Of a DNA stretch of 64,000 nt, positions 1-64,000 are shown in pieces. Below the pieces are notes generated by a model. It saw only the letters and a program-made list of their open reading frames with translations. It did not search any database and was not told the origin of the DNA. The translations under genes and the position numbers were made by a program. Origin of the DNA: Agromyces ramosus. GTDB taxonomy: Bacteria > Actinomycetota > Actinomycetes > Actinomycetales > Microbacteriaceae. Location: positions 286,685 through 350,684 of the forward strand of contig NZ_SGWY01000002.1 of NCBI RefSeq assembly GCF_004216665.1, in the 5' to 3' direction. Numbering within the stretch: the stretch's first letter is position 1; each line of letters begins with the position of its first letter.

Positions 1-17
1 TGCTTGCGAGCGGTCAT
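1..17 (-). CDS. 5' end of an unidentified gene (start codon and five codons only)
   Basis: An ATG on the minus strand at 17-15 is preceded at 26-30 (plus-strand CCTCC) by a GGAGG ribosome-binding site 8 nt away. It opens a reading frame MTARK that runs off the window edge. Its position just downstream of the GH3 gene, separated by about 220 nt, would suit a regulator or another enzyme of the glycoside island. Nothing more of the protein is visible, so no function can be assigned. Confidence 0.4.
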
Positions 18-210
18 GATCGTGTCCTCCAACCGGCGTCGGACCCGGACTCCACGCGACCGAGGCCCGCCGGATACGGGAACGGTGCACTGCTCGCTCG
101 TTCCCCGGGGACACGCATCCCCTTTGCCCCCGCATCGTCGGCCGGCGTGGACGGCCGATCAGGAGGTCCGGCGCGGAGAACCCGCCGTCGACCACGAGGA
201 TACTCCTGGC

Positions 211-234
211 GCGGTCATGCGGTCATGCGGTCGG
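211..234. repeat. Short 8-bp tandem repeat (GCGGTCAT, about 3 copies)
   Basis: Two perfect copies of GCGGTCAT and a third ending GG lie immediately past the GH3 stop region. The function is unknown and it may be chance slippage. The rest of the 18-243 gap holds no convincing gene. Confidence 0.4.
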
Positions 235-243
235 GCGTCCCCG

Positions 244-396
244 TCAGCGGACGCGGAACTCGACGGCCTGCGTGCGCTCGAGCGTGCCGCCGACGTGCAG
301 TCGGAAGAGCCCGGGCTCGACGATGAATCGTGCATCTGCGGCATCCGTCGCCCAGAAGCCGAGCTGGTCGGCGCCGAGCTCGAACGAGACGGTCAC
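244..396 (-). other. Out-of-frame C-terminal piece of the GH3 gene (fibronectin III-like tail)
   Basis: Read in the -1 neighbouring frame, this segment encodes about 50 residues beginning VTVSFELGADQLGFW and ending VEFRVR, with a stop at 246-244. That is the usual end of the fibronectin III-like domain that closes GH3 enzymes, and it follows directly on the upstream frame, which stops at 395-393. One missing base (or two extra) near 396-400 would explain the break. It could be a true mutation or an assembly error in a GC-rich run. Confidence 0.7.
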
Positions 397-2414
397 GGCG
401 CCTCCGGCTCGATGGTGCGGCGTTCGAACGCGACGAGCCGGCGCACCGGTGGGGCGACGCTCGACACCACGTCCTCGAGGTAGGCCTGGACCACCTCGTC
501 GCCCGAGCGGTCGGAGGTGTTCGTCACCACCACGTCGATCCCGACGGTTTCACCGCGCTCAAGCGCCTCGAGCGGGATCTCGCCGTGCGAGACCCGCGGG
601 GTGCCGTGCGTGAAGGCGGCGTAGCCCGACCCGTGGCCGAACGCGAACTGCGGCCCGAGCTCGAGGTCGAGGTACTTCGACGTGTACTGCTCGTGCACGT
701 TGTCGGGGCCGTGCAGCCCGATGTCGACGGATGCCTCGGTGAGCATGCCGCCGGTGGTCGCCGGTCGACCGGTGCTCTCGTGCGCGTAGTGGATCGGAAC
801 CTGGCCCACCGATCGCGGGAACGACATCGGCAGCCGCCCGGCCGGCTCGGCATCGCCGAGCAGCACGTCCACGATCGCCGCGGCCGCTTCCGTGCCCCCG
901 TGCCACGCCTCGACGACGGCGGCCGCGTCGTCGATCCAGTCCGCGACGACGAGGGGCCGCCCGTTCTCGAGCACCACGACGACCGGGACCCCGGTGGCGG
1001 CGACCTGCCGGATCAGCTCCTCCTGCCGTCCGGGCAGCCGCAGGTCGCTGCGCGACGCGGCTTCGCCCGACAGGGTGCTCGGCTCGCCGGCGAAGACGAG
1101 CACGACATCGCGGTCGCGAGCCGCAGCCACGGCGTCCGGGATCCCGTCGTGGCCGTCGAGGAAGCCGACGGCGGGGATGACGCGCAGGTCGGTGCGCGGC
1201 ATCCGCGATCGGAGCTCGTCGGCGATGCTGCGCGCGCCCGCGGCGAACGACTGCGTCCACGCGCCGAGGTGGTCGGTGGACTCCGCGTACGGGCCGGTGA
1301 CGAGCACGCGAGGGGGATTCGAGAGCGGCAGCGTGCCGTCGTTCGTGAGCAGCACCGACGAGCGTGCGGCCGCGGTGCGCACCAGCCGTCGCGCATCCTC
1401 GGTCGGCTCGGTCCGCTCGTCGCCCTCGGGTACGAAGGGATCGTCGAAGAGCCCGAGCGCCTCCTTGAGCGCGAGCACCCGGGCCACGGCGTCGTCGACG
1501 CGGGCCGGGTCGAGCCGATCGGGTCCGAGCTCTGCGGCCTGGGCGTCCGACGGCGCCCCGCCCATCTCGACGTCGAGGCCCGCGACGCAGGCGACGCGGA
1601 CCGCCTCCGCGAGGTCGCCGGCGACGCCGTGGGGGATCAGGTTCCGGACGCCGTCGGCATCGCCCACGATGACCCCGCCGAAGCCCCACTCCGACTTCAG
1701 CACGTCGGTCAGGAGCCGTCGGTTCGCGTGCATCGGCCGCCCGCCGACCGTGTTGAAGGCGGCCATGACGGAGGCAGCGCCCTCGTCGACGACCGCGCGG
1801 AACGGCTCGAGGTGCACGTTCCGCAGGCGGTGCTCCGACGCGTCCACCGTGTTGTAGTCGCGTCCCCCCTCGGGTTGCCCGTACGCGACGAAGTGCTTCG
1901 CGGTGGCGGCGATGGCGTCGGATGCCGCGAGCGTCTCGCCCTGGTAGCCGCGCACCATCGCGCGCCCCATCTCCGCCGTGAGGTGCACGTCCTCGCCGTA
2001 GCCCTCGACCACCCGACCCCATCGCGGATCGCGGGACACGTCGACCATGGGCGAGAACGTCCAGGTCACCCCGGCCGATCGGGCCTCGGCGGCGGCGAGG
2101 CGGGCGAGATCCCGCACGACAGACGGATCGAAGCTCGCCGCCTGCGCGAGCGGGACGGGCGCGATCGTGCGGTGCCCGTGGATGACGTCGAGTCCGACCA
2201 GCACCGGGATGCCGAGCCGGGTCTCCTCCACCGCGACGCGCTGCAGTGCGTTCGTCGCCGCGGCCGATCGGGGCCAGAAGACCGAGCCGATCCCGTCGCG
2301 CACGAGCTGCTCGGCATCGTGGAGGTCGGGCCGGAACACGATCTGCAGCTGGCCGAGCTTCTCGGCCCACGACAGCTCGTCGAGGAGCATCCGGATGCGT
2401 CGGCTCTGCGACAT
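393..2414 (-). CDS. Glycoside hydrolase family 3 beta-glycosidase, frameshifted near the 3' end
   Basis: This is a GH3 enzyme (beta-glucosidase/beta-xylosidase group) that hydrolyses terminal beta-glycosides. The N-terminal TIM barrel carries the family runs DPRWGRVVEGYGED, ATAKHFVAYG and GGVIVGDADGV; the Asp of the last is the expected nucleophile. A GH3_C sandwich follows (LLTNDGTLPL, GTEAAAAIVDVLLGDAEPAGRLP), then a partial fibronectin III-like domain. The start at 2414 has an AAGGG box and gives MSQSRRIRML; longer starts add a Pro/Gly-rich non-homologous stretch. No signal peptide is seen, so it is probably cytoplasmic, acting on imported glycosides. The frame ends early at 393 and about 50 residues continue in another frame. 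Loss of the last strands could destabilise the protein. Confidence 0.88.
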   Translation of the reverse strand: MSQSRRIRMLLDELSWAEKLGQLQIVFRPDLHDAEQLVRDGIGSVFWPRSAAATNALQRVAVEETRLGIPVLVGLDVIHGHRTIAPVPLAQAASFDPSVVRDLARLAAAEARSAGVTWTFSPMVDVSRDPRWGRVVEGYGEDVHLTAEMGRAMVRGYQGETLAASDAIAATAKHFVAYGQPEGGRDYNTVDASEHRLRNVHLEPFRAVVDEGAASVMAAFNTVGGRPMHANRRLLTDVLKSEWGFGGVIVGDADGVRNLIPHGVAGDLAEAVRVACVAGLDVEMGGAPSDAQAAELGPDRLDPARVDDAVARVLALKEALGLFDDPFVPEGDERTEPTEDARRLVRTAAARSSVLLTNDGTLPLSNPPRVLVTGPYAESTDHLGAWTQSFAAGARSIADELRSRMPRTDLRVIPAVGFLDGHDGIPDAVAAARDRDVVLVFAGEPSTLSGEAASRSDLRLPGRQEELIRQVAATGVPVVVVLENGRPLVVADWIDDAAAVVEAWHGGTEAAAAIVDVLLGDAEPAGRLPMSFPRSVGQVPIHYAHESTGRPATTGGMLTEASVDIGLHGPDNVHEQYTSKYLDLELGPQFAFGHGSGYAAFTHGTPRVSHGEIPLEALERGETVGIDVVVTNTSDRSGDEVVQAYLEDVVSSVAPPVRRLVAFERRTIEPEAP

Positions 2415-2492
2415 CGGGGTGGCGCCCTTCGTGTGGAGCGGTCGGGGAATCGGCGGGAGAGTGGGCACGATCAGTGCGCCCGGACGCAGGCC

Positions 2493-2521
2493 GCCGCCCG
2501 GCGCGCGAGGCACCGGGCGGC
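2493..2521 (-). terminator. Hairpin between the binding-protein and GH3 genes
   Basis: The sequences GCCGCCCGG and CCGGGCGGC form a perfect 9-bp stem with an 11-nt loop just after the binding-protein stop. There is no T run, as is common in high-GC bacteria. It may lower transcription into the GH3 gene and so give excess binding protein. Confidence 0.4.
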
Positions 2522-2541
2522 GACCGATCAACGGGTGGGAC

Positions 2542-3834
2542 TCACTGGTCCCAGGCCGCGTCCATCTCCTCGAGGACCGAGTCCACCGTGGTCTGACCGG
2601 TGAGCAGGCCCTGCACCCCGACGCCGAGCGCGTCGTACACGGCGGGGTTCGGCCAGGTGGAGTTGGGCAGGCCGGTGTAGGCCCCCGATTCGAGCAGCTC
2701 AGCCACGGGCTGGTAGACCGGGAGCAGCGTGTCGGCGCTCACGCCGGTGATCGGAACGGCTCCGGAGAGGTCGGCGTACTGCTGCGCCTGCTCGGGCTCC
2801 GCCACCCAGTCGAGGAACTCCTGGGCGGAGGCCTTCGCGCCGTCCTCGGCCGCGGCGTTGATGGCCCAGGCGTAGTTGGCCGAGGCCAGCATGTAGTCGC
2901 CCTGGCCTTCGGCGGGCGGGAACGCCTGGATGTTGGTCTCCAGTCCGGCGCCGGCGTTGATCGACGTGGCCGCCGACCCGGGGACCGCCGCGCTCAGCGA
3001 CGTGCCGCCGCCGATGCCGTTGGTGATCGAGTCGAACGTGCCGCCGGCCGCGCCGTCCTGGAAGCAGCCACCCTCGTTCATGGCCACGATGTCCTCGAGC
3101 GCCTGCCTCCAGCCGCTGTCGGCGAAGGTGACGTCACCCGCCGCGCGCTGCTCGTTCCAGTCGGGCGTCTCCTCGTACACGCGGGTCGCCGAGATGATCT
3201 GCGCGAGGAGCCCCGTGTTGAACGAGACGGAGCCGGCGAGCGCGGTGAAGCTCTTACCGCCGTCCTTGGCCGTGGTGCAGGCCTTCAGCAGGTCGTCGAA
3301 CGTCGCGGGGAACTCGTCGACGCCGACCTCTTCGGCGGCTGCGGGGTTGTAGACGAACCCGACGGGCGACAGTGAGGTCGGCTGCCCGTAGACCTCACCG
3401 TCGACCTCGTACAGCGACTCGGTGCCCTCGGGGATGAGGCCGGCGGACGTGTCGTCGAGCGGCTCGAGGAAGCCCGCGTCCGCGAGCGTGATCACCGAGA
3501 TCGGCTGGCCCGTTCCCGGGGAGAGGATCGCGACGTCAGCCGCGTTGCCGGCCTGGAACTGAGTCGTGACCTGCGTGTTGTAGGCGTCGGAGGGGTACGG
3601 GATCACCTCGATCTCGGTGCCCGTCTCCTCGGTGTAGGCGGCGGCCATCTGGGCGTAGAAGTCGTCGGCGTCGTTCGCCTGGGCGACCATGAGGCTGAAG
3701 CCGTCGGCGGTGGCGCCGTCGGTGCCGTCGGCGTCGCCGCCGCCACCGGAACAGCCGGCGAGGACCATGACTCCGGCGACGGGAGCCGCGAGGAGCGACC
3801 ACCGAAGCGGCTTGGATGCGGGGTGCTGTGACAT
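2542..3834 (-). CDS. Sugar ABC transporter extracellular substrate-binding lipoprotein
   Basis: This 430-residue family 1 solute-binding protein captures a carbohydrate outside the cell for the permeases at 7407-9209. The N terminus is a lipoprotein signal with the lipobox VLAGC, followed by a Gly/Asp-rich linker. The mature part has the two-lobe pattern of the MalE/UgpB class, with YTEETGTEIEVIPYPSD near the start and AWAINAAAEDGAKASAQEFLDWV near the end. The chosen ATG has an AAAGG box; the longer frame adds an Arg-rich leader that would hide the signal peptide. It is encoded on the opposite strand from its permeases, with the GH106 gene in between. No ATPase gene is present, so a shared MsmK-type ATPase elsewhere is likely. 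Confidence 0.9.
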   Translation of the reverse strand: MSQHPASKPLRWSLLAAPVAGVMVLAGCSGGGGDADGTDGATADGFSLMVAQANDADDFYAQMAAAYTEETGTEIEVIPYPSDAYNTQVTTQFQAGNAADVAILSPGTGQPISVITLADAGFLEPLDDTSAGLIPEGTESLYEVDGEVYGQPTSLSPVGFVYNPAAAEEVGVDEFPATFDDLLKACTTAKDGGKSFTALAGSVSFNTGLLAQIISATRVYEETPDWNEQRAAGDVTFADSGWRQALEDIVAMNEGGCFQDGAAGGTFDSITNGIGGGTSLSAAVPGSAATSINAGAGLETNIQAFPPAEGQGDYMLASANYAWAINAAAEDGAKASAQEFLDWVAEPEQAQQYADLSGAVPITGVSADTLLPVYQPVAELLESGAYTGLPNSTWPNPAVYDALGVGVQGLLTGQTTVDSVLEEMDAAWDQ

Positions 3835-3899
3835 TTCGGACCTTTCGTGACGTCGTTGTCGCCAGCCCTGACGCTGGCTCGGCCGCTGGCCGCAGATCC

Positions 3900-3960
3900 A
3901 GCCTGACACACATTCGCACGATTCTGACATTAGTATCGGTTATGTGCGGCAATAGTCGCG
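3900..3960 (-). promoter_or_regulatory. Upstream region of the binding-protein gene with a candidate operator half-site
   Basis: The gap between the GH106 stop and the binding-protein start is AT-richer than its surroundings. On the plus strand it holds TTCTGACATTAG at 3922-3933. The same half-site occurs twice as an inverted pair in the promoter at 11966-11994, so a shared regulator is likely. No clear -35/-10 pair was found. Confidence 0.45.
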
Positions 3961-3982
3961 CTGATCCGGCCGCGATCGTGCG

Positions 3983-6900
3983 CTACGGCGTCGACTCCGC
4001 GAGCAGCACGACGGGGCCCGAGAGCCCAGCGGGCAGCGGGTCGGCGGTCGGCTCGAACACGGCGGTCATCGGTGCGAGGATGTCGCCGCTCGGCGCCGCC
4101 GCCTCGGCGATGAGCCGATTGCGCCAGGGAGTGGCGACCTCGACCTCCACGACGTTGACGCCGGCATGCACGGCCGCGGTGACGTCGACGCGGAACGGGG
4201 AGGTCCAGGCGATTCCGCAGTCCGTGCCGTTGACGGCGACGCGGGCGAGGTCGCACACGGTGCCGAGGTCCAGCAGGAGCTGGTCGGCCCCGAGCTGGTC
4301 CACGGTCAGGTCGAGCTCGAGCCGGTAGGTCCCGATGCCCGAGAAGCCCCTCGATTCGTCGAACTCGCTCCACAGGCCCGGGTGCGGGGCCATGGCGACC
4401 GTCGGCCTTCCCGGCACCGTGAGCTCCCAGGTCCCCTCGAGTGGAACCGGCTCCCCGCTGCGTCGTGCGATCGGCGGAGCGGACGCCAGCACGAACACGG
4501 ACCCGAACGGTGGGAGGGAGAGGGCGTACCGGTCGCCCTCGGAGGAGTCCGCGGCGAATCGGAGCGGGATGCTGCGGACCTCGACCGGATCCCAGGCCAC
4601 GAGCGGCGCCGGTGTCTCGAGCGCTCGTGAGACGTCCGCGATGCGGAGTCGGAGCTCGATCGGGTCGCCGGTCGGGTTCGCGAGGAACGTCACGCGCCGG
4701 CCGCCGATCAGGCGCGCGATCTGGCGCACCGGCGCGCCGTCGACCTCGAGTGCGGGTCGCATCCCGAGGTCGGCGAGGGCGGCGCCGAGGTCGGTCGTCG
4801 GGATCACGCGTCCGCGCGGGCGCGGCTCGGCCCAGACGCGGTGGCACGCGTCGTCGAAGGAACGGCCGTCGTCGCCGAGGGACGGTGAGTACACCGGGCG
4901 GGTGCCGACGACCGTCGCCCCATCATCGAGGAGCCGTTCGATGGCCAGGAGGGTCGTGAGCGTCATCCGCTCGCTCGACCCGCCGAGGTACAGCAACCGA
5001 TACGTCGCGCCGTCGGCGACCACGGCACCGCCCTCGACGCGCAGGACGTCGGTCACGGCATCCGGGCCCACGTAGTCGAAGTCGAAGCCCGCCGGAACCG
5101 CGTTGTCGAACGCGTGCCCGAAGAGCCCCGTCACCGGGGCCTCCTCGCCCACGAACACCGCGACGTCGACCGCGGGCGTGCCCATGCTGAGCAGTGCCGA
5201 GCAGCGTGCGAGGTAGTCGATCCATGGGCGCGCGAGCCCCGACCACGTCTCGTTGACCGTGAACGCCTGCCCGAGGAACGGCGCGAGGGCGATGCCGGGC
5301 GGGGGAGCTGCGATCGGCTGGTGGGGCGACGTGTGGATGCAGAAGCGGGTCACGCCGAGCGCCAGCTGCAGGTCGGCGATGTGCTTGAGCGCGCGCGGCG
5401 TGGACGCCCAGGGCCGGTCGAAGGAGGTGAACGCCTCGGCGCCCACCCACGGCTTGCCGTGCACGTGCGCGACCGACGACGCGCCCTTCAGGTCGGCGAC
5501 GTACGTCGGAAGCGGGCCGCTCTGGGCATCGAACGTCCACATCGCGCCCATCGGCACGTCGGCGTGCGAACGCATGGCGAGGTCGTCGCCGAGCTGCGGC
5601 CGTCCGTCCTCGAGCGCCTCGGCGTAGTAGGTCATGCCGCGCCGGTGCGCCTCAGCGGCGAGCGTGCCGTAGTACTCATCGGCGAGGAGCTCCGCGATCG
5701 TGCGCCGGTAGTCGTACAGGAACCGGTCCGCCTCCTCGGGCCCGCCCACCAGGTACCCGCTGATCGCGGGGAGCCAGGGCCGTGCGTCGTAGCCGCGCCG
5801 ACGTGCGAAATGCTCGAGGATGGCCTCCGTCCAGTTCTGGGGGCCGGCCTCGATGCTGTCGCTGAGCAGCGCGGCGAAGCCGGGCGTGCCCGCCCGCGGC
5901 TCGCCGTCGCCGACGCCGAACCGGCGGAGATGCGTGTCGAGGTACGCCCGCACGCGCTCACCGTCGAGCTTGTCGACCTCGAGGCCCGTCACGTCGGCCG
6001 GAGCGGGGCCGTTCGTCTGCCCCGTGAGGGATGCGCCGAGGCGGAGCACGGTCCAGTCGCCCGGGGGTGCCGCCCAGTGCAGGACGCCATCGCGCACGCG
6101 GTCGGTGAGGTCGACGACCGTCGCGGGATCGATCGACCCGAGGTCGACGCTCGCGTCGGTCGGCACGGCGAAGTAGTCGCTGACGACGCCGAAGCCGGCC
6201 TTGGCCTCTGCGTGATGGACGCGCCCGCCTGCGCGCAGGGCGAACTCCGAGACGTCGAAGCGGTCGGTCGTTCGGAGCACCGGCGGCCGCCGCACGCCGT
6301 CGGCGAGCGGCGGCAGTGCGTCGGCCGCGCTCGATCCCGACAGCACCAGCCGGAATCGTCGCGCCGTGACGGCGGGGAAGGTCGCGGTGCGGGCCGGGAT
6401 GGAATCCGGCGGGAGTTCCGCGACATCCCGGTACTCGAGGCCGTCGTCGCTCGCCTGCAGGACCGCGGATGCCGGCGGCGCGGCGCCGAATCCGCCCGGG
6501 CCCGGCAGCCCGACGACGACCGAGCTCACCGTCACGGGATCGGCGAACTCCTGCTCGATCCAGGCCGTCGACCAGCCGTCGGGGTCGCGTGGCAGCGCGA
6601 CCATGCGGCCGAACGATCCGTCGGTCAGGCAGGTCCACTCGTCGATCGGTGCTGACGCGTTCACGTGGGCGGACGTCAGCACCTCGTGCGACCGGTCGAC
6701 GGGGAACGCCAGCACGCGCCAGTCCGTGGCGTGGCGCACGCCGCCCGGCAGGGCACCCCATCGCGGGGAGTCCTGGTACAGGCCCGGCACCGCGGGCAGC
6801 GGCGGCAACGCGGCCGCCACCGTACGCCCGCCCCTGACGACGAGCTCCGACCACACCACCTTCTTCATCGCGTCCGCCGGCGCGACCCACGGCCCGCCGG

Positions 6901-7249
6901 CGGCGCTCCATCCCGACGAGGTCGCGACGGCGAGTTCCATGCCGAGCTCCGAGGTGGTGCGGACCGCCGTGTCCACGGCGTCGTCCCACGCCTCGGACCC
7001 CGGCCGCACCGGCGCGGGCACGACGAGGGTTCCGCCCATCCCGCCGTCGAAGACCTGCACGCCGCGCACGCCGACGTCGTGCAGCCACCGGAGGTCGCGC
7101 ACGATGCCCTCGGGATCGACGTTGCCGTCCATCCAGTGCCACCACGCCCGGGGGCGAGCCGCATCCGGCGGATCGACGAAGGTGCGCCAGAGCGGATCGA
7201 CCTCGGCCTCGGGCCCGGGCTCGGGTGGTGACGACTGGTGCTCCTTCAC
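3983..7249 (-). CDS. GH106-type alpha-L-rhamnosidase
   Basis: This 1088-residue protein is of the size expected for family 106, which removes alpha-linked rhamnose from plant glycosides and polysaccharides. The N-terminal family signature is clear: WRTFVDPPDAARPRAWWHWM, then GNVDPEGIVRDLRWLHDVGV and GVQVFDGGMGG. The centre has the catalytic (beta/alpha)8 region, with YYAEALEDGRPQ and WVGAEAFTSF. The C-terminal jelly-roll (RLELDLTVDQLGADQLLLDLG, WRNRLIAEAAAPSGDI) is typical. It starts at a GTG with GGAAGG upstream. There is no signal peptide, so it should act in the cytoplasm on imported substrate. It stands divergent to the permease operon across a 157-bp promoter region. Confidence 0.85.
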   Translation of the reverse strand: MKEHQSSPPEPGPEAEVDPLWRTFVDPPDAARPRAWWHWMDGNVDPEGIVRDLRWLHDVGVRGVQVFDGGMGGTLVVPAPVRPGSEAWDDAVDTAVRTTSELGMELAVATSSGWSAAGGPWVAPADAMKKVVWSELVVRGGRTVAAALPPLPAVPGLYQDSPRWGALPGGVRHATDWRVLAFPVDRSHEVLTSAHVNASAPIDEWTCLTDGSFGRMVALPRDPDGWSTAWIEQEFADPVTVSSVVVGLPGPGGFGAAPPASAVLQASDDGLEYRDVAELPPDSIPARTATFPAVTARRFRLVLSGSSAADALPPLADGVRRPPVLRTTDRFDVSEFALRAGGRVHHAEAKAGFGVVSDYFAVPTDASVDLGSIDPATVVDLTDRVRDGVLHWAAPPGDWTVLRLGASLTGQTNGPAPADVTGLEVDKLDGERVRAYLDTHLRRFGVGDGEPRAGTPGFAALLSDSIEAGPQNWTEAILEHFARRRGYDARPWLPAISGYLVGGPEEADRFLYDYRRTIAELLADEYYGTLAAEAHRRGMTYYAEALEDGRPQLGDDLAMRSHADVPMGAMWTFDAQSGPLPTYVADLKGASSVAHVHGKPWVGAEAFTSFDRPWASTPRALKHIADLQLALGVTRFCIHTSPHQPIAAPPPGIALAPFLGQAFTVNETWSGLARPWIDYLARCSALLSMGTPAVDVAVFVGEEAPVTGLFGHAFDNAVPAGFDFDYVGPDAVTDVLRVEGGAVVADGATYRLLYLGGSSERMTLTTLLAIERLLDDGATVVGTRPVYSPSLGDDGRSFDDACHRVWAEPRPRGRVIPTTDLGAALADLGMRPALEVDGAPVRQIARLIGGRRVTFLANPTGDPIELRLRIADVSRALETPAPLVAWDPVEVRSIPLRFAADSSEGDRYALSLPPFGSVFVLASAPPIARRSGEPVPLEGTWELTVPGRPTVAMAPHPGLWSEFDESRGFSGIGTYRLELDLTVDQLGADQLLLDLGTVCDLARVAVNGTDCGIAWTSPFRVDVTAAVHAGVNVVEVEVATPWRNRLIAEAAAPSGDILAPMTAVFEPTADPLPAGLSGPVVLLAESTP

Positions 7250-7289
7250 AGGGTGTCATCCTTCCAGTCGCCGGTCGCGAACGGATGGT

Positions 7290-7340
7290 GCCACCACTTA
7301 TACGCGATATTGGGATCACTAATGTGTCTTTCCGACGCAA
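7290..7340. promoter_or_regulatory. Divergent promoter region between GH106 and the permease operon
   Basis: This AT-rich island in the GH106/permease gap includes GATCACTAATGTGTC at 7313-7327. CTAATGTG resembles the CTAATGTC element upstream of the binding protein and inside the 11966 promoter. The likely role is the control point for both directions. The match is looser than between the other two sites. Confidence 0.35.
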
Positions 7341-7406
7341 GTGTGCCAGAGTTGCCAGTGGGCGCCCACTGCACACGGGGCGCGTGACGACGAGGTCAGA
7401 GAGCAG

Positions 7407-8369
7407 ATGACAGTGACGATCGACGAGAGCAGCACTCGCACACTCACCGTGCCGCCCGAGGCGTGGAACACTCCGCCGCCGAGGAAGCGGGGCAAGAAGC
7501 CGCTCATCAGCTTCGGCCACTGGTGGTGGGCCCTTCCGGCCGTGGTCCTGGTCATCGCGGTCCACTACGTCGCGACGCTTACGGGCGGGTTCTTCGCCTT
7601 CACCGACTGGACCGGCCTCGGCGACTGGTCGTTCATCGGCCTCGACAACTTCGAGCGCATCTTCCAGGATCCCCTGATGCTCGGGGCCGTCGGGAACACG
7701 CTGTTCCTCGCCTTCGCCTCGGTCATCCTGACGAACGTCGTCGGCCTGCTCTTCGCGCTCGCGATCAACCGCATGCTCAAGTCGCGGTACATCCTGCGGA
7801 CGCTGCTGTTCATGCCCGTCGTCCTCAGTCCGCTCGCCGTGGCCTACGTGTGGAAGTTCATCTTCCAGTTCGACGGGCCGCTCAACGGCTTCCTGGGCCT
7901 GATCGGGCTCGAGGGGATGCAGAAGGTCTGGCTCGCCGATCCGACGTGGTCGATCTGGGCCATCCTGATCACCGTCGTCTGGCAGCAGACCGGCTTCACC
8001 ATGGTCATCTACCTCGCCGGACTGGCCAGCGTGCCGATCGAGGTCGAGGAGGCCGCGGCGCTCGACGGCGCCGGCGTCTGGCAGCGGTTCCGATACGTCA
8101 TCGTGCCGGCCATCCGGCCGTCGATCGCGATCGCGACCACCCTCGGCATCATCCAGAGCCTGCGCATCTTCGACCAGATCCTCGCCCTCACGGGCGGCGG
8201 CCCGGCCGGCGCGACCGAGACGCTGGCGACGCAGGTCTACAAGCAGGCGTTCTCGCTGGGGCAGTTCGGATTCGGCTCGGCGCTCGCGCTCGTGCTCACC
8301 GTGATCATCCTCGCGTTCGCCATCCTCCAGCAGTACCTCACCCGCGATCGCGACGCAGGAAAGGCCTGA
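7407..8369 (+). CDS. Carbohydrate ABC transporter permease (MalF/UgpA class)
   Basis: This 320-residue integral membrane protein forms one half of the sugar import channel. A cytoplasmic N-terminal tail of about 45 residues leads into six predicted helices. The first is WWWALPAVVLVIAVHYVATL and the last is ALALVLTVIILAFAILQQYL. The permease EAA loop is present as VEEAAALDGAGVWQRFRYVIVP, which docks the ATPase. Translation most likely starts at 7407 (AGAGAG box); the upstream GTG at 7341 adds a Cys-rich leader that is unlikely. It is followed 3 nt later by the second permease. Together with the lipoprotein at 2542 they form a CUT1-type importer. Confidence 0.92.
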   Translation: MTVTIDESSTRTLTVPPEAWNTPPPRKRGKKPLISFGHWWWALPAVVLVIAVHYVATLTGGFFAFTDWTGLGDWSFIGLDNFERIFQDPLMLGAVGNTLFLAFASVILTNVVGLLFALAINRMLKSRYILRTLLFMPVVLSPLAVAYVWKFIFQFDGPLNGFLGLIGLEGMQKVWLADPTWSIWAILITVVWQQTGFTMVIYLAGLASVPIEVEEAAALDGAGVWQRFRYVIVPAIRPSIAIATTLGIIQSLRIFDQILALTGGGPAGATETLATQVYKQAFSLGQFGFGSALALVLTVIILAFAILQQYLTRDRDAGKA

Positions 8370-8372
8370 CCC

Positions 8373-9209
8373 ATGTTCCGCTACACGAAGGCCACCGCGG
8401 TCCGCGAGGTGCTCGTCTGGATCGTCACCATCATCGGCCTGCTGCCGTTCTACCTCCTCGTGGTGACGGCGCTCAAGCCCGACGAGGAGGTGCTGACCAC
8501 CAGCGCCGTGGCGCCGCCGTCGACGATCGACTTCGGGGCGTTCGTCGAGGTGCTCACGACCACGGGACGCAACAGCATCCCGATGAGCATCCTCAACAGC
8601 GTCATCATCACCGCGGGGGCGATCTTCGGCCTCGTGCTGCTCGGCTCGGTCGCGGCCTACGTGATCGCCCGGCGCACGCGAGCCTGGACCAACCTCACCT
8701 ACTACCTGGTGCTGATCGCGATCATCCTGCCCGCCCAGCTGGGCACCGTGCCGCTGTACATCGGCGCGCGCTCGGTCGGGCTCACCGGGAACGCCCTCGG
8801 CATGATCCTGCTCTGGATCGGGATCCTGCTGCCGCTGTCGGTCTTCCTCTACGCGAGCTTCTTCCGTGGGCTCACGACGGAGTACGAGGAGGCCGCGGTC
8901 ATCGACGGGGCGTCCCCGACGCAGGCGTTCTTCCGAGTAGTGCTCCCGCTGATGTCGCCGGCCACCGGAACCGTCGCGATCCTCGCGGGGCTGATCGTCT
9001 GGAACGACTTCTTCAACTCGCTGATCTTCCTCGGCGGATCGGAGACGCAGACGCTGCCGGTGGCGATGTACACCTACGTCGGCGGCCTGGTCTCGGCGTG
9101 GAACAAGATCTTCGCCGTGGTGATCATCTCGATGGTGCCGATCCTGCTCTTCTACATGTTCGCGCAGAAGCGGTTCATCCAGGGCTTCGCCGGCGGCCTG
9201 AAGGGCTGA
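8373..9209 (+). CDS. Carbohydrate ABC transporter permease (MalG/UgpE class)
   Basis: This 278-residue partner permease has six hydrophobic helices and the EAA motif YEEAAVIDGASPTQAFFRVVLP. The C-terminal LLFYMFAQKRFIQGFAGGLKG is the standard ending of MalG-like subunits. An AGGAAAGG ribosome-binding site precedes the ATG. It sits in a tight operon with the first permease upstream and, 9 nt downstream, a SnoaL-like gene. The substrate cannot be read from sequence; the neighbours suggest a plant glycoside. Confidence 0.92.
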   Translation: MFRYTKATAVREVLVWIVTIIGLLPFYLLVVTALKPDEEVLTTSAVAPPSTIDFGAFVEVLTTTGRNSIPMSILNSVIITAGAIFGLVLLGSVAAYVIARRTRAWTNLTYYLVLIAIILPAQLGTVPLYIGARSVGLTGNALGMILLWIGILLPLSVFLYASFFRGLTTEYEEAAVIDGASPTQAFFRVVLPLMSPATGTVAILAGLIVWNDFFNSLIFLGGSETQTLPVAMYTYVGGLVSAWNKIFAVVIISMVPILLFYMFAQKRFIQGFAGGLKG

Positions 9210-9218
9210 GGCGCGATC

Positions 9219-9593
9219 GTGGCCGCCGACAACCGGGTCGCGTTCGAGCGCTTCGTCGACCTCTTCTACACGCAGAAGCGCGTGGCGGATGCCTTCGCCG
9301 GCCACGTCTCGCACGAGTACCGCCAGCACAATCCCACCATCGGTGACGGCCCCGACGCCGCGATCGAGATGCTCACCCCGAAGTTCGACGGCTCGCCCGA
9401 CGCGCACTTCGAGGTGCAGCGGATCCTCGTCGACGGCGACCTCGCCATGGTGCACGTGAAAGCCTGCCGCCCCGGCGCTCCGGACGCCGCGGTCGCGGAC
9501 ATCTACCGATTCGAGGACGGCCGGATCGTCGAGCATTGGGACGTGCTGCAGCAGGTCCCCGCGCATGCCGTCCACGACCATCCGATGTTCTGA
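9219..9593 (+). CDS. SnoaL-like/NTF2-fold small protein
   Basis: This 124-residue protein has the SnoaL/predicted ester-cyclase pattern: an N-terminal helix (FVDLFYTQKRVADAF), YRQHNPTIGDGPDAA, and the closing strands VADIYRFEDGRIVEHWDVLQ. Members of this fold include cyclases, isomerases and dehydratases, and many without known activity. It starts with GTG and lies between the permeases and the isomerase in the first catabolic operon. A role in handling a keto-sugar or aglycone intermediate is inference. It is distinct from the larger SnoaL-like protein at 14600. Confidence 0.8.
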   Translation: MAADNRVAFERFVDLFYTQKRVADAFAGHVSHEYRQHNPTIGDGPDAAIEMLTPKFDGSPDAHFEVQRILVDGDLAMVHVKACRPGAPDAAVADIYRFEDGRIVEHWDVLQQVPAHAVHDHPMF

Positions 9594-9608
9594 CGACCAG
9601 GAGCCACC

Positions 9609-10403
9609 ATGTACACACTCGCACCCAACATCGAACTGCTCTTCACCGAAGCCGGCGACTACCACGAGCGCGTGCGCGCCGCCGCGGCGGCGGGCTTCAC
9701 CTCCGTCGAGATGTGGGGCCCGACGGGCGTCGACGCACCCGCGAAGCCGAAGGACCTCATCGCGCTGAAGGCCGCGCTCGAGGAGACCGGCACTCGCCTC
9801 GAGGCGCAGCTCTCCGAGCCGCGCACCCAGTTCATGATCCCGCCCAAGGACCACTCGGAGTTCTACCGCAAGCTCGACGAGGGGGTCGAGATCGCGCACG
9901 ACCTCGGCTGCCCGCGCATCGTCGTCGGCAGCGGCACCGGATTCGGCGGCTCCAAGCGCCAGACGCAGCTCGACGAGCTCGTGGAGATCTATCGCAAGGC
10001 CATTTCCCAGATCGACGGCTCGGGGATCACGCTCGTGCTCGAGCCGGTGAACATCCGCGTGGATCACCCCGGCGCCCTGCTCGACCGCACCTCCGAGGCG
10101 GTCTACGTCGCGCGCGGGGTCGACTCGACGTTCTTCGGCGTGCTCTACGACATCTACCACTCGGCCGTCGAGGGCGAGGACATGGCAGCCGAGCTCGCGA
10201 ACGCCGGCGATCTCGTGAAGTACGTGCAGCTCGCCGACGCGCCTGGTCGCGGCGAGCCGGGCACGGGGTCACTCGACTGGGCCGATCGCCTCGGCATCCT
10301 GCGCGCTGCCGGCTACGACGGTCCGATCGGACTCGAGTACTACCCGCAGACGGCCTCAGCCGACTCGGTGAAGCTGATCCGGCAGCTCGCGGCGGCAGCA
10401 TGA
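9609..10403 (+). CDS. Hydroxypyruvate isomerase-like TIM-barrel sugar isomerase/epimerase
   Basis: This 264-residue member of the xylose-isomerase-like (AP endonuclease 2) superfamily is closest in pattern to Hyi: MYTLAPNIELLFTE at the start, AAAAGFTSVEMWGP, then LVLEPVN and a closing GPIGLEYYP. The Glu residues in those last two motifs are metal ligands in the family. It probably interconverts a keto/aldo sugar made by the downstream oxidase and lyase. The GAGCC box and ATG are clear. Its stop overlaps the start of the GMC oxidoreductase (ATGA), which implies coupled translation. Confidence 0.82.
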   Translation: MYTLAPNIELLFTEAGDYHERVRAAAAAGFTSVEMWGPTGVDAPAKPKDLIALKAALEETGTRLEAQLSEPRTQFMIPPKDHSEFYRKLDEGVEIAHDLGCPRIVVGSGTGFGGSKRQTQLDELVEIYRKAISQIDGSGITLVLEPVNIRVDHPGALLDRTSEAVYVARGVDSTFFGVLYDIYHSAVEGEDMAAELANAGDLVKYVQLADAPGRGEPGTGSLDWADRLGILRAAGYDGPIGLEYYPQTASADSVKLIRQLAAAA

Positions 10404-11956
10404 ACGCCGTATCGGCGGACGGCACGTCGCGGTATCCCGTCGACGTCGACGTCGTCATCGTCGGCAGCGGCCCGACCGGCGCGGCCTACGCGCGCATCCT
10501 GAGCGAGCAGGCGCCAGGGCTGGCGATCGCGATGTTCGAGGCGGGCCCGACGGTGTCGAACCCGCCGGGGGCGCACGTCAAGAACATCGAGGATCCCGCG
10601 CGACGCGCGGCGGCCCAGCGCGCGTCGGAGGGCCCGGGGGCGGGCGCCGACACGGTCAGCTCTCCCGGCGCGGTGAAGAGCGGGGAGCGACGGGCCCGCC
10701 CGGGCACGTTCCTCCTCGACGACGGGTACGCCTTCGCGGGCGAGGACGGCCTTCCGGTGGCGGCGATGTCGACGAACGTCGGCGGAATGTCCGCGCACTG
10801 GACGGCGGCCTGCCCGCGGCCGGGCGGCAGCGAGCGCATCCCGTTCCTCTCCGACCTCGACGAGCTGCTCGACGAGGCCGACCGCCTGCTCGGTGTCACG
10901 ACCGACGCGTTCGACGGCTCGCCGTTCGGCGCAGTGGTGCGCGAACGCCTCGCCGCCGTCGTGGACGACGACCGCGATCCGGCGACACGAGTGCAGCGGA
11001 TGCCGCTGGCCGTCCATCGCCGCCCGGATGGCCGCCTGGTCTGGTCGGGCTCCGACATCGTGCTCGGCGAGGCGACGCGCGCGAACGCGAACTTCGAGCT
11101 CCTCGACGAGTCGCTCGTCACCCGCGTGCTCGTGGACGGCGGTCGCGCGGCGGGCGTGGAGGTGCGCGACCGGCGTTCGGGCGAGACGCACACCGTGCGC
11201 GCCCGGGTCGTCGTGGTCGCCGCCGACGCGCTGCGAACCCCCCAGCTGCTGTGGGCGTCCGGCATCCGGCCCACTGCACTCGGCCGCTACCTCAACGACC
11301 AGGCGCAGGTGGTCTTCGCGGTCCGCATCCGCGACGCCGAGCGGCTCGCACCCGTCGGTGCCGAGGACCAGGTGGCCGCGCCCGGCGCGCTGAGCGAGCA
11401 GAGCGGGGTGAGCTGGGTGCCGTACACCGATGAGCTGCCGTTCCACGGCCAGGTCATGCAGCTGGATGCCTCGCCGGTGCCGCTCGCGGACGACGATCCC
11501 GTCGTGCCGGGGTCCATCGTGGGGATCGGCCTCTTCTGCGCGAAGGACCTGCAGGCCGACGACCGCATCGAGTTCGCCGAGGACGCGACCGATGCCTACG
11601 GCATGCCCGCGATGCGGATCCACTACCGCCTCACCGATCGCGACCACGACGTGCTCGACCGCGCCCGGCAGGAGATCGTCCGCCTCGGCGCGGCCGTGGG
11701 CGACCCGCTCGACCCGCGGCCGTTCACCATGCCGCTCGGGGCCTCGCTCCACTACCAGGGCACCACTCGAATGGGCGAGTCCGACGACGGCGAGAGCGTC
11801 TGCGGCCCCGACAGCGAGCTCTGGGTGGTCGACGGCGTGTACGTCGCCGGCAACGGCGTCATCCCCACCGCCACGGCGTGCAATCCGACGCTCACGAGCG
11901 TCGCGCTCGCGGTGCGGGGCGCGCGGCGGATCGCACGAGAACTCTCGGCGGAGTGA
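10400..11956 (+). CDS. GMC/pyranose-2-oxidase-type FAD oxidoreductase, probable glycoside 3-oxidase
   Basis: This 518-residue flavoenzyme is expected to oxidise a hydroxyl of a sugar or glycoside. The FAD-binding Rossmann motif VVIVGSGPTGAAYARIL lies at about residues 17-33. GGMSAHW at 128-134 matches the pyranose 2-oxidase STHW-type site, where the His (here 133) binds FAD covalently. The active-site pair is His451 in LHYQGTTRMG and Asn495 in CNPTLT. Characterised relatives with these features include C-glycoside 3-oxidases of the CarA type. Its place beside deglycosidase-like genes supports the 3-keto route. It overlaps the isomerase gene by 4 nt and ends the first plus-strand operon. Confidence 0.85.
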   Translation: MNAVSADGTSRYPVDVDVVIVGSGPTGAAYARILSEQAPGLAIAMFEAGPTVSNPPGAHVKNIEDPARRAAAQRASEGPGAGADTVSSPGAVKSGERRARPGTFLLDDGYAFAGEDGLPVAAMSTNVGGMSAHWTAACPRPGGSERIPFLSDLDELLDEADRLLGVTTDAFDGSPFGAVVRERLAAVVDDDRDPATRVQRMPLAVHRRPDGRLVWSGSDIVLGEATRANANFELLDESLVTRVLVDGGRAAGVEVRDRRSGETHTVRARVVVVAADALRTPQLLWASGIRPTALGRYLNDQAQVVFAVRIRDAERLAPVGAEDQVAAPGALSEQSGVSWVPYTDELPFHGQVMQLDASPVPLADDDPVVPGSIVGIGLFCAKDLQADDRIEFAEDATDAYGMPAMRIHYRLTDRDHDVLDRARQEIVRLGAAVGDPLDPRPFTMPLGASLHYQGTTRMGESDDGESVCGPDSELWVVDGVYVAGNGVIPTATACNPTLTSVALAVRGARRIARELSAE

Positions 11957-11965
11957 CCGCCGTGC

Positions 11966-11994
11966 TTGCTTATGTCAGAAACAGACATTAGAAT
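11966..11994 (+). promoter_or_regulatory. Promoter with a palindromic operator filling the spacer
   Basis: A -35 TTGCTT (11966-11971) and -10 TAGAAT (11989-11994) are separated by exactly 17 nt. The spacer itself is the interrupted palindrome ATGTCAGAAACAGACAT. A repressor bound there would block RNA polymerase directly. A related half-site occurs upstream of the binding-protein gene. The predicted transcript start (about 12001-12004) falls at or just before an ATG. Confidence 0.7.
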
Positions 11995-12003
11995 GAGGAA
12001 ATC

Positions 12004-12057
12004 ATGACAAAGAAGTCCGGCGGCATCGCTCCGCCCCTGACGAGGAGGTCGCGGTGA
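12004..12057 (+). CDS. 17-residue leader ORF, possibly leaderless
   Basis: ATG at 12004 encodes MTKKSGGIAPPLTRRSR and stops at 12055-12057, overlapping the GTG of the next gene (GTGA). It sits about 9 nt after the -10 box, so the transcript may begin at or very near this ATG. A GAGGA run just upstream could also act as a Shine-Dalgarno site if transcription starts earlier. The overlap suggests it couples translation to the downstream beta subunit. It has no ribosome-stalling codon run that would identify an amino-acid attenuator. Whether it is translated is unproven. Confidence 0.45.
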   Translation: MTKKSGGIAPPLTRRSR

Positions 12058-12452
12058 TCCCCGATCGCATCATCGAGCCGAACACGCTCACGACCGATGG
12101 CCGCCGCGCCGAGGTCGAGGTCCGCATCCCGTGGTATCGGGCCCTGCCCGGCTCGTGCATCGCCGGCGCGGTCCTCCGCATCGACGGCGTGCCGGCCGCG
12201 GAGGACTCGCTGCGCTGGACCATGAACGGCCGCACCTTCCGCTTCGACGAGCTGGTCGACGAGACCGGCGAGTGGTGGTTCCCCACCGACTCGGCCGTCC
12301 TGTCCGGCGAGGTTCCCGTCGAGGCCGACGACGCCGAGCACCAGGTCGACGTCGACGTGAAGCTCTACATCCCCTACATCGTCATCGGCGAGAACGAAGT
12401 GCTCCACATCGAGGAGCACGACCGCAAGACCATGAAGGCGGGACAGCGATGA
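12054..12452 (+). CDS. C-glycoside deglycosidase beta-subunit-like protein (DUF6379 type), copy 1
   Basis: This 132-residue all-beta protein matches the small beta subunit of C-glycoside deglycosidases (CarC/DfgB type). Signature features are VEVRIPWYRALPGSCI at residues 23-38, an AGAVLRIDG strand, FRFDELVDETGEWWF and the closing VDVDVKLYIPYIV. It starts at GTG with a GAGGAGG box at 12042-12048. It overlaps the leader ORF upstream and the alpha subunit downstream by 4 nt each. In characterised complexes the beta subunit shapes the active site of the TIM-barrel alpha subunit. It shares the PWYR signature with the second copy at 15416 but is otherwise divergent. Confidence 0.75.
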   Translation: MIPDRIIEPNTLTTDGRRAEVEVRIPWYRALPGSCIAGAVLRIDGVPAAEDSLRWTMNGRTFRFDELVDETGEWWFPTDSAVLSGEVPVEADDAEHQVDVDVKLYIPYIVIGENEVLHIEEHDRKTMKAGQR

Positions 12453-13552
12453 ACCACGCACTCGGCACGCCCATCCAGGGCGTCACGCTCTACAGCTTCA
12501 CTCGCGCGTTCCATGCCCGCGAGTACGACCTCGAGGGCCTCATCCGCAAGGTCGCGGCCGAGGGCTACGGCCCCGGCCTGGAGGTCATCGGGTTCTCGAG
12601 CTTCCGCGGCTTCCCCGAGATCGACGACCGGTTCGCCGGCTGGTTCCGCGACCTCGTCGACGAGGTCGGCCTCGTCACGACGTCGCTCGCCGTGAACGCC
12701 GACATCGGCATCCACCGCGACCGCCTCCTCACGCAGGACGAGCTCATCGACTACATGCGACGACAGATCGTGGCGGCCGCGAAGCTCGGCTTCCCGATCG
12801 CCCGGGTGCAGATCTCGCTCACGCCCGACTCGATGGAGCAGCTCGCACCCATCGCCGAGGAGCACGGGGTGACGCTCGCGCTCGAGGTGCACGCCGACCA
12901 GTACGCCTCGCACCCGCGCATCCTCGCGCTGCGCGACCGCTACGAGCAGGTCGGCTCCCCGTTCCTCGGGTTCACGATGGACTGGGGCGCGACGGTGTCG
13001 GGCTTCGCGCCCTCGCTGCTCGAGGCGTACCGCCGTCGCGGGGCATCCGAGGAGCTGCTCGCCAAGGTCGTCGACCTCTGGAACGGCTTCTACGAGCAGG
13101 GCCCGCCCGCCGACCAGGCCGAGCACGGCCAGCGCTTCGGCGCGTTCATCGGCCTCGCGGCGCAGAACGGCCGGCCCGATCTCGGCATCGACTTCGGGAT
13201 CAACGGCACCGGCCTGTTCGGCCCGGCACGGGTCGACGACTGGCTCGAGATCATGCCGTGGATCCGCCACGTGCACGGCAAGTTCTTCGGCATCGACGAG
13301 CAGGGCGAGGAGCCCTCGGTGCCCGTGCGCGATCTCATCGCGCTGCTCGTGGACAACGGCTACAACGGCGCGATCTCCAGCGAGTACGAGGGCTGGCACT
13401 GGAACCACTGGCAGAGCCCCTTCGACATCATCGCCGGCGAGCAGGCCGTGCAGCGCTCGGCCGCCGAGGCGGCGGGCTCCCGCATGATCACGGATGCCGC
13501 GGAGGCCCGCGCCATCCTCGACGCCCACCTGCGCAAGGCGGTGCGGGCATGA
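12449..13552 (+). CDS. C-glycoside deglycosidase alpha-subunit-like TIM-barrel protein, copy 1
   Basis: This 367-residue protein of the sugar phosphate isomerase/epimerase superfamily resembles the catalytic alpha subunit of C-glycoside deglycosidases (CarB/DfgA type). It starts GVTLYSFTRAFHAREYDLEGLIRKV. The four residues expected to hold the divalent metal are present: Glu146 (LALEVH), Asp178 (FTMDW), His276 (HVHGKF) and Glu312 (SSEYEG), plus His148 as a candidate base. The predicted reaction is beta-elimination of the aglycone from a 3-oxo-glycoside. It overlaps its neighbours on both sides by 4 nt (ATGA). A simple epimerase role is the main alternative. Confidence 0.75.
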   Translation: MNHALGTPIQGVTLYSFTRAFHAREYDLEGLIRKVAAEGYGPGLEVIGFSSFRGFPEIDDRFAGWFRDLVDEVGLVTTSLAVNADIGIHRDRLLTQDELIDYMRRQIVAAAKLGFPIARVQISLTPDSMEQLAPIAEEHGVTLALEVHADQYASHPRILALRDRYEQVGSPFLGFTMDWGATVSGFAPSLLEAYRRRGASEELLAKVVDLWNGFYEQGPPADQAEHGQRFGAFIGLAAQNGRPDLGIDFGINGTGLFGPARVDDWLEIMPWIRHVHGKFFGIDEQGEEPSVPVRDLIALLVDNGYNGAISSEYEGWHWNHWQSPFDIIAGEQAVQRSAAEAAGSRMITDAAEARAILDAHLRKAVRA

Positions 13553-13569
13553 ACGACGAGAGGACCACC

Positions 13570-14607
13570 ATGACCGACGAGACGAACGGCATCGCCGGCA
13601 CCGGCATCCGGCTCGGCCTCACGCTCTACTCGCTCACGAGCGAGTGGGCGGCGGGGCACTACACGTTCGAGTCGCTGCTGCAGGAGGTCGCCGACAAGGG
13701 CCTCGGCCCGGGCGTCGAGTTCAACGGCGCGCAGATGCTGCGCACCTATCCCGACGTCGACGACGACTTCGTGCGCATGTGGAAGACGAACCTCGACCGC
13801 CTCGGACTGGAGCCGAGCGCGATCGGCACCAACCTCGACATGGGCCGCCGTCCCGACCGCGACATGACGCCCGACGAGGAGTTCGAGTTCCTCGCGGTGC
13901 AGCTGCGCACCGCGAACCGGCTGGGCTTCCGCACGGTGGTGATCCGCTCGGCCGGCAAGGAGCTCCTCCGTCGCCTGCTGCCGCTCGCGGAGCAGTACGA
14001 CCAGCGCCTCGGCTACGAGATCCACGCGCCGTCGGGCCCGAACGACCCCAAGGTCGTCGGGATCCGCGAGATGTACGACGAGCTCGGCTCCGACCGCCTC
14101 GGCTTCACCGCCGACTTCAGCTCGACGATGCACAGCCTCTCGCCGACGCTCTTCCGCACGCTGACCCAGATGGGCCTGCCCGAGGAGCACTTCACGGTGA
14201 TGCAGGACATCTGGCGCAAGCCGCTGCCCATGCAGGAGCGCAACCAGGAGTTCGAGGACTACCTGCGGGCGCACGACTTCGACCCGGCACGCCTCGGGCC
14301 GTTCACGCGCCTCGCGTTCAACATGCACGGGCTCGTGCCGCCCGAGGAGTGGCTCGACATCATGCCGCAGATCTTCCACGTGCACGCGAAGTTCTACGAC
14401 ATCGACGACGAGGGCAACGAGCCGGCGATGGACATCCCGCGCATCGTGCGGCAGTTCGTCGAAGGCGGGTACCGCGGCTACCTCTCGAGCGAGTGGGAGG
14501 GGCACGCGTTCGCCGACCTCGGCGAGTCCGACCCGATCGTCCTCGTGCAGCAGCAGCACCGGCTCATGCGCCGGGCGATCGAGGAGGCGGTGGCTGCCCG
14601 TGTCTGA
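13570..14607 (+). CDS. C-glycoside deglycosidase alpha-subunit-like TIM-barrel protein, copy 2
   Basis: This 345-residue paralogue of the preceding gene shares the opening LGLTLYSLTSEWAAGHYTFESLLQ and keeps all metal-ligand positions: Glu150/His152 (GYEIHA), Asp182 (FTADF), His272 (HVHAKF) and Glu308 (SSEWEG). Start 13570 is preferred because GAGAGG lies 7 nt before it; an earlier ATG at 13549 overlaps the previous stop and has no such box. Retained active-site residues argue for a second active enzyme rather than a degenerate copy. It may pair with the beta-like protein at 15416, giving a different substrate range, or form a mixed complex. Confidence 0.75.
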   Translation: MTDETNGIAGTGIRLGLTLYSLTSEWAAGHYTFESLLQEVADKGLGPGVEFNGAQMLRTYPDVDDDFVRMWKTNLDRLGLEPSAIGTNLDMGRRPDRDMTPDEEFEFLAVQLRTANRLGFRTVVIRSAGKELLRRLLPLAEQYDQRLGYEIHAPSGPNDPKVVGIREMYDELGSDRLGFTADFSSTMHSLSPTLFRTLTQMGLPEEHFTVMQDIWRKPLPMQERNQEFEDYLRAHDFDPARLGPFTRLAFNMHGLVPPEEWLDIMPQIFHVHAKFYDIDDEGNEPAMDIPRIVRQFVEGGYRGYLSSEWEGHAFADLGESDPIVLVQQQHRLMRRAIEEAVAARV

Positions 14608-15406
14608 TCAGCTCGCCGAGACCGCCACGACGGATGCCACGACCGAGGTCGCCGCGCTCCGCGACGAGCTCGACCGCCTGCGCGCCGAGCTCGCCGAGGC
14701 GTCCCGCCTCGCGCGCCGCGCGAACGACCGCGGCGAGGTCGAGAACCTCTTCAACCGCTACATGTACCTGCACAACGCGTTCCAGGACGAGCAGATCGTG
14801 CCGCTCTGGGTGAAGGAGGGCACGCCCGGCATCCGGGCGCGCTACACGAACGCCGGGCAGTACACGGAGTACGAGAGCGTCATCCGCTATCACCGCGGAC
14901 GCCCGACACCCGTCGGCAAGCTCATCCTGCACTCCACGACCACGCCCGTCATCGAGGTCGCCGGCGACGGCGAGACCGCCAAGGGCGTGTGGATCATGGC
15001 GGGCACGGAGTCGGGACTCACCGACCCCGAGGTCGCCGAGGAGAGCCCCGACTACATGTACTCGCCCGGCGAGGTCCAGGGCAAGAAGGTCTGGGCGCAC
15101 TGGGTGTGGTGCAAGTACGCGATCGACTTCCTGCGCCAGGACGGCGAGTGGAAGATCTGGAAGTTCCGCTGCTACGAGCTCGCCCGCGCGCCGTTCGAGG
15201 AGAACTGGGTCAGCTTCGGCGAGAAGAACCAGCACGCGTTCGACCTCGACCTCATGTACTTCGGCGACGACGGCAAGCCCGTCTTCATGCCGCCGGCCGA
15301 CGAGCCGGTGCCCAGTGCGTACCACCCGTACAGCCCATCGACCCGGCAGGTGCTCGAGCCCGCCCCGCCCGTGCCGTACGACACGTTCGACGACACGTTC
15401 GAGTAA
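14600..15406 (+). CDS. Large SnoaL-like protein of the glycoside operon, function unknown
   Basis: This 268-residue protein opens with an Ala/Glu-rich segment and a short coiled coil (about residues 12-40, [19 protein letters not shown]). An NTF2/SnoaL-like fold follows: [39 protein letters not shown] and [19 protein letters not shown]. It starts at GTG, overlapping the upstream alpha-like gene by 8 nt, and ends 9 nt before the second beta-like gene. It is longer than most SnoaL-like proteins. The location between the alpha2 and beta2 genes suggests it works with the lyase, for example on the released aglycone or an unstable enolone. This is inference. Confidence 0.75.
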
Positions 15407-15415
15407 GGAACCCCC

Positions 15416-15814
15416 ATGGCCACTCACAACTCCCTCTACCGGGAGACGGACGTACGTCGGCACCCCGAGGGGATCGCCGTCTCCATCCAGCTCCCGTGGT
15501 ATCGCAGCCTCTGGCTGTCGGCGGTCGACGACGTCGCCGTCGCGGTGAACGGCGCCGAGATCCCCAAGGACCGGCTCCGCTTCGAGCTGCAGGGTCGCAG
15601 CTATCGCATCGACGAACTGCGCGACCAGTGGGACACGCTCTGGTTCCTGCAGGATCGCCCCGACGTGGTGATCCCGCTCGACGACGTGCCCGAGGCCGGC
15701 GACCGCATCGACGTCGACGTGACGCTCACGCTGCGCCTGCTCTACATGCAGATCGCGCCGCAGCGCTACGTCGGCAACCGCGTCCAGGTCGAGCGGGAGG
15801 TGGTGCTGTCGTGA
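15416..15814 (+). CDS. C-glycoside deglycosidase beta-subunit-like protein (DUF6379 type), copy 2
   Basis: This 132-residue protein is the same length as the copy at 12054. It shares the core [20 protein letters not shown], the [19 protein letters not shown] hairpin and the closing [23 protein letters not shown] precedes the ATG. It overlaps the Gfo/Idh gene by 4 nt (GTGA). Outside the PWYR region the two beta copies differ strongly, so they probably bind different alpha partners or substrates. Assignment rests on motif and context, without a structure comparison. Confidence 0.72.
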
Positions 15815-17001
15815 GCGGCACGCTGCGGGTCGCGATGATCGGCCACGGCTTCATGGGCGCCGCCCACTCGCAGGGCTGGCGCACGGCGCAGCGCGTGTTC
15901 GACCTCCCGGTCGAGACCGAGATGGCGGTGATCGTCGGCCGCAACGCCGAGGGGGTCGCGGATGCCGCGGCCAAGTGGGGCTGGGCGGAGTCGGCCACCG
16001 ACTGGCGCGAGGTGATCGCGCGCGACGACATCGACCTCGTCGACATCGTCACGCCGGGGGATTCGCACGCCGAGATCGCGATCGCCGCGCTCGAGGCGGG
16101 CAAGCACGTGCTGTGCGAGAAGCCGCTGGCGAACACGGTCGCCGAGGCCGAGGCCATGGCGGATGCCGCCGCTCGCGCTGCGGCACGCGGCATCCGTGCC
16201 ATGGTCGGCTTCACCTACCGGCGCGTTCCGGCCGTGACCTTCCTGCGCGACCTGATCGCCCAGGGGGCGGTCGGCCGCATCGCGCAGGTGCGCGCGAGCT
16301 ATCGACAGGACTGGCTGGTCGACCCCGACATGCCGCTCGGATGGCGCCTGCAGAAGGAGCACGCCGGCTCGGGCGCGCTCGGCGACATCGGCGCGCATGC
16401 CATCGACCTGGCGCAGTTCGTCACGGGGATGCAGCTCGAGCGGGTGTCGGGCGTCGTCGACACCATCGTGAAGCAGCGGCCGCTGCAGGGTGCCGGCTCG
16501 GGGCTCTCGGGCACGGCCGCCGAGGGGTTCGGCGAGGTCAGCGTCGACGACATCGCGATCTTCACCGGTCGCTTCGCCGGCGGCGTGCTGGGGTCGTTCG
16601 AGGCGACGCGGTTCGCCACCGGACGCAAGAACGCGCTCTCGATCGAGGTCTCGGGCGACAAGGGCGCGCTCGCGTTCGACCTCGAGGACCTCAACTCCCT
16701 GCGGTTCTACGACCGCACGGCGCCGAACCAGCTGCAGGGCTTCACGAAGATCCTCGTGACCGAGCCGGAGCATCCGTACGTCGCGGCCTGGTGGCCCGCC
16801 GGCCACACGCTCGGCTACGAGCACGGCTTCAGCCACCAGGTGAAGGACCTCGTCGAGGCCATCGACGCCGGCATCGATCCGCATCCGTCGTTCGCCGAGG
16901 GGCTCCAGGTGCAGCGCGTGCTCGCGGCGGTCGAGCAGAGCTCCGAACGCGACTCCGGCTGGGTCGGGGTCGGCGAGCGAACCCTGGCGCACACGGCATG
17001 A
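15811..17001 (+). CDS. Gfo/Idh/MocA family NAD(P)-dependent oxidoreductase
   Basis: This 396-residue sugar dehydrogenase-type enzyme has an N-terminal Rossmann fold with [13 protein letters not shown] and [20 protein letters not shown]. The family hallmark [15 protein letters not shown] sits near residue 110. The C-terminal domain has [16 protein letters not shown], including the His used in catalysis by relatives. In 3-keto-sugar pathways such enzymes reduce the 3-oxo product to a normal hexose or move the oxidation along. It starts at GTG with GGGAGG upstream and closes the second operon, with a hairpin 58 nt after its stop. Confidence 0.9.
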
Positions 17002-17058
17002 CCTGACAAGACCCGAAGTCGACCCGCCGTGCTGCCGAACTCCGGAGCAGTCGGAGAG

Positions 17059-17100
17059 CGACGGATGCCGCGTGGCCGATGGGCCGCGCGGCATCCGTCG
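17059..17100 (+). terminator. Strong hairpin terminator after the glycoside operon
   Basis: A 14-bp perfect stem (17059-17072 with 17087-17100) is built from the oligomer GGATGCCGCG and its complement. An inner GGCC pair further closes the loop. There is no T tract, as is usual for this GC content. Confidence 0.7.
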
Positions 17101-17108
17101 TCGCCTGC

Positions 17109-17137
17109 TTCGGATCGGCGACCGCGATCGGTAGGGT
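17109..17137 (+). promoter_or_regulatory. Promoter of the acetyltransferase gene (leaderless type)
   Basis: TTCGGA (17109-17114), a 17-nt spacer, then TAGGGT (17132-17137), with the ATG 6 nt further on. There is no ribosome-binding site in between. The -35 is weak. Confidence 0.45.
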
Positions 17138-17143
17138 TCGGGC

Positions 17144-17662
17144 ATGAGCTCCCCGATCAGGGTCCGTGCCGCGCGGGTCGAGGACGCCGCCGAGATGGCG
17201 CGCGTGCTCGTGCGCTCGTGGCAGGAGACGTATCGCGGGCTGATGCGGGACGAGGTCCTCGATGACCCGGCGTTTCCCGACGCGCGGGAGCGGTTCTGGA
17301 CCGCCGCCATCAGCGACGAGCGCTACCGCGAGAGCCGCGCCGCGGTGGCGGAGCGGGACGGCGAGATCATCGGCGTCGCGCTCGCGGGCCCGCCGGACCC
17401 CCCGGAGCCGGGATGGGCGACGCACCTCTACGTGCTGTACGTCGTGGCAGCCGAGCACGGATCGGGCGCTGGTGCCGCCCTGCTCGACGCGGTCGTCGAC
17501 CCGCACGAAGCGGCGGCGCTCTGGGTCGCCGATCCGAATCCTCGGGCGCAGGCGTTCTACCGCAAGCACGGCTTCGTCGCCGACGGCACCGTGCAGGTGG
17601 ATGACGGCGTGCGAGAGATCCGAATGGTGCGCGGGCGCCGAACGCGCGCCACGCCGGAATGA
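17144..17662 (+). CDS. GNAT family N-acetyltransferase
   Basis: This 172-residue protein has the GNAT fold. The N-terminal strand IRVRAARVEDAAEMARVLVRS is followed by WQETYRGLM. The acetyl-CoA loop is altered: where R/QxxGxG/A is usual it reads AEHGSGAGAALLDAV. It ends with ALWVADPNPRAQAFYRKHGF, the classic last-helix motif. The substrate is unknown. The start is likely leaderless, with a -10 box 6 nt upstream. It is a single-gene unit between two hairpin/promoter regions. Confidence 0.85.
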   Translation: MSSPIRVRAARVEDAAEMARVLVRSWQETYRGLMRDEVLDDPAFPDARERFWTAAISDERYRESRAAVAERDGEIIGVALAGPPDPPEPGWATHLYVLYVVAAEHGSGAGAALLDAVVDPHEAAALWVADPNPRAQAFYRKHGFVADGTVQVDDGVREIRMVRGRRTRATPE

Positions 17663-17771
17663 CGGATGCCGCGCCACGAGGACACGCCGTCCACAACGCC
17701 GACGAGGACATGCCCCGTCGATGTGAACGCCTGTTGCGCACTCTTACCCCACGCGTCCGCTGCGGTTCCGG

Positions 17772-17794
17772 CGCTGCCGCGAGCCGGTTAGCGT
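17772..17794 (+). promoter_or_regulatory. Leaderless-type -10 region of the FMN reductase gene
   Basis: TTCCGG at 17766-17771, a 17-nt spacer and TAGCGT at 17789-17794, with the ATG at 17801 only 6 nt downstream. There is no ribosome-binding site. Confidence 0.4.
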
Positions 17795-17800
17795 CCCACC

Positions 17801-18394
17801 ATGCCGATCATCTCCGTCGTCGCCGTCTCCGGAAGCCTGCACTCGCCGTCGAGGACCACCGTGCTCGTGCGAGAGATCCTCGAGGGCTTCGCGACCGCGT
17901 TGCGGTCGGGCGCGGGCGACGACCTCGAGGTCGAGGCGCACCTGATCGAGCTCTCCGAGATCGGGCGCGAGTTCTCGGGTGCGCTCAGCCGTGACGACCT
18001 GAACCCGATCGCCGAGGACGCGCTGCGACGCATCGAGTCGGCGACGCTGCTCATCGTGGCGAGCCCGGTCTACCGGGCGTCGTTCACGGGCCTGTTCAAG
18101 CACGTGTTCGACTTCGTCGGGCAGTACGCGCTCATCGACAAGCCGGTGCTGCTCGCGGCGACGGGCGGCAGCGACCGGCACGCGCTCATCATCGAGCACC
18201 AGTTCCGCCCGTTGTTCTCGTTCTTCCAGGCGATCACGCTGCCGATCGGCGTCTACGCGAGCGACACGGACTTCGTGGACTACCGCATCGACTCGGCGGC
18301 CCTGCGGGAGCGTATCGACCAGGCGATCGGCCGGGGCCTCCCCGTCGTGCGGAGCACCGTGCTGCCCGTTTCGGAGTACGTCGCGACCTGGTAG
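17801..18394 (+). CDS. NADPH-dependent FMN reductase (MsuE/SsuE-like flavodoxin-fold)
   Basis: This 197-residue protein of the NADPH_dep_FMN_red family supplies reduced FMN to partner monooxygenases. Seen are VSGSLHSPSRTTVLVREIL (flavin phosphate loop), LLIVASPVYRASFTGLFKHVFDFV (the SPxYxxSxTG-like flavin site) and LLAATGGSDRHALIIEHQFRPLFSFF. The last matches the MsuE/CE1759 subgroup linked to sulfonate use. No monooxygenase or sulfonate transporter is adjacent, so the partner is unknown. Confidence 0.88.
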   Translation: MPIISVVAVSGSLHSPSRTTVLVREILEGFATALRSGAGDDLEVEAHLIELSEIGREFSGALSRDDLNPIAEDALRRIESATLLIVASPVYRASFTGLFKHVFDFVGQYALIDKPVLLAATGGSDRHALIIEHQFRPLFSFFQAITLPIGVYASDTDFVDYRIDSAALRERIDQAIGRGLPVVRSTVLPVSEYVATW

Positions 18395-18445
18395 TCAGCT
18401 GCCACGCACTTCGCTCGTCCGGGCCCTCGTCGACGAGTGTGCACG

Positions 18446-18958
18446 ATGATGGACAGCGTGACCGTCGAACCCGCCGAACCCGGATGGTACGAAGACCCTG
18501 AGGCTCCCGACCTGGAGCGATGGTGGCAGGGGGAGCATTGGTCCGACACGGAGTTCCGCGCGAAGCCCGAGGATCACCACATCGTCCAGTACATGAAGGG
18601 CTACGCAGAGCTCAGTCCCAGGTCCCCGACCAACTTCATCGCGATCTCGTCGCTGGTCTGCGCGATCATCGAGCTGGTCGCGGCCGCAGCGCTGGTCGTC
18701 ACGTCGTCGAAAGTGGCGGCTTCCGCGGCACCGTCGCTCGCAACGGCGACACTTCTCCTGCTCGTCACGGCGACCATCCTTGGCCTCGGCCTCTGGACCG
18801 CGGTCATGAGTGGGTTGTCCGTGGCGAACGGCCGACGAACGGGTCGACGACTCCCACAGGCCGTCGCGGCACTCGGTTGCGCCGTCGTGTCGGCTGGACT
18901 GTCGCTGCTGGCATTCGCGAGGCTCCTGCCGGATTGGCTGCTCGCACCGGGGAGTTGA
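18446..18958 (+). CDS. DUF2510-type membrane protein
   Basis: This protein of about 170 residues has an N-terminal PGWYEDPEAPDLERWWQGEHW segment. That is the WYxDP...RWWDGxxW signature of DUF2510, a short actinobacterial domain found before membrane segments. Three hydrophobic helices follow (FIAISSLVCAIIELVAAAAL, LLVTATILGLGLWTAVMSGL, AVAALGCAVVSAGLSLLAF). Starts at 18437 (GTG), 18446 or 18449 are all possible and no clear ribosome-binding site decides. The role is unknown. Confidence 0.75.
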   Translation: MMDSVTVEPAEPGWYEDPEAPDLERWWQGEHWSDTEFRAKPEDHHIVQYMKGYAELSPRSPTNFIAISSLVCAIIELVAAAALVVTSSKVAASAAPSLATATLLLLVTATILGLGLWTAVMSGLSVANGRRTGRRLPQAVAALGCAVVSAGLSLLAFARLLPDWLLAPGS

Positions 18959-19091
18959 CCGGCGAGCCGGGTGCGAAAGGAGCGACGTGAACCCGAAACG
19001 GCGCCGCGACAACGCGCGACCATAAGCGTGGAATCGCGGCCAGCGCACGATCGCCGATCCCGCCGCGCGCGTGTTCGACCGACTTCGGGTG

Positions 19092-19120
19092 TTGATTTCG
19101 TCAGCTCTCTTCGCCAGTAT
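19092..19120 (+). promoter_or_regulatory. Promoter of the DUF1801 gene (leaderless type)
   Basis: TTGATT (19092-19097), exactly 17 nt, then CAGTAT (19115-19120). The ATG follows after 6 nt, so the message probably starts at the codon. Confidence 0.55.
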
Positions 19121-19126
19121 TCGCGC

Positions 19127-19516
19127 ATGACTGACAAGTCCGATTCCGAACAGATCGACGACATCATCGCGCAGCAGAGCGGCTGGAAACAGGACGTGCT
19201 CGTCGCGCTTCGAGCTGCGATCATGGCCGCCGACCCGGCCGCCGTCGAGGTGGTCAAGTACAAGAAGCCCTCCAAACCGGAGGGAGTTCCGTTTTGGACG
19301 CATGACGGAGACGTCTGCTTCGTCGACGTGCTCAAGAGCGCCGTACGGCTGACGTTTGCGAAGGGTGCCCGCATGGAACGCAGCGATCTCTTCAATACCC
19401 GGCTGGACAGCAAAGTCGTCCGAGCCATCGACTACTTCGATGGAGACCGGGTGGACGAAGCGGCGGTCAAGGCACTCGTGGCCGAGGCCGTGGAACTCAA
19501 CGTTGCAGCCAGGTGA
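19127..19516 (+). CDS. DUF1801 domain protein
   Basis: This 129-residue protein has the DUF1801 (YdhG-like) pattern: IIAQQSGWKQDVLVALRAAIMAADPAAVEVVKYKKPSKPEGVPFWTHDGDVC with the family K-W-xPxW-type core, then FAKGARMERSDLFNTRL and VRAIDYFDGDRVDEAAVKALVAEAV. The fold is small alpha/beta; no reaction is established. It stands alone behind its own promoter. Confidence 0.8.
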   Translation: MTDKSDSEQIDDIIAQQSGWKQDVLVALRAAIMAADPAAVEVVKYKKPSKPEGVPFWTHDGDVCFVDVLKSAVRLTFAKGARMERSDLFNTRLDSKVVRAIDYFDGDRVDEAAVKALVAEAVELNVAAR

Positions 19517-19600
19517 CAGTGGTGGCGGAAGCCGAACCGGTCGCCCACGTCAGGCAGGGACGCGGCTTGACTGCTCAGACCCGAACGGACAGGAGATTGC

Positions 19601-20236
19601 GTGACCGAGGCACTGACTGAGCGGAATCCGGTACGTCAACGTCCAGGGGCGCTCGCTACGGTCGCCGTCACGCTGTTGATCCTCGCGGTGGGATTCGCGG
19701 TCTTCGGGTTCACCCCCGCTCTGTTCGCGACGTTGTACATGGGGATGGCGGCCGCGTACGTCGCAATCCCGTACACCATCGTGGCGGTCCTCGCACGAGA
19801 GGTGGTCGCGTGGCGGAGTCGGCACGATGGTGAGCCGCGCCGAGACGGTGAACCCGAGCTCAGCGACGATGCGATCCGCTTCGGCATGTTCCGGCAGCGG
19901 GCTTCGCTGACGACCGCGATAGCCATGCTCGTCACTCTTGCAGTGTTTGTCGCGACCCTGGTCGGCGGCTGGGGCGATCAACCAAGCACAGCTCCCGGAC
20001 TGCTGGGAAACGGGGGTCTGCTCACGTTCGGCGCGTTCGCCTCCGTCTCAGGAGTTCTGGCCATCGTGGTGAACGTGCCCTCGATCTATTCACGGCTGGT
20101 GGTCGGGTCGGAGCGGCACGCCATCCGACAACGCGTGGGCGCGTGGAAGCTGATCCTCGCCAACACGATCCTCACCACGACCTCGTGGATCGCGTACTGC
20201 GGCTTCGCCGTCCACTTCCTCACCGAATCGACGTAA
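19601..20236 (+). CDS. Polytopic membrane protein, unknown function
   Basis: This 211-residue protein has about five hydrophobic segments: LATVAVTLLILAVGFAVFGF, ALFATLYMGMAAAYVAIPYTIVAVL, AIAMLVTLAVFVATLVGG, LLTFGAFASVSGVLAIVV and ILANTILTTTSWIAYCGFAV. A charged cytoplasmic loop (SRHDGEPRRDGEPELSDD) lies between the second and third. AGGAG precedes the GTG start. No family is recognised. It is followed by a 220-nt gap with no gene before the convergent TetR gene. Confidence 0.7.
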   Translation: MTEALTERNPVRQRPGALATVAVTLLILAVGFAVFGFTPALFATLYMGMAAAYVAIPYTIVAVLAREVVAWRSRHDGEPRRDGEPELSDDAIRFGMFRQRASLTTAIAMLVTLAVFVATLVGGWGDQPSTAPGLLGNGGLLTFGAFASVSGVLAIVVNVPSIYSRLVVGSERHAIRQRVGAWKLILANTILTTTSWIAYCGFAVHFLTEST

Positions 20237-20456
20237 CGGCCAAGGCACGCTCCGTTCGCTTCCCGCCACGCGCTAACGCCACCCAAGCGCGTGATGCGCT
20301 GAGGGGTCGCTTACCGATCCGCATGCGGGCCGTCCGCCGTGTCTCATCGACGTCTGAGCGCCGTGCCGAGAAGTGAGAAGCCGGCGATTCGGGGTTGATG
20401 GGATTACCTCCCTTCGTTCTCACGGGTCAACTCGGCGCCCTGATGCGGTGCACCCC

Positions 20457-21152
20457 TCAGGGGGTCGGTGAGCGTCGCTCCGCGGAGGCTCTGAGGGGCT
20501 CGAGGGCGGCGAGGACGAGGTCGAGGCCGAAGGTGAACTCCTCGGCTGGGTCGTAGCCGGCTGCGACGAGCGCCGCGGCGGACTCGTTGAGGTAGGGGAA
20601 CTCGTCAGGAGAAAGCTGGGGCAGGTACACGTCCTCGCCCATGTCCGCGAACTCATCGGCCGTGTCGAACGGCAGGCTGGCTTCCTGCAGGGCGAAACCG
20701 TAGACGTAGCTGTCGAGCAACCAGTTGGCGTGCGTCGCCATCACGACCGTGAAGCCAGCCCTCCGCAGGCAGGCGGTGACCGCTTCGTGGTGGCGGAGGT
20801 TCGCGGGCCCCGGCGATGTCCGCGACTCCAACAGGCCGATCGCCCACGGGTGGCGTGCGAGAACCTGTCGAGCGGATACTGCCCGCCGCCGCATCGCCGA
20901 CTGCCAGTCGGTCTCTTCGGGCGGAAGCTCGATCTCCTCGAACACGAGGTCGACCATGGCGTCCAGCAGCTCGTCCTTGCTCGCCACGTAGTGATAGAGC
21001 GACATCGCGCCCGCGCCGAGCGCGCCAGCGAGCCGGCGCATGCTCAGACCGTCGACCCCCTCGCGGTCGGCGAGCCGGATCGCCTCCAGCACCACCCGCT
21101 GCTTGCTCAGCCCCGCGTCAGACGCGACCTGGTGTTGTTCCTTTGCAGACAC
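20457..21152 (-). CDS. TetR family regulator with TetR_C tetracyclin-repressor-like C domain
   Basis: This 231-residue protein has an N-terminal helix-turn-helix (VVLEAIRLADREGVDGLSMRRLAGALGAGAMSLYHYVASKDELLDAMVD). A C-terminal ligand domain follows, with WQSAMRRRAVSARQVLARHPWAIGLL and YGFALQEASLPFDTADEFADM. It is divergent from the MDR oxidoreductase at 21269, with GTAC-rich palindromes between them, so it very likely represses that gene and itself. The inducer is unknown. Confidence 0.9.
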   Translation of the reverse strand: MSAKEQHQVASDAGLSKQRVVLEAIRLADREGVDGLSMRRLAGALGAGAMSLYHYVASKDELLDAMVDLVFEEIELPPEETDWQSAMRRRAVSARQVLARHPWAIGLLESRTSPGPANLRHHEAVTACLRRAGFTVVMATHANWLLDSYVYGFALQEASLPFDTADEFADMGEDVYLPQLSPDEFPYLNESAAALVAAGYDPAEEFTFGLDLVLAALEPLRASAERRSPTP

Positions 21153-21184
21153 GGGACCCCTCGCTCATTCGACCGCTTGACAAT

Positions 21185-21222
21185 CGTACAGCGTACGGGC
21201 AATAGTACGGTGTACGCGTACA
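21185..21222. promoter_or_regulatory. TetR operator palindromes
   Basis: Two GTAC-type palindromes lie in the divergent gap: CGTACAGCGTACG (21185-21197) and the perfect 12-mer TGTACGCGTACA (21211-21222), followed by another GTAC at 21225. These are the natural target for the adjacent TetR protein. Confidence 0.65.
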
Positions 21223-21268
21223 GTGTACGAACCGGCGAGAGTCGCAGCTCGGACGTGAGGAGTCTTCC

Positions 21269-22309
21269 GTGGGAATCGAACAGCGATCGAATGCGGAAAA
21301 GCGCTTGGTGCCGGGCGCGAGTCGGGCCGGGGCGGCGACCATGCGGGCCGCCGTCCAGCACCGCTACGGCCCGCCCTCGGCGCTCGAGTCGTCCGAGGTC
21401 GCGATCCCGTTGCCCGGTCGGGGCGATGTGCTCGTCCAGGTGGGCGCGGCCTCGGTACATCCGGGCGACTACTTCGTCATGACCGGGAAGCCGTACGTGG
21501 TGCGCCTGGTGTTCGGGCTCCGCCGGCCGCGCCACGGCATCCCTGGCAGGGATCTCGCCGGCGTGGTGGCAGCGGTCGGGACGGATGTCACCGCTCTCCG
21601 CCCCGGCGACGAGGTGTTCGGGTGGAGTACCGCAGGAACCCTCGCGGAGTACGCCTGCGTCCCCGCGGACAACCTCGTGTCCGTGCCCGCCGACCTGTCG
21701 GTCATGGACGCGGCGGCGGTGCCCACCTCGGCCATGACGGCGTTGCAGGCATTGCGCGAGATCGCGAACGTTCGACCGGGCCAGAGGGTGCTGGTCACGG
21801 GCGCGTCGGGCGGCGTGGGCTCCTTCGCCGTACAGATCGCCAAGGCGTTCGGCGCCGAGGTGACGGGTGTGTGCAGCACCCGCAACGTCGACTTGGTCCG
21901 CTCCCTCGGTGCCGACCACGTCGTCGACTACACAAGGACCGACTTCACCCGCACCGAGAAGCGCTACGACGTCATCCTCGACAACGTGGAAGCCCAGCCC
22001 CTTGCGGCTGTCCGCCGAGTGCTGACACCCACCGGCACCCTGATCCCCAACAGCGGACGCGGCGGCCGCTGGATCGGCCCCATCGGTCGGATCGTCACAG
22101 CGCGAGTGCTGTCCGGGTTCACACGTCAGCACCTGAAGCCCTTCACGTCGCTCGGGAAGCGTCAGGACCTGCTCACGCTGGCAGACCTGCTCACGACCGG
22201 GCAGGTCACGCCCGTCATCGACCGCACCTACCCCCTCGACGAAGCATCCGGCGCCCTCCGCTACGTCGCGGCCGGCCACACCCGAGGGAAGGTCGTGATC
22301 ACCGTCTGA
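21269..22309 (+). CDS. MDR family NAD(P)-dependent oxidoreductase (quinone reductase-like)
   Basis: This 346-residue medium-chain reductase has a GroES-like domain (GDVLVQVGAASVHPGDYFVM, GRDLAGVVAAVGTDVTALRPGDEVFGW) and a Rossmann motif VLVTGASGGVGSFAVQIAKAFGAEV. The structural and catalytic zinc ligands of alcohol dehydrogenases are absent, which places it with zinc-free quinone/enone reductases. It starts at GTG 21269 with GAGGAG upstream; an internal ATG at 21341 is the alternative. It is divergent from and probably repressed by the TetR at 20457. It is followed 96 nt later by a DUF6326-like gene likely in the same unit. Confidence 0.88.
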   Translation: MGIEQRSNAEKRLVPGASRAGAATMRAAVQHRYGPPSALESSEVAIPLPGRGDVLVQVGAASVHPGDYFVMTGKPYVVRLVFGLRRPRHGIPGRDLAGVVAAVGTDVTALRPGDEVFGWSTAGTLAEYACVPADNLVSVPADLSVMDAAAVPTSAMTALQALREIANVRPGQRVLVTGASGGVGSFAVQIAKAFGAEVTGVCSTRNVDLVRSLGADHVVDYTRTDFTRTEKRYDVILDNVEAQPLAAVRRVLTPTGTLIPNSGRGGRWIGPIGRIVTARVLSGFTRQHLKPFTSLGKRQDLLTLADLLTTGQVTPVIDRTYPLDEASGALRYVAAGHTRGKVVITV

Positions 22310-22405
22310 CGACCGGACCGACGAGAACGACTCAACCCGTGCGTATGCACGCCCAGACCTGTCGCCACTCCGGCGGAGGGACCGCTCCTCTCGAAAGAAG
22401 AACCG

Positions 22406-22894
22406 ATGACCAACCGAACGAACACCCCGAACCTGCTCGACAACCCGCCGGTCCCCGTGCAGGTCAAGATCGCCGCCGCGTGGACCAGCTTCATGTTCCT
22501 CTACATCTACGTCGACGTCTTCAACTTCTACAAGCCCGGCGTCGTCGACGGCATCCTGAATGGCCTCATCTGGACCTTCGACATCAGCTCGACGTTGTTG
22601 ACCATCTTCCTCGTCTCCGTGTCGATCCCCGCCCTGATGGTGGTGCTCTCCATGACGCTGCCCGCCCGGGTGAATCGCGCCACGAACCTCGTCGTTGGAT
22701 CGCTCCTCATCCCCTACTCGATGTTCAACGCGGCAGGGGCGACCTGGGAGTGGGCCTTCTTCTACGGCATCTCCATCGGAATCGAGGTGCTGCTCCTGGC
22801 CTTCATCCTGCGCTCCGCCTGGACCTGGCCTCGAACCCCCGCCGTCCCAGCCGGTCCCGCGACGACCGACGTTCGACAGGAGGCATCCGTGTAA
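22406..22894 (+). CDS. DUF6326-like four-helix membrane protein
   Basis: This 162-residue protein has four hydrophobic helices (WTSFMFLYIYVDVFNFYKPG, STLLTIFLVSVSIPALMVVLS, LVVGSLLIPYSMFNAAGA, FYGISIGIEVLLLAFILRSAW) and a Pro/Thr-rich C terminus. The YIYVDVFNFYKPG run is typical of DUF6326 proteins, whose role is unknown. A GAAAGAAG box precedes the ATG. It is probably co-transcribed with the oxidoreductase. Confidence 0.72.
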   Translation: MTNRTNTPNLLDNPPVPVQVKIAAAWTSFMFLYIYVDVFNFYKPGVVDGILNGLIWTFDISSTLLTIFLVSVSIPALMVVLSMTLPARVNRATNLVVGSLLIPYSMFNAAGATWEWAFFYGISIGIEVLLLAFILRSAWTWPRTPAVPAGPATTDVRQEASV

Positions 22895-23023
22895 GTCCTA
22901 CCGCGTGGAGCCCGCCGCCGCGGACACCGGACCGACAGTGGCCAGCTCAGTCGCGGTATGCGCAGAGAACCTGCTCGCAGTCGGTCCGGTGTCTGCGCGG
23001 GGGCTCACTGGCGGCAGACCAGC

Positions 23024-23455
23024 TCAGTTTCCGCCCATGACGTGCTCGGGTAGGTCATGCTGGCGCTTGGGTCGCGGTCCTTTCGCTGCCCACGGCTGGC
23101 GCCATTGTGGCGCCGGAAAGGAGTCGGCGAAGTAGAGCGTTTCACGCGCTACTTTGTCGCCTCGAAACTCCAGGATCTTGACGTAGTGCAGCGGTTCGCC
23201 CCCGTCATAGCTGAGCAGCCCCTCCGCAACCCAGAGGTCGCCCGAGCCTCTGATCTCCTGCGGCTGAAAATCGAGCTTCGCCGGGTAGCGTTCTCGCCAG
23301 CCCTGCTGATTGATCTTGCCCTGGAACCACTCGTCGGATTGAGGGAATTCGAGGACGACGTCGTCATGGTAGAGCTCCGACGCCTTGGACTCGTTGGGTC
23401 CCCCGGTATACGTCCACTGTTGCAGAAGCAGTTCGCGGACTTGTTCGTACTCCAT
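23024..23455 (-). CDS. NTF2/SnoaL-like domain protein
   Basis: This 143-residue protein opens MEYEQVRELLLQQWTYTG, with SELYHDDVVLEFPQSDEWFQGKINQQGW and LHYVKILEFRGDKVARETLYFAD, the pattern of SnoaL-like nuclear transport factor 2 proteins. GGAAGGG precedes the chosen ATG; the upstream extension has no coding character. No catalytic residues can be assigned. It is unrelated in detail to the SnoaL-like proteins of the glycoside island. Confidence 0.75.
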   Translation of the reverse strand: MEYEQVRELLLQQWTYTGGPNESKASELYHDDVVLEFPQSDEWFQGKINQQGWRERYPAKLDFQPQEIRGSGDLWVAEGLLSYDGGEPLHYVKILEFRGDKVARETLYFADSFPAPQWRQPWAAKGPRPKRQHDLPEHVMGGN

Positions 23456-23612
23456 TGCTCGGCCCTTCCAGGGTGCGACCGTGTTGTTCCCGACCTTCGG
23501 GCATCTGCACGACGGTGTCCATTCACGTTCGTGAACCCGCTCGTGTGTATGACCGTGACGCTGGGGTAGACGTTGCAGCAACCCCGCGACGTCGATCACC
23601 CGCGTTTCGATT

Positions 23613-23631
23613 ACGGGTCCTTCTGCGGACG
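23613..23631. repeat. 19-bp direct repeat, copy 1
   Basis: ACGGGTCCTTCTGCGGACG is repeated identically at 24785-24803. It lies in the 237-nt gap before the next gene, where nothing else was found apart from that gene's promoter. Confidence 0.6.
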
Positions 23632-23657
23632 ATCCCTCAACGCGACCCACTTGCAGA

Positions 23658-23686
23658 TCGTGACGCCCTGCTCGTAGAGGTAGCCT
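23658..23686 (+). promoter_or_regulatory. Leaderless-type promoter before the 113-residue gene
   Basis: The -10 TAGCCT (23681-23686) lies 6 nt before the ATG at 23693. A weak -35 (CGTGAC, 23659-23664) is 16 nt upstream. No ribosome-binding site is present. Confidence 0.4.
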
Positions 23687-23692
23687 CACCCC

Positions 23693-24034
23693 ATGAGCGA
23701 GATGCCGTCCGAGCGACGTGTTATCCGTCTGTTCCCGGATTACTCGCGGGACTGGCCGCTGTGGGAGAACTCGACGCCTACCTGGGATGTGGGCTACACG
23801 ACGACGCCCGCGATGTACGGGCTGTCCGAGGATCTGACGACATCGATCGCGGCGTGGAACGAGTTCTGGGAAGCGCATTTCGACGACGCAGATGGATGGG
23901 ACAGCGTCGAGGCCCGCGACCAATGGGGCGCCGCCGGGGAAGAGATCGCTCGGCGTCTGAGCGACGAAGTCGCGAACTTCGCCGACGTGAAGTACGAACC
24001 GTGGCCCCTACGCGGCCCCATCCGGCGGGCCTAA
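23693..24034 (+). CDS. Hypothetical acidic protein
   Basis: This 113-residue acidic, Trp-rich protein has RRVIRLFPDYSRDWPLWENS at the start and TTSIAAWNEFWEAHFDDADGW in the middle. There is no signal or membrane segment. The size and layout recall small conserved actinobacterial proteins of unknown role. The leaderless-type promoter and regular codon use support a real gene. Confidence 0.65.
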   Translation: MSEMPSERRVIRLFPDYSRDWPLWENSTPTWDVGYTTTPAMYGLSEDLTTSIAAWNEFWEAHFDDADGWDSVEARDQWGAAGEEIARRLSDEVANFADVKYEPWPLRGPIRRA

Positions 24035-24217
24035 ATGCTCGTCGACGATCCCTCAGTAAGCCTCTGCGATCGTTGCGCGCGCGCTTCGCGCATGAGACCG
24101 TCGGGCGTGGACTCTTTCATAGTGTGGAACACCCTGCTCTTCGGAGGTGCTGCAGTCGCAGCGGCAGGCGTCGTGACTCTGGCCATGTGGATCAGAAGCC
24201 GCAAGCACCAGTCCTAA
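24035..24217 (+). CDS. Small single-helix membrane protein, doubtful start
   Basis: This 60-residue frame begins immediately after the previous stop. A CDRCAR segment precedes one hydrophobic helix (WNTLLFGGAAVAAAGVVTLAMW) and a basic end (IRSRKHQS). An internal GTG at 24107 would give a 36-residue single-helix protein. There is no ribosome-binding site for either start. It may be a genuine small membrane protein or chance. Confidence 0.3.
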   Translation: MLVDDPSVSLCDRCARASRMRPSGVDSFIVWNTLLFGGAAVAAAGVVTLAMWIRSRKHQS

Positions 24218-24226
24218 CGGGATCCG

Positions 24227-24682
24227 TCAACGCTGCGCTATCGAGCCGCTTCCATTGGAAGCGTCCGCCGCGACCCTATGACGTGTGCCTCGGAATATGA
24301 ACGCGGCATTAGTGGCGCCGAGGACGGAGAACGCCCCGGCGTGCCACGTGAAGCTCGAGTGGGCGTTGGTGAGGGTGAGGAGGACGATCTGGAGCGCCAT
24401 CGCGGTGCTGGCGAAGACGACCCCGACGACGAGCGCCCGAAAGCGCGCGGCGCTCTGGCCCGCGAAGAAGGCCGGCACGGAGCTGATCGCAGCATAGACA
24501 GCACAGAGCGCGGCGCTGCCGAGTGCGATGAAGACGGCGAAGAAGAAGTCCTGAATCATCACCATCCAGGCGATGGAGATGCAGGCACCGAGGAGCGAGC
24601 CCCATGCCGCGTTCCTTGCGGCGAACCAGCCGATCAAGCCAGGAACTGCGGACTCTCTCGGCGGGCGAAGCGGCTCGGTCAC
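24227..24682 (-). CDS. Four-helix membrane protein, unknown function
   Basis: Starting at GTG 24682 (VTEPLRPPRE), this is a 151-residue protein with helices around AAWGSLLGACISIAWMVMIQ, FFFAVFIALGSAALCAVYAAI, RALVVGVVFASTAMALQIVL and FTWHAGAFSVLGATNAAFIF. The frame stays open to 24838, but that extension is Arg-rich and not protein-like. No family is recognised. It sits between the two copies of the 19-bp repeat. Confidence 0.55.
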   Translation of the reverse strand: MTEPLRPPRESAVPGLIGWFAARNAAWGSLLGACISIAWMVMIQDFFFAVFIALGSAALCAVYAAISSVPAFFAGQSAARFRALVVGVVFASTAMALQIVLLTLTNAHSSFTWHAGAFSVLGATNAAFIFRGTRHRVAADASNGSGSIAQR

Positions 24683-24784
24683 GGGTTCATTGTGCCTGAT
24701 AGGTGGTGCAGCCGACCCCGCCGCACATCCGCTGAGTCGTCGCGCACCATGGCACTCTTCGCCTTCGCGTGGCCGTGCCCGGTC

Positions 24785-24803
24785 ACGGGTCCTTCTGCGG
24801 ACG
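24785..24803. repeat. 19-bp direct repeat, copy 2
   Basis: Identical to 23613-23631. Together the copies bracket about 1.2 kb of hypothetical genes. Confidence 0.6.
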
Positions 24804-24824
24804 CGCGCGGCTGTTTGACGCGCT

Positions 24825-25199
24825 CTAATCGCGCCCACTGCCGGCCGCCGCGAGGGCCGATCCCTCTGCGCCGATCTTGAAGATCAGGACCGCCGCGGCG
24901 CCCGTCGCTGCGCCCGCGATCGTCAACCACCAGCCGAGCCCGTCTTCAGCTCCCGCTATGAGACTTGCGCCTGCAAGCACGGACGCCAGCAGAGCAACGA
25001 CGCCCGCGCGGAGAATCCATGGCGCGGCGGCCTTGTGCGCGGGTTCCCAGACGTGCCCGTTGCGGCGCGTCACACTCGTCGCGACTCCGAGCCACCGGTT
25101 CGGGTAGAACCGACCTGCGCGTATGCGAACGTACATCAAGAAGCAGCAGGCGGCGCTCAAGCCGAACCCCGCGCACATCACGAACGCAAACCGCTCCAC
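24825..25199 (-). CDS. SdpI-like small membrane protein
   Basis: This 124-residue protein has an N-terminal helix (FAFVMCAGFGLSAACCFLMYV). The short segment RRNGHVWEPAHKAAAPWILRAGV resembles the W-xx-H/A-xxx-G/A region of SdpI/YhfL-type proteins, and two further helices follow. It starts with GTG. The SdpI family includes immunity proteins but also many of unknown role, so no toxin link is claimed; no toxin gene is adjacent. Confidence 0.55.
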   Translation of the reverse strand: MERFAFVMCAGFGLSAACCFLMYVRIRAGRFYPNRWLGVATSVTRRNGHVWEPAHKAAAPWILRAGVVALLASVLAGASLIAGAEDGLGWWLTIAGAATGAAAVLIFKIGAEGSALAAAGSGRD

Positions 25200-25317
25200 C
25201 AGGAAATCCTAGATCCCCGCGCGGCCCTGACCGGTCTCGGTTGCGGTAATCCGCCTGCCCTCAGCGGCATTGCCCATTCGCCTGGAACGTCGCGGAAGGA
25301 ATCGCATCGGCGTACGT

Positions 25318-25398
25318 GCGGAAGGAGGGACTTGAACCCTCACGCCCGAAGGCACAGGAACCTAAATCCTGCGTGTCTGCCGATTCCACCACTCCCGC
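25318..25398 (-). tRNA. tRNA-Leu (anticodon UAG)
   Basis: Read on the minus strand, the gene has an acceptor stem GCGGGAG paired with CTTCCGC (one G-U). The anticodon arm is CAGGA-TTTAGGT-TCCTG, giving UAG. A variable arm suitable for a class II tRNA and a T arm with GTTCAAG are present. The 3' CCA is not encoded. The length is 81 nt. Confidence 0.92.
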
Positions 25399-25437
25399 GA
25401 GTGCCCGATCAGTCTAGGCGCTGGCCCGAACGCCAGA

Positions 25438-25470
25438 CGGGCGCGCCGTCCGAGGGAGACGGCGCGCCCG
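25438..25470 (-). terminator. Hairpin terminator of the PadR/membrane protein operon
   Basis: A perfect 13-bp stem, CGGGCGCGCCGTC (25438-25450) with GACGGCGCGCCCG (25458-25470), lies just past the stop at 25498. A 7-nt loop closes it. Confidence 0.65.
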
Positions 25471-25497
25471 TGGCATCCGCGAGCTCTCGGATGCGGC

Positions 25498-26418
25498 TCA
25501 GCCCTTGCTGCGCGCGTCGGCGCCGAAGAGCATGCGCGCGAGCACGATGAGCATCACGACGAATCCGCCGACGAGCGCGACGGGCGCCCACAGCCAGCCG
25601 ACCGTGAAGCCGAGCACGATGGCGACCACGAACGCGACGGTCCAGGTCGCCGCGGTGTAGATGCCGAAGCGCGCGGCCGAGGCCGGGTCCTCCTCGAAGC
25701 GGTTGCCGGTGCGCATGGCACGCTGCTGCTCGACCATCCACGGCTTGTGCCGGTTCGTCTGCGTCGCGCCGAGGTAGCTGAGCACGCCGATCGCGGCGAT
25801 CACGAGCAGGGCGCCGAGGATGATCCACGCGAGGTCGAGCCGCACGATGACGACCCCCGTGAACGCCAGCCCGGCGAGCAGCACCCCGGTCGAGGCGCCG
25901 AATGCGACGGCGCGGCCGGTGGGCAGCGGATGATTCGTGGTGGTCTCCTGGCGCAGCGCATCGGCCGTGACGACGCCGAGCCCGGCGCCGAACACGGCGC
26001 TGAGCCCGATCAGCACGCCGGTGCCGAACGAAAGCACGCCGACGAGGCCGAGCACGAGCAGCACGAGCGCCACCGCGGCGACGATCGAGATGAGCACCGT
26101 GCGCACGACGAAGCCGGGCTTCGGTCGCACCTGGTTGCGCAGCGCCGCTGCGGAGGCGGACTCGGGCCGGGCGGGCGAGGCTGCGGCGGCCTCACCGTCG
26201 ACGAGGGCGCGGATGTCGCCGAGCTCGGCGATCGCCCGGCGCGCGGCATCCGACGGTTCGACACCGGATGCCTCGAGCTCGGCGACGCGGAAGAGGAGGT
26301 TGTCGCGGATCTCCTCTTTGAGGTCCTGCGTTTCAGGAGTGAGCTCGACCCCCGCGAATGCCTCGTCGAGGAGCCGGTGGATGTCGGTGCTGCGTCGGAT
26401 GGGATCGGTGGCGTTCAT
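25498..26418 (-). CDS. Permease-prefix-domain membrane protein paired with PadR
   Basis: In this 306-residue protein, the N-terminal 80 residues (IHRLLDEAFAGVELTPETQDLKEEIRDNL, SDAARRAIAELGDIRALV) form the helical prefix domain that often accompanies PadR regulators. Six to seven membrane helices follow. It overlaps the PadR gene by 4 nt (ATGA), so the two are co-translated. In similar pairs the regulator controls the membrane protein in response to membrane or drug stress. This is inferred from family context. Confidence 0.8.
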   Translation of the reverse strand: MNATDPIRRSTDIHRLLDEAFAGVELTPETQDLKEEIRDNLLFRVAELEASGVEPSDAARRAIAELGDIRALVDGEAAAASPARPESASAAALRNQVRPKPGFVVRTVLISIVAAVALVLLVLGLVGVLSFGTGVLIGLSAVFGAGLGVVTADALRQETTTNHPLPTGRAVAFGASTGVLLAGLAFTGVVIVRLDLAWIILGALLVIAAIGVLSYLGATQTNRHKPWMVEQQRAMRTGNRFEEDPASAARFGIYTAATWTVAFVVAIVLGFTVGWLWAPVALVGGFVVMLIVLARMLFGADARSKG

Positions 26419-26795
26419 GCCCGGGTGCCTTTCGTGTGTGCCGGCACGGCGGTGCCCAGCAGGTCGTCGATGATGCCGCGGGTCGCGACCCAGGTCGCGA
26501 CGTTGGAACGGAACGCGGCGCGGCCCGCGTCGGTGATGCGGTAGTACTTGCGGCGGCCGCCCTGCGACTCGTCGCCCCAGTACGCCTCGGCGAGTCCGTC
26601 GCGCACGAGCCGGCGGTAGCTCGCGTAGAGCGTCGCCTCCTTGATCTCGTAGGCGCCGCCGGTGGCCTCTCGGATCGACTTGTAGATCTCGAAGCCGTAG
26701 CTGTCGTGGCGTCGGAGCACGCCGAGCACGATCGTGTCGGTGTGGCCGCGGAGCAGGTCGGCGGTGAACGCTTCGTCTGCGGTGTCCTGGATCAT
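26415..26795 (-). CDS. PadR family transcriptional regulator
   Basis: This 126-residue PadR protein has a winged helix-turn-helix: TIVLGVLRRHDSYGFEIYKSIREATGGAYEIKEATLYASYRRLVRDGLAEAYWGDES. The GGRRKYYRITDAGRAAF wing, the strongest family signature, is present. It is the first gene of a two-gene operon. The upstream AT-rich stretch (26796-26828 region) holds TACTGTATCAG and TAGTAGTTGATC-like elements suited to autoregulation. Confidence 0.9.
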   Translation of the reverse strand: MIQDTADEAFTADLLRGHTDTIVLGVLRRHDSYGFEIYKSIREATGGAYEIKEATLYASYRRLVRDGLAEAYWGDESQGGRRKYYRITDAGRAAFRSNVATWVATRGIIDDLLGTAVPAHTKGTRA

Positions 26796-26906
26796 GCCCA
26801 GTACTGTATCAGATCAACTACTAAATGTGAACAACACGTCGGCAGACCAAGACCACCGGACGAACGGACGCTCACCGCCGAGGTGTTGGGGCGAGCGTGA
26901 ACCCGC

Positions 26907-27098
26907 CTAGAACGGCTTCCTGCCGAACCGGCCCTGCGACCCGTCGACCTGTTGTTGAGCCGCCCGGACCTCATCGGCGGAACCGGCGTCCAACGAGTCG
27001 ACCTTCGAACTCCCGCGGTGGGTCCGATTCCAGACGGCCACTCCGATCGCCGACAACACGATCGCCGCACCGATCACGATCCACGTCACAGGGTCCAT
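26907..27098 (-). CDS. Small single-helix membrane protein
   Basis: From ATG 27098 this is a 63-residue protein: MDPVTWIVIGAAIVLSAIGVAVWNRTHRG forms one N-terminal helix, then a charged tail ends QQVDGSQGRFGRKPF. A longer start at 27134 adds a Cys/Arg-rich leader and is less likely. The function is unknown. Confidence 0.6.
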   Translation of the reverse strand: MDPVTWIVIGAAIVLSAIGVAVWNRTHRGSSKVDSLDAGSADEVRAAQQQVDGSQGRFGRKPF

Positions 27099-27227
27099 GG
27101 GGCGAACGGTACGCCCGCAGCGCACGTGCATCAATCACTGGAGGGACAGATGAGACAGCACGGGGTGGCGTCACGGGTCGCGTGATGCCGCTGTGGATAA
27201 GTTCGCGCCGCGGCATCCGTGCCCCTC

Positions 27228-27233
27228 CAATAT
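27228..27233 (+). promoter_or_regulatory. Candidate leaderless -10 box of the tad locus
   Basis: CAATAT lies 7 nt before ATG 27241. The only Shine-Dalgarno-like run (GGAG at 27234-27237) is too close for a normal site, which supports a leaderless start. Confidence 0.35.
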
Positions 27234-27240
27234 GGAGCCC

Positions 27241-28473
27241 ATGACGGACCCCGTGCGCACGATCGCCGACCGCGTGCGCACCCGTGTCCTGCGCGACGGG
27301 GTCGACCTCGCGGCCGACGGCACGGCGGCGGCGCGCTACGCGCACGAGGAGATCCGGCGCTACAGCGAACGGGCCCTGGCCGGCGCCCACGCCCAGCTCG
27401 GCGACGAGGCCTCGGCCGCCCGCGAGGTGCTCGCCTCGATCACCGGTTACGGGCCGCTGCAGCCCTACTTCGACGACCCCACGGTCGAGGAGATCTGGAT
27501 CAACGGGCCGTTGCGAGTGTTCGTGGCGCGCGACGGCGTCGCCGAGCTCACGACCGTCGTGCTCTCCGACCGCGAGGTGCGCGAGCTCGTCGAGCGGATG
27601 CTGCAGCACTCGGGTCGTCGCGTCGACCTCTCGTCGCCCTTCGTCGACGCATCCCTTCCCGACGGCTCGCGACTGCACGTGGCCATCCCCGATGTGACCC
27701 GGGCGCACTGGGCCGTCAACATCCGCAAGTTCCACCGAGGCATCCGGTCGCTCGGCCAGCTCGTCGAGCTCGATTCGATCACGCGCCAGGCGGCCGAGTT
27801 CCTGCGCATGAGCGTGCTCGCGGGTGCCAACATCCTCGTGTCCGGAGCGACGCACACGGGCAAGACGACGATGCTCAACGCCCTCATGTCGGGTGCGCGC
27901 GTCGACGACCGCGTCGTGACCGTCGAGGAGACGTTCGAGCTCGACCTCGACGTGCGCGACCTCGTCTCGATGCAGTGCCGCCAGCCGAGCCTCGAGGGCA
28001 CGGGCGAGATCACCCTGCGCCGCCTCATCAAGGAGGCGCTGCGCATGCGGCCCGACCGGCTCGTCGTCGGCGAGGTCCGCGAGGCCGAGAGCCTCGACCT
28101 GCTGATCGCGCTGAACTCGGGGCTTCCGGGCATGTGCACGATCCACGCGAACTCCGCTCGCGACGCACTCGTGAAGCTCTGCACGCTTCCCCTCCTCGCA
28201 GGGCGCAACATCGACTCGGCCTTCGTCGTGCCGACCGTCGCGAGCTGTATCGACCTCGTCGTGCACCTCGGCATCGATCGCGACGGCGCGCGCCGCGTGG
28301 TCGAGATCGTCGCGCCGACCGGTTCGACCACGGATGCCGCCGTCGAGGCCGAGACGCTCTTCGCGCGCCTGGGCGGCGACCTGGTCGCGACCGGCGCTCG
28401 TCCGCCGCGCACCGCCAAGTTCCTCGCTGCCGGACTCGATCCCGAGGTCGTGCTCGCCGGGGAGGCGGCGTGA
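27241..28473 (+). CDS. tadA: TadA/CpaF-type secretion ATPase
   Basis: This 410-residue type II/IV secretion ATPase powers pilus assembly. The N-terminal domain (ITGYGPLQPYFDDPTVEEIWINGPLRVFV) is typical. Walker A reads GATHTGKTTML, the Asp box is VTVEETFELDLDV, and Walker B is RPDRLVVGEVREAE. The His box (PGMCTIHANSA) is intact. Candidate starts are 27193 (GTG), 27232 and 27241; the last fits a leaderless promoter. It overlaps tadB by 4 nt. No TadZ/CpaE-like gene precedes it. Confidence 0.92.
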   Translation: MTDPVRTIADRVRTRVLRDGVDLAADGTAAARYAHEEIRRYSERALAGAHAQLGDEASAAREVLASITGYGPLQPYFDDPTVEEIWINGPLRVFVARDGVAELTTVVLSDREVRELVERMLQHSGRRVDLSSPFVDASLPDGSRLHVAIPDVTRAHWAVNIRKFHRGIRSLGQLVELDSITRQAAEFLRMSVLAGANILVSGATHTGKTTMLNALMSGARVDDRVVTVEETFELDLDVRDLVSMQCRQPSLEGTGEITLRRLIKEALRMRPDRLVVGEVREAESLDLLIALNSGLPGMCTIHANSARDALVKLCTLPLLAGRNIDSAFVVPTVASCIDLVVHLGIDRDGARRVVEIVAPTGSTTDAAVEAETLFARLGGDLVATGARPPRTAKFLAAGLDPEVVLAGEAA

Positions 28474-29333
28474 GCCTGATCCTCGGAGGTCTCCTCGGAC
28501 TCGGCCTGCTCCTGACGGTATCGCCGCTCACGTGGCCGGCCCGCGCCGACGGGCTGAGCGCTGCGCCGCCACCGTTCCGAGGCGTCCGCGACGCGCTCGC
28601 CATGGCGGGCCTCGGCGGGGTGCCGCTGCCGATGGTCGCGGTGGTCTGCGCCGTGCTCGCGATCGTCGCCGGAGCGACGGCCCAGGCGGTCCTCCAGATC
28701 CCGGTGATCACCGTCGTCGGCGCCGTGCTCGGGGGAGCGGTCGTGCCGCTCGTCGTGCACGCCCGCGCGACCCGCCGCCGCCAGGCGAACCGTGCGGTCT
28801 GGCCCGACGTCGTCGACCACCTCGTGGCGTCCGTTCGGGCGGGGATGTCACTCCCCGACAGCGTCGCGGCGCTGGCGGAGCTCGGGCCCGCGCCGACGCG
28901 CAGCGCCTTCGGATCGTTCGCGGCCGACTACGGTCGCGACGGTAACTTCTCGGCCTGCCTCGATCGACTCAAGGGCGCACTCGCCGACCCGGTGGCCGAT
29001 CGCATCCTGGAGACCCTGCGGATGGCGCGAGAAGTCGGCGGGAGCGACGTCACCGCCGTGCTGCGCGGACTCGCGGGCTACCTCAGGGAGGACGCGGCGC
29101 TGCGAGCCGAGGTCGTCTCCCGTCAATCGTGGATCCGCAACGCTGCTCGGCTCGGTGTCGCAGCGCCGTGGCTGCTGCTGCTCGTGCTCTCGTCTCGACC
29201 TGAGACGCTCGTCGCCTATGACTCGACAGCGGGTTCGGTGCTCGTCCTCGTCGGCGTCGTGGTGACGACCGTCGCGTATCGCGCCATGATCGCGCTCGGT
29301 CGACTCCCCGAGGAGCGTCGATGGCTTCGCTGA
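28470..29333 (+). CDS. tadB: TadB-like type II secretion F membrane protein
   Basis: This 287-residue protein has two N-terminal helices and the T2SF core VVDHLVASVRAGMSLPDSVAALAELG, then ILETLRMAREVGGSDVTAVLRGLAGYLRED. Two C-terminal helices (AAPWLLLLVLSSRP, GSVLVLVGVVVTTVAYRAM) follow. It starts at GTG overlapping the tadA stop, and overlaps tadC by 13 nt. It forms the inner-membrane platform of the Tad pilus. Confidence 0.88.
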   Translation: MSLILGGLLGLGLLLTVSPLTWPARADGLSAAPPPFRGVRDALAMAGLGGVPLPMVAVVCAVLAIVAGATAQAVLQIPVITVVGAVLGGAVVPLVVHARATRRRQANRAVWPDVVDHLVASVRAGMSLPDSVAALAELGPAPTRSAFGSFAADYGRDGNFSACLDRLKGALADPVADRILETLRMAREVGGSDVTAVLRGLAGYLREDAALRAEVVSRQSWIRNAARLGVAAPWLLLLVLSSRPETLVAYDSTAGSVLVLVGVVVTTVAYRAMIALGRLPEERRWLR

Positions 29334-30268
29334 ATGCGATTGCGCCGATCGGGATCGTGCTCGGCGTGGTCCTTGGCCTCGGCCTGTGGCTGATCGCGTC
29401 GGCCGTTCCGCGCGTGGGACGGCCGAGGCTCGTCGAGCGCGTCGCGCCGTACGTCGCCGACCTCTCCGCCGAGGCTCGCGCGATGCTCGTGCGCCGTCCA
29501 TCGGATCCGGCTCCGGTGCTCGGCCTCGTCATGAACCCGATCGTGTCTCGGTTCCGCTCGGGTGCGGCCCGCTGGTTCGGCGGCAACGACGTCATCGCGA
29601 GGCGACTGCGTCAGGCCGGGTCCACGGCCACGGTCGAACGCTTCCGTGGCGAGCAGCTCGCGTGGTCGGCTGCCGGGTTCGTGCTGGGTGCGGCGCTCTC
29701 ACTCGCCGCTCCCGCCTTCACCGCGATGCCGTCAGTGCTGCGCCTGGCCCTCCCGATCGTCGCGGCGGCGTTCGGCGCCGTGGTGCGCGACTGGTTGCTG
29801 CAACGGGCCGCTCGACGACGACTCGCACGGATCTCCGACGAGCTGCCCACGGTGCTGGAGTTCCTGACCCTCAGCCTCACAGCGGGCGAAGGCATGCTCG
29901 ACGCGATCCGGCGGGTCGCCCGCACCGGTTCCGGCGAGCTTCCGACCGAGTTGTCTCGCGTCGTGACCGCCGTCGGCACCGGGGTTCCGCTCACCGCGGC
30001 CCTCGTCGACCTGCGCGACGGCCTCGACCATCCGGCGCTCTCGCGCGCGCTCGACCAGGTGCTGGGTGCCCTCGAACGCGGTGCGCCGCTCGCGGCGGTG
30101 CTCCGGTCGCAAGCGGGCGACGCGCGCGAGCAGGCGAAGCGCACGATCATCGAGCTCGCCGGCCGCAAGGAGATCGCCATGCTCGTGCCGCTCATCTTCC
30201 TCATCCTTCCCGTCACCATCGCATTCGCCCTCTTCCCGGGCTACCTGGTGCTGCAGGCGGGCTTCTGA
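29321..30268 (+). CDS. tadC: TadC-like type II secretion F membrane protein
   Basis: This 315-residue second platform protein has an N-terminal helix (IGIVLGVVLGLGLWLIASAV), paired helices near residues 110-155, and the T2SF run ELPTVLEFLTLSLTAGEGMLDAIRRVARTG. QAKRTIIELAGRKEIAMLVPLIFLILPVTIAFALFPGYL closes it. It overlaps tadB by 13 nt. The small pilin gene follows after 63 nt. Confidence 0.88.
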   Translation: MASLNAIAPIGIVLGVVLGLGLWLIASAVPRVGRPRLVERVAPYVADLSAEARAMLVRRPSDPAPVLGLVMNPIVSRFRSGAARWFGGNDVIARRLRQAGSTATVERFRGEQLAWSAAGFVLGAALSLAAPAFTAMPSVLRLALPIVAAAFGAVVRDWLLQRAARRRLARISDELPTVLEFLTLSLTAGEGMLDAIRRVARTGSGELPTELSRVVTAVGTGVPLTAALVDLRDGLDHPALSRALDQVLGALERGAPLAAVLRSQAGDAREQAKRTIIELAGRKEIAMLVPLIFLILPVTIAFALFPGYLVLQAGF

Positions 30269-30331
30269 TGGCCGGCCGGGCGATGGGGAGAGGTCGAGGA
30301 ACCGACGGGTGCACGAACGAAGGGAACGAAC

Positions 30332-30511
30332 ATGCGAGAGCGGTTGACGGAGCGGATGACGGAGCAGTTGCGGGACGAACGGGGCGACGTGCCCGGCTGG
30401 GTGCTCATCACCCTGATGACAGCGGGGTTGGTGATCGTCATCTGGGGACTCGCGGGGCCGGCGCTGAGCGGCGTCTTCGACCAGGCGATCGGTCGCGTGC
30501 TCGGGTTCTGA
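30332..30511 (+). CDS. 59-residue Flp-type pilin-like protein
   Basis: This very short gene encodes a basic/acidic leader (MRERLTERMTEQLRDERGD), one hydrophobic helix (VPGWVLITLMTAGLVIVIWG) and a short tail LAGPALSGVFDQAIGRVLGF. Gly-Asp before the helix resembles a prepilin cleavage region. GAAGGGAACG supplies the ribosome-binding site. Position between tadC and the TadE genes is where the Flp pilin sits in compact actinobacterial tad loci. The final bases CTGA overlap the next gene. Confidence 0.78.
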   Translation: MRERLTERMTEQLRDERGDVPGWVLITLMTAGLVIVIWGLAGPALSGVFDQAIGRVLGF

Positions 30512-30933
30512 CCGCCGCCGTTCGCAATCGCGGCGGCGGCCGGCTGCGCGAGGTCGTCGCCGACGAGCGCGGCTCGGCGGTCGCGGAGTTCACGATGGTC
30601 GGCGTGCTGCTCACTGTCCTCGCCCTCGCGGTCGTCCAGCTCGCGCTGGCCCTGCACGTGCGCAACACCCTCCTCGATGCGGCGGCCGAGGGAGCCAGGT
30701 ACGCGGCGCTCGCCGGCTCGTCGGGGCCTGCCGGCGTGAACCGCGCGAAGGAGCTGATCTCCGCGGCGGTGTCGGCCGACTACGCGCGCGATGTCTCGGC
30801 GGGCACGACCTCCATCGCGGGTGTTCCCGCCGTCGAGGTCACCGTTCGCGCGACGCTGCCCGTGGTCGGCCTGCTCGGACTGGAGCGCGGATTGGAGGTC
30901 TCCGGGCATGCGGCCCTCGAGATCGTCGAGTGA
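30508..30933 (+). CDS. TadE-like minor pilin, non-canonical start
   Basis: This 141-residue TadE family protein has DERGSAVAEFTMVGVLLTVLALAVVQLALALHVRNTLLDAAAEGARYAALAG, the standard Gly-Ser-x-x-x-E-F prepilin motif and helix, then a secreted beta-rich part. The frame has no ATG, GTG or TTG at a sensible place: the first usable codon is CTG at 30508, whose TGA overlap with the pilin stop suggests stop-restart coupling. Upstream, the same frame only offers an ATG at 30268, which would span the whole pilin gene. It overlaps the next gene by up to 26 nt. Confidence 0.8.
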   Translation: MTAAVRNRGGGRLREVVADERGSAVAEFTMVGVLLTVLALAVVQLALALHVRNTLLDAAAEGARYAALAGSSGPAGVNRAKELISAAVSADYARDVSAGTTSIAGVPAVEVTVRATLPVVGLLGLERGLEVSGHAALEIVE

Positions 30934-31408
30934 GCGCAGCGATGGCCGACCGCGCGACTCTCCGGTGGCGACCGGGCTCACCGCGGATCGAGGATCGGCG
31001 TCGCTCGAGTTCCTCACCGTCGGCGTCATCCTGCTCGTGCCGCTGGTCTACCTCGTCGTCGCCGTCTCCGTGATCCAGGCCGCCGCGCTCGGCGTCGAGG
31101 GAGCCGCCCGCCAGGCCGCCCGCGTCGCCGTGCTCGCCGCCGATCGCGAGGCATCGGATGTCGCGGTGGATCGCGCGGTCCGCGTGACCTTGGGCGACTA
31201 CGGGATCGACCCGGCGGCGGCATCCGTCTCGATCTCCTGCGATCGACGCGACTGCCTCGAGCCCGGCGGGCGCGTGAGCGTCTCGGTGCTCGCCCGAGTC
31301 GAGCTGCCGCTCGTGCCCGACCTCCTCGCCCTCGAGACGATGGGCAGCGTGCCGATCACGGCGACGGCCACCCAGACGGTGTCTCGCTTCGCCTCGGGTT
31401 CGCCGTGA
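30908..31408 (+). CDS. Second TadE-like protein
   Basis: The conserved part begins TADRGSASLEFLTVGVILLVPLVYLVVAVSVIQAAALGVEGAARQAARVAVL, again with G-S-x-x-x-E-F and one helix. A domain with CDRRDCLEPGGRVSVSVLARVELPL follows. The two Cys could form a disulfide outside the cell. Starts at ATG 30908 (overlapping the first TadE gene) or GTG 30965 are possible; neither has a clear ribosome-binding site, so coupling to the upstream gene is likely. Confidence 0.78.
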   Translation: MRPSRSSSERSDGRPRDSPVATGLTADRGSASLEFLTVGVILLVPLVYLVVAVSVIQAAALGVEGAARQAARVAVLAADREASDVAVDRAVRVTLGDYGIDPAAASVSISCDRRDCLEPGGRVSVSVLARVELPLVPDLLALETMGSVPITATATQTVSRFASGSP

Positions 31409-31854
31409 ACGGCGTGACCGGCTCGCATCCCGATCGCGGCGAGACCGGGTCGACGCTGCTCCTCACGATCTTCTACTGCTTCCTCGGACTCTCGATCGTG
31501 CTCGTGGTCGTGTCCGCGACGACCCTGTACCTCGAGCGCAAGCGGCTGTTCACCCTCGCGGACGGCGCCGCAGTGGCGGCCGCCGAGGCGTGGAGCCTCG
31601 AGAGGGTGCGCCTCGACGGCGATGGCCTGGCGATCGAACTCGACTCCGCCGAGGTGCGCGACTCCGCTGCCGAGTACCTCGCCGTGGTGGCGACCGATCT
31701 CGACGACGTCGAGCTCGTGGCGGCGACATCCGTGGATGGACGCACCGCCACGGTCACCCTGCGATCCACCTGGGAGGCGCCGCTGCACACCGACCTCGTG
31801 CCGCTCGAGGTGCCGATCGAGGTGACGGTCACCGCCCGGTCGGTGTTCCATTGA
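31405..31854 (+). CDS. TadG-like pilus assembly protein
   Basis: This 149-residue protein has an N-terminal membrane anchor, DRGETGSTLLLTIFYCFLGLSIVLVVVSATTLYLERKRLFTLADGAAVAAAEAW, the pattern of the TadG/Rv3654c-like group. A small extracytoplasmic domain rich in beta strands follows. It starts at GTG overlapping the previous stop by 4 nt. It is the last gene of the tad operon; the opposite-strand gene ends 28 nt downstream. Confidence 0.78.
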   Translation: MNGVTGSHPDRGETGSTLLLTIFYCFLGLSIVLVVVSATTLYLERKRLFTLADGAAVAAAEAWSLERVRLDGDGLAIELDSAEVRDSAAEYLAVVATDLDDVELVAATSVDGRTATVTLRSTWEAPLHTDLVPLEVPIEVTVTARSVFH

Positions 31855-31881
31855 ACACGCGCCGGAGCTCGCACCGGCGCC

Positions 31882-32592
31882 TCAGTGGATCCAGGCCGCC
31901 GGGGTCACGTTCGAGCCGAGGCGATGCAGGAGCTCGGTCTTGCGCCGGATGGTCTCCTCGTCGGTGGGCAGGTCCCAGATGAACACGTGCTCGGAGGCGG
32001 AGTACCACAGCGTCCTCGCCGAGGTGACGACCTCGACCGAGTCCTGCTTGACCCCGAACAGGTCGGCCCCCGTCTGCAGGGCCGAGCGCACGATCGTTCC
32101 GAGCGAGCCGCCGTCCTCGGTCGCGAGCATGTGGCCGACGTGATGTGCGCGAAGCCCCCGCGCCTTCAGGCGTCGAAGCGGTCGCGGGTCGCTGCCGTGC
32201 ACGTTCGGCCAGCACACCTTGCAGCTCCGCACACCCGACAGCCCGCGCGCGGACTGCCGGGTCACGAGCGCCGGCACGCTGAGTCGGTGCCCGGGGTTCA
32301 TCGTGAGGCGACGGCGGTGGTGCTCGGTCCACTGGGAGTGTCGATCGAGGAACGGCTCGAGGGCCGGGCACTCCAGCCGGTGCAGCGTGCGCTCGCGCGG
32401 TGACTCCATGTGGGTCACGGCGTACTCCGCGCCCTCGCCGAACGCCGTGCGCATGGCCGCGAGCTCGTCGGCGATGATCCGGTCGACGAGTCCGTCGACC
32501 TCGCCGGGGTGCAGTACCGGTTGGAGTATGCCGGTCTGGGAATGGCTGGGCGCGGATGCTTCGTCAGCACGCGCAGGCTCCGTCCGTGTCAT
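31882..32592 (-). CDS. Hypothetical protein with Cys pairs
   Basis: From ATG 32592 this is a 236-residue protein of no recognised family. It contains LHRLECPALEPFLDRHSQWTEHHRR, then GVRSCKVCWPNVHGSDPRPLRRLKARGL, where the C-x-x-C could bind a metal together with nearby Cys/His. The C-terminal part (LWYSASEHVFIWDLPTDEETIRRKTELLHRLG) looks like a separate small domain. There is no signal or membrane segment. It is convergent with the tad operon. Confidence 0.7.
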   Translation of the reverse strand: MTRTEPARADEASAPSHSQTGILQPVLHPGEVDGLVDRIIADELAAMRTAFGEGAEYAVTHMESPRERTLHRLECPALEPFLDRHSQWTEHHRRRLTMNPGHRLSVPALVTRQSARGLSGVRSCKVCWPNVHGSDPRPLRRLKARGLRAHHVGHMLATEDGGSLGTIVRSALQTGADLFGVKQDSVEVVTSARTLWYSASEHVFIWDLPTDEETIRRKTELLHRLGSNVTPAAWIH

Positions 32593-32766
32593 CCGTCGAC
32601 TCCGTTCTGTGGTGCTGGAACAACCGTGCCCCCACGGCCGAATGTAGTGGACGGGCGCGGGCATGGGCCGCCGGCACGAACGCGACACGCACGCGCATCC
32701 GTCACATCACCCCCGGAATGGGCACGACGGATGCCGCGGGGTGCACGCGTGCGCTTGACTGGAGGC

Positions 32767-33165
32767 ATGACCGCCGACCTCAGCGACCACTTCGCCCGCA
32801 TCCTCGCCGCACCCGTCTTCGGCCACCTCGCCACCGTGCGCCACCACGGCAGCGTGCAGGTGAACCCGATGTGGTTCGAGTACGACGGCGATGCCGGCGT
32901 CATCCGCTTCACCCACACGACGAAGCGCGCGAAATACCGCAACCTGCAGCGCAACCCGCACATGACCCTCGAGGCGCTCGATCCCGAGAATCCGCTCCGG
33001 TACGTGGAGGTGCGCGGACGGCTCGTCGAGACGGTGCCCGACCCCGAGGGCGCCTTCTACGTGCACCTCGCCAAGCGCTACGGCGAGGCCGACCCGCAGG
33101 CGCCCGCCGACAAGGCCGATCGGGTCATCCTGGTGATGCAGGTCGAGAAGATGGCCGGACGATGA
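32767..33165 (+). CDS. PPOX-class F420-dependent oxidoreductase-like protein
   Basis: This 132-residue split beta-barrel flavin/F420-binding protein shows APVFGHLATVRHHGSVQVNPMWFEYDGDAGVIRFTHTTKRAKYRNLQRNPHMTLEALDPENPLRYVEVRGR, the complete family pattern for the Rv2061c/Rv1155 group. GGAGG precedes the ATG. It overlaps the next membrane protein gene by 4 nt. The substrate is unknown; a second F420-type enzyme at 50382 fits an F420-making host. Confidence 0.88.
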   Translation: MTADLSDHFARILAAPVFGHLATVRHHGSVQVNPMWFEYDGDAGVIRFTHTTKRAKYRNLQRNPHMTLEALDPENPLRYVEVRGRLVETVPDPEGAFYVHLAKRYGEADPQAPADKADRVILVMQVEKMAGR

Positions 33166-33440
33166 GCGCGGGTCGCGCCGACGAGCGAGCGGGACAGCGG
33201 CGCATCTCGCTGTACGCGCTCATCGGGCTCGCCCTCTCGGTGGGGTCGTTCCTGCTGCCGGCGGTGCCGGCGCTGGTCACGGCCGCCGGCGGGATCATCC
33301 TCGGGGTGCTCGGCCGCAGGCAGTTCAAGCGCGACCCGCTGACCGGGCCGGGATGGGTGTCTCTCGCGGCGATCATCGTGGGCGGGTTCGTGTTCCTCAG
33401 CCAGGCCGTGCTGCTGGCGACGTTCTATTTCTCTGGTTGA
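33162..33440 (+). CDS. DUF4190-like small membrane protein
   Basis: This 92-residue protein has two helices (LYALIGLALSVGSFLLPAV with VPALVTAAGGIILGVLG, and VSLAAIIVGGFVFLSQAVLLATFYF). The LGRRQFKRDPLTGPGWVSLAAIIVG turn is the DUF4190 hallmark. It overlaps the preceding gene by 4 nt. The function is unknown. Confidence 0.75.
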   Translation: MSAGRADERAGQRRISLYALIGLALSVGSFLLPAVPALVTAAGGIILGVLGRRQFKRDPLTGPGWVSLAAIIVGGFVFLSQAVLLATFYFSG

Positions 33441-33557
33441 GACTGGCGCTCGCCCGGGCCTGAGCACCGTGCTGCGCCGAATGAGCAATGCCTACCCATG
33501 TGCGGTCACGGTCGGCCGGGCATCCTCGGAGGATCAGCACTCCGTGGAAGGGTTCCC

Positions 33558-34697
33558 ATGCTCGCCGTCCTCTCAGCCATCGCGTTCGGCGTCGCCGCCG
33601 GCGGCGTCGTCGGCGCGATCGTCACCGGCGATCCGCGCTACACCGTGCTCTGGAGCATCGCGTTCGCGGTGGGGTCGCTCGCGGGCACCTTCGCCGGGAT
33701 CGGCGCGTACACCCGCGGCGTGCGCGGCGCGGCATCCGGCGGGCCCCTGCACACCGGTGAGCTCGCACTGGCCCGCGTCGAGACCATCCGCCGCACCGGC
33801 TTCTCGGTGAACGACCAGCCCCAGTGCGAGCTCGTGCTCACGGTCGCGCCGCGTCATCGTGCCGCCTACACGACCGTGCATCGCCAGATCGTCGACATCG
33901 TCGCGCTCGCCCAGCTGCAACCGGGCTCGATCATCGTCGTGCGGCGGCCGGATGCCTCGAAGGCGAACGTGCTGCTCGAGTTCGCGCCGCCCGAGGACTG
34001 GGCGCGCGAGCGCGACGCCGAGCGCCTGCGCACCGGTGGGGAGCGCACGGTGCCGCTCGCCTCGCAGACCACCGCCTGGGCATCGGAGCCGCAGACGCTC
34101 GCCGGCACGCCCAAGGCACCGGGGCGTCCGTGGCGGCGGCCGCTCCTCGCGGCCGTGACCGTCGCCGCCGCGGCCATCGTGCTCGTTCCCGCCTACGACT
34201 CCATCGGTCGCACGGCGCGCGCATGGGCGTCGGGGGACCCTGCTGCGGCGGGCGTCGTGCTGGGCGACCGGCACGAGGAGATCGTGCACGCCCTCGCGGA
34301 GGAGACCGGCGGCACGCGGTTCGTGCGCATCGCGTTCTACGACGAGTACGCGCTCGCCGCAGCCCCGTCGGCGCCGGGCGCGCTCACGATCGACGGGTAC
34401 CAGTTCCGCTACGACCGCACCGAGCGACAGGGGCCCGAGCTGATCCAGCCGCAGGACCCGGCCGCGGCCCTGTTCGACGCCGACGAGGTGGACTTCTCGA
34501 CGGTGCCCGACCTCATCGCGGCAGCCGAGGAGCAGACCGGCATCACCGACCCCGACTCGGTGATCGTCATCGTCGAGCGCGCCACTGTCGCGGATGCCTC
34601 CGGCGCACGGCCGGTGCGCATGATGGTGCTCCTCGACTCCGCGTACGACGACGCCACCGTCGTGTTCGACGCCGCGAGCGGCGACCCGCTGCCCTGA
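33558..34697 (+). CDS. Membrane protein with large extracytoplasmic part, unknown
   Basis: From ATG 33558 (GGAAGGG box) this is a 379-residue protein. Two N-terminal helices (LAVLSAIAFGVAAGGVVGAIV, TVLWSIAFAVGSLAGTFAGIG) lead to a cytoplasmic beta-rich segment that includes VETIRRTGFSVNDQPQCELVLTV, common in membrane proteins that sample extracellular pH or lipids. A third helix follows (LLAAVTVAAAAIVLVPAYDSI), then a C-terminal soluble domain. No assigned function. Confidence 0.72.
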   Translation: MLAVLSAIAFGVAAGGVVGAIVTGDPRYTVLWSIAFAVGSLAGTFAGIGAYTRGVRGAASGGPLHTGELALARVETIRRTGFSVNDQPQCELVLTVAPRHRAAYTTVHRQIVDIVALAQLQPGSIIVVRRPDASKANVLLEFAPPEDWARERDAERLRTGGERTVPLASQTTAWASEPQTLAGTPKAPGRPWRRPLLAAVTVAAAAIVLVPAYDSIGRTARAWASGDPAAAGVVLGDRHEEIVHALAEETGGTRFVRIAFYDEYALAAAPSAPGALTIDGYQFRYDRTERQGPELIQPQDPAAALFDADEVDFSTVPDLIAAAEEQTGITDPDSVIVIVERATVADASGARPVRMMVLLDSAYDDATVVFDAASGDPLP

Positions 34698-34742
34698 CCG
34701 GAGCACGAGACACGCACCACCCGGGCGGGCCATGATGGACGC

Positions 34743-35744
34743 ATGGCGACCGACGCGCTCACCACCGCGGCCGACGAGCTCTACGCCCTGGTGCCCGACG
34801 AGTTCACGGCCGCGCGCAACACCCGCGCCAAGGAGGCCAAGGCCGACAATCGCGAGCTCGGCCGGCGCATCGGCGAGTTCCGCAAGCCGTCGCCTTCGGC
34901 GTGGATCGTGAACGTGCTCGTGCGCGAGCACCCCGATGCGGTCGACGAGCTGCTCGACCTCGGCGCCGACCTGCGCGACGCCCAGGCCGCGAGCGACGGC
35001 AAGGCGCTCACCGCCATCGGGTCCGAGCGCCGCAAGCTCGTGTCGGGCCTGCTGAAGCAGGCGACGGGCATCGCGGATGCCGCCGACCGCTCGCCCTCGC
35101 GGGCCGTGCTCGACGAGGTCGAGCAGACGCTCATCGCCGGGACCGTCGACGAGGCGGCGGGTGAGGCGCTGCGCACCGGACGCCTCGTGCGCAGCCTGCA
35201 GGCCGTGGGCTTCGAGGACGTCGACCTCGACGGGGCCGTGGCGGGCGAGGCATCCGCGAGCCGGCCTGCGAAGAAGGGGGCGTCACCCTCGAGCCGAGCG
35301 CGGGCCGTCGGCACGGCCGATATGGGAGCGAAAGGCGGCAAGGGCGGTAAGCCCGGCAAAGGCGGGAAGGCCGGTGCGAAGGCGGGGAAGGGCGAGAGCG
35401 ACGACGCGGATGCCGCCGCCGAGCGCGAGGCCGCGGCAGCCAAGGCTGAGGAGCGCCGTCGCGCCGAGGCCGACGTGCGCGAGGCGAAGGATCGCGCCGA
35501 GCAGGCGCAGCGCGCGCTCGACGAGGCGCAGGACCTGCTGGCGGCCGCGGAATGGAACGCCGACGAGCTGCGCGACGAACGCCACGACCTCGAGGCCCGC
35601 CTGAAGGAGCTGCGCTCCGAGATCGCCGACGCGGAGCGCGACGAGCGCGAGGCCGAGCGCGTGCGCGCGAAGGCCGCCACCGCCGTCGACCGCGCACGCG
35701 ACGACGTCGAGGCCGCCGAGGGAGCGCTCGAGCAGCTCGACTGA
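34743..35744 (+). CDS. Coiled-coil protein with a Gly/Lys linker
   Basis: In this 333-residue protein, the N-terminal globular part (residues 1-165) has ARNTRAKEAKADNRELGRRIGEFRKPSPSAWIVNVLVREH, a recognisable actinobacterial family of unknown function. A Gly/Lys/Ala-rich linker follows at about residues 198-220 (GKGGKPGKGGKAGAKAGKG). A long coiled coil rich in Ala, Glu and Arg (about residues 228-330) ends the protein. The linker is basic and disordered, possibly binding nucleic acid. A CATGAT box 6 nt before the ATG suggests leaderless expression. Confidence 0.75.
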   Translation: MATDALTTAADELYALVPDEFTAARNTRAKEAKADNRELGRRIGEFRKPSPSAWIVNVLVREHPDAVDELLDLGADLRDAQAASDGKALTAIGSERRKLVSGLLKQATGIADAADRSPSRAVLDEVEQTLIAGTVDEAAGEALRTGRLVRSLQAVGFEDVDLDGAVAGEASASRPAKKGASPSSRARAVGTADMGAKGGKGGKPGKGGKAGAKAGKGESDDADAAAEREAAAAKAEERRRAEADVREAKDRAEQAQRALDEAQDLLAAAEWNADELRDERHDLEARLKELRSEIADAERDEREAERVRAKAATAVDRARDDVEAAEGALEQLD

Positions 35745-35766
35745 CCGGTCGTCGCCGGCGGCGAGG

Positions 35767-37047
35767 TCAGGTGCTGCGTGGGCGGTGTGGGCGGCGCGGC
35801 ACGTACCGCGGCACGTACCGCCACAGGATCACCGCACCGGCGAAGCCGAGCACGCCCATCGTCGCGCTCGCCGCCATGATCGACACCGCCGACGTTACCG
35901 CGGCGAGGATCAGCGGCGCCGCCGCGCCGCCCGCGTCGCCGATCGTGCGGAACGCGGCGAGGAACGGCGCCGGGTTGGCCTTCGGTGCGAGGTCGGCTCC
36001 GAGCGTGAGGATGACGCCGCTCGACAGCCCGTTCGCGATGCCGAACAGGAGTGCCACGCCCGTGAACCACGCCTCGGCACCCGGCAGGTCGTGCGTCAGC
36101 GCGAGCACGAGGAACCCGACGCCGAGGCCGACGAGCCCGGGGATCGCGCTCCAGAGGCGGCCGAACCGGTCCATCACCTGCCCGCTCACGTAGAAGAGCG
36201 CGAAGTCGATGGTCGCCGACACGCCGATCACGAGCGCGGCGGTCTCGGGCGGCATCCCGATCGACACCGCCCAGAGGGGCAGGATCACGGTGCGGCTCGC
36301 CCGCACGGCCGCGAGCAGCCCGACGCCGCTGCCGATGCGCAGCAGCACGGCGCGGTACGTCACGATGGCCCGGAACACGCCGTGCGACGCGGCATCCGCT
36401 TCGGCCTCGCCGGCCGTGAGCCCGGCGTCGGCGACGGATGCCTCGCGCACGAGCCGCGCGGCACCGAACACCCGCTCGGGGTCGGGCAGCACCAGCAGCA
36501 CCGCGACCACGGCGAAGCACGCCACGACGAGCACCCACAGCACGACCTCCGTCGAGCCCGTCCAGGCGATGAGCGCCGCCGCGACGAACGGGCCGACCGC
36601 CCACCCGCCGCGGAACACGCCCGCCAGCGTCGACAGGGCTCGCGCCCGCACCGCCTCGGGCACGTAGCTCGTGAGGAACGCGTGCCGCGCGAGCCCGAAC
36701 ACCGCCGTCGCCAGTCCCACCAGGAACATGCCGACGCCGAGGGCCAGCTCAGTGGGGGAGGCGAGGGCGATGAGCACGCCGATCACGGCGAGCATCGACG
36801 CGCCGATCATGGCGTTGCGCTCGCCGATGCGCGCCACCAGCCAGCCGGCGGGCAGGTCCCCGCAGAGCTCGCCGACCATGATCATCGCCGCGACGAGGCC
36901 CGCGATCGCGAGCGAGGCGCCGCGCTCGGTGGCCACGACCGGGATGACCGGGAGGATCGCGCCCTCGCCGATCGAGAACAGCAGCGTCGGAAGATAGGCC
37001 GGGAGGATGATCGAGCGCCACGAGAACGGATGGGTTGCGTCGGTCAT
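35767..37047 (-). CDS. MFS transporter
   Basis: This 426-residue protein has 12 predicted helices. Motif A-like LPAGWLVARIGERNAMIGASM lies between helices 2 and 3, and a second copy VMDRFGRLWSAIPGLVGLG between 8 and 9. A charged central loop spans about residues 190-225. It belongs to the drug-efflux-type MFS group; the substrate is unknown. Start 37047 has a TAGCGT box 8 nt upstream and no ribosome-binding site, so it is probably leaderless; the frame extends to 37110 without support. Confidence 0.88.
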   Translation of the reverse strand: MTDATHPFSWRSIILPAYLPTLLFSIGEGAILPVIPVVATERGASLAIAGLVAAMIMVGELCGDLPAGWLVARIGERNAMIGASMLAVIGVLIALASPTELALGVGMFLVGLATAVFGLARHAFLTSYVPEAVRARALSTLAGVFRGGWAVGPFVAAALIAWTGSTEVVLWVLVVACFAVVAVLLVLPDPERVFGAARLVREASVADAGLTAGEAEADAASHGVFRAIVTYRAVLLRIGSGVGLLAAVRASRTVILPLWAVSIGMPPETAALVIGVSATIDFALFYVSGQVMDRFGRLWSAIPGLVGLGVGFLVLALTHDLPGAEAWFTGVALLFGIANGLSSGVILTLGADLAPKANPAPFLAAFRTIGDAGGAAAPLILAAVTSAVSIMAASATMGVLGFAGAVILWRYVPRYVPRRPHRPRST

Positions 37048-37122
37048 CGCCCTCGACGCTACACCCGTGCCCGGCGGCGGGTCGGTCGGCGGGCGCTCAC
37101 GATCGGGCACTGCGGCGCGGCG

Positions 37123-37629
37123 TCACGGCCCGGTGGTGACGGTGCCCTGCCGGATGTCCCAGTCGAAGGTCGCCGGCGTCCCGAGCGAGCCGTCCGGGCG
37201 CTGCCGGCGGTACTCGAACCGCACGGCGCGGAACTCCATGCCCACGCTCTGCTCCACGTCGCCCTCGGCCGAACCCGTCGTCACCACGGAGGTGATCGTG
37301 ACGTCCTGCATCTTCACGACGAGCCAGGCGTCACGTCCGCCGTGGCCGCCGCCGCGGGTGACGTGCAGCTCCGCCTTCGGGATGTGCCGGCCGGATGCCA
37401 CGAACCCGAGCACTCGCGTGGATGCCGCGTCGAAGAAGTGCTCCCACACGAGCTCCGACGGGTCGGGTCGGCCGGCGCCGCCGCCGGCACCGCCGCCCGG
37501 TGCGCCCGGAGTGGCGGCCGCCGCAACTCCCCAGTTCCACGACAGCAGCTCGATCCAGTCCTCGTGGCCGACGGCGGGCGACTCGCCCGGCGCATCCGCG
37601 AAGAACGTGAGGTACGCGTGACCCGACAT
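37123..37629 (-). CDS. Orphan Hcp-like (type VI tube superfamily) protein
   Basis: This 168-residue protein has the Hcp1/EvpC beta-barrel pattern: AYLTFFADAPGESPAVGHEDWIELLSWNWGV at the start, a Gly/Ala-rich loop (PGGGAGGGAG), then FVASGRHIPKAELHVTRGG, VKMQDVTITSV and VGMEFRAVRFEYRRQRPDGSLG. No other type VI secretion gene is in the window and actinobacteria generally lack the system, so this is a free-standing relative. GGGGGCGACC lies before the ATG. The role is unknown. Confidence 0.8.
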   Translation of the reverse strand: MSGHAYLTFFADAPGESPAVGHEDWIELLSWNWGVAAAATPGAPGGGAGGGAGRPDPSELVWEHFFDAASTRVLGFVASGRHIPKAELHVTRGGGHGGRDAWLVVKMQDVTITSVVTTGSAEGDVEQSVGMEFRAVRFEYRRQRPDGSLGTPATFDWDIRQGTVTTGP

Positions 37630-37699
37630 GGTCGCCCCCTTCGGCGGCGAGGCCCCCCGACCTCGCTCGCCTCGCAGTGTACGCCGCCGCCGCTCGGGC

Positions 37700-37812
37700 C
37701 CGACAGCTCCTCGTTCGGCGGCGACCGCGTCGGCGGGCTCGTCGGTGACATCGCGCATCGCCTGCCATCGGATCGCGGGATCCGAGTCGAGCAGCCACGC
37801 CGTGACATCCAT
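37700..37812 (-). pseudogene. N-terminal remnant of an unrelated gene upstream of the Hcp-like gene
   Basis: From ATG 37812 the frame reads MDVTAWLLDSDPAIRWQAM followed by RDVTDEPADAVAAERGAV. This looks like the conserved start of a large actinobacterial protein family whose members begin with this WLLDSDPAIRWQ run. Here similarity stops after about 38 residues and the frame runs into Arg-rich text and the Hcp-like gene. This suggests a deletion removed the rest of the gene. The assignment is from memory of the family pattern. Confidence 0.4.
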
Positions 37813-37854
37813 GTGCACGTGCCACCGGGATCCGCAGTGCACGCCGTGCCCGAC

Positions 37855-37860
37855 TAGGCT
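37855..37860 (+). promoter_or_regulatory. -10 box of prfB
   Basis: TAGGCT lies 9 nt before the ATG of prfB. GGGGAGG lies in between and may act as a ribosome-binding site if transcription starts earlier. Confidence 0.4.
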
Positions 37861-37869
37861 GGGGAGGCC

Positions 37870-38979
37870 ATGTTGGATCTTGACCTCACGCAGGAGATCG
37901 CCGCGCTGCGGTCCACCTTCCGCGACATCCGTGCCGTCGTCGACGTCGACGCCCTCGAGGCCGAGATCGCTCGCCTCTCGGAGCAGGCCGGCGCACCCGA
38001 CCTCTGGGATGACACCGAGCGTGCCCAGAAGGTGACGAGTGCGCTCAGCCACCGCCAGTCCGAGCTCGCGCGCGTGAAGAGCATCGACTCGCGCCTCGAC
38101 GACCTCGAGGTGCTCGTCGAGCTGGCCCAGGAGGCCGGCGACGAGGAGACCGCCGGCGAGGCGCGCGTCGAGCTCGCGTCGCTGCAGAAGACCATCGGCG
38201 ACCTCGAGGTGCAGACGCTGCTCGACGGCGAGTGGGACGACCGCCCGGCGGTCATCACGATCCGCGCCGGCGCGGGCGGCGTCGACGCGGCGGACTTCGC
38301 CGAGATGCTCATGCGCATGTACCTGCGCTGGGCCGAGAAGCACGACTACTCGGCCACCGTCATGGACACGAGCTACGCCGAGGAGGCGGGCATCAAGTCG
38401 GCGACGTTCGAGATCGACGGGCCCTACGCGTTCGGCACCCTGAGCGTCGAGGCCGGCACGCACCGCCTCGTGCGCATGAGCCCCTTCGGTGCGGCCGGCA
38501 AGCGCCAGACGAGCTTCGCCGCCGTCGAGGTCATCCCCCTCATGGAGGAGGCGCAGGAGATCGAGATCCCCGAGAACGACATCCGCGTCGACGTCTTCCG
38601 CTCGTCGGGCCCGGGCGGCCAGTCGGTCAACACCACCGACTCCGCCGTGCGCATCACGCACCTGCCCACCGGCACGGTCGTCTCGATGCAGAACGAGAAG
38701 TCGCAGATCCAGAACCGCGCGGCCGCGATGCGGGTGCTCGCGTCACGACTCCTCCTGCTGCAGAAGGAGCAGGAGGCGGCGCAGAAGAAGGAGCTCGCGG
38801 GCAACATCACCGCGAGCTGGGGCGACCAGATGCGCTCCTACGTGCTCGCGCCGTACCAGATGGTGAAGGACCTGCGCACCGAATACGAGGTCGGCAATCC
38901 GAGCCAGGTCTTCGACGGCGACCTCGACGGCTTCATCGCCGCCGGCATCAAGTGGCGCAAGCGCCCCACCGACGACTGA
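37870..38979 (+). CDS. prfB: Peptide chain release factor 2
   Basis: This 369-residue RF2 releases polypeptides at UGA and UAA. The PCRF domain is followed by the stop-codon reading motif SPF ([19 protein letters not shown]) and the peptidyl-transfer GGQ motif ([19 protein letters not shown]). The reading frame is continuous from the start, so the autoregulatory +1 frameshift found in many bacteria is absent. It is convergent with the amidotransferase gene, 3 nt away. Confidence 0.97.
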
Positions 38980-38982
38980 GCG

Positions 38983-39732
38983 CTACGACCGCACTGCGAA
39001 CTTCGCGCGCGCCCTCGTGCGCGCCGCGGCGATGAACGCGCGGATGAGCGCGATGCCCTCGGGGTCGAGCCGTTCCTCGGGGTGCCACTGCACGCCGAGG
39101 CAGAAGCCGCCGTCGATCGCCTCGATGGCCTCGATGACGCCGTCGGGTGCGCTCGCCGAGACTCGGAGCCCCTCGCCGAGCCGGTCGACGCCCTGGTGGT
39201 GGTGCGACGAGATGTCGAACTCGAGCTCGTGCGTGATGTCGCTGAGCAGCGTGCCCGGCTCGATGGCGACGGGGTGCGACGTGTGCGTGCCGACCTCCAC
39301 CCGGTGCGGCGTGAGGTCGACGCGATCGCCGAGGTGCTGTTCGAGCGTGCCGCCGAGCGCCACGTTGATCACCTGCAGCCCGCGACAGGCGCCGAGCACG
39401 GGCATCCCGCGCTCGCGGGCGAGCTGGGTGAGGGCGATCTCGAGCTCGTCGCGCACCCGCAGCGGGGTGTCGTTCGACGGGTGGGCCTCGCTGGCGTAGA
39501 GCGCGGCGTCGAGGTCGCGCCCGCCGGGCAGGAACAGCCCGTCGACCAGGTCGAGCAGGCGACCGGGGTCGTCCACGTGCGCGTCGATGCTGGGGAACAG
39601 CAGCGGCGCGCCGCCCGCCTCCTGGATCGCGGAGACGTAGGTGTGCGAGATCGCGTCGGTGGGAATGTCGACCCACGCGCCATAGCTCGCGGACTTGCGA
39701 TCGGCGACGATGCCGATGAGGGGGACCGTCAT
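38983..39732 (-). CDS. Gamma-glutamyl-gamma-aminobutyrate hydrolase-like class I amidotransferase (PuuD type)
   Basis: This 249-residue Peptidase C26 protein starts PLIGIVADRKSASYGAW. Catalytic Cys lies in MPVLGACRGLQVINVALGG, and the His/Glu pair in CLGVQWHPEERLD. GLFLPGGRDLDAALY is the characteristic turn. GGAGG lies 4 nt before ATG 39732. Family members split gamma-glutamyl-GABA in polyamine use; no other Puu gene is near, so the substrate may differ. Confidence 0.9.
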   Translation of the reverse strand: MTVPLIGIVADRKSASYGAWVDIPTDAISHTYVSAIQEAGGAPLLFPSIDAHVDDPGRLLDLVDGLFLPGGRDLDAALYASEAHPSNDTPLRVRDELEIALTQLARERGMPVLGACRGLQVINVALGGTLEQHLGDRVDLTPHRVEVGTHTSHPVAIEPGTLLSDITHELEFDISSHHHQGVDRLGEGLRVSASAPDGVIEAIEAIDGGFCLGVQWHPEERLDPEGIALIRAFIAAARTRARAKFAVRS

Positions 39733-39855
39733 CACACCTCCTGCGTCGCGTTCGGTTGGCTCTCCAACTTACGGATGCCGCGCCGGATCCGCACGGGGTT
39801 GCGGTGACCGAGTGGCGCGCGAGCGCGCGCATCCTGAGAGTTGGGCGAGTCGCAG

Positions 39856-39884
39856 GTGACGTTCGCGCGCGGGCTGCTTAGGCT
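39856..39884 (+). promoter_or_regulatory. ftsE promoter, leaderless type
   Basis: GTGACG (39856-39861), 17 nt, TAGGCT (39879-39884), then 7 nt to the ATG of ftsE. There is no ribosome-binding site, and an upstream in-frame start at 39841 lies within the promoter and is unlikely. Confidence 0.55.
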
Positions 39885-39891
39885 CGACGCG

Positions 39892-41184
39892 ATGATCCGA
39901 TTCGACTCCGTCACCAAGACCTACCCGGGTCAGGCAAGGCCCGCCCTGCACGACATCGGGGTAGAGATCCTCCGCGGTGAGTTCGTGTTCCTCGTCGGCG
40001 CCTCCGGCTCCGGCAAGTCGAGCTTCCTGCGTCTCATCCTGAAGGAGGAGAAGCCCTCGAAGGGCAGGATCCACGTGCTCGGGCAGGACCTCGGATCGAT
40101 CTCGAGCCGAAAGGTCCCCTACTTCCGCCGCGACCTCGGCGTCGTCTTCCAGGACTTCCGCCTGCTGCCCAACAAGAACGTCTACGAGAACGTCGCGTTC
40201 ACCCTGCGCGTCATCGGCAAGTCGCGCGGATTCATCCAGTCGGCCGTTCCCGAGACGCTCAAGCTCGTCGGCCTCGACGGCAAGGGCAAGCGGATGCCGC
40301 ACGAGCTCTCGGGCGGCGAGCAGCAGCGTGTCGCCATCGCTCGCGCGATCGTGAACAAGCCGCAGATCCTGCTCGCCGACGAGCCCACCGGCAACCTCGA
40401 TCCGGTCACGAGCGCCGGCATCATGACGCTCCTCGAGCGCATCAACGCGAGCGGCACCACCGTGGTCATGGCGACGCACGAGGCCGGCATCGTCGACCAG
40501 ATGCAGCGTCGGGTCATCGAGCTCTCGGCGGGCGACATCGTGCGCGACGAGCGGGGTGCGGGGTACGGCGCCACCCTCGGCGACGTCGACGAGGCGCTCT
40601 CCGGCGTGCCGGCCGTCGGCCAGGAGCCCGGGCCCGCTCCCGAGTCCGGACCCGCGCCGACCGAGATCCCCGCGGAGGAGGACGCCTCGGCGGTGATCGC
40701 CGCCGTCGCCGCGACGAGCGGCCGGGGTGCCAAGGGCAAGGCTGCGAAGGCACCTGCGGCCCCGAAGGCTCCCGCGGCAGCGAAGGCGGCGACCTCGGCG
40801 AAGGCCACGTCGGCGAAGGCGACCACGACCGCGAAGGCGTCGGCCGACCCCAAGGCCGCCCCGGCGAAGCCGGTGCGCGCCGCCGCGCCCAAGGTCGGCA
40901 AGAAGGTCATGGACGAGAAGCAGCCCCTCTACGTCGAGCCCGAGGAACGCGACGAGGTGACGGATGCCGCGGCGGCGATCACCGCGGCCGCGACGGCGTC
41001 GGTCCCGGTCGCGCCGGCGGGCGACGCCTCGGAGCCGGCCGCCGTGGCGGGCGACGCCGCAGGTGCCGCGAAGGGCGGCGACGGCGCATCCGAGCACCTG
41101 ACCCTCGCCGAGCGGCTGGGACTGCGCGCTCCGGGCGGACCGCGCAAGGGCGACGACGAGCAGGAAGTGGGTCCGACGCGATGA
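39892..41184 (+). CDS. ftsE: Cell division ATP-binding protein FtsE with a long Ala/Lys-rich tail
   Basis: This 430-residue protein is far longer than the usual ~230. The ABC domain (residues 1-225) is standard: [12 protein letters not shown], Walker [12 protein letters not shown], signature [15 protein letters not shown], Walker [14 protein letters not shown]. FtsE with FtsX activates peptidoglycan hydrolases during division. Residues about 245-430 are a low-complexity tail of Ala, Lys, Pro and Thr ([20 protein letters not shown]), resembling histone-like linkers. It ends with an acidic/Leu part LTLAERLGL. It overlaps ftsX by 4 nt. Confidence 0.95.
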
Positions 41185-42092
41185 GGTTCGGTCTCGTCCT
41201 CTCCGAGGCGGCGAACGGCCTTCGCCGCAATGCCACGATGGTGGTCTCGGTCGTGCTGGTCACGTTCATCTCGCTCACGTTCGTGGGCACCGCGGCGCTG
41301 CTGCAGCTGCAGATCGCCCAGATGAAGAACTACTGGTACGACCGTGCCCAGGTGGCCGTGTACCTCTGCACGTCCGTGTCGACCGCGGCGGGCTGCACCG
41401 ATGGCGAGGCCACCGAGGAGCAGAAGGCCGCCGTCGATGCGCAGCTCGGTTCCGACACGCTCGCACCCTTCATCGACGAGTTCTACTTCGAGGACCACCA
41501 GCAGGCGTACGAGAACTTCCAGGAGCAGTTCGAGGGCACGCCCGCAGCGGACTACGTGACACCCGAGGTGCTCAACGAGACGTTCTGGGTGAACCTCGTC
41601 GACCCGTCGCAGGCCGCGGTGATCGTCGAGAGCCTCGCCGGGCTCGCGGGCGTCGAGCAGGTGGTCGACCAACGTCGCTACCTCGACCAGATCTTCGACG
41701 TGCTGAACGCGGCGAGCTACACGGCGATCGCCGTCGCCGCGATCATGCTCGTCGCCGCGGCGCTGCTCATCGCCACGACGATCCGCCTGTCGGCGTTCTC
41801 ACGTCGGCGCGAGCTCGGCATCATGCGCCTCGTCGGGGCATCCAATCGCTTCATCCAGACGCCGTTCGTGCTCGAAGGCGTCTTCGCAGGGCTGATCGGA
41901 TCGCTGCTCGCGGGCGGGGCGGTGATCGCGATCGTGCACTTCTTCGTGCAGGGCTACCTCGCGCAGAGCCTGTCGTTCACGTTCGTCGACCTCACCGACG
42001 CCTTCATCGTCGTGCCGCTGCTCATCCTGGTGGGCGTGCTGCTCGCGGCGGTCTCGGCGGGCATCGCGATCACGCGGTACCTGCGGGTCTAG
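41181..42092 (+). CDS. ftsX: Cell division permease FtsX
   Basis: This 303-residue protein has a cytoplasmic start, a first helix ([21 protein letters not shown]), a large extracellular loop (residues about 45-170) with two Cys (YLCTSV...AGCTDG), then three helices. [30 protein letters not shown] is the FtsX-superfamily signature. It overlaps ftsE and is followed by a palindrome and smpB, the conserved actinobacterial order. Confidence 0.96.
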
Positions 42093-42108
42093 CTCGGCCG
42101 CGCGGAAG

Positions 42109-42128
42109 GCGGATGCCGCGGCATCCGC
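42109..42128. terminator. Perfect 20-bp palindrome between ftsX and smpB
   Basis: GCGGATGCCGCGGCATCCGC is a perfect inverted repeat placed 17 nt after the ftsX stop. It can form a hairpin that may end or attenuate the ftsEX transcript. The TAGAAT that follows at 42129-42134 may be the -10 of the smpB promoter. Confidence 0.5.
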
Positions 42129-42201
42129 TAGAATCGAAGGCTGCCCCGGTCACCGATGGGGCGGCATCCGACAGCAACGCACTCGAACGAAGGAGCAGGT
42201 C

Positions 42202-42678
42202 GTGCCCAAGGAACGCGGTCAGAAGGTCGTCGCGACCAACCGCAAGGCGCGCCACGACTACACGATCGAGGACACCTACGAGGCGGGCATCGTGCTGACG
42301 GGCACCGAGGTGAAGTCGCTGCGCGAGGGGCGCGCGTCGCTCGTCGACGGCTACGCGTTCATCGACGGCGGTGAGATGTGGCTCGACGCGGTGCACATCC
42401 CCGAGTACACGGAGGGCACGTGGAACAACCACGCGCCCCGACGCAAGCGCAAGCTCCTGCTGCACAAGCAGGAGATCGTGAAGATCAGCCACAAGACGAA
42501 GGAGGGCGGCTACACGCTCGTCCCCCTGCAGATCTACTTCAGCGACGGCCGGGCGAAGGTCGAGCTCGCGGTCGCCAAGGGCAAGCGCGAGTACGACAAG
42601 CGCCAGGCCCTGCGCGAGCGGCAGGACAAGCGCGAGGCCGACCGCGCCATGGCGAGCCGGCGCAACCTCGGCGACTGA
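42202..42678 (+). CDS. smpB: SsrA-binding protein SmpB
   Basis: This 158-residue protein, essential partner of tmRNA in ribosome rescue, opens [39 protein letters not shown] and has the conserved [28 protein letters not shown]. The basic C-terminal tail ([26 protein letters not shown]) enters the mRNA channel. GAAGGAG precedes the GTG start. The ssrA gene lies 6 kb downstream instead of next door. Confidence 0.97.
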
Positions 42679-42796
42679 CCCGATGCCGCGCGGCGCCGCA
42701 CGCGGGTCGCATGGCCCGAGCGGATGCCGCGAGCCGGTGTCGCCCCGGCGGCCGCGTTCGAGGCGGCCTCCCAGCCGTGGTGTCGTGACCGCGGGG

Positions 42797-42802
42797 TAGG
42801 CT
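42797..42802 (+). promoter_or_regulatory. Leaderless-type -10 box of the phosphatase gene
   Basis: TAGGCT ends 7 nt before ATG 42810, with no ribosome-binding site. The -35 is not clear. Confidence 0.4.
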
Positions 42803-42809
42803 CATCGCG

Positions 42810-43547
42810 ATGGAGACCTCGACCCGCATCCCGGTTCCCGGCACCTACAACTTCCGCGACGTCGGCGGGCTCCCGGCCGCCGGGGGCACTGTGCGCGACG
42901 GGGTGCTCTTCCGCTCCGACGGGCTGCACCGGCTCGGTGAGGCGGGCCGTGCCGAACTGCGCCAGCTCGGGGTGGGCATCGTCATCGACCTGCGCGATGA
43001 GAACGAGGCGCGGTTCATGCCCGACGACCTCGAGGGGCTCGATGTCGAGGTGCTGAGCCTGCCCGTGTTCGAGGGCTCGGGCGCCTCGCAGGGCGCCGGC
43101 GGCATCTCGCTCGATGCCCTCTACGAGCGCATCGTCACCCAGCACGCCTCCGTCGTGGTGAGCGCACTGCGCGAGATCGCGAGTGCGGGCGACCGGTCGG
43201 TCGTGGTGCACTGCACCGCAGGCAAGGACCGCACCGGCATCGTCGTGGCGCTCGCGCTGCTCGCCGTGGGCGTCGATCGCGAAGCGGTGGTCGAGGACTA
43301 CGCCCGCACCGAGGCGAACCTCGCCGGCGAGTGGCTCGAGGAGATGGTGGCGCTCATCGGCCGCTACGGCGTGCCCGACACACCCGAGCTCCGCATCCTG
43401 ATGGGCGGCAGTCCGCGCGAGGCGATCGAGGGCGTGCTCGACACCGTCGAGCGGGCGCACGGGTCCACGCGCGAGTACCTGCTCGCGTCGGGCCTGCGCC
43501 TGCACGACCTCGCCGCGCTCGAGCGGCTGCTCATCGACCCGGCCTGA
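42810..43547 (+). CDS. Tyrosine/serine protein phosphatase (DSP family)
   Basis: This 245-residue phosphatase resembles the MptpB/IphP class. The N-terminal NFRDVGGLPA and GVLFRSDGLHRL are typical. The P-loop is VVVHCTAGKDRTG, with nucleophile Cys and the K-D-R arrangement linked to lipid or dual substrates. A lid-like segment (VFEGSGASQGAGGI) precedes it. No secretion signal. The substrate is unknown. Confidence 0.9.
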   Translation: METSTRIPVPGTYNFRDVGGLPAAGGTVRDGVLFRSDGLHRLGEAGRAELRQLGVGIVIDLRDENEARFMPDDLEGLDVEVLSLPVFEGSGASQGAGGISLDALYERIVTQHASVVVSALREIASAGDRSVVVHCTAGKDRTGIVVALALLAVGVDREAVVEDYARTEANLAGEWLEEMVALIGRYGVPDTPELRILMGGSPREAIEGVLDTVERAHGSTREYLLASGLRLHDLAALERLLIDPA

Positions 43548-43585
43548 ACCGGTGGCGTCGCCGGTCGAATGGGCGGCGGTCCCTC

Positions 43586-43615
43586 TGGTGACTCTCCTCC
43601 GGGTGACTCTCCTCG
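43586..43615. repeat. 15-bp direct repeat (two copies)
   Basis: GGTGACTCTCCTC occurs twice head to tail (43587-43599 and 43602-43614, unit 15 bp). It lies in the gap between convergent genes with no evident function. Confidence 0.4.
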
Positions 43616-43645
43616 GGGCCTGAGCGACACTGTCGCAGTGCCGGA

Positions 43646-44011
43646 TCAGCAGGCCTCCTGCAGCTGGATACCGTGCTCGGTCTGGCGGTTCACCAGTACC
43701 GAACCATGGGAGTCGCAGATGGCGTTCACCAGCAGGGCGAAGCCCTCGCCGCTCTGGAAGTTGCCCTTCTCGCCCGGGAGACCGAATCCCTGGACGGTTC
43801 CGGGCGGCACGAACGCCCACACCTCGGGAGCACCGGGGAAGACGCTGGGCAGCCAGGCCCAGTTGCCGTTGATGATGGGTCCGTCGGTGCACACGGAGCC
43901 GCACTCCGCCGGCGGCTTGCTCACGTTGATACAGTCGAGCGCTTGGGCGGCTGTGGGGACGAGGACGAATGCGAGGGCCAGTCCGGCCGCCGCGAGTGAC
44001 TTCTTGAACAT
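43646..44011 (-). CDS. Small secreted Cys-containing protein
   Basis: This 121-residue protein has a Sec signal (MFKKSLAAAGLALAFVLVPTAAQA) cleaved after AQA. The mature part has five Cys (LDCIN, AECG, VCTD, AICDS and the last residue) and Trp/Gly-rich runs (NGNWAWLPSVFPGAPEVWAF). GGAGGAACC is a strong ribosome-binding site. An odd number of Cys suggests one free or intermolecular link. No family is recognised; it is presumably exported to the surface or medium. Confidence 0.75.
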   Translation of the reverse strand: MFKKSLAAAGLALAFVLVPTAAQALDCINVSKPPAECGSVCTDGPIINGNWAWLPSVFPGAPEVWAFVPPGTVQGFGLPGEKGNFQSGEGFALLVNAICDSHGSVLVNRQTEHGIQLQEAC

Positions 44012-44129
44012 GGTTCCTCCGTTGCATCTTCGGTGACGCAGAACGACCTGATTGGTCTGCACACTACTCAGACGTGAGGAACTGTCAACTCTTACCCCGA
44101 GACGGGGACCACGTACGCGACCGCGGCGG

Positions 44130-44789
44130 TCAGGCGGGTTCTGCAGTGAAGCGCGCGTCGACGGAGGCCTCGATCACGAGGTCCTGCGGCGCGAACTCCG
44201 TCGGCGCCGCGCCGCCCACGTCGGCGACGGCGCGCATCATCATGGCCTTCGGCATGGGCGTCGGCTGGGAGCTCAGCATGCCGTGGTCGGCGAGCTCGAC
44301 CGGCGCGGGCGTGCCGAGTCCGAGCGCCGATGCGTAGACCTGCGCCTTGGCCACGGCGTCGGCCACCGCGGCGCGCTGGGCGGTCTCCTGCACGCGCTTG
44401 CGCGTGGCATCCGTCAGCCGCCAGTCGATGCCGCCGATCGTGAGCTCATCGGAACCGGCGGTGTCGCCGACCCACTCGCCGAGTCGCCCGAGGTCGCGGA
44501 AGACGACCTCGACGTCGGCACTCGCCTGGTGCACGACCGGCAGCTGCCGTCCCTCGTTGTTCCACGGACGGTACGACCAGACGCGCAGCTGGTCGGCCGA
44601 CCACTTCTCCAGGGCGCCGGATGCCTCGAGCTCGCGCACGGCGGCGAGCAGGCGCTCGTGCGCGGCGCTGGTGCGGCCGTAGACGTCGTTGCGAGCGGCG
44701 CCTGAGCCGCCGACCGAGAGGGTGACGGCCCCGAGCTCGGGCGCGATGCGCTCCTCGGCGTGGCCGGTGACGGCGATGGTGGTCGGCAT
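44130..44789 (-). CDS. SIMPL domain (DUF541) protein
   Basis: This 219-residue protein begins TIAVTGHAEERIAPELGAVTLSVG, with LEASGALEKWSADQLRVWSYRP, ADVEVVFRDLGRLGEWV and KAQVYASALGLGTPAPVELAD, the complete SIMPL pattern. Bacterial members are usually periplasmic, but no signal peptide is seen here. GAGAGGGG supplies the ribosome-binding site for ATG 44789. The exact role is unknown. Confidence 0.85.
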   Translation of the reverse strand: MPTTIAVTGHAEERIAPELGAVTLSVGGSGAARNDVYGRTSAAHERLLAAVRELEASGALEKWSADQLRVWSYRPWNNEGRQLPVVHQASADVEVVFRDLGRLGEWVGDTAGSDELTIGGIDWRLTDATRKRVQETAQRAAVADAVAKAQVYASALGLGTPAPVELADHGMLSSQPTPMPKAMMMRAVADVGGAAPTEFAPQDLVIEASVDARFTAEPA

Positions 44790-44895
44790 GTGGTCCCCTC
44801 TCGGCTCCGAGCGGCGGGCGACGTGACGCGTCCGCGGCCGCGCGGGCACGGCCGACCTCAGCATACGTGCCGAGGTGGACCGCGCCGCAGGGCGC

Positions 44896-46185
44896 TCATG
44901 CCGGGGTGCGCTCGGGCAGCACTCCCGCCCCGTCGAAGAGCCGGTCGAACACGACGCCCCGGTCGAACTGCAGCGCGTGGACGCGCGCCCGCTCGGCCCG
45001 GGCCGCGCGCTCCTCGGGCGGGAGGGCGAGCGCGGCGTCGATGGCGGCGGCGATGGAATCGGGGTCGTCGACCGGCACGATCATCGCGTGCTCGCCCACC
45101 GCTTCGCCGATGCCGCCGGTCTCGGTGGTGATCACGGCGCCGCCGCCGGCGAGCATCTGCTCGGCGAGGGCGATGCCGAACGTCTCGACGAACTCGGGGC
45201 GCGGCTTGCTCGGCAGCACGTAGGCGGCGCATCCGGCCATCAGGTAGGGCTTCTCGGCGTCGTCGACATCGTCGAGGAACGCGATGCGGTCTGCGCACGG
45301 CGACGCGGCCGCGAGCTCGCGCAGCGACTCGGCGTCGGGTCCGCGGCCCGCGATCACGAGCTGCAGCCGCTGGTTCGCCGGCGTGCGCTCGAATCCGGCG
45401 ATGAGGTCGTCGACGCCCTTGGCCTTCGTGAGCCGCGAGAGGAACAGCACGTACCCGTCGCGCTCGAGGCCCCTGGCGGCGAGCACGCCGTCGACGAGAA
45501 CCGGGTCGAGGTCGAGGTACTGCGACGTGTCGATCGCCGGGTACGAGATGCGGATGCGCTCGCGGCACTGCTCGGCGAACCGGGTGCCGTGGAACGCGTC
45601 GATCTCGGCGGCCGAGGCGACGATGAGCTCGCGCGTGTACTCCGAGACCGCGACGCAGTGGTCCTGCGCGAGGTAGCTCGAGAGCATGTGCGCGGCGGCG
45701 CCGAAGCGGCCCTGCTCGACGCACGAGCGCACGACGTTCGTGACATCCGACCCCACCGCCTCGGCGATCGTGGTGACGTTCACGGGCAGGCCGGTGCTCC
45801 ACGCGGCGCGCACGGCGTCGGTGACCGCGACCGTGTGCGGGCTGAGGTAGAGCGACAGGCACACCGTCGGCACGCCGTCGGTGAAGAGCTCGACGAGTCG
45901 GCCGATGATGCCGGCGAGGTAGCGGCCATCGGGCACCTTGTAGTCGCCGACCGGCTCGGGACGCTCGACGATGATGCCGTCGCTGTAGGGGAGCATGCGG
46001 TCGAGCGGCTTCAGCGGGAGCCCCGTCGCCTCGAGGCGCTCGATCGGCCACGTGACGATGCGCACCTCGTCGAAGCCGCGTTCGAGGGCCGCCTCGGCGA
46101 GGTTGCGACCCTCGACCGAGTGCCCGCAGATCACGGGATCGGCACGGTTGACGATGACGAGTCGGTTGCGGGGCTTGCTGTTCAT
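44896..46185 (-). CDS. Glycosyltransferase family 4 protein
   Basis: This 429-residue GT-B enzyme has an N-terminal acceptor domain (CGHSVEGRNLAEAALERGFDEVRIVTWP) and a C-terminal donor domain. The latter has YVLFLSRLTKAKGVDDLIAGFE, LVIAGRGPDAESLREL, and the E-x7-E-like VLPSKPRPEFVETFGIALAEQMLAGGGAVI. It transfers a sugar, possibly mannose or glucose, to an unknown acceptor. The upstream region carries a 13-bp tandem repeat. Confidence 0.88.
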   Translation of the reverse strand: MNSKPRNRLVIVNRADPVICGHSVEGRNLAEAALERGFDEVRIVTWPIERLEATGLPLKPLDRMLPYSDGIIVERPEPVGDYKVPDGRYLAGIIGRLVELFTDGVPTVCLSLYLSPHTVAVTDAVRAAWSTGLPVNVTTIAEAVGSDVTNVVRSCVEQGRFGAAAHMLSSYLAQDHCVAVSEYTRELIVASAAEIDAFHGTRFAEQCRERIRISYPAIDTSQYLDLDPVLVDGVLAARGLERDGYVLFLSRLTKAKGVDDLIAGFERTPANQRLQLVIAGRGPDAESLRELAAASPCADRIAFLDDVDDAEKPYLMAGCAAYVLPSKPRPEFVETFGIALAEQMLAGGGAVITTETGGIGEAVGEHAMIVPVDDPDSIAAAIDAALALPPEERAARAERARVHALQFDRGVVFDRLFDGAGVLPERTPA

Positions 46186-46210
46186 GGGCGCGTCCTTCGA
46201 TCGATACGGG

Positions 46211-46314
46211 CGTGCGGTCTGGTGGAGCGGTCTGGTCGTGCGGTCTGGTGGTGCGCTCTGGTGGAGCGGTCTGGTCGTGCGGTCTGGTGGTGCCGTCTGG
46301 TGGTGCGCTCTGGT
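46211..46314. repeat. 13-bp tandem repeat, eight units
   Basis: Eight head-to-tail 13-bp units of the type CGTGCGGTCTGGT / GGAGCGGTCTGGT / GGTGCGCTCTGGT run without a break from 46211 to 46314. They lie in the 162-nt gap between the GH92 stop and the glycosyltransferase start. The array covers the expected promoter of the glycosyltransferase gene, so copy-number change could alter its expression. Confidence 0.9.
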
Positions 46315-46347
46315 GCGGACCCGGTGCGGTCCGGTCGGGGTCGTGGG

Positions 46348-48543
46348 TCAGTCGGCCGAGGCCGACGGCGGGCGGGCGTTGCGTCCCCAGTCGCTCGGCT
46401 CCGGGCCGAGCTCCACGAGTAATCGGCCGCCGCGATGCACCTCGTCACCGCGGAGCCAGGTGCGATCGAGCCGGTCTCCGTTGAACGCGACCGACTGCAC
46501 GTACTGGGCCGGACCGCCGGGGCGCGGCTCGGCGAATCCGGTGGTCTCGATGCGCAGGTCGCCCTCGCCGAGGCGGATCTCGGACTCCGCGAACGAGGGG
46601 GCGTTCACGAGGAACACGTTCTGCCCGGCGACGGGGAACAGCCCGAGCGACGCCCAGACGTACCACGAGCTGAGCCCGCCGGAGTCGTCGTTGCCCGGCA
46701 GGCCGCCGCGACCCGTGCCGAACTGCTGGTGCACGGCGGCGTGCACCACCTCGGCGGTGCGGTCGGGCCGCCCCGCGTACTGGTACGCCCACGGCGCCTC
46801 CATGTCGGGCTCGTTGTTGAGCCCCTCGAAGCGTCCGAGTGCATACCCGTTGGCGAGCTCCTCGATCCCGGGACGCATGCCGGGCTGGCGCACCGGCTCC
46901 GCGCCGAAGCCGAAGAACGCGTCGAGCATCCCGACGAAGGCGCCATCGCCCCCGGCGAGCCCGATCCGGTTGCGCATGTCGTGCAGCAGCCGGAAGGAGT
47001 AGTTGTACCGGCTCCCCTCGTAGAAGGTCGAGTCCAGCAGCAGGCCGGTGGTGTCGTCGAACGCGTTCACCCAGCGGGCGGCGAGCGTCGTGAACTCCTC
47101 GACGAGGGCGCGGTCGCCGACGCGCTGGGCGACCTTCGCGGTGCACCAGTACCCGTACGCGAGGTCGAGCGTGTGGCTGATCGGATGCGCGATGCCGCGG
47201 AGGAGGAAGTCCTCGCCGTACGTGCGTCGCAGGTCGGTGTGCATGTGCACGAGCGCCCACTCCCAATCGATGCCCGGCAGGGCGAGCTGGCAGAGGTCGG
47301 CGAGGAACGTCTGCGCGAGGGCGCTGCCCTGCCGCGAGAAGCGGTCGCTGCCGCGCGCCATCCGGTACCCGATCGGGAAGTTGCCCTCCTCCTCGCAGAT
47401 CGTGAGGAGCGCCGTGCCGAGCTCCACCGCCCGCTCGGGCATCAGGGCCGTGATCAGGGGGAGCTGGGTGCGGTAGATGTCCCACATCGTGCTGAGGTCG
47501 AACACGAACGGTCCGTCCGACGGCCAGAACGGGCTCTCCTGCGGTGCGAGGCACGGCTTGATGAAGGAGTGGTACAGCGCCGTCGAGAACACGGTCTCGC
47601 GCTCGGCGGATGCCGCGTCGACCGTGATCGCCTTCAGCTGCCTGCGCCACGCCTTCTTGGTGCGGTCCCGGCGCTGGGGGAACCGCGCCGGGCCGACTCC
47701 GCAGTCGCGCCGGAGGTTCTCGCGGGCCTGCTCGACCCCGCGCAGCGAGAAGCCGATGCGCACCTCGATGCTCTGCCCCGGCTCGCTCGGTCCGGCCCAC
47801 ATGAGGCCGAATGGTCGCAGGGTCGTCGGGCGGATGTGCTCGAACGCGAGCCGGGTGCCGCCGGGCATGAGCCGGCGGTCGTACCAGAGCATCTGGCGCC
47901 ACGACGTGGCCTCGCACTCGATGTACACCGCGAGCGGCGTGCCCTCGACGACGATCTCGCCCTGGGCGATGCCCGGCCCGATCGACTCGAGATGAGCGCG
48001 CAGCGGAATCGTCTCGCCGTGCGGGATCGACAGGCCGCCGAGTGAGAAGTCGATCACGATGCGCGCGTTGCGGTGACGCGGGAACGTGTACCGGTGCACC
48101 GCGCTCTTCGGCCCCACGGTGAGTTCGGCGCGGATGCCGGAGTCGAGTGTCGCGGCGTAGTATCCCGGTTCCGCCGTCTCGTCGACGAGGCCCCAGTTGC
48201 GGCCCAGTTCGTCGAGCGGCTCGAGCATCGGCGTCACGCGGAAGTAGTTGTAGTACTTGCGGATCGCGCCCGTGCCCGACTGCTGGAAGTGCGTGAATCC
48301 GGATGCCACGGCGCCGTCGTGGATCGTGGTCGGAACGCCCTCCGTGGCGAGGTCGTACCGCCCGTAGCCGGTGGGATAGGCGCCCGAGTACGCGCACGCC
48401 GACACCATCCCGAGCGGAAACGTCGCGCCGGGATGCGTGTTGCCCACCTGCGGCTTCGGCCACCACCAGGTGGCGGCGATGCCGCTGGGTGCCGGCAGGT
48501 CGGTGACCTCGGTGCCGATGAACGGGTCGACACGCCCGATCAT
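46348..48543 (-). CDS. GH92 family glycosidase (alpha-mannosidase type)
   Basis: This 731-residue enzyme of family 92, calcium-dependent exo-alpha-mannosidases, opens VDPFIGTEVTDLPAPSG with NTHPGATFPLGMVSACAYSG. The catalytic domain has MWDIYRTQLPLITALMPERA, and GGLPGNDDSGGLSSWYVWASLGLFPVAG is the most diagnostic run. Start 48543 has GGGAG upstream; the frame extends 34 codons further without homologous sequence. No signal peptide, so a cytoplasmic substrate is likely. It is upstream on the same strand of the GT4 gene across the tandem repeat. Confidence 0.9.
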   Translation of the reverse strand: MIGRVDPFIGTEVTDLPAPSGIAATWWWPKPQVGNTHPGATFPLGMVSACAYSGAYPTGYGRYDLATEGVPTTIHDGAVASGFTHFQQSGTGAIRKYYNYFRVTPMLEPLDELGRNWGLVDETAEPGYYAATLDSGIRAELTVGPKSAVHRYTFPRHRNARIVIDFSLGGLSIPHGETIPLRAHLESIGPGIAQGEIVVEGTPLAVYIECEATSWRQMLWYDRRLMPGGTRLAFEHIRPTTLRPFGLMWAGPSEPGQSIEVRIGFSLRGVEQARENLRRDCGVGPARFPQRRDRTKKAWRRQLKAITVDAASAERETVFSTALYHSFIKPCLAPQESPFWPSDGPFVFDLSTMWDIYRTQLPLITALMPERAVELGTALLTICEEEGNFPIGYRMARGSDRFSRQGSALAQTFLADLCQLALPGIDWEWALVHMHTDLRRTYGEDFLLRGIAHPISHTLDLAYGYWCTAKVAQRVGDRALVEEFTTLAARWVNAFDDTTGLLLDSTFYEGSRYNYSFRLLHDMRNRIGLAGGDGAFVGMLDAFFGFGAEPVRQPGMRPGIEELANGYALGRFEGLNNEPDMEAPWAYQYAGRPDRTAEVVHAAVHQQFGTGRGGLPGNDDSGGLSSWYVWASLGLFPVAGQNVFLVNAPSFAESEIRLGEGDLRIETTGFAEPRPGGPAQYVQSVAFNGDRLDRTWLRGDEVHRGGRLLVELGPEPSDWGRNARPPSASAD

Positions 48544-48815
48544 GCGGCTCCCGTGCGGACGCGGCCACGGGGGCATTCGGGTGCGCGCCGGGGCGCGCTG
48601 CGGGGGTCGGCCTCGGGAGTTCCCATGCCGGGACGCTACGGGCAACGACTCCGGCGTAGGTTACGCGCGCATGAACGATTGCCGAGGAATGACAGCGGCC
48701 AGGCGTATGTTGTAACCTGTAAGGCCGCGTAGCCCTCGGGTTCGCGCGGGATTGGAAACTCCACAGGGTGCGACAACGGCTCGCCGAACCGGCTTCGACC
48801 GGTGCGGTGCGACAT

Positions 48816-49186
48816 GGGGATGATCGGTTTCGACATCGCCTGCGAACCCACGAGAAGCGGGCCGAGGATGCAGGGTTATCTCGTAAACGATCTCTGCGAA
48901 ACAATAACTGCCAATAAGAAGCAGTCTGACTTCGCCCTCGCTGCCTAAGCGAGTGCGCTAGTCCGTCAGTCCGCGGGTCGGTTCCCGCCCCGGTCACTGG
49001 CGTCATCTAGGGAACTTGCTGCACGTCGTCGCCTGAGCGACGTGCGGGACTCTTTCAGGCTGGGCCTGTCGACTTGGGTGCCTGTGGCAAAGGTCGGGGC
49101 CGAGTAGAACGCTCGTACAGGCTGCGCCCGGAGAAGGCGTGGAATCACAGCGATGGACGGGGGTTCAATTCCCCCCATCTCCACCA
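48816..49186 (+). ncRNA. ssrA: Transfer-messenger RNA
   Basis: Starts GGGGATGATCGGTTTCGACA and ends CCATCTCCACCA, pairing as the tRNA-like acceptor (one G-U). The T arm GGGTTCAATTCCC is intact and CCA is encoded. The tag frame at 48910-48948 reads ANKKQSDFALAA then TAA, resembling other actinobacterial degradation tags ending ALAA. The length is 371 nt. Works with SmpB to free stalled ribosomes. Confidence 0.97.
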
Positions 49187-49211
49187 TCGGCCGTTGTCGC
49201 ACGACATGGAA

Positions 49212-49239
49212 CGAAGGCCGCCCCACGGGGCGGCCTTCG
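49212..49239 (+). terminator. ssrA terminator
   Basis: A 13-bp perfect stem, CGAAGGCCGCCCC with GGGGCGGCCTTCG, lies 25 nt after the tmRNA end. Confidence 0.85.
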
Positions 49240-49280
49240 CCGTCGTCGGCGCCGCCTTGCACGTGCGCACGAGCCGGGCG

Positions 49281-49286
49281 CAGGAT
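49281..49286 (+). promoter_or_regulatory. Leaderless-type -10 box of the aldo/keto reductase gene
   Basis: CAGGAT lies 6 nt before GTG 49293 with no ribosome-binding site. Confidence 0.35.
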
Positions 49287-49292
49287 GTCGGA

Positions 49293-50345
49293 GTGACCTA
49301 CCTCGCGGCATCCGACCGCTACGACGACATGACCTACCGCCGCACCGGGCGATCGGGTTTGCGGCTCCCACTGCTCTCGCTCGGCCTCTGGCAGAACTTC
49401 GGCGACGACCGGCCGTTCGAGGGTCAGCGCGACATGGTGCGTCGCGCCTTCGACCTGGGCATCACGCACTTCGACCTCGCGAACAACTACGGGCCGCCGT
49501 ACGGGGCAGCGGAGTCGAACTTCGGGCGGCTCCTGGCGACCGATCTCGCGCCGTATCGCGACGAACTCGTGATCTCCACGAAGGCGGGCTGGGACATGTG
49601 GCCCGGGCCGTACGGCGTCGGAGGCAGTCGCAAGTACGTGCTGGCGTCGCTCGACCGCTCGCTCGAGCGACTCGGGCTCGATCACGTCGACATCTTCTAC
49701 TCCCACCGCCCCGACCCCGACACTCCGCTGGACGAGACCGTCGGCGCCCTCCACGACGCCGTGCGCTCGGGCCGGGCGCGCTACGTCGGCATCTCGTCGT
49801 ACAGCCCGGACGCGAGCCGCGAGGTCGCCGGCATGCTCGCCCGGCTCGGCACGCCGCTGCTGATCCACCAGCCGTCGTACTCGATGCTGAACCGCTGGAT
49901 CGAGACCGAGGGGCTCCTCGACGCCGCCGGCGAGCTCGGGTTCGGCGTGATCGGGTTCACCCCGCTCGCGCAGGGCATGCTGACCGGCAGGTACCTCGAC
50001 GGGATCCCGGCCGACTCGCGCGCCGCCTCCGACGGGTCGCTCGACCGGGACATGCTCGCCGAGGAGACGCTCGAGCGCATCCGGGCGCTCGCGGCGATCG
50101 CCGAACGTCGCGGGCAGACGCTGGCGCAGCTCGCACTGGCGTGGGCGCTCCGCGACGAGCGGGTCACGAGCCTCGTGATCGGCGCGAGCCGCGTATCGCA
50201 GCTCGAGGAGAACGTCGCCGCGCTCGACCGGCTCGAATTCGGCGACGACGAACTCGCAGAGATCGACCGGTACGCCGTCGATGCCGGAATCGACCTGTGG
50301 GCCGAAGCGCGGCGCGGTGCCGGGCTGCCCGACCTGCGCCCCTGA
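49293..50345 (+). CDS. Aldo/keto reductase (YghZ/L-glyceraldehyde 3-phosphate reductase type)
   Basis: This 350-residue protein begins TYLAASDRYDDMTYRRTGRSGLRLPLLSLGLW, the diagnostic start of the YghZ group, which justifies the GTG at 49293. The catalytic Asp and Tyr lie in FDLANNYGPPYGAAESNFG, Lys in VISTKAGWDM, and His in VDIFYSHRPDP. It reduces short aldehydes such as methylglyoxal or L-glyceraldehyde-3-phosphate with NADPH in relatives. It is a stand-alone gene after ssrA. Confidence 0.9.
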   Translation: MTYLAASDRYDDMTYRRTGRSGLRLPLLSLGLWQNFGDDRPFEGQRDMVRRAFDLGITHFDLANNYGPPYGAAESNFGRLLATDLAPYRDELVISTKAGWDMWPGPYGVGGSRKYVLASLDRSLERLGLDHVDIFYSHRPDPDTPLDETVGALHDAVRSGRARYVGISSYSPDASREVAGMLARLGTPLLIHQPSYSMLNRWIETEGLLDAAGELGFGVIGFTPLAQGMLTGRYLDGIPADSRAASDGSLDRDMLAEETLERIRALAAIAERRGQTLAQLALAWALRDERVTSLVIGASRVSQLEENVAALDRLEFGDDELAEIDRYAVDAGIDLWAEARRGAGLPDLRP

Positions 50346-50381
50346 ACGCCACCTGGCCGGCTCGCTGACTGTCGTCGCGGC

Positions 50382-51305
50382 TCAGCGCAGGTGCGGCAGC
50401 ACCTCCGCGGCGATGAGCTCGAGGTGGTTGAGGTCGCGCAGGTCGACGAGCTGGAGGTAGACCCGATCGGCGCCGAGGTCGCGCAGGCGCAGCAGCTTCT
50501 CCACCGCGGCCTCCGGCGTGCCGGCGATGTTGACCTCGGCGAACGTGTCGACGTCGGCGCCGATCGCGGCGAGACGGCGGAGGTAGTCCGCGTCATCCGT
50601 GGCCACCACCGTCGGCAGCGCCACCGAGGTGCGCAGCGTGCCGGGGTCGCGACCGAGCTGCTCGCACGCACGTCGCACGCCGTCGAACGTCTCGGCGACG
50701 ACGTCCTCCGAGCGGAAGCCGATGTTGAACTCGGTCGCGAATCGCGCGGCGAGCGCCGGGGTGCGCTTCGGGCCCGCGCCGCCGATGATCACGGGCACGC
50801 GGTTCTGCGCCGGCTTGGGAAGCGCCGGGGCATCCACCAGCGTGTAGTGCTCGCCCGCGAAGTCGAAGTGGTCGCCGGCCGGCGTGGACCACAGCCCGGT
50901 CACCACCTCGAGCTGCTCCTCGAGCAGGTCGAAGCGCTTCGGCGGGAACGGGATGCCGTAGGCCTCGTGCTCCTCGGCGAACCACCCGGTGCCGAGTCCG
51001 AGCTCCACGCGCCCGCCCGACATCGCGTCGACCTGAGCGACCTGGATCGCAAGGATCGACGGATGCCGGAACGTCGCCGACGAGACGAGGGTGCCGAGCC
51101 GGATGCGCCGGGTGTCCCGTGCGAGGCCCGCAAGGGTGGTCCAGGCATCCGTCGGACCCGGGAGCGGGTCGGTGTCTCCCATCGCGAGGAAGTGGTCGGA
51201 GCGGAACCAGCCGTCGAAGCCGAGGCGTTCGGTGGCCGCCGCCTGTGCGAGCTGGTCGTCGTAGCTCGCACCCTGCTGCGGTTCGGTGAAGATGCAGAGC
51301 TCCAC
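50382..51305 (-). CDS. LLM class F420-dependent oxidoreductase
   Basis: This 307-residue luciferase-like TIM barrel opens LCIFTEPQQGASYDDQLAQAAATERLGFDGWFRSDHFL. GTLVSSATFRHPSILAIQVAQVDAMSGGRVELGLGTGWFAEEHEAYGIPFP is the complete F420-type core. It starts at GTG, directly behind the phosphatase gene (3-nt gap), so the two are co-transcribed. The substrate is unknown. Confidence 0.9.
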   Translation of the reverse strand: MELCIFTEPQQGASYDDQLAQAAATERLGFDGWFRSDHFLAMGDTDPLPGPTDAWTTLAGLARDTRRIRLGTLVSSATFRHPSILAIQVAQVDAMSGGRVELGLGTGWFAEEHEAYGIPFPPKRFDLLEEQLEVVTGLWSTPAGDHFDFAGEHYTLVDAPALPKPAQNRVPVIIGGAGPKRTPALAARFATEFNIGFRSEDVVAETFDGVRRACEQLGRDPGTLRTSVALPTVVATDDADYLRRLAAIGADVDTFAEVNIAGTPEAAVEKLLRLRDLGADRVYLQLVDLRDLNHLELIAAEVLPHLR

Positions 51306-51308
51306 GCC

Positions 51309-52163
51309 TCAGGCCTCCACGCCGTCGCCGGCGAGGGCGGCGAGCACCGCGTCGTGCAGCCGACCGTTGGTGGCCAGCGCGCTCCCATGCCATGGCCCGG
51401 GTTGCCCGGCGATCGAGGTGAACCGTCCGCCGGCCTCCTCGACGATGGGCACGAGTGCGGCGAGGTCGTAGGGCTTCACGTCGAACTCGCCCGTGATGTC
51501 GATGACGCCCTCGGCGAGCAGCGCGTACGACCACAGATCGCCGTAGGCCCGGTCGCGCCACACCTGCTCCGACAGCGCCAGGAGTCGGTCGAGCCGGCCC
51601 GCCTGGCGCCACTGCGCGAGGCTCTGGAAGCTGAGCGAGGCATCCTCGAGCCGTTCGACGCCCGACACGCGCAGTCGCCTGGCGCCCGGCACGCGAGCGG
51701 ATGCCGCATCCGAGGCGTCGGGAGCCTGCGCCCCGAGCTCACCGGCCGCCGCGGTCGTCCAGGCACCGCGGCCGCGTGCCGCCCACCAGCGCCGACCCAT
51801 CGCGGGGGAGGAGGCGACGCCGACCACCGGCACGGCGTCGACCGCGAGCGCGATGAGCGTGCCCCACACCGGCACGCCCCGCAGGAAGTTCGCGGTCCCG
51901 TCGATCGGGTCGAGAATCCACTGCCGGGCCGAGTCGCCCTCGGTGCCGAACTCCTCGCCCAGGATGCCGTCGCCCGGCCGGGCCTCCGCCAGGCGCTTGC
52001 GGAGGGCGCGTTCGACCGCGAGATCGGCCTCGGTGACCGGCGTGCGGTCGGGTTTCGTCTGCACGTCGAGGTCGACGGCGCGGAACCGGGCGAGCGAGAC
52101 GGCATCGGCGAGGTCGGCGAGTTCGAGGGCGAGATCGAGGTCTTCGGCGTAGTCGGCGGTCAC
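51309..52163 (-). CDS. hisN: Inositol monophosphatase-family phosphatase, probable histidinol-phosphatase
   Basis: This 284-residue IMPase fold protein has metal sites in GDGILGEEFGTE and WILDPIDGTANFLRGVPVWGTLIAL, and GEFDVKPYDLAALVPIVEEAGG near the end. The YGDLWSYALLAEG run is typical of actinobacterial HisN enzymes. It converts histidinol-phosphate to histidinol in that pathway; no other his gene is adjacent. It starts at GTG with TAGCCT 6 nt upstream (leaderless type). Confidence 0.85.
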   Translation of the reverse strand: MTADYAEDLDLALELADLADAVSLARFRAVDLDVQTKPDRTPVTEADLAVERALRKRLAEARPGDGILGEEFGTEGDSARQWILDPIDGTANFLRGVPVWGTLIALAVDAVPVVGVASSPAMGRRWWAARGRGAWTTAAAGELGAQAPDASDAASARVPGARRLRVSGVERLEDASLSFQSLAQWRQAGRLDRLLALSEQVWRDRAYGDLWSYALLAEGVIDITGEFDVKPYDLAALVPIVEEAGGRFTSIAGQPGPWHGSALATNGRLHDAVLAALAGDGVEA

Positions 52164-52169
52164 CAGATC

Positions 52170-52175
52170 AGGCTA
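52170..52175 (-). promoter_or_regulatory. Leaderless-type -10 box of the hisN-like gene
   Basis: On the minus strand TAGCCT lies 6 nt before GTG 52163. The -35 is weak and falls at the end of the azlD-like gene. Confidence 0.35.
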
Positions 52176-52189
52176 TCGGCGCTCACGCC

Positions 52190-52495
52190 TCACAGCAGGC
52201 GCACGAGGATCGTGACGACGACCGCGATCACGACGCAGCCGAGCTGCGCCACGCGGAACCACCACGCCACGGATGCCGCCGCGAGTCCGGGCAGCATGGT
52301 CGCGTCGGCCGCGCCCCACCGCTCGCCGAGCAGGTTGACGACCACGAGCCCCGCGAGCAGGGCCGCCGGGAGCGCGTCGATGATCTCCTGTATTCGCGGC
52401 GGGAAGACGCGATCACCGAGCACGGCCGGGCCGATGCCCTTGTAGACGATGTTGATGACGGCCAGTGCGACGACCGCGACCACGAGCCCCGTCAT
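52190..52495 (-). CDS. AzlD-like branched-chain amino acid exporter subunit
   Basis: This 101-residue protein has three to four helices (TGLVVAVVALAVINIVYKGIGPAVLG, IIDALPAALLAGLVVVNLLG, GCVVIAVVVTILVRLL). IDALPAALLAGLV matches the AzlD core. It overlaps the AzlC-like gene by 4 nt. With AzlC it exports branched-chain amino acids in characterised bacteria. Confidence 0.85.
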   Translation of the reverse strand: MTGLVVAVVALAVINIVYKGIGPAVLGDRVFPPRIQEIIDALPAALLAGLVVVNLLGERWGAADATMLPGLAAASVAWWFRVAQLGCVVIAVVVTILVRLL

Positions 52496-53184
52496 CGGTC
52501 GAGCCGTTTCGCGGTGCGGGCCGCCGCGAGCAGCGCAGCGAGCCCGCAGATGAGCAGTGCGACGCCGCCCGGGAGCACGAGCACGCTCGCGGCGGCGATC
52601 ACGGCGGCGACGACGGCGATCAGCACGAGCCGTGGTCGCCCGCGCAACGCGTCGAGGAGGAGCACCAGGAAGAACGCCGGGAAGATGACGTCGAGCCCGA
52701 ACTGCCGCATGAAGTCGGTGGAGGGAGCGAAGAGCGCACCGATCGCGGTGCCGGCGATCCACGCCGGCCACTGCACGAGCGTCGCCGCGAAGAGCTTGGC
52801 GCGGTCGAGGGTGCCGTCGCCGTTCTGCGCGGCCACCCACGATCCGTCGACGACGGCCTGCCCCTCGAGCGCCCGCTGCACCGGGCCGCCGTGCAGCGAG
52901 CGAGCGGATGCCGCCCCCATCGGGATGAATCGCGCGTTGATGAGGGCAGCGGCGCCGACTCCGGCCGCGATGCTTCCACCGCTCGCCGCGGTCACGAGCG
53001 CGAACTGAGCCGAGCCCGAGAACGTGACCGCCGACATCACGATCGCAAGCCAGGCCGGCCACCCGTTCGTCACCGCGAACGCCCCGAAGCTCACCGCGAG
53101 CGCGAAGGCGCCGACCGCGAGTCCGACGCCCACGCGCAGGCCACCGCGCCATCCGCCGGAGGAGTCAGACCGTGTCACGCGCAC
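52492..53184 (-). CDS. AzlC-like branched-chain amino acid exporter
   Basis: This 230-residue permease has the AzlC hallmark MSAVTFSGSAQFALVTAASGG, plus INARFIPMGAASA and ALFAPSTDFMRQFGLDVIFPAFFLVLL. Starts GTG 53184 or 53178 are equally possible; the open frame to 53319 is not homologous. It forms an overlapping pair with azlD. Confidence 0.88.
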   Translation of the reverse strand: MRVTRSDSSGGWRGGLRVGVGLAVGAFALAVSFGAFAVTNGWPAWLAIVMSAVTFSGSAQFALVTAASGGSIAAGVGAAALINARFIPMGAASARSLHGGPVQRALEGQAVVDGSWVAAQNGDGTLDRAKLFAATLVQWPAWIAGTAIGALFAPSTDFMRQFGLDVIFPAFFLVLLLDALRGRPRLVLIAVVAAVIAAASVLVLPGGVALLICGLAALLAAARTAKRLDR

Positions 53185-53315
53185 GTGCGCCAGCCTAGGC
53201 GCGGCCGCCGACGTGCGCGGCCGCCGTTCGATTGGCGCATCGGGTCGTTCTCCTGATAACGTGGTCCCTCGGTTCGGGTTGTCGCAGACATCCGGGCCGA
53301 GCACGTGAACGGCAC

Positions 53316-53391
53316 GCACCTCTAGCTCAATCGGCAGAGCAACTGACTCTTAATCAGTGGGTTCAGGGTTCAAGTCCCTGGGGGTGCACCA
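53316..53391 (+). tRNA. tRNA-Lys (anticodon CUU)
   Basis: Acceptor GCACCTC pairs with GGGGTGC (two wobble-tolerant positions). The D arm is GCTCAATCGGCAGAGC; the anticodon arm is ACTGA-CTCTTAA-TCAGT giving CUU; the T arm is CAGGGTTCAAGTCCCTG. CCA is encoded. Confidence 0.96.
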
Positions 53392-53394
53392 CGG

Positions 53395-53427
53395 AGCCCC
53401 GAACCTCTCGCCAGGTTCGGGGCTTTC
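53395..53427 (+). terminator. Terminator after tRNA-Lys
   Basis: AGCCCCGAACCT pairs perfectly with AGGTTCGGGGCT (12 bp), followed by TTC. It may serve both the tRNA and the convergent VOC gene. Confidence 0.8.
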
Positions 53428-53428
53428 G

Positions 53429-53770
53429 TCATGCTCCGGATGCCGCGTCGACCTGGTCGAACACATGGAACGCGTTTCCGCCGGGCCCCTCGAGCTCGAC
53501 CACGCGGCCGTCGGGGATCTCCGAGGTGTCGCCCCGCCGAGGCACCGACGGGTGCGACGCGAGGAAGGCCTCGAGGTCGTCGACCTCGTACATCGGACCG
53601 GCCGAGCCCGGGGCGGTCGAGACCATGACCTGCACGGACGAGCCGGGGACGGCGAACGCCACGGTGTCGTCGCTCTCGCGCCAAGCCTCCTCCCAACCCA
53701 GCTCGTCCCGGTAGAAGGCGACCGCCGACGTGAGGTCGGCGACGGGCACGTAGAGGAATTGCAGTTGCAT
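53429..53770 (-). CDS. VOC/glyoxalase family protein
   Basis: This 113-residue protein has one vicinal-oxygen-chelate module repeat pair: QFLYVPVADLTSAVAFYRDELGW, then SSVQVMVSTAPGSAGPMYEVDDLEAFLASHPSV and VVELEGPGGNAFHVFDQVD. Only some metal ligands of true glyoxalases are present. It is divergent from the TetR at 53829, which probably controls it. Members often bind small toxic ligands. Confidence 0.85.
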   Translation of the reverse strand: MQLQFLYVPVADLTSAVAFYRDELGWEEAWRESDDTVAFAVPGSSVQVMVSTAPGSAGPMYEVDDLEAFLASHPSVPRRGDTSEIPDGRVVELEGPGGNAFHVFDQVDAASGA

Positions 53771-53816
53771 CGGACACTCCTGACCGTAATCACGTTATGG
53801 GCTGACAGAACGCGAC

Positions 53817-53822
53817 TATACT
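53817..53822 (+). promoter_or_regulatory. -10 box of the TetR gene (leaderless type)
   Basis: TATACT, near-consensus, lies 6 nt before GTG 53829. The gap to the VOC gene also holds ATAACGTGATTACGG on the minus strand, an imperfect palindrome suited to the regulator. Confidence 0.5.
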
Positions 53823-53828
53823 CGCGTC

Positions 53829-54401
53829 GTGCGCAGTTGGGTACCCGTTCCCGGATCGACCAAGGCGCTCCTCGTGCAGGAGGCCCTCGCCGCCTTCGGC
53901 GCGCGCGGGTACGAAGCGGTCGGCGTGACCGAGCTGGCGACCTCCGCCGGCGTGACGATCGGCTCCCTGTACCACCACTTCGGCAGCAAGGCCGGGCTCT
54001 ACGACGTGGTGCGCACCGACGTCGAGCGGCGCGTGCTCGATCGCATGGAGGGTGCGGCGGCCGTTCGCGACACGCGTGAACCCGGCGGGCTCGCCGCCGT
54101 GCTGCTCGTCGGGTACGACTACCTCGTCGGTTCGGGCTTCGCGCGACTGCTCGCCGAGCCTCGCCCCGACGAGATCGGCGGAGCGGATCCGAGCGGGTCG
54201 TCGTCCGATCCGATCGCCGTCTTCCTCGCCGACACGGCCGATGCCGACGAGGCGCCCATCGGGTCGCTGCTCCTCGCGGCCTGGCGGCAGGCGCTCGCCG
54301 AGGCATCCGCTCGCCTGCAGGCCGGCGGCGATGCGGCATCCGTGCGTCGCGCGCTCGCGGCGGTGCTCGGCGACCGTGCGGGGATCGGCGCCTCCGCCTG
54401 A
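53829..54401 (+). CDS. TetR family regulator
   Basis: This 190-residue protein has an N-terminal helix-turn-helix: KALLVQEALAAFGARGYEAVGVTELATSAGVTIGSLYHHFGSKAGLYDVV. The C-terminal ligand domain has GGLAAVLLVGYDYLVGSGFARLL and LLAAWRQALAEASARL. It is divergent from the VOC gene, 58 nt away. GTG start; likely leaderless. Confidence 0.9.
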   Translation: MRSWVPVPGSTKALLVQEALAAFGARGYEAVGVTELATSAGVTIGSLYHHFGSKAGLYDVVRTDVERRVLDRMEGAAAVRDTREPGGLAAVLLVGYDYLVGSGFARLLAEPRPDEIGGADPSGSSSDPIAVFLADTADADEAPIGSLLLAAWRQALAEASARLQAGGDAASVRRALAAVLGDRAGIGASA

Positions 54402-54418
54402 CGAGCCGCGGGGACGCG

Positions 54419-55357
54419 CTACGCCGCGCCGACCTCGTTGCCGAGCGCCTGGAGCACCCGCTGCACCGAGCCGCCCAGGTTCCATTCCTCGCCGAGTCGC
54501 CGCACCTCGGCCACCTCGGCCGCGTCGAGCGGGCGCAGGCGCGCGTCGAACGGCGGGAACTCGAGGTCGCGCACGACCTCGACCACCGTGGGCGCCACGT
54601 CGAGGTACGCCGCAGCGTCCGAGATGCGCGCCCGCATCGTCGCCGAGAGGGGTGCAGCCGGGTCGGCGGCTGCCGCGACGAGCGCGTCGAGGTCGCCGAA
54701 CTGCTGCAGCAGGCTCGCGGCGGTCTTCTCGCCGATGCCCGCGACCCCCGGCAGGCCGTCGGACGCGTCGCCGCGCAGCACCGCGAAGTCGGCGTACTGG
54801 CCTGGGAGGACGCCGTACCTGCCGACGACCGAGACATCCGTCAGCACCTCGAGCTTGCTCATGCCGCGTGCCGTGTAGATCACGCGGACGTCACGAGCGT
54901 CGTCGACGAGCTGGAACAGGTCGCGGTCGCCCGTGACGACGTCGACGGCGGTGTCGGCCTGCGTGGCGAGGCTGCCGATGACGTCGTCGGCCTCGTGTCG
55001 TGCGGCCCCGATGACGGTGAGGTCGAGGGCGGCGAGGATCTCGCGGATCATTGGGATCTGCGCCTCGAGCGGGTCGGGCGTCTCCTCGACGTCGGGGCCG
55101 GCGGGCACGATCTCGGCGACGCGGTGCGCCTTGTAGCTCGGGATCAGCTCGACGCGCCAGTGCGGTCGCCAGTCGTCGTCCCAGCAGGCCACGAGGTGCG
55201 TGGGCTCGTAGTCGTTCACCAGCCGGGCGATGATGTCGAGCAGGCCCCGCACGGCGTTGACGGGCGTGCCGTCGGCGCGTCTCAGCGAGTCGGGCACGCC
55301 GTAGAACGCGCGGAAGTAGAGGGAGGCGGTGTCGAGGAGCATCAATCGGTCGGCCAC
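54419..55357 (-). CDS. 5'-3' exonuclease (PolA exonuclease-domain type)
   Basis: This 312-residue stand-alone FEN-like exonuclease shows LMLLDTASLYFRAFYGVP, VACWDDDWRPHWRVELIPSYKAHR, EADDVIGSLATQ and VVTGDRDLFQLVDD for the metal-binding acidic residues, and the helix-hairpin-helix GLPGVAGIGEKTAASLLQQFG. It trims flaps and RNA primers. It lacks polymerase domains. The start is GTG with CAGGAT 6 nt upstream. Confidence 0.92.
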   Translation of the reverse strand: MADRLMLLDTASLYFRAFYGVPDSLRRADGTPVNAVRGLLDIIARLVNDYEPTHLVACWDDDWRPHWRVELIPSYKAHRVAEIVPAGPDVEETPDPLEAQIPMIREILAALDLTVIGAARHEADDVIGSLATQADTAVDVVTGDRDLFQLVDDARDVRVIYTARGMSKLEVLTDVSVVGRYGVLPGQYADFAVLRGDASDGLPGVAGIGEKTAASLLQQFGDLDALVAAAADPAAPLSATMRARISDAAAYLDVAPTVVEVVRDLEFPPFDARLRPLDAAEVAEVRRLGEEWNLGGSVQRVLQALGNEVGAA

Positions 55358-55363
55358 ACCGCG

Positions 55364-55369
55364 ATCCTG
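55364..55369 (-). promoter_or_regulatory. Leaderless-type -10 box of the exonuclease gene
   Basis: On the minus strand CAGGAT lies 6 nt before GTG 55357; no ribosome-binding site. Confidence 0.35.
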
Positions 55370-55398
55370 TCACGGACCGACTGCGTCGGCGATGCCCG

Positions 55399-55992
55399 TT
55401 AGTCGGGGTCGCTGCCCGGCGGCATCGCGGCGCCGCCGGGCTCGAGCGCCTTGCGGTAGACGACGAGGTCGCAGGAGGTCGCGAGCAGCGGCTCCAGCTC
55501 GGGGTAGAGCTCCCCGAGGGCGCTCGTCCGCACCACGCGATACCCGATGCGCGAGTACCAGTCGTGAAGGAGCTGCTTCGACGGATGCTCCCACGAGGTC
55601 GGCACGAGCAGCTCGAGCTGCATGGCACCGAACCCCCGTCCGATCGCCCACGCCTCGGCGAAGGCGACGAGCGCGCGACCGATGCCGACGCCGCGCCGCG
55701 CGGGGTCGGCCGCCAGCATCCCGAACTCGGCGGTGCCGCCGTCGAGCGCGCGCACGCGGACGACGCCGACGAGCCGGCCGTCGATGCGGGCCACCGCGAG
55801 TTCCTCCCAACGGACCAGCTCGGCGATCTCCCTGGCATCCGTGCGCCGGGCGCCATCCACCCAGAGACCCGCCTCCGCGATGACGTACACGCCGTTGACG
55901 AGCTCGGTGATCGCGGCCACGAGCGCGCCATCGTCGGCGGACGCGGCGGGTTCGATGCCGATCTCGAGTGCGGCGGGTGATGAGGAGGTCAC
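55399..55992 (-). CDS. GNAT family N-acetyltransferase
   Basis: This 197-residue protein has ITELVNGVYVIAEAGLWVDGARRTDAREIAELV at the start, FGMLAADPARRGVGIGRALVAFAEAWAIGRGF for acetyl-CoA binding (R-R-G-V-G-I-G-R) and LLHDWYSRIGYRVVRTSALGELYP near the end. It resembles the small-molecule GNATs of actinobacteria. GTG 55992 is the chosen start; the frame reaches 56073 but the addition is Arg-rich. Confidence 0.87.
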   Translation of the reverse strand: MTSSSPAALEIGIEPAASADDGALVAAITELVNGVYVIAEAGLWVDGARRTDAREIAELVRWEELAVARIDGRLVGVVRVRALDGGTAEFGMLAADPARRGVGIGRALVAFAEAWAIGRGFGAMQLELLVPTSWEHPSKQLLHDWYSRIGYRVVRTSALGELYPELEPLLATSCDLVVYRKALEPGGAAMPPGSDPD

Positions 55993-56083
55993 CGGATCAT
56001 TCTGCCGCCCTGGGCCCGTGACCAGGTGCCGGTCCGGGCGGCATCGCCGGGTGGTCGCCGCGCCATGCCGCACGGTCGACCCG

Positions 56084-56677
56084 TCAGTCGTCGAAGCCGC
56101 GCGCGGTGAGCGCCTCGCCGAGGTGTTCGGCGGTGCGCAGCGCCCGAACGATCACCGGCACGGCCAGGGCCAGGATCGACCCCTCGGCGCCGCGCGCCTT
56201 GCGGGCCTCGAGCACCTCGCGCACCAGGTCGGCGAGCAGCGGCACGCACCGGACGGCGAGCGCGAGCGCGAGCCCGATCCGATCGGCATCGACCCAGCGG
56301 CGGAACGGTCGCAGCAGCGCCTGCATGGCGTCGAGCGTGGCGCTCACCGGCGTGGTCAGCGTGTAGAGGGCCGCCAGCGCCACCGCGAGCACGAGCCGCA
56401 GGGCCATCAGCGCGGCCGCCTCCCAGCCGCCGAAGATCACCTGCACGGGCACGGCGAACGCGAGCACCCAGAGGATCGGCACCACCTGTCGCCAGGCGAG
56501 CGCGAAGGGCACGCGGGCGATCGCGAACAGCACCACCACGAGCACGGATGCCGCGCCGAGCCACGCGAGCGAACCGAGCAGCGCGACCGTGGTGACGATC
56601 ACGGCGAGCACGCCGAGCTTCAGGAGCGCCGGTGCGCGATGCACGAGCGAGGTGCCGGGATGGAAGACGCCGATCAT
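56084..56677 (-). CDS. ECF transporter T component of the biotin system (BioN-like)
   Basis: This 197-residue membrane coupling protein has IGVFHPGTSLVHRAPALLKLG at the start, five helices, and VREVLEARKARGAEG with the Ala-Arg-Gly coupling motif; a second ARGFDD closes it. It links the ATPase to the S component BioY. It lies 7 nt after the ATPase gene and is last in the operon BioY-ligase-thiolase-EcfA-EcfT. Confidence 0.88.
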   Translation of the reverse strand: MIGVFHPGTSLVHRAPALLKLGVLAVIVTTVALLGSLAWLGAASVLVVVLFAIARVPFALAWRQVVPILWVLAFAVPVQVIFGGWEAAALMALRLVLAVALAALYTLTTPVSATLDAMQALLRPFRRWVDADRIGLALALAVRCVPLLADLVREVLEARKARGAEGSILALAVPVIVRALRTAEHLGEALTARGFDD

Positions 56678-56684
56678 GCAGCGC

Positions 56685-57365
56685 TCACCCGATGAGCGCC
56701 CGGTAGGCGTCGAGCGCGGCGCCGGGCACGTCGTCGGCGACGACGCGTCCCGCCTCCATGACGACGACCCGGTCGAAGGACTCGAGGAGTTCGAGCTGGT
56801 GGCTGACCACGACGAGCTGCTGGTCGAGCGACTCGAAGTGCTCCGCGACGCGGCGCGCGTTCCGGGCGTCGAGCAGCGTGGTGGGCTCGTCGGCGACCAC
56901 GATCGCCGGCGCGGCCACGAGCACCGACGCGATCGCGAGCAGCTGCTTCTGCCCGCCCGAGAGGCGGTGGGCAGGGCGCTCGGCGAGGTCGGTGAGCCCG
57001 ACGCGGTCGAGGGCCGCGTCGACGCGGGCCGCGGCATCCGCCTTCTCGAGCCGGTGGCGGCGCAGTGTGAAGGCCACGTCCTCGCGCACGGTGGGCATCA
57101 CGATCTGGTTGTCGGCGTTCGTGAAGACGAAGCCGACCCGCCGGCGCACTTCCCGTCCCTGCCTGGCCACGTCGAGGCCGTCGACGACGACCCGGCCCGA
57201 CGCGGGTGTCACGAGTCCATTGATCATGCGCGCGAGCGTCGACTTGCCGGAGCCGTTCGCCCCGACGATGCCGACTCGTCGTTCGCGCAGCACGAGCGAC
57301 ACGTCGTCGACGACGAGCTCGGCCTCGAAGTCGTGGCTCACGCGCTCGAACACGATCTCGCTCAT
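56685..57365 (-). CDS. ECF transporter ATPase of the biotin system (BioM-like)
   Basis: This 226-residue ABC ATPase has Walker A GIVGANGSGKSTLARMI, signature HRLSGGQKQLLAIASVL and Walker B AIVVADEPTTLLD. FVFTNADNQIVMPTVREDVAF is typical of ECF/CbiO ATPases. A single ATPase gene implies a homodimer. It overlaps the thiolase gene by 4 nt. Confidence 0.92.
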   Translation of the reverse strand: MSEIVFERVSHDFEAELVVDDVSLVLRERRVGIVGANGSGKSTLARMINGLVTPASGRVVVDGLDVARQGREVRRRVGFVFTNADNQIVMPTVREDVAFTLRRHRLEKADAAARVDAALDRVGLTDLAERPAHRLSGGQKQLLAIASVLVAAPAIVVADEPTTLLDARNARRVAEHFESLDQQLVVVSHQLELLESFDRVVVMEAGRVVADDVPGAALDAYRALIG

Positions 57366-58540
57366 GCCACCCGCTCCACGATCATCGCCACGCCCTGTCC
57401 GCCGCCGATCGAGCAGGCCGCCAGGCCCGGTCGCGGGTCGTCGGCACCCGACATGCGGGCGGCCAGCCGCACGAGCAGCACGGCACCGGATGCCCCCCAC
57501 GGGTGTCCGAGCGCGATCGCCCCGCCGTCGCCCGAGATGCGGTCCTCGTCGAGGCCGAGCTCGTCGCTGACGGCGAGCACCTGCGCGGCGAACGCCTCGG
57601 TGATCTCGACGAATCCGAGGTCGGTCGCGGCGAGTCCGGCGCGGGCGAGGGCGAGCCGCGCGGCGGGCGCCGCGCCGAGGCCGGGCAGGGCGGGGTCGCC
57701 CGCCGCGACGGCGGCGGCGCGCACCCGCAGTGCCGGCAGGCCGAGCTCGCGGGCCACGGCCTCGCTGGTCACCGCCATCGCGGCCGCGCCGTCGGAGAAG
57801 CCGCACGAGTTGCCCGGGGTCACGGTGCCGCGACCGGATGCCGCATCGACGGGCGACCCGGGCGGGGCATCCGTCGCATGGTCGCTCGCGAACGCCGGCG
57901 CGAAGCGTGCGAGACGGGCGAGGTCCATCGCGGCGCGCGGCCGGTCGTCTCGAAGGACCCCGTCGATCGCCACGATCTCGGCGTCGAACGCGCCCGCGTG
58001 CTGTGCCGCAGCCGCACGGGCGTGCGATCGTGCCGCCCACGCGTCCTGCCGGGCACGCGAGATGCCGAGCGCCGCGGCGAGCCGGTCGGCGGCCGGGCCC
58101 ATGTCGGGATCGGGGAAGCCGCCGGGCGCGAACGGCGCCCGCGTGTATCGAACGCCCGACCCGGGCCACGACCGATGGGGTGCCGTCGAGGCCGACTCCG
58201 CGCCGCCCGCGAGGACGAGCCGAGCGTCGCCCGCCCGAACCCGCGAGGCCGCCTGCATCACCGCGTCGAGGCCCGAGCCGCACTGCCGGTCGACGGTGAC
58301 GCCGGGCACGTGGGTGCCGAGCCCGGCGCGGAGCGCGGACACGCGCGCGACGTCGCCGCCGGGCCCCATGCAGTTGCCGAGCACGACGTCGTCGACGGGG
58401 ATCCCGGCGGGCGCGACGGCCCGCGCGACCTCGGCGAGCACCGGGGCGGCGAGGGCGTCGACGGTGGCGCCGGCGAAGGCGCGCCCGGCGGTGGCGATGG
58501 CACTCCGCCGGCCCGCCACGATCACGGCCCCGGTGCTCAC
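57362..58540 (-). CDS. Thiolase family acetyl-CoA acyltransferase in the biotin operon
   Basis: This 392-residue thiolase has an intact active site: DRQCGSGLDAVMQAASRV (nucleophile Cys), GHPWGASGAVLLVRLAARM (His), and LAACSIGGGQGVAMIVE (second Cys). NSCGFSDGAAAMAVTSE is typical. It starts at GTG overlapping the ligase stop (GTGA) and overlaps the ATPase by 4 nt. Its constant place between a ligase and biotin-transport genes suggests acyl-chain processing tied to biotin; the exact substrate is not known. Confidence 0.9.
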   Translation of the reverse strand: MSTGAVIVAGRRSAIATAGRAFAGATVDALAAPVLAEVARAVAPAGIPVDDVVLGNCMGPGGDVARVSALRAGLGTHVPGVTVDRQCGSGLDAVMQAASRVRAGDARLVLAGGAESASTAPHRSWPGSGVRYTRAPFAPGGFPDPDMGPAADRLAAALGISRARQDAWAARSHARAAAAQHAGAFDAEIVAIDGVLRDDRPRAAMDLARLARFAPAFASDHATDAPPGSPVDAASGRGTVTPGNSCGFSDGAAAMAVTSEAVARELGLPALRVRAAAVAAGDPALPGLGAAPAARLALARAGLAATDLGFVEITEAFAAQVLAVSDELGLDEDRISGDGGAIALGHPWGASGAVLLVRLAARMSGADDPRPGLAACSIGGGQGVAMIVERVA

Positions 58541-59769
58541 GAGACGCTCCGCCCGGACGCCGCGGCCGCCGGATACCCGTCGCCCAGGGAGCCGTCGGCG
58601 AGGGCCGCGCGCAGCGCCCCACGGGCGACCTTGCCCGAGTCCGTGCGGGGGACGACATGCACGAACCAGCGGCGGGGGAGTTCGACCGGCGGGAGGGTGG
58701 CGCGAGCCGCCGTGACGACCTGCTCCAGCTCGACGCCGTCGGCGAGCTCGACCACCGCGAGGATGCGCTGGCCCAGGACCTCGTGGGCTTCGCCGAGCAC
58801 GGCGGACCCGTCGACCCCCGGCAGTGCCGCGAGTCGCGCCTCGACGTGCTCGGCGAGCACGGTGGCCCCCGCGGTCGTGATCGCGGCATCCCCACGGCCG
58901 AGGATGCGGATGCCGCCGTCGGCGGTGCGCTCGGCGAGGTCGCCCACCGTCGCGAACCCGTCGGGGCCGCGGCGGAGCATGCCGTCGCCGACGGCGTCGA
59001 GCGCCAGGTAGGGCGACCGCGCCCACACCTCGTGTCCGGTGGAGCCGCGTCGCAGCTCGACCTCCACGCCCGGGAACGGATCGAGACGGCCGTCGCGTCC
59101 GGCGGCGACGAAGGAGAGCTCGGCAGCGCCGTAGTACTCGGTGACGCGGATGCCGCGCGCGGCCGCACGTCGGCGCAGCGCGCCACCCGACGCGGCGCCG
59201 GCGACGATCGCGGTCGGCGGCACCGTCGGATCGTCGAGCAGGCGTGCGAGTCGCGTCGGCGTGGCGTGGACGGCGGTCGCGCCGGCGACGGAGTCGGTCG
59301 CCGTCGCGCCGAGCCAGAGCGCGTGGAGCACCGCGTAGAGGTGCATCGACACGTGCAGCGGCCCCGTCGCCGCAATCCGATCGCCGGCGCCGAGCCCCGC
59401 GAGGCGCGCGAGCGGGCCGGCCGATGCGAGCCAGGATGCGTTCGTGCGGGCGACGACTCGCGGGATGGCGGCACGGCCGGACGATCCCGAGGTCAGGAGT
59501 GCGAGCTCGGTGCCGGCGGGCAGGAGGCCGGCGAGCCCGTCGGCAGCGGCCTGGTCACCGCCGACGAGCACCGGGCGCCCGCGGTCGAGCGCGGCGAGCA
59601 CGGTGGCGACGAGTGCGACGGGCTCCGTGCCTGCGGGGCATCCGACCGGCCCGTCGCCCCTCGGGAGCGGCACGACGTCGGCGGCGCGAGCGAGCTCGTC
59701 GTACCGCACGACGTCGGCCCCGAATGCGAGGGCGACGTCGTGCGACGAGCCGCGCAGCCAGTCGCTCAT
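58537..59769 (-). CDS. AMP-binding acyl-CoA ligase-like protein in the biotin operon
   Basis: This 410-residue adenylate-forming enzyme is shorter than standard acyl-CoA synthetases (~500). The AMP motif is LLTSGSSGRAAIPRVVARTN; YYGAAELSFVAAG replaces the usual YGxTE; and the C-terminal lid has GDLAERTADGGIRILGRGD and PRTDSGKVARGAL with the catalytic Lys. The N-terminal region is reduced. It overlaps bioY and the thiolase by 4 nt each. It may activate pimelate or a biotin precursor; inferred from context. Confidence 0.88.
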   Translation of the reverse strand: MSDWLRGSSHDVALAFGADVVRYDELARAADVVPLPRGDGPVGCPAGTEPVALVATVLAALDRGRPVLVGGDQAAADGLAGLLPAGTELALLTSGSSGRAAIPRVVARTNASWLASAGPLARLAGLGAGDRIAATGPLHVSMHLYAVLHALWLGATATDSVAGATAVHATPTRLARLLDDPTVPPTAIVAGAASGGALRRRAAARGIRVTEYYGAAELSFVAAGRDGRLDPFPGVEVELRRGSTGHEVWARSPYLALDAVGDGMLRRGPDGFATVGDLAERTADGGIRILGRGDAAITTAGATVLAEHVEARLAALPGVDGSAVLGEAHEVLGQRILAVVELADGVELEQVVTAARATLPPVELPRRWFVHVVPRTDSGKVARGALRAALADGSLGDGYPAAAASGRSVS

Positions 59770-60500
59770 GCGCCGGACGACACCGCCGCGTCGCGACGCC
59801 ACGGCCATGACCGCGGGGCGATGAGGCCGGGCCACGCGCGGTGCACGCCCTTCGCCACGAGCACGGTGACGACGACCTTGGCGAGGTCGCCGGGCAGGAA
59901 GACGAGCGAGCCGACGAAGGCCACGTCCAGCGGCGTTCCGGTGATGGCGGCGAACACCGGCACGCCGATCAGGTAGACGGCGACGATGCCGCCGAGCGCC
60001 GTCGCGCCGAGCGCGGCGGGCACGCGGTAGCGGGGGAGCAGCCGGGCCGTGAGCCAGCCGATCACGACGACGCCGACGAGCCATCCGGCGAGGTAGCCCA
60101 CCGAGGGGCCGACGAAGACGGAGAGGCCCCCGCGCCCTCCGGAGAGGAGTGGGAGGCCCGCAGCGACGAGCGCCAGGAAGAGCAGCACCGAGAGGAAGCC
60201 CTTGCGGGCGCCGAGGATCGCTCCGGCGAGCATCACGCCGAGCGTCTGGAACGTGATCGGCACGGCCGTGCCGCCGAGGTAGAGGGCTCCCGGCAGGCCG
60301 AGTGCGGCGATCAGCGCGGCGAAGACGGCGACCTGGGCGAGGTCGGTCGCGGTGCCGCGACGGCGCGGGCGAGGCGCGCCCGGCTGCGGCGCGACGATCT
60401 CGGAGCCGTCGGTCGCGGTGGCGGCGGTGGTCGCGGGCACGGCCGGTTCGGGGGCGGTCGGCTCGGGTGCGTGGTTCGAGGTGCTGCGGGCGGCGCTCAT
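59766..60500 (-). CDS. bioY: Biotin transporter S component BioY
   Basis: This 244-residue protein has a Pro/Ala-rich tail of about 45 residues before the membrane part. Six helices follow, with PGALYLGGTAVPITFQTLGVMLAGAILGARKGFLSVLLFLALVAAGLPLLSGGRGG, the BioY signature. LVFLPGDLAKVVVTVLVAKGV closes it. GAGAGGGAGACC precedes ATG 60500. It is the first gene of the biotin operon; no BirA-type operator was recognised upstream. Confidence 0.94.
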   Translation of the reverse strand: MSAARSTSNHAPEPTAPEPAVPATTAATATDGSEIVAPQPGAPRPRRRGTATDLAQVAVFAALIAALGLPGALYLGGTAVPITFQTLGVMLAGAILGARKGFLSVLLFLALVAAGLPLLSGGRGGLSVFVGPSVGYLAGWLVGVVVIGWLTARLLPRYRVPAALGATALGGIVAVYLIGVPVFAAITGTPLDVAFVGSLVFLPGDLAKVVVTVLVAKGVHRAWPGLIAPRSWPWRRDAAVSSGA

Positions 60501-60633
60501 CGGTCTCCCTCTCGTGGCGGATGCGGGCACGATGCCCGGGTCTTACGCTACGAAAGGCGCAGGAGCGTCTTCTCGATCCGGCCGTACAAGAATCGCGGGG
60601 CGATTTTGGAGCGGCGGTGCCGAGGGCCGGCGA

Positions 60634-61065
60634 TCAGGCGGCGCGGGCCTCGAGGTCGGCCGACGATCCGATCGAGGGCAGCGCTGCGGCATCCGCCTCG
60701 GATTCGGGCACGACCACGGGGTCGGCCCAGACGACGAGCGGCGCCGGCTCCCAGCTCAGGGCGAGCGGTTCGTCCTCGGCGGGTACGACGACGGCCACGG
60801 TGTCGCGTTCGTCGAGCAGCGTGCGGGTGAGCTCGGCCGCGATCTGGTGCGTCAGCATCGCGTGGAAGATGCGGTCGGTGTCGGCGTCGGTGCGACGCAC
60901 GAGGGCCCAGGCTCCGCCGGGGCCGATGAACTCCGAGAGCTTCGCGTTCAGCAGCTCGAAGAGGTGCTCGCCACGCAGGTCGGCCGCGGTAGGGCGCGGG
61001 CTCGGGGCGGCGGCGTGCGCGGCGGCCTGGGCTGCAAGCCTCGCTCTGCGCCAGCGGCGGAACAT
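60634..61065 (-). CDS. Hypothetical protein
   Basis: This 143-residue protein has a basic N terminus (FRRWRRARLAAQAAAHAAAPS), then LRGEHLFELLNAKLSEFIGPGGAWALVRRTDADTDRIFHAMLTHQIAAEL and an acidic C terminus. There are no membrane helices or known motifs. The even codon bias supports a real gene. Confidence 0.65.
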   Translation of the reverse strand: MFRRWRRARLAAQAAAHAAAPSPRPTAADLRGEHLFELLNAKLSEFIGPGGAWALVRRTDADTDRIFHAMLTHQIAAELTRTLLDERDTVAVVVPAEDEPLALSWEPAPLVVWADPVVVPESEADAAALPSIGSSADLEARAA

Positions 61066-61090
61066 CGGTGGCCCCTCTCGGTGGAGTTCG

Positions 61091-61116
61091 GGCCGCGCGG
61101 TACGGGTCGCGCGGCC
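61091..61116. terminator. Hairpin between two small minus-strand genes
   Basis: GGCCGCGCG pairs with CGCGCGGCC (9 bp), followed on the plus strand by TTTC. It lies upstream of the 61065 gene, so it may end transcription of the gene at 61229 or be incidental. Confidence 0.3.
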
Positions 61117-61228
61117 TTTCGGTCTACTTCAGTCTCGGCCCTCGCGTCGCGGATCGCGCCAGACACGCCGCACTCACCGGCTTGCGCCGGGGGAGGGGCC
61201 GCGGGGGATTCGGCTCCGAGGTCCGATG

Positions 61229-61417
61229 CTACTCGGTCAGCTCGGCCCGCTTCGTCTCGTCGGCGACCGTGCCGATCGCGATCGCGAGGCTCGCCAACCA
61301 CGAGATCCACATGAGGAGGAGGCGCCAGTCCCTCGGGCCGGACGCGGTGGCCTTGACGACGCCGATCCCGCCGAAGATCGAGCTGATCACGGCCCCGCTG
61401 AAGAGGTACTTGCGCAT
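61229..61417 (-). CDS. Small two-helix membrane protein
   Basis: This 62-residue protein (MRKYLFSGAVISSIFGGIGV, then RLLLMWISWLASLAIAIGTVADE) has two helices. It starts at ATG 61417 on the minus strand. Its short, well-shaped design suggests a genuine conserved small protein; the role is unknown. Confidence 0.65.
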   Translation of the reverse strand: MRKYLFSGAVISSIFGGIGVVKATASGPRDWRLLLMWISWLASLAIAIGTVADETKRAELTE

Positions 61418-61466
61418 GTCGCAACGCTACCGGCTCGCCCGGCATGACTGGGAGTCATCCGTGAAT

Positions 61467-61500
61467 CTGACCGATCGTGCAGAAGCTGACCGATCGGTCA
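61467..61500. promoter_or_regulatory. TetR operator upstream of the TetR-MMPL pair
   Basis: A perfect 14-bp palindrome, TGACCGATCGGTCA (61487-61500), lies 14 nt before the ATG. A direct copy of its arm, CTGACCGATCG, lies 19 bp upstream (61467-61477). The adjacent TetR is the natural ligand, implying autorepression of the pair. Confidence 0.75.
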
Positions 61501-61514
61501 ACTACCGTCGAACC

Positions 61515-62120
61515 ATGCCCACCGATGCCCACCCGACGTCGCGCGTGCGCGCGGCCGACGAACTGAAGCAGGCCGCGCTCGAGCAGTTCGCCACCGTCGG
61601 ATTCGCCGCCACGTCGCTCCAGCACATCGCCGACCATGCCGGCTACTCCAAGTCGAGCGTGCTGTACCACTACGCCTCCAAGGAGGCCCTGCTCGAGGCG
61701 GCGATCGAGCCGGCGATCTCCGAGTTCGAGGCGGTGCTCGACGACTTCCTCCTGGGCGGACGCAGCGATCGCCGTCGTCGCCTCGTCGACCGCATCGTCG
61801 ACCTGCTGCTCGAGAACCGCCAGGCCGTGCACGTGTTCATCATCCAGGGTCCGAGCCTCTCCCAGCTGCCGATCATCGCGCGCGCCAACGCCGCCGTGCG
61901 CCGGCTCGCCGAGGCGATCAACCAGGAGCGCGAGAGCGTGACCGACCAGGTGCGATTCGGCGTCGCGCTCGGCGGCGCCGCATTCCTGCTCACGGCCGGC
62001 CGTGCATTCGTCGACGACGACCACCTCCCCGCCGACGACGAGCTGGCGGCGTCGCTGCACGCCGTGCTCGCCGACCTGCTCGCCCCGGCCGACCGCCGTT
62101 CCACCCCCACCACCGACTGA
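61515..62120 (+). CDS. TetR family regulator of the MMPL exporter
   Basis: This 201-residue protein has the helix-turn-helix ELKQAALEQFATVGFAATSLQHIADHAGYSKSSVLYHYASKEALLEAAIEP. The C-terminal part has RLVDRIVDLLLENRQAVHVFIIQGPSLSQLPI. ATG 61515 follows the palindromic operator. It lies 8 nt from the exporter gene, so both form one autoregulated operon. Confidence 0.92.
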   Translation: MPTDAHPTSRVRAADELKQAALEQFATVGFAATSLQHIADHAGYSKSSVLYHYASKEALLEAAIEPAISEFEAVLDDFLLGGRSDRRRRLVDRIVDLLLENRQAVHVFIIQGPSLSQLPIIARANAAVRRLAEAINQERESVTDQVRFGVALGGAAFLLTAGRAFVDDDHLPADDELAASLHAVLADLLAPADRRSTPTTD

Positions 62121-62128
62121 GAGACACC

Positions 62129-64000
62129 GTGGCCCTCTTCCTCCACCGAATCGGACGATTCGCGTTCCGACGGGCATGGCTCGTCATCGTCGCGTGGGCG
62201 GTCGCCCTCGCGGCCCTCCTCGGCGCCGGCATCGGCCTCGGCGGCCAGCTCCAGGAGTCCTACGCCATCCCCGGCACCGAGTCGCAGGAGGCGATCGACA
62301 AGCTCGCCGCCGTCTTCCCGCAGACCGCGGGCGCCGCGGTGAAGGCCGTCGTCGAGGCACCCGACGGGGCATCCGTCGATGACGAGCCGTACCGCACCGC
62401 CATCACCGCGATGGAGGCCGACCTCGAGGGCGTCGAGGGCGTCGCGAGCGTGCTCGGCCCGTTCGACGAGTACGCCGGCAAGCAGGTGTCGGATGACGCG
62501 CGCACGGCGTACATCCAGGTGCAGTTCGACAGCCCGACCACCGACGTCACGGATGCCTCCATCGAGGCCGTGACCGCCACCGGCGAGACCGGACGCGACG
62601 CGGGGCTCGTGGTCGCATTCGGGGGTGAGGTCTTCCAGGACACGGACTTCGGGCTCACCATCACCGAGGTCTTCGGCGTGCTCTTCGCGGGCGTGGTGCT
62701 GCTCATCACCTTCGGCTCGCTGCTCTCGGCGGGCCTGCCGCTGCTGACCGCGCTCATCGGCGTCGGCGCCGCATTCGGCGGCATCTCGATCGTCGCGGCG
62801 TTCGCGCCGGTGTCGAACACCGCCCCCATGCTCGCCGTCATGATCGGCCTCGCGGTCGGCATCGACTACGCGCTCTTCATCCTCTCGCGACATCGCACGC
62901 AGCTCGCGCGCGGGCAGGACCCGGAGGAGAGCGCCGCCGAGGCCGTGGCCACCGCCGGCGGTGCGGTGGTGTTCGCGGGCCTCACCGTGATCATCGCGCT
63001 GCTCGGCCTGCTCGTCGTCGGCATCCCGTTCCTCAGCGTCATGGGCGTGGCGGCCGCATTCGCCGTGTTCATCGCCGTCGTCGGCGCCGTCACCCTGCTG
63101 CCCGCGCTGCTCGGCGTGCTCGGGCGCCGGCTCACGCCCAAGGCGACGAGCCGCGCCCACCGTCGCGCCAACGCCGCCGACGACGGCGCGAAGCGCACCA
63201 TGGGTCGCCGGTGGGTCGACCTCGTGCTGAAGGCGCCGGTCGTCTTCGTCGTGCTCGTCGTGGGGCTGCTCGGCGCCGCGGCCGTGCCCGCGCTCAGCCT
63301 CGACCTGAACCTTCCGAGCGGCGGCGCCGACACCTCAGCGTCGAGTGATGCGAACGCGAACGACCTCATCGCCGACGGGTTCGGCCCCGGCTACAACGGC
63401 CCCCTCATCGTCACGGTGGACATCACGCAGACCACCGACATCTTCGACGACCTCGACGCCATCGGCGCCCGCCTCGGCGAGCTCGACGACGTCGCGTACG
63501 TCGGCCAGGGGCTGCCGAACGAGACGGTCGACACGGCGATCATCCAGGTCGTGCCCGAGAGCGCCCCCAACACCCCCGAGACGAAGGCCCTCGTCGAGGA
63601 GATCCGCGGGCTCGCGCCCGAGCTCGAGGCCGACTACGGCACCCCGATCGCGGTCACCGGGTACACGGCCGTCGCGATCGACATCTCCAACCGGCTGACC
63701 GACGCGCTCGTGCCGTTCGCACTCATCGTGGTCGGCCTGTCGATCGTGCTGCTGCTCATCGTCTTCCGCTCGGTGTTCGTGCCGATCAAGGCCGCGCTCG
63801 GCTTCCTGCTCTCCGCGTTCGGGGCGCTGGGCGTCACGGTCGCGATCTTCCAGTGGGGCTGGTTCGCCGATCTCCTGCACGTGGAACCCGGCCCGATCCT
63901 CAGCTTCCTGCCGATCCTCCTGATGGCCGTGCTGTTCGGGCTCGCGATGGACTACGAGGTCTTCCTCGTGTCTGGCATGCGCGAGGAGTTCGTGAAGACG
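62129..64000 (+). CDS. MMPL family RND exporter, 3' end outside the window
   Basis: At least 624 residues of an MMPL lipid/drug transporter are present. The start is GTG 62129 (MALFLHRIGRFAFRRAWLVI), with an N-terminal helix and a periplasmic loop containing YAIPGTESQEAIDKLAAVFP. Helices 2-6 include MIGLAVGIDYALFILSRHRTQLARG, the MMPL proton-relay motif, and AEAVATAGGAVVFAGLTVIIALLGL. A second loop and helices follow with GLAMDYEVFLVSGMREEF at the edge. It is probably an MmpL/YdfJ-type exporter controlled by the TetR upstream. The last ~100 residues are missing. Confidence 0.93.
   Translation, partial: MALFLHRIGRFAFRRAWLVIVAWAVALAALLGAGIGLGGQLQESYAIPGTESQEAIDKLAAVFPQTAGAAVKAVVEAPDGASVDDEPYRTAITAMEADLEGVEGVASVLGPFDEYAGKQVSDDARTAYIQVQFDSPTTDVTDASIEAVTATGETGRDAGLVVAFGGEVFQDTDFGLTITEVFGVLFAGVVLLITFGSLLSAGLPLLTALIGVGAAFGGISIVAAFAPVSNTAPMLAVMIGLAVGIDYALFILSRHRTQLARGQDPEESAAEAVATAGGAVVFAGLTVIIALLGLLVVGIPFLSVMGVAAAFAVFIAVVGAVTLLPALLGVLGRRLTPKATSRAHRRANAADDGAKRTMGRRWVDLVLKAPVVFVVLVVGLLGAAAVPALSLDLNLPSGGADTSASSDANANDLIADGFGPGYNGPLIVTVDITQTTDIFDDLDAIGARLGELDDVAYVGQGLPNETVDTAIIQVVPESAPNTPETKALVEEIRGLAPELEADYGTPIAVTGYTAVAIDISNRLTDALVPFALIVVGLSIVLLLIVFRSVFVPIKAALGFLLSAFGALGVTVAIFQWGWFADLLHVEPGPILSFLPILLMAVLFGLAMDYEVFLVSGMREEFVKT

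Follow-up and report, generated by a model that had tools for sequence, protein, structure and literature searches.

The analysed window, a 64,000-nucleotide stretch of the Agromyces ramosus genome, carries a gene cassette that very probably imports and dismantles plant aryl C-glycosides together with some O-glycosides; the core of this cluster is already known from related bacteria, and conserved partner proteins are carried besides. The substrate class is assigned by homology only, and the enzymatic activities, the order of the steps, the trimming of outer sugars and the closing hydration and reduction are predictions. In the proposed pathway, an ABC importer (a solute-binding protein and two permeases) would take up the glycoside, and intracellular GH106 and GH3 enzymes would remove an outer rhamnose or beta-linked sugar, exposing the C-linked glucose. 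An FAD oxidase would convert the C3 hydroxyl of this glucose to a ketone with production of H2O2, after which two metal-dependent heterodimers of the C-glycoside deglycosidase (CGD) family, alpha2/beta2 (AgCGD2, C8) and alpha1/beta1 (possibly C6), would deprotonate C2 and expel the aglycone, the sugar product being 2-hydroxy-3-keto-glucal. A TIM-barrel protein and a Gfo/Idh enzyme could then hydrate the glucal and reduce it to glucose, and a 268-aa SnoaL protein would act as an auxiliary NTF2-fold enzyme within the pathway. The same succession of oxidation, elimination, hydration and reduction is known from levoglucosan breakdown (PMC10066097) and has been suggested for related operons.

Open reading frames and Pfam families agreed with the gene extents and order that a sequence-only reading had given for positions 7407–17001, including the start of permease A at an ATG at 7407. 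The plus strand encodes ABC permeases A (7407–8369) and B (8373–9209), both BPD_transp_1 proteins; a small SnoaL-like protein (9219–9593; SnoaL_2, 57.7 bits; NTF2-fold by family); a hydroxypyruvate-isomerase-like TIM barrel, g7 (9609–10403; AP_endonuc_2); the FAD glycoside 3-oxidase (G3Ox/CGOx; 10400–11956; Pfam GMC oxidoreductase); CGD beta1 (12054–12452), alpha1 (12449–13552) and alpha2 (13549–14607), both alphas with AP_endonuc_2; the larger SnoaL_4/NTF2-fold protein, SnoaL4 (14600–15406); CGD beta2 (15416–15814); and a Gfo/Idh/MocA oxidoreductase, g14 (15814–17001), with GFO_IDH_MocA domains. On the minus strand, divergent from the permeases, lie a GH106 alpha-L-rhamnosidase (3983–7249; PF17132, 727 bits, above the cut-off) and a BglX-like GH3 glycosidase (393–2531; Pfam GH3 N and C domains), bearing out the earlier placement of both families alongside the cassette. 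An ABC solute-binding lipoprotein (2542–3930, minus strand; SBP_bac_1/SBP_bac_8), which that gene list had lacked, lies between them; it has a probable start near 3834 and, by eye, a lipobox-like VLAGCSG motif.

The assignment of a pyranose-oxidase-type enzyme, made from the motifs GGMSAHW and NPTLT (both present in 10400–11956), could be sharpened: the protein matches PsG3Ox (7qf8) with 890 bits and MtCarA (7dve) with 775 bits, its His451 and Asn495 align with the catalytic His440 and Asn484 of PsG3Ox, and its substrate loop ASPVPLADD is that of PsG3Ox. According to PMC10646112, this His/Asn pair is needed for function, PsG3Ox prefers the C3 hydroxyl of glycosides over free glucose, and mangiferin is oxidised while rutin and carminic acid are not. 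Rutin, one of the substrates suggested earlier, is thus unlikely for the oxidase by homology.

Both beta subunits exceed the 27.6-bit cut-off of the CGDB family (PF19906; beta1 52 bits, beta2 57.9 bits), which, to judge by the names of matching PDB chains, is the former DUF6379; beta1 matches 7dnm_B and 8qvc_B. CGDB is rare: among 396 genomes sampled from the phylum, 5 matched it at E ≤ 0.001 (3 above the family cut-off), and 20 of 299 genomes of the family matched as well, the A. ramosus genome being counted each time, so that two copies within less than 4 kb are not a matter of chance. Alpha2 shares 85.5% identity over 337 aa with the AgCGD2 alpha chain (7dnm_A; E = 8.3e-202) and beta2 74.8% over 131 aa with its beta chain (7dnm_B; E = 3.3e-66), while alpha1 belongs to the same alpha family (7dnm_A; E = 5.6e-58). 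The proposed kinship with CarBC/DfgAB was thereby upheld, and an unrelated epimerase family for the alphas was not borne out by the profile comparison. In the alignment, alpha1 and alpha2 retain all seven active-site positions, namely the metal ligands E147, D179, H269, K271 and E305 (1His/2Glu/1Asp/1Lys) and the catalytic H149 and E307; mutagenesis of PuCGD and MiCGD showed the metal ligands to be required and the His and Glu to be important, Glu less so in PuCGD (Mori et al. 2021). As judged from sequence, pair 2 is the ortholog of crystallised AgCGD2 and C8-type by homology, and the subunits in the window would be expected to form an active complex by orthology to the solved heterodimer 7DNM. 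Pair 1 is a paralog of AgCGD2 and appears to be of another type, possibly C6: AgCGD2 Met249 is replaced in alpha1, by Gly in one alignment and Leu in another. C6-type enzymes are reported to carry a 4-residue insertion in a beta-subunit loop, and none was seen by eye in beta1, which makes the C6 assignment weak.

With 161.6 bits against a TIGR03234 cut-off of 353, g7 is a relative only and is not assigned as hydroxypyruvate isomerase, and AtOGE and CGDs were absent among the 50 matches listed for it, from which no exclusion follows. A near full-length match to levoglucosan dehydrogenase (NF052479) gave g14 347.5 bits against a cut-off of 650, which likewise leaves it a relative only. Because both fall below the nearest curated cut-offs, their roles are guesses: g7 may hydrate or isomerise the keto-sugar once it is freed, and g14 is a candidate 3-keto-glucose reductase.

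The cassette is a system of an already known kind, being orthologous to the published PsG3Ox/CGD cluster, in which two CGD_B and two CGD_C genes lie downstream of the oxidase (PMC10646112). Pseudarthrobacter siccitolerans 4J27 shares the order oxidase, beta1, alpha1, alpha2, SnoaL4, beta2 and Gfo/Idh, with identities of 79% for the oxidase, 77% for alpha1, 83% for alpha2 and 84% for SnoaL4; here, by contrast, the upstream flank carries GH106, GH3 and the binding protein in divergent orientation. The available passages of PMC10646112 name the oxidase and the four CGD genes, with no mention of a SnoaL, isomerase or Gfo/Idh gene. Pair 2 has all catalytic and metal residues of AgCGD2 from Arthrobacter globiformis (7DNM/7DNN; PMC8563793) and differs from it in nothing notable. 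CarA/CarBC of Microbacterium sp. 5-2b and PurA/PurBC of Paenarthrobacter sp. No. 37 likewise combine an FAD oxidase with a CGD heterodimer; one CGD is named for each, whereas the window holds two and the island described below has five beta domains. The dgpABC and dfgABCDE systems of gut Bacillota share the CGD chemistry and reach many CGDs per genome (four dgpBC sets in Catenibacillus scindens, six in C. decagia; PMC11170127); they use an NAD-type DgpA rather than an FAD oxidase, and Catenibacillus dgpA lies apart from dgpBC. The levoglucosan operon lgdA-B1-B2-C follows the same four-step route with TIM-barrel and Gfo/Idh enzymes, but differs in substrate and first oxidase (PMC10066097); the comparison of window proteins with an Lgd-type model covered the Gfo/Idh enzyme.

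SnoaL4 is closely tied to the CGDs. CGD parts lie near it in 77 of 80 loci from Actinomycetota and Alphaproteobacteria, its gene separates alpha2 from beta2 in 54 of the 80, and all 10 genomes of the family that bear it (of 299) also bear CGDB; a single locus, L079, had full 10-kb flanks around SnoaL4 and no CGD match. Five of the ten CGDB-positive, SnoaL4-negative genomes were inspected, the other five being G045, G073, G171, G188 and G232 (1–3 CGDB each). In all five inspected, alpha2 and beta2 adjoin, SnoaL4 is cleanly absent at that junction and the cassette is otherwise intact, with the TIM-barrel protein retained; this rules out SnoaL4 as a structural CGD2 subunit. Absence was scored on at most nine or at most six candidates per genome and is therefore not absolute genome-wide. 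We infer that SnoaL4 serves the C-glycoside pathway as an auxiliary NTF2-fold enzyme.

Its fold is near those of LdpA, scytalone dehydratase and LinA, all of them elimination enzymes. With the gamma-formaldehyde lyase LdpA (8ABT–8ABW), it shares the NTF2 fold over 199 residues at about 22% identity, and its invariant His111 occupies the position of LdpA His97, a residue that has been targeted by mutation in LdpA; the genomic setting of LdpA is a different one. The phmmer alignment places Asn59 at LdpA Asp40, which we take to be catalytic as part of the NTF2 His-Asp dyad, and SnoaL4 is accordingly not assigned as LdpA proper. SnoaL4 may possibly act on the glycoside or keto-glycoside itself as an LdpA-like lyase or epimerase that broadens the substrate range, a somewhat doubtful reading given the low identity and the Asp-to-Asn replacement. 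It is unlikely to be a hydratase that converts 2-hydroxy-3-keto-glucal to 3-keto-glucose by scytalone-dehydratase-like chemistry run backwards: fold, His111 and the strong CGD association would suit this role, but the five inspected islands keep the TIM-barrel protein and lack SnoaL4, and in 12 of 13 alphaproteobacterial loci SnoaL4 has an export-signal-like N-terminus that, by eye, the neighbouring CGD subunits of N. aromaticivorans do not have, so that it may be located apart from the glucal. The rule for such signals was set after the N-termini had been viewed; of the 69 loci outside the Alphaproteobacteria, 16 yielded a value, each below the threshold, and the remaining 53 were counted negative for want of a qualifying start or motif (L079 gave no value). 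Action on the freed aglycone is similarly improbable; a set of aromatic-ring genes is found some 5 to 15 kb upstream of the CGD island, and LdpA acts on aryl compounds, but SnoaL4 mostly sits between alpha2 and beta2 rather than among ring-cleavage genes, and it accompanies CGDs in two phyla that otherwise have different neighbouring genes.

The earlier proposal of one island was too narrow in extent, since five CGD beta domains fall within about 31 kb, of which three lie some 5 to 15 kb upstream of the window, and two are part of one-chain beta-alpha fusions. In an empty-site test of the island, the FMN-reductase gene downstream of it occurred in all five same-genus genomes and the left anchor in 1 of 5; in the four of these whose neighbourhoods were compared, the stretches had no further gene in common. 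A fifth CGD-like alpha, alpha5, lies upstream and retains every metal ligand, while both catalytic residues are replaced (His149 by Gln, Glu307 by Gly) in all copies covered. Its aglycone-contact residues are changed too, but alpha1 and fusA likewise deviate at several of these sites, so the His/Glu change alone distinguishes alpha5. Best BLAST matches assigned 85, 71, 39, 136 and 57 open reading frames to alpha1, alpha2, fusA, fusB and alpha5, which gave 81, 67, 21, 28 and 50 distinct sequences, references included, once duplicates and alignments shorter than 200 aa had been removed (one alpha5 copy is a truncated duplicate of one already counted); alpha5 and fusA alone were monophyletic as assigned, the other classes after removal of members below 50% identity. 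In the open-licence literature searched, we found no report of alpha5, with its kept metal site and replaced His/Glu, or of a partnership of SnoaL4 with CGDs, and no paper with a relevant title on fused CGDs such as 8qrz. We put forward, tentatively and at somewhat less than even confidence, that two enzymes beyond oxidase and CGD have been overlooked: an LdpA-like NTF2-fold enzyme that accompanies CGDs across phyla and acts on the (keto)glycoside or the released enone, and a CGD-derived alpha5/beta5 that, in view of the His149/Glu307 replacements and the changed aglycone contacts, might handle aglycone-free keto-sugar or O-glycosides.

GH106 lies divergently beside permease A, at 62–72% identity, in 9 of 80 related loci, and a rhamnosylated or flavonoid substrate is plausible from this neighbour; the tie of GH106 and GH3 to C-glycosides is circumstantial. 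The GH3 protein (NCBIfam BglX 548.5 bits, below the 666 cut-off; probable ATG start near 2414) has no signal peptide visible by eye and is thus probably intracellular, and no ABC ATPase gene was seen in the cassette. The adjoining glycosidases, together with reports that PurA acts on O-glycosides whose oxidised products deglycosylate without an enzyme and that DfgCD of gut bacteria cleaves O-glucosides, would fit a cassette mainly for O-glycosides, with 3-keto-O-glycosides collapsing by elimination and the CGD pairs secondary, but this is very unlikely, since such collapse makes a CGD needless, yet two full pairs keep all catalytic residues, and among the substrates of PsG3Ox is the C-glycoside mangiferin, but not the O-glycoside rutin (PMC10646112).

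C-glycosides are resistant to hydrolysis, and the work on the CGD structures left the remaining genes of such clusters unexplained. The actinobacterial system can comprise as many as five CGD pairs in one island, and two conserved proteins, SnoaL4 and alpha5, are leads toward completing the pathway.

ORF calls and Pfam searches recovered every gene that the sequence-only reading had listed for 7407-17001 of the window, in the same order: permease, permease, SnoaL_2, AP_endonuc_2, GMC oxidoreductase, CGDB, AP_endonuc_2, AP_endonuc_2, SnoaL_4, CGDB and Gfo/Idh. CGDB (PF19906) is the family of the beta subunit of C-glycoside deglycosidases (CGDs), which are alpha/beta heterodimers; the subunits form pair 1 (alpha1, 12449-13552; beta1, 12054-12452) and pair 2 (alpha2, 13549-14607; beta2, 15416-15814), with a 268-aa SnoaL_4/NTF2-fold protein (SnoaL4; 14600-15406) between the members of the latter. 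The cassette genes overlap or almost abut (end/next start 12452/12449, 13552/13549, 14607/14600, 15406/15416 and 15814/15814), and from this spacing they look co-transcribed. GH106 (3983-7249), a solute-binding lipoprotein (2542-3930) and GH3 (393-2531) lie on the minus strand, divergent from the cassette. Elsewhere in the window are tRNA-Leu (25316-25398), tRNA-Lys (53316-53391) and a tmRNA gene (48816-49186) with the tag ANKKQSDFALAA.

Pair 2 is orthologous to AgCGD2 of Arthrobacter globiformis, a heterodimer with a crystal structure according to its PDB entry names (alpha2, 85.5% identity over 337 aa; beta2, 74.8% over 131 aa), and sequence matches place alpha1/beta1 as paralogs within the same CGD family. 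Active-site residues of PuCGD and MiCGD were probed by mutation (Mori et al. 2021, PMC8563793), and Glu147, His149, Asp179, His269, Lys271, Glu305 and Glu307, the positions mutated there, are all present in alpha1 and alpha2. The FAD glycoside 3-oxidase (10400-11956) scored 890 bits to PsG3Ox of Pseudarthrobacter siccitolerans and 775 bits to MtCarA; its His451/Asn495 correspond to the catalytic His440/Asn484 of PsG3Ox (PMC10646112), and its loop ASPVPLADD is identical to the PsG3Ox substrate loop (PMC11673046). The alternative that an unrelated epimerase family would match the alpha proteins better therefore fails, and the alpha/beta proteins are CGDs.

The novelty of the cassette had been overstated, since a published cluster already has PsG3Ox followed by two CGD_B and two CGD_C genes (Taborda et al. 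2023, PMC10646112); P. siccitolerans 4J27 shares the window's gene order, isomerase, SnoaL4 and Gfo/Idh included, so the cassette belongs to a known kind. Nor are several CGDs per genome new, as two gut species of Catenibacillus carry four and six dgpBC sets (PMC11170127), or two 3-oxidases per strain (PMC11673046). As to substrate, PsG3Ox oxidised mangiferin and did not oxidise rutin or carminic acid (PMC10646112), so by homology rutin is an unlikely substrate for this enzyme. The proposed kind of system stood; its rhamnosyl/rutin detail went too far. AgCGD2 accepted a C8-glycoside only, and AgCGD1 and MtCGD accepted mainly C6-glycosides (PMC8563793). Asn248 and Met249 of AgCGD2 are retained in alpha2 and Met249 is not retained in alpha1, making it likely that the two pairs serve different linkages; one class of one-chain beta-alpha fusions (fusB) has Asn248 in 21/28 sequences and Met249 in 28/28.

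The system is also larger than first described. Five CGDB domains (C2:271917, 279713, 281098, 298795 and 302127 on the window's contig) span ~31 kb from first to last, reaching upstream of the window. The upstream segment (L007) encodes a fifth CGD-like pair (alpha5/beta5), a ThuA protein, a second Gfo/Idh, a DHA2-like MFS transporter, an alpha/beta hydrolase and another SnoaL-like protein, together with a ROK-type regulator, a second 3-oxidase and a GH43-like protein, these three named by eye. Two adjoining one-chain beta-alpha fusions of 434 and 491 aa lie in the same segment (L007:10707-13531), the first an ortholog of the solved PDB 8qrz (815 bits); in its class, Gln replaces the metal ligand His269 in 21/21 distinct sequences. 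Besides SnoaL4, the island holds two small SnoaL-like proteins (window 9219-9593 and L007:13562-14020), the former with a match in 20 of 80 related loci. Farther upstream, ~5 to 15 kb from the CGD island, lies an aromatic-ring gene set (L006:5920-16247; C2:255920-266247) comprising an extradiol-type dioxygenase, two FAA hydrolases, an FAD monooxygenase, a cyclase, an amidohydrolase, an SDR, a LysR regulator and an Asp/Glu racemase; it may degrade an aglycone.

Counting the window's own genome, CGDB was detected in 5/396 genomes of the phylum sample (3/396 above the family cut-off) and 20/299 of the family sample; none of the five other same-genus genomes sampled had it. Among ten other family genomes, picked for four or five CGDB domains each, the domains were confined to one region in nine, and the tenth (G055) had one CGDB ~0.6 Mb from the rest; four of the remaining positive family genomes have a single CGDB. 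A CGD cluster of different build lies on pNL2 of Novosphingobium aromaticivorans DSM 12444, with a GMC oxidoreductase, two DUF6379/TIM pairs, an NTF2 protein, DUF1080 (with a Tat-like start, by eye), ThuA, a GPH symporter, catalase and a TonB receptor; the SnoaL4 homolog on this plasmid is SARO_RS18725. On a short MAG contig, a SnoaL4 homolog broken across two frames (L010:1367-2161) is a frameshift or assembly error.

The alpha5/beta5 pair (L007:1785-3309; C2:270785-272309) lies outside the window; beta5 is a CGDB protein (29.8 bits), and alpha5 matched no Pfam family and hit AgCGD2 alpha at 4e-30. The alpha5 clade is monophyletic (support 1.0). Across its distinct sequences, His149 is replaced by Gln (50/50) and Glu307 by Gly (49/49 covering the site), yet all five metal ligands are retained, Glu147 and Asp179 in 50/50 and His269, Lys271 and Glu305 in the 49/49 covering the site; both His149 and Glu307 are kept wherever covered in the other four alpha classes (alpha1, alpha2, fusA and fusB, assigned by best BLAST match). 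Five residues that touch the AgCGD2 substrate site or form its lining (Tyr17, Arg123, Ser124, Asn248 and Met249; PMC8563793) are also altered in alpha5, but several differ in alpha1 and fusA too. Retention of the metal site alongside exchange of the catalytic residues suggests a reaction altered from that of CGDs, for which our best guesses would be hydration of the released keto-glucal or O-glycoside elimination. The remaining interest of the island lies in two conserved companions of unassigned role, SnoaL4 and alpha5/beta5.
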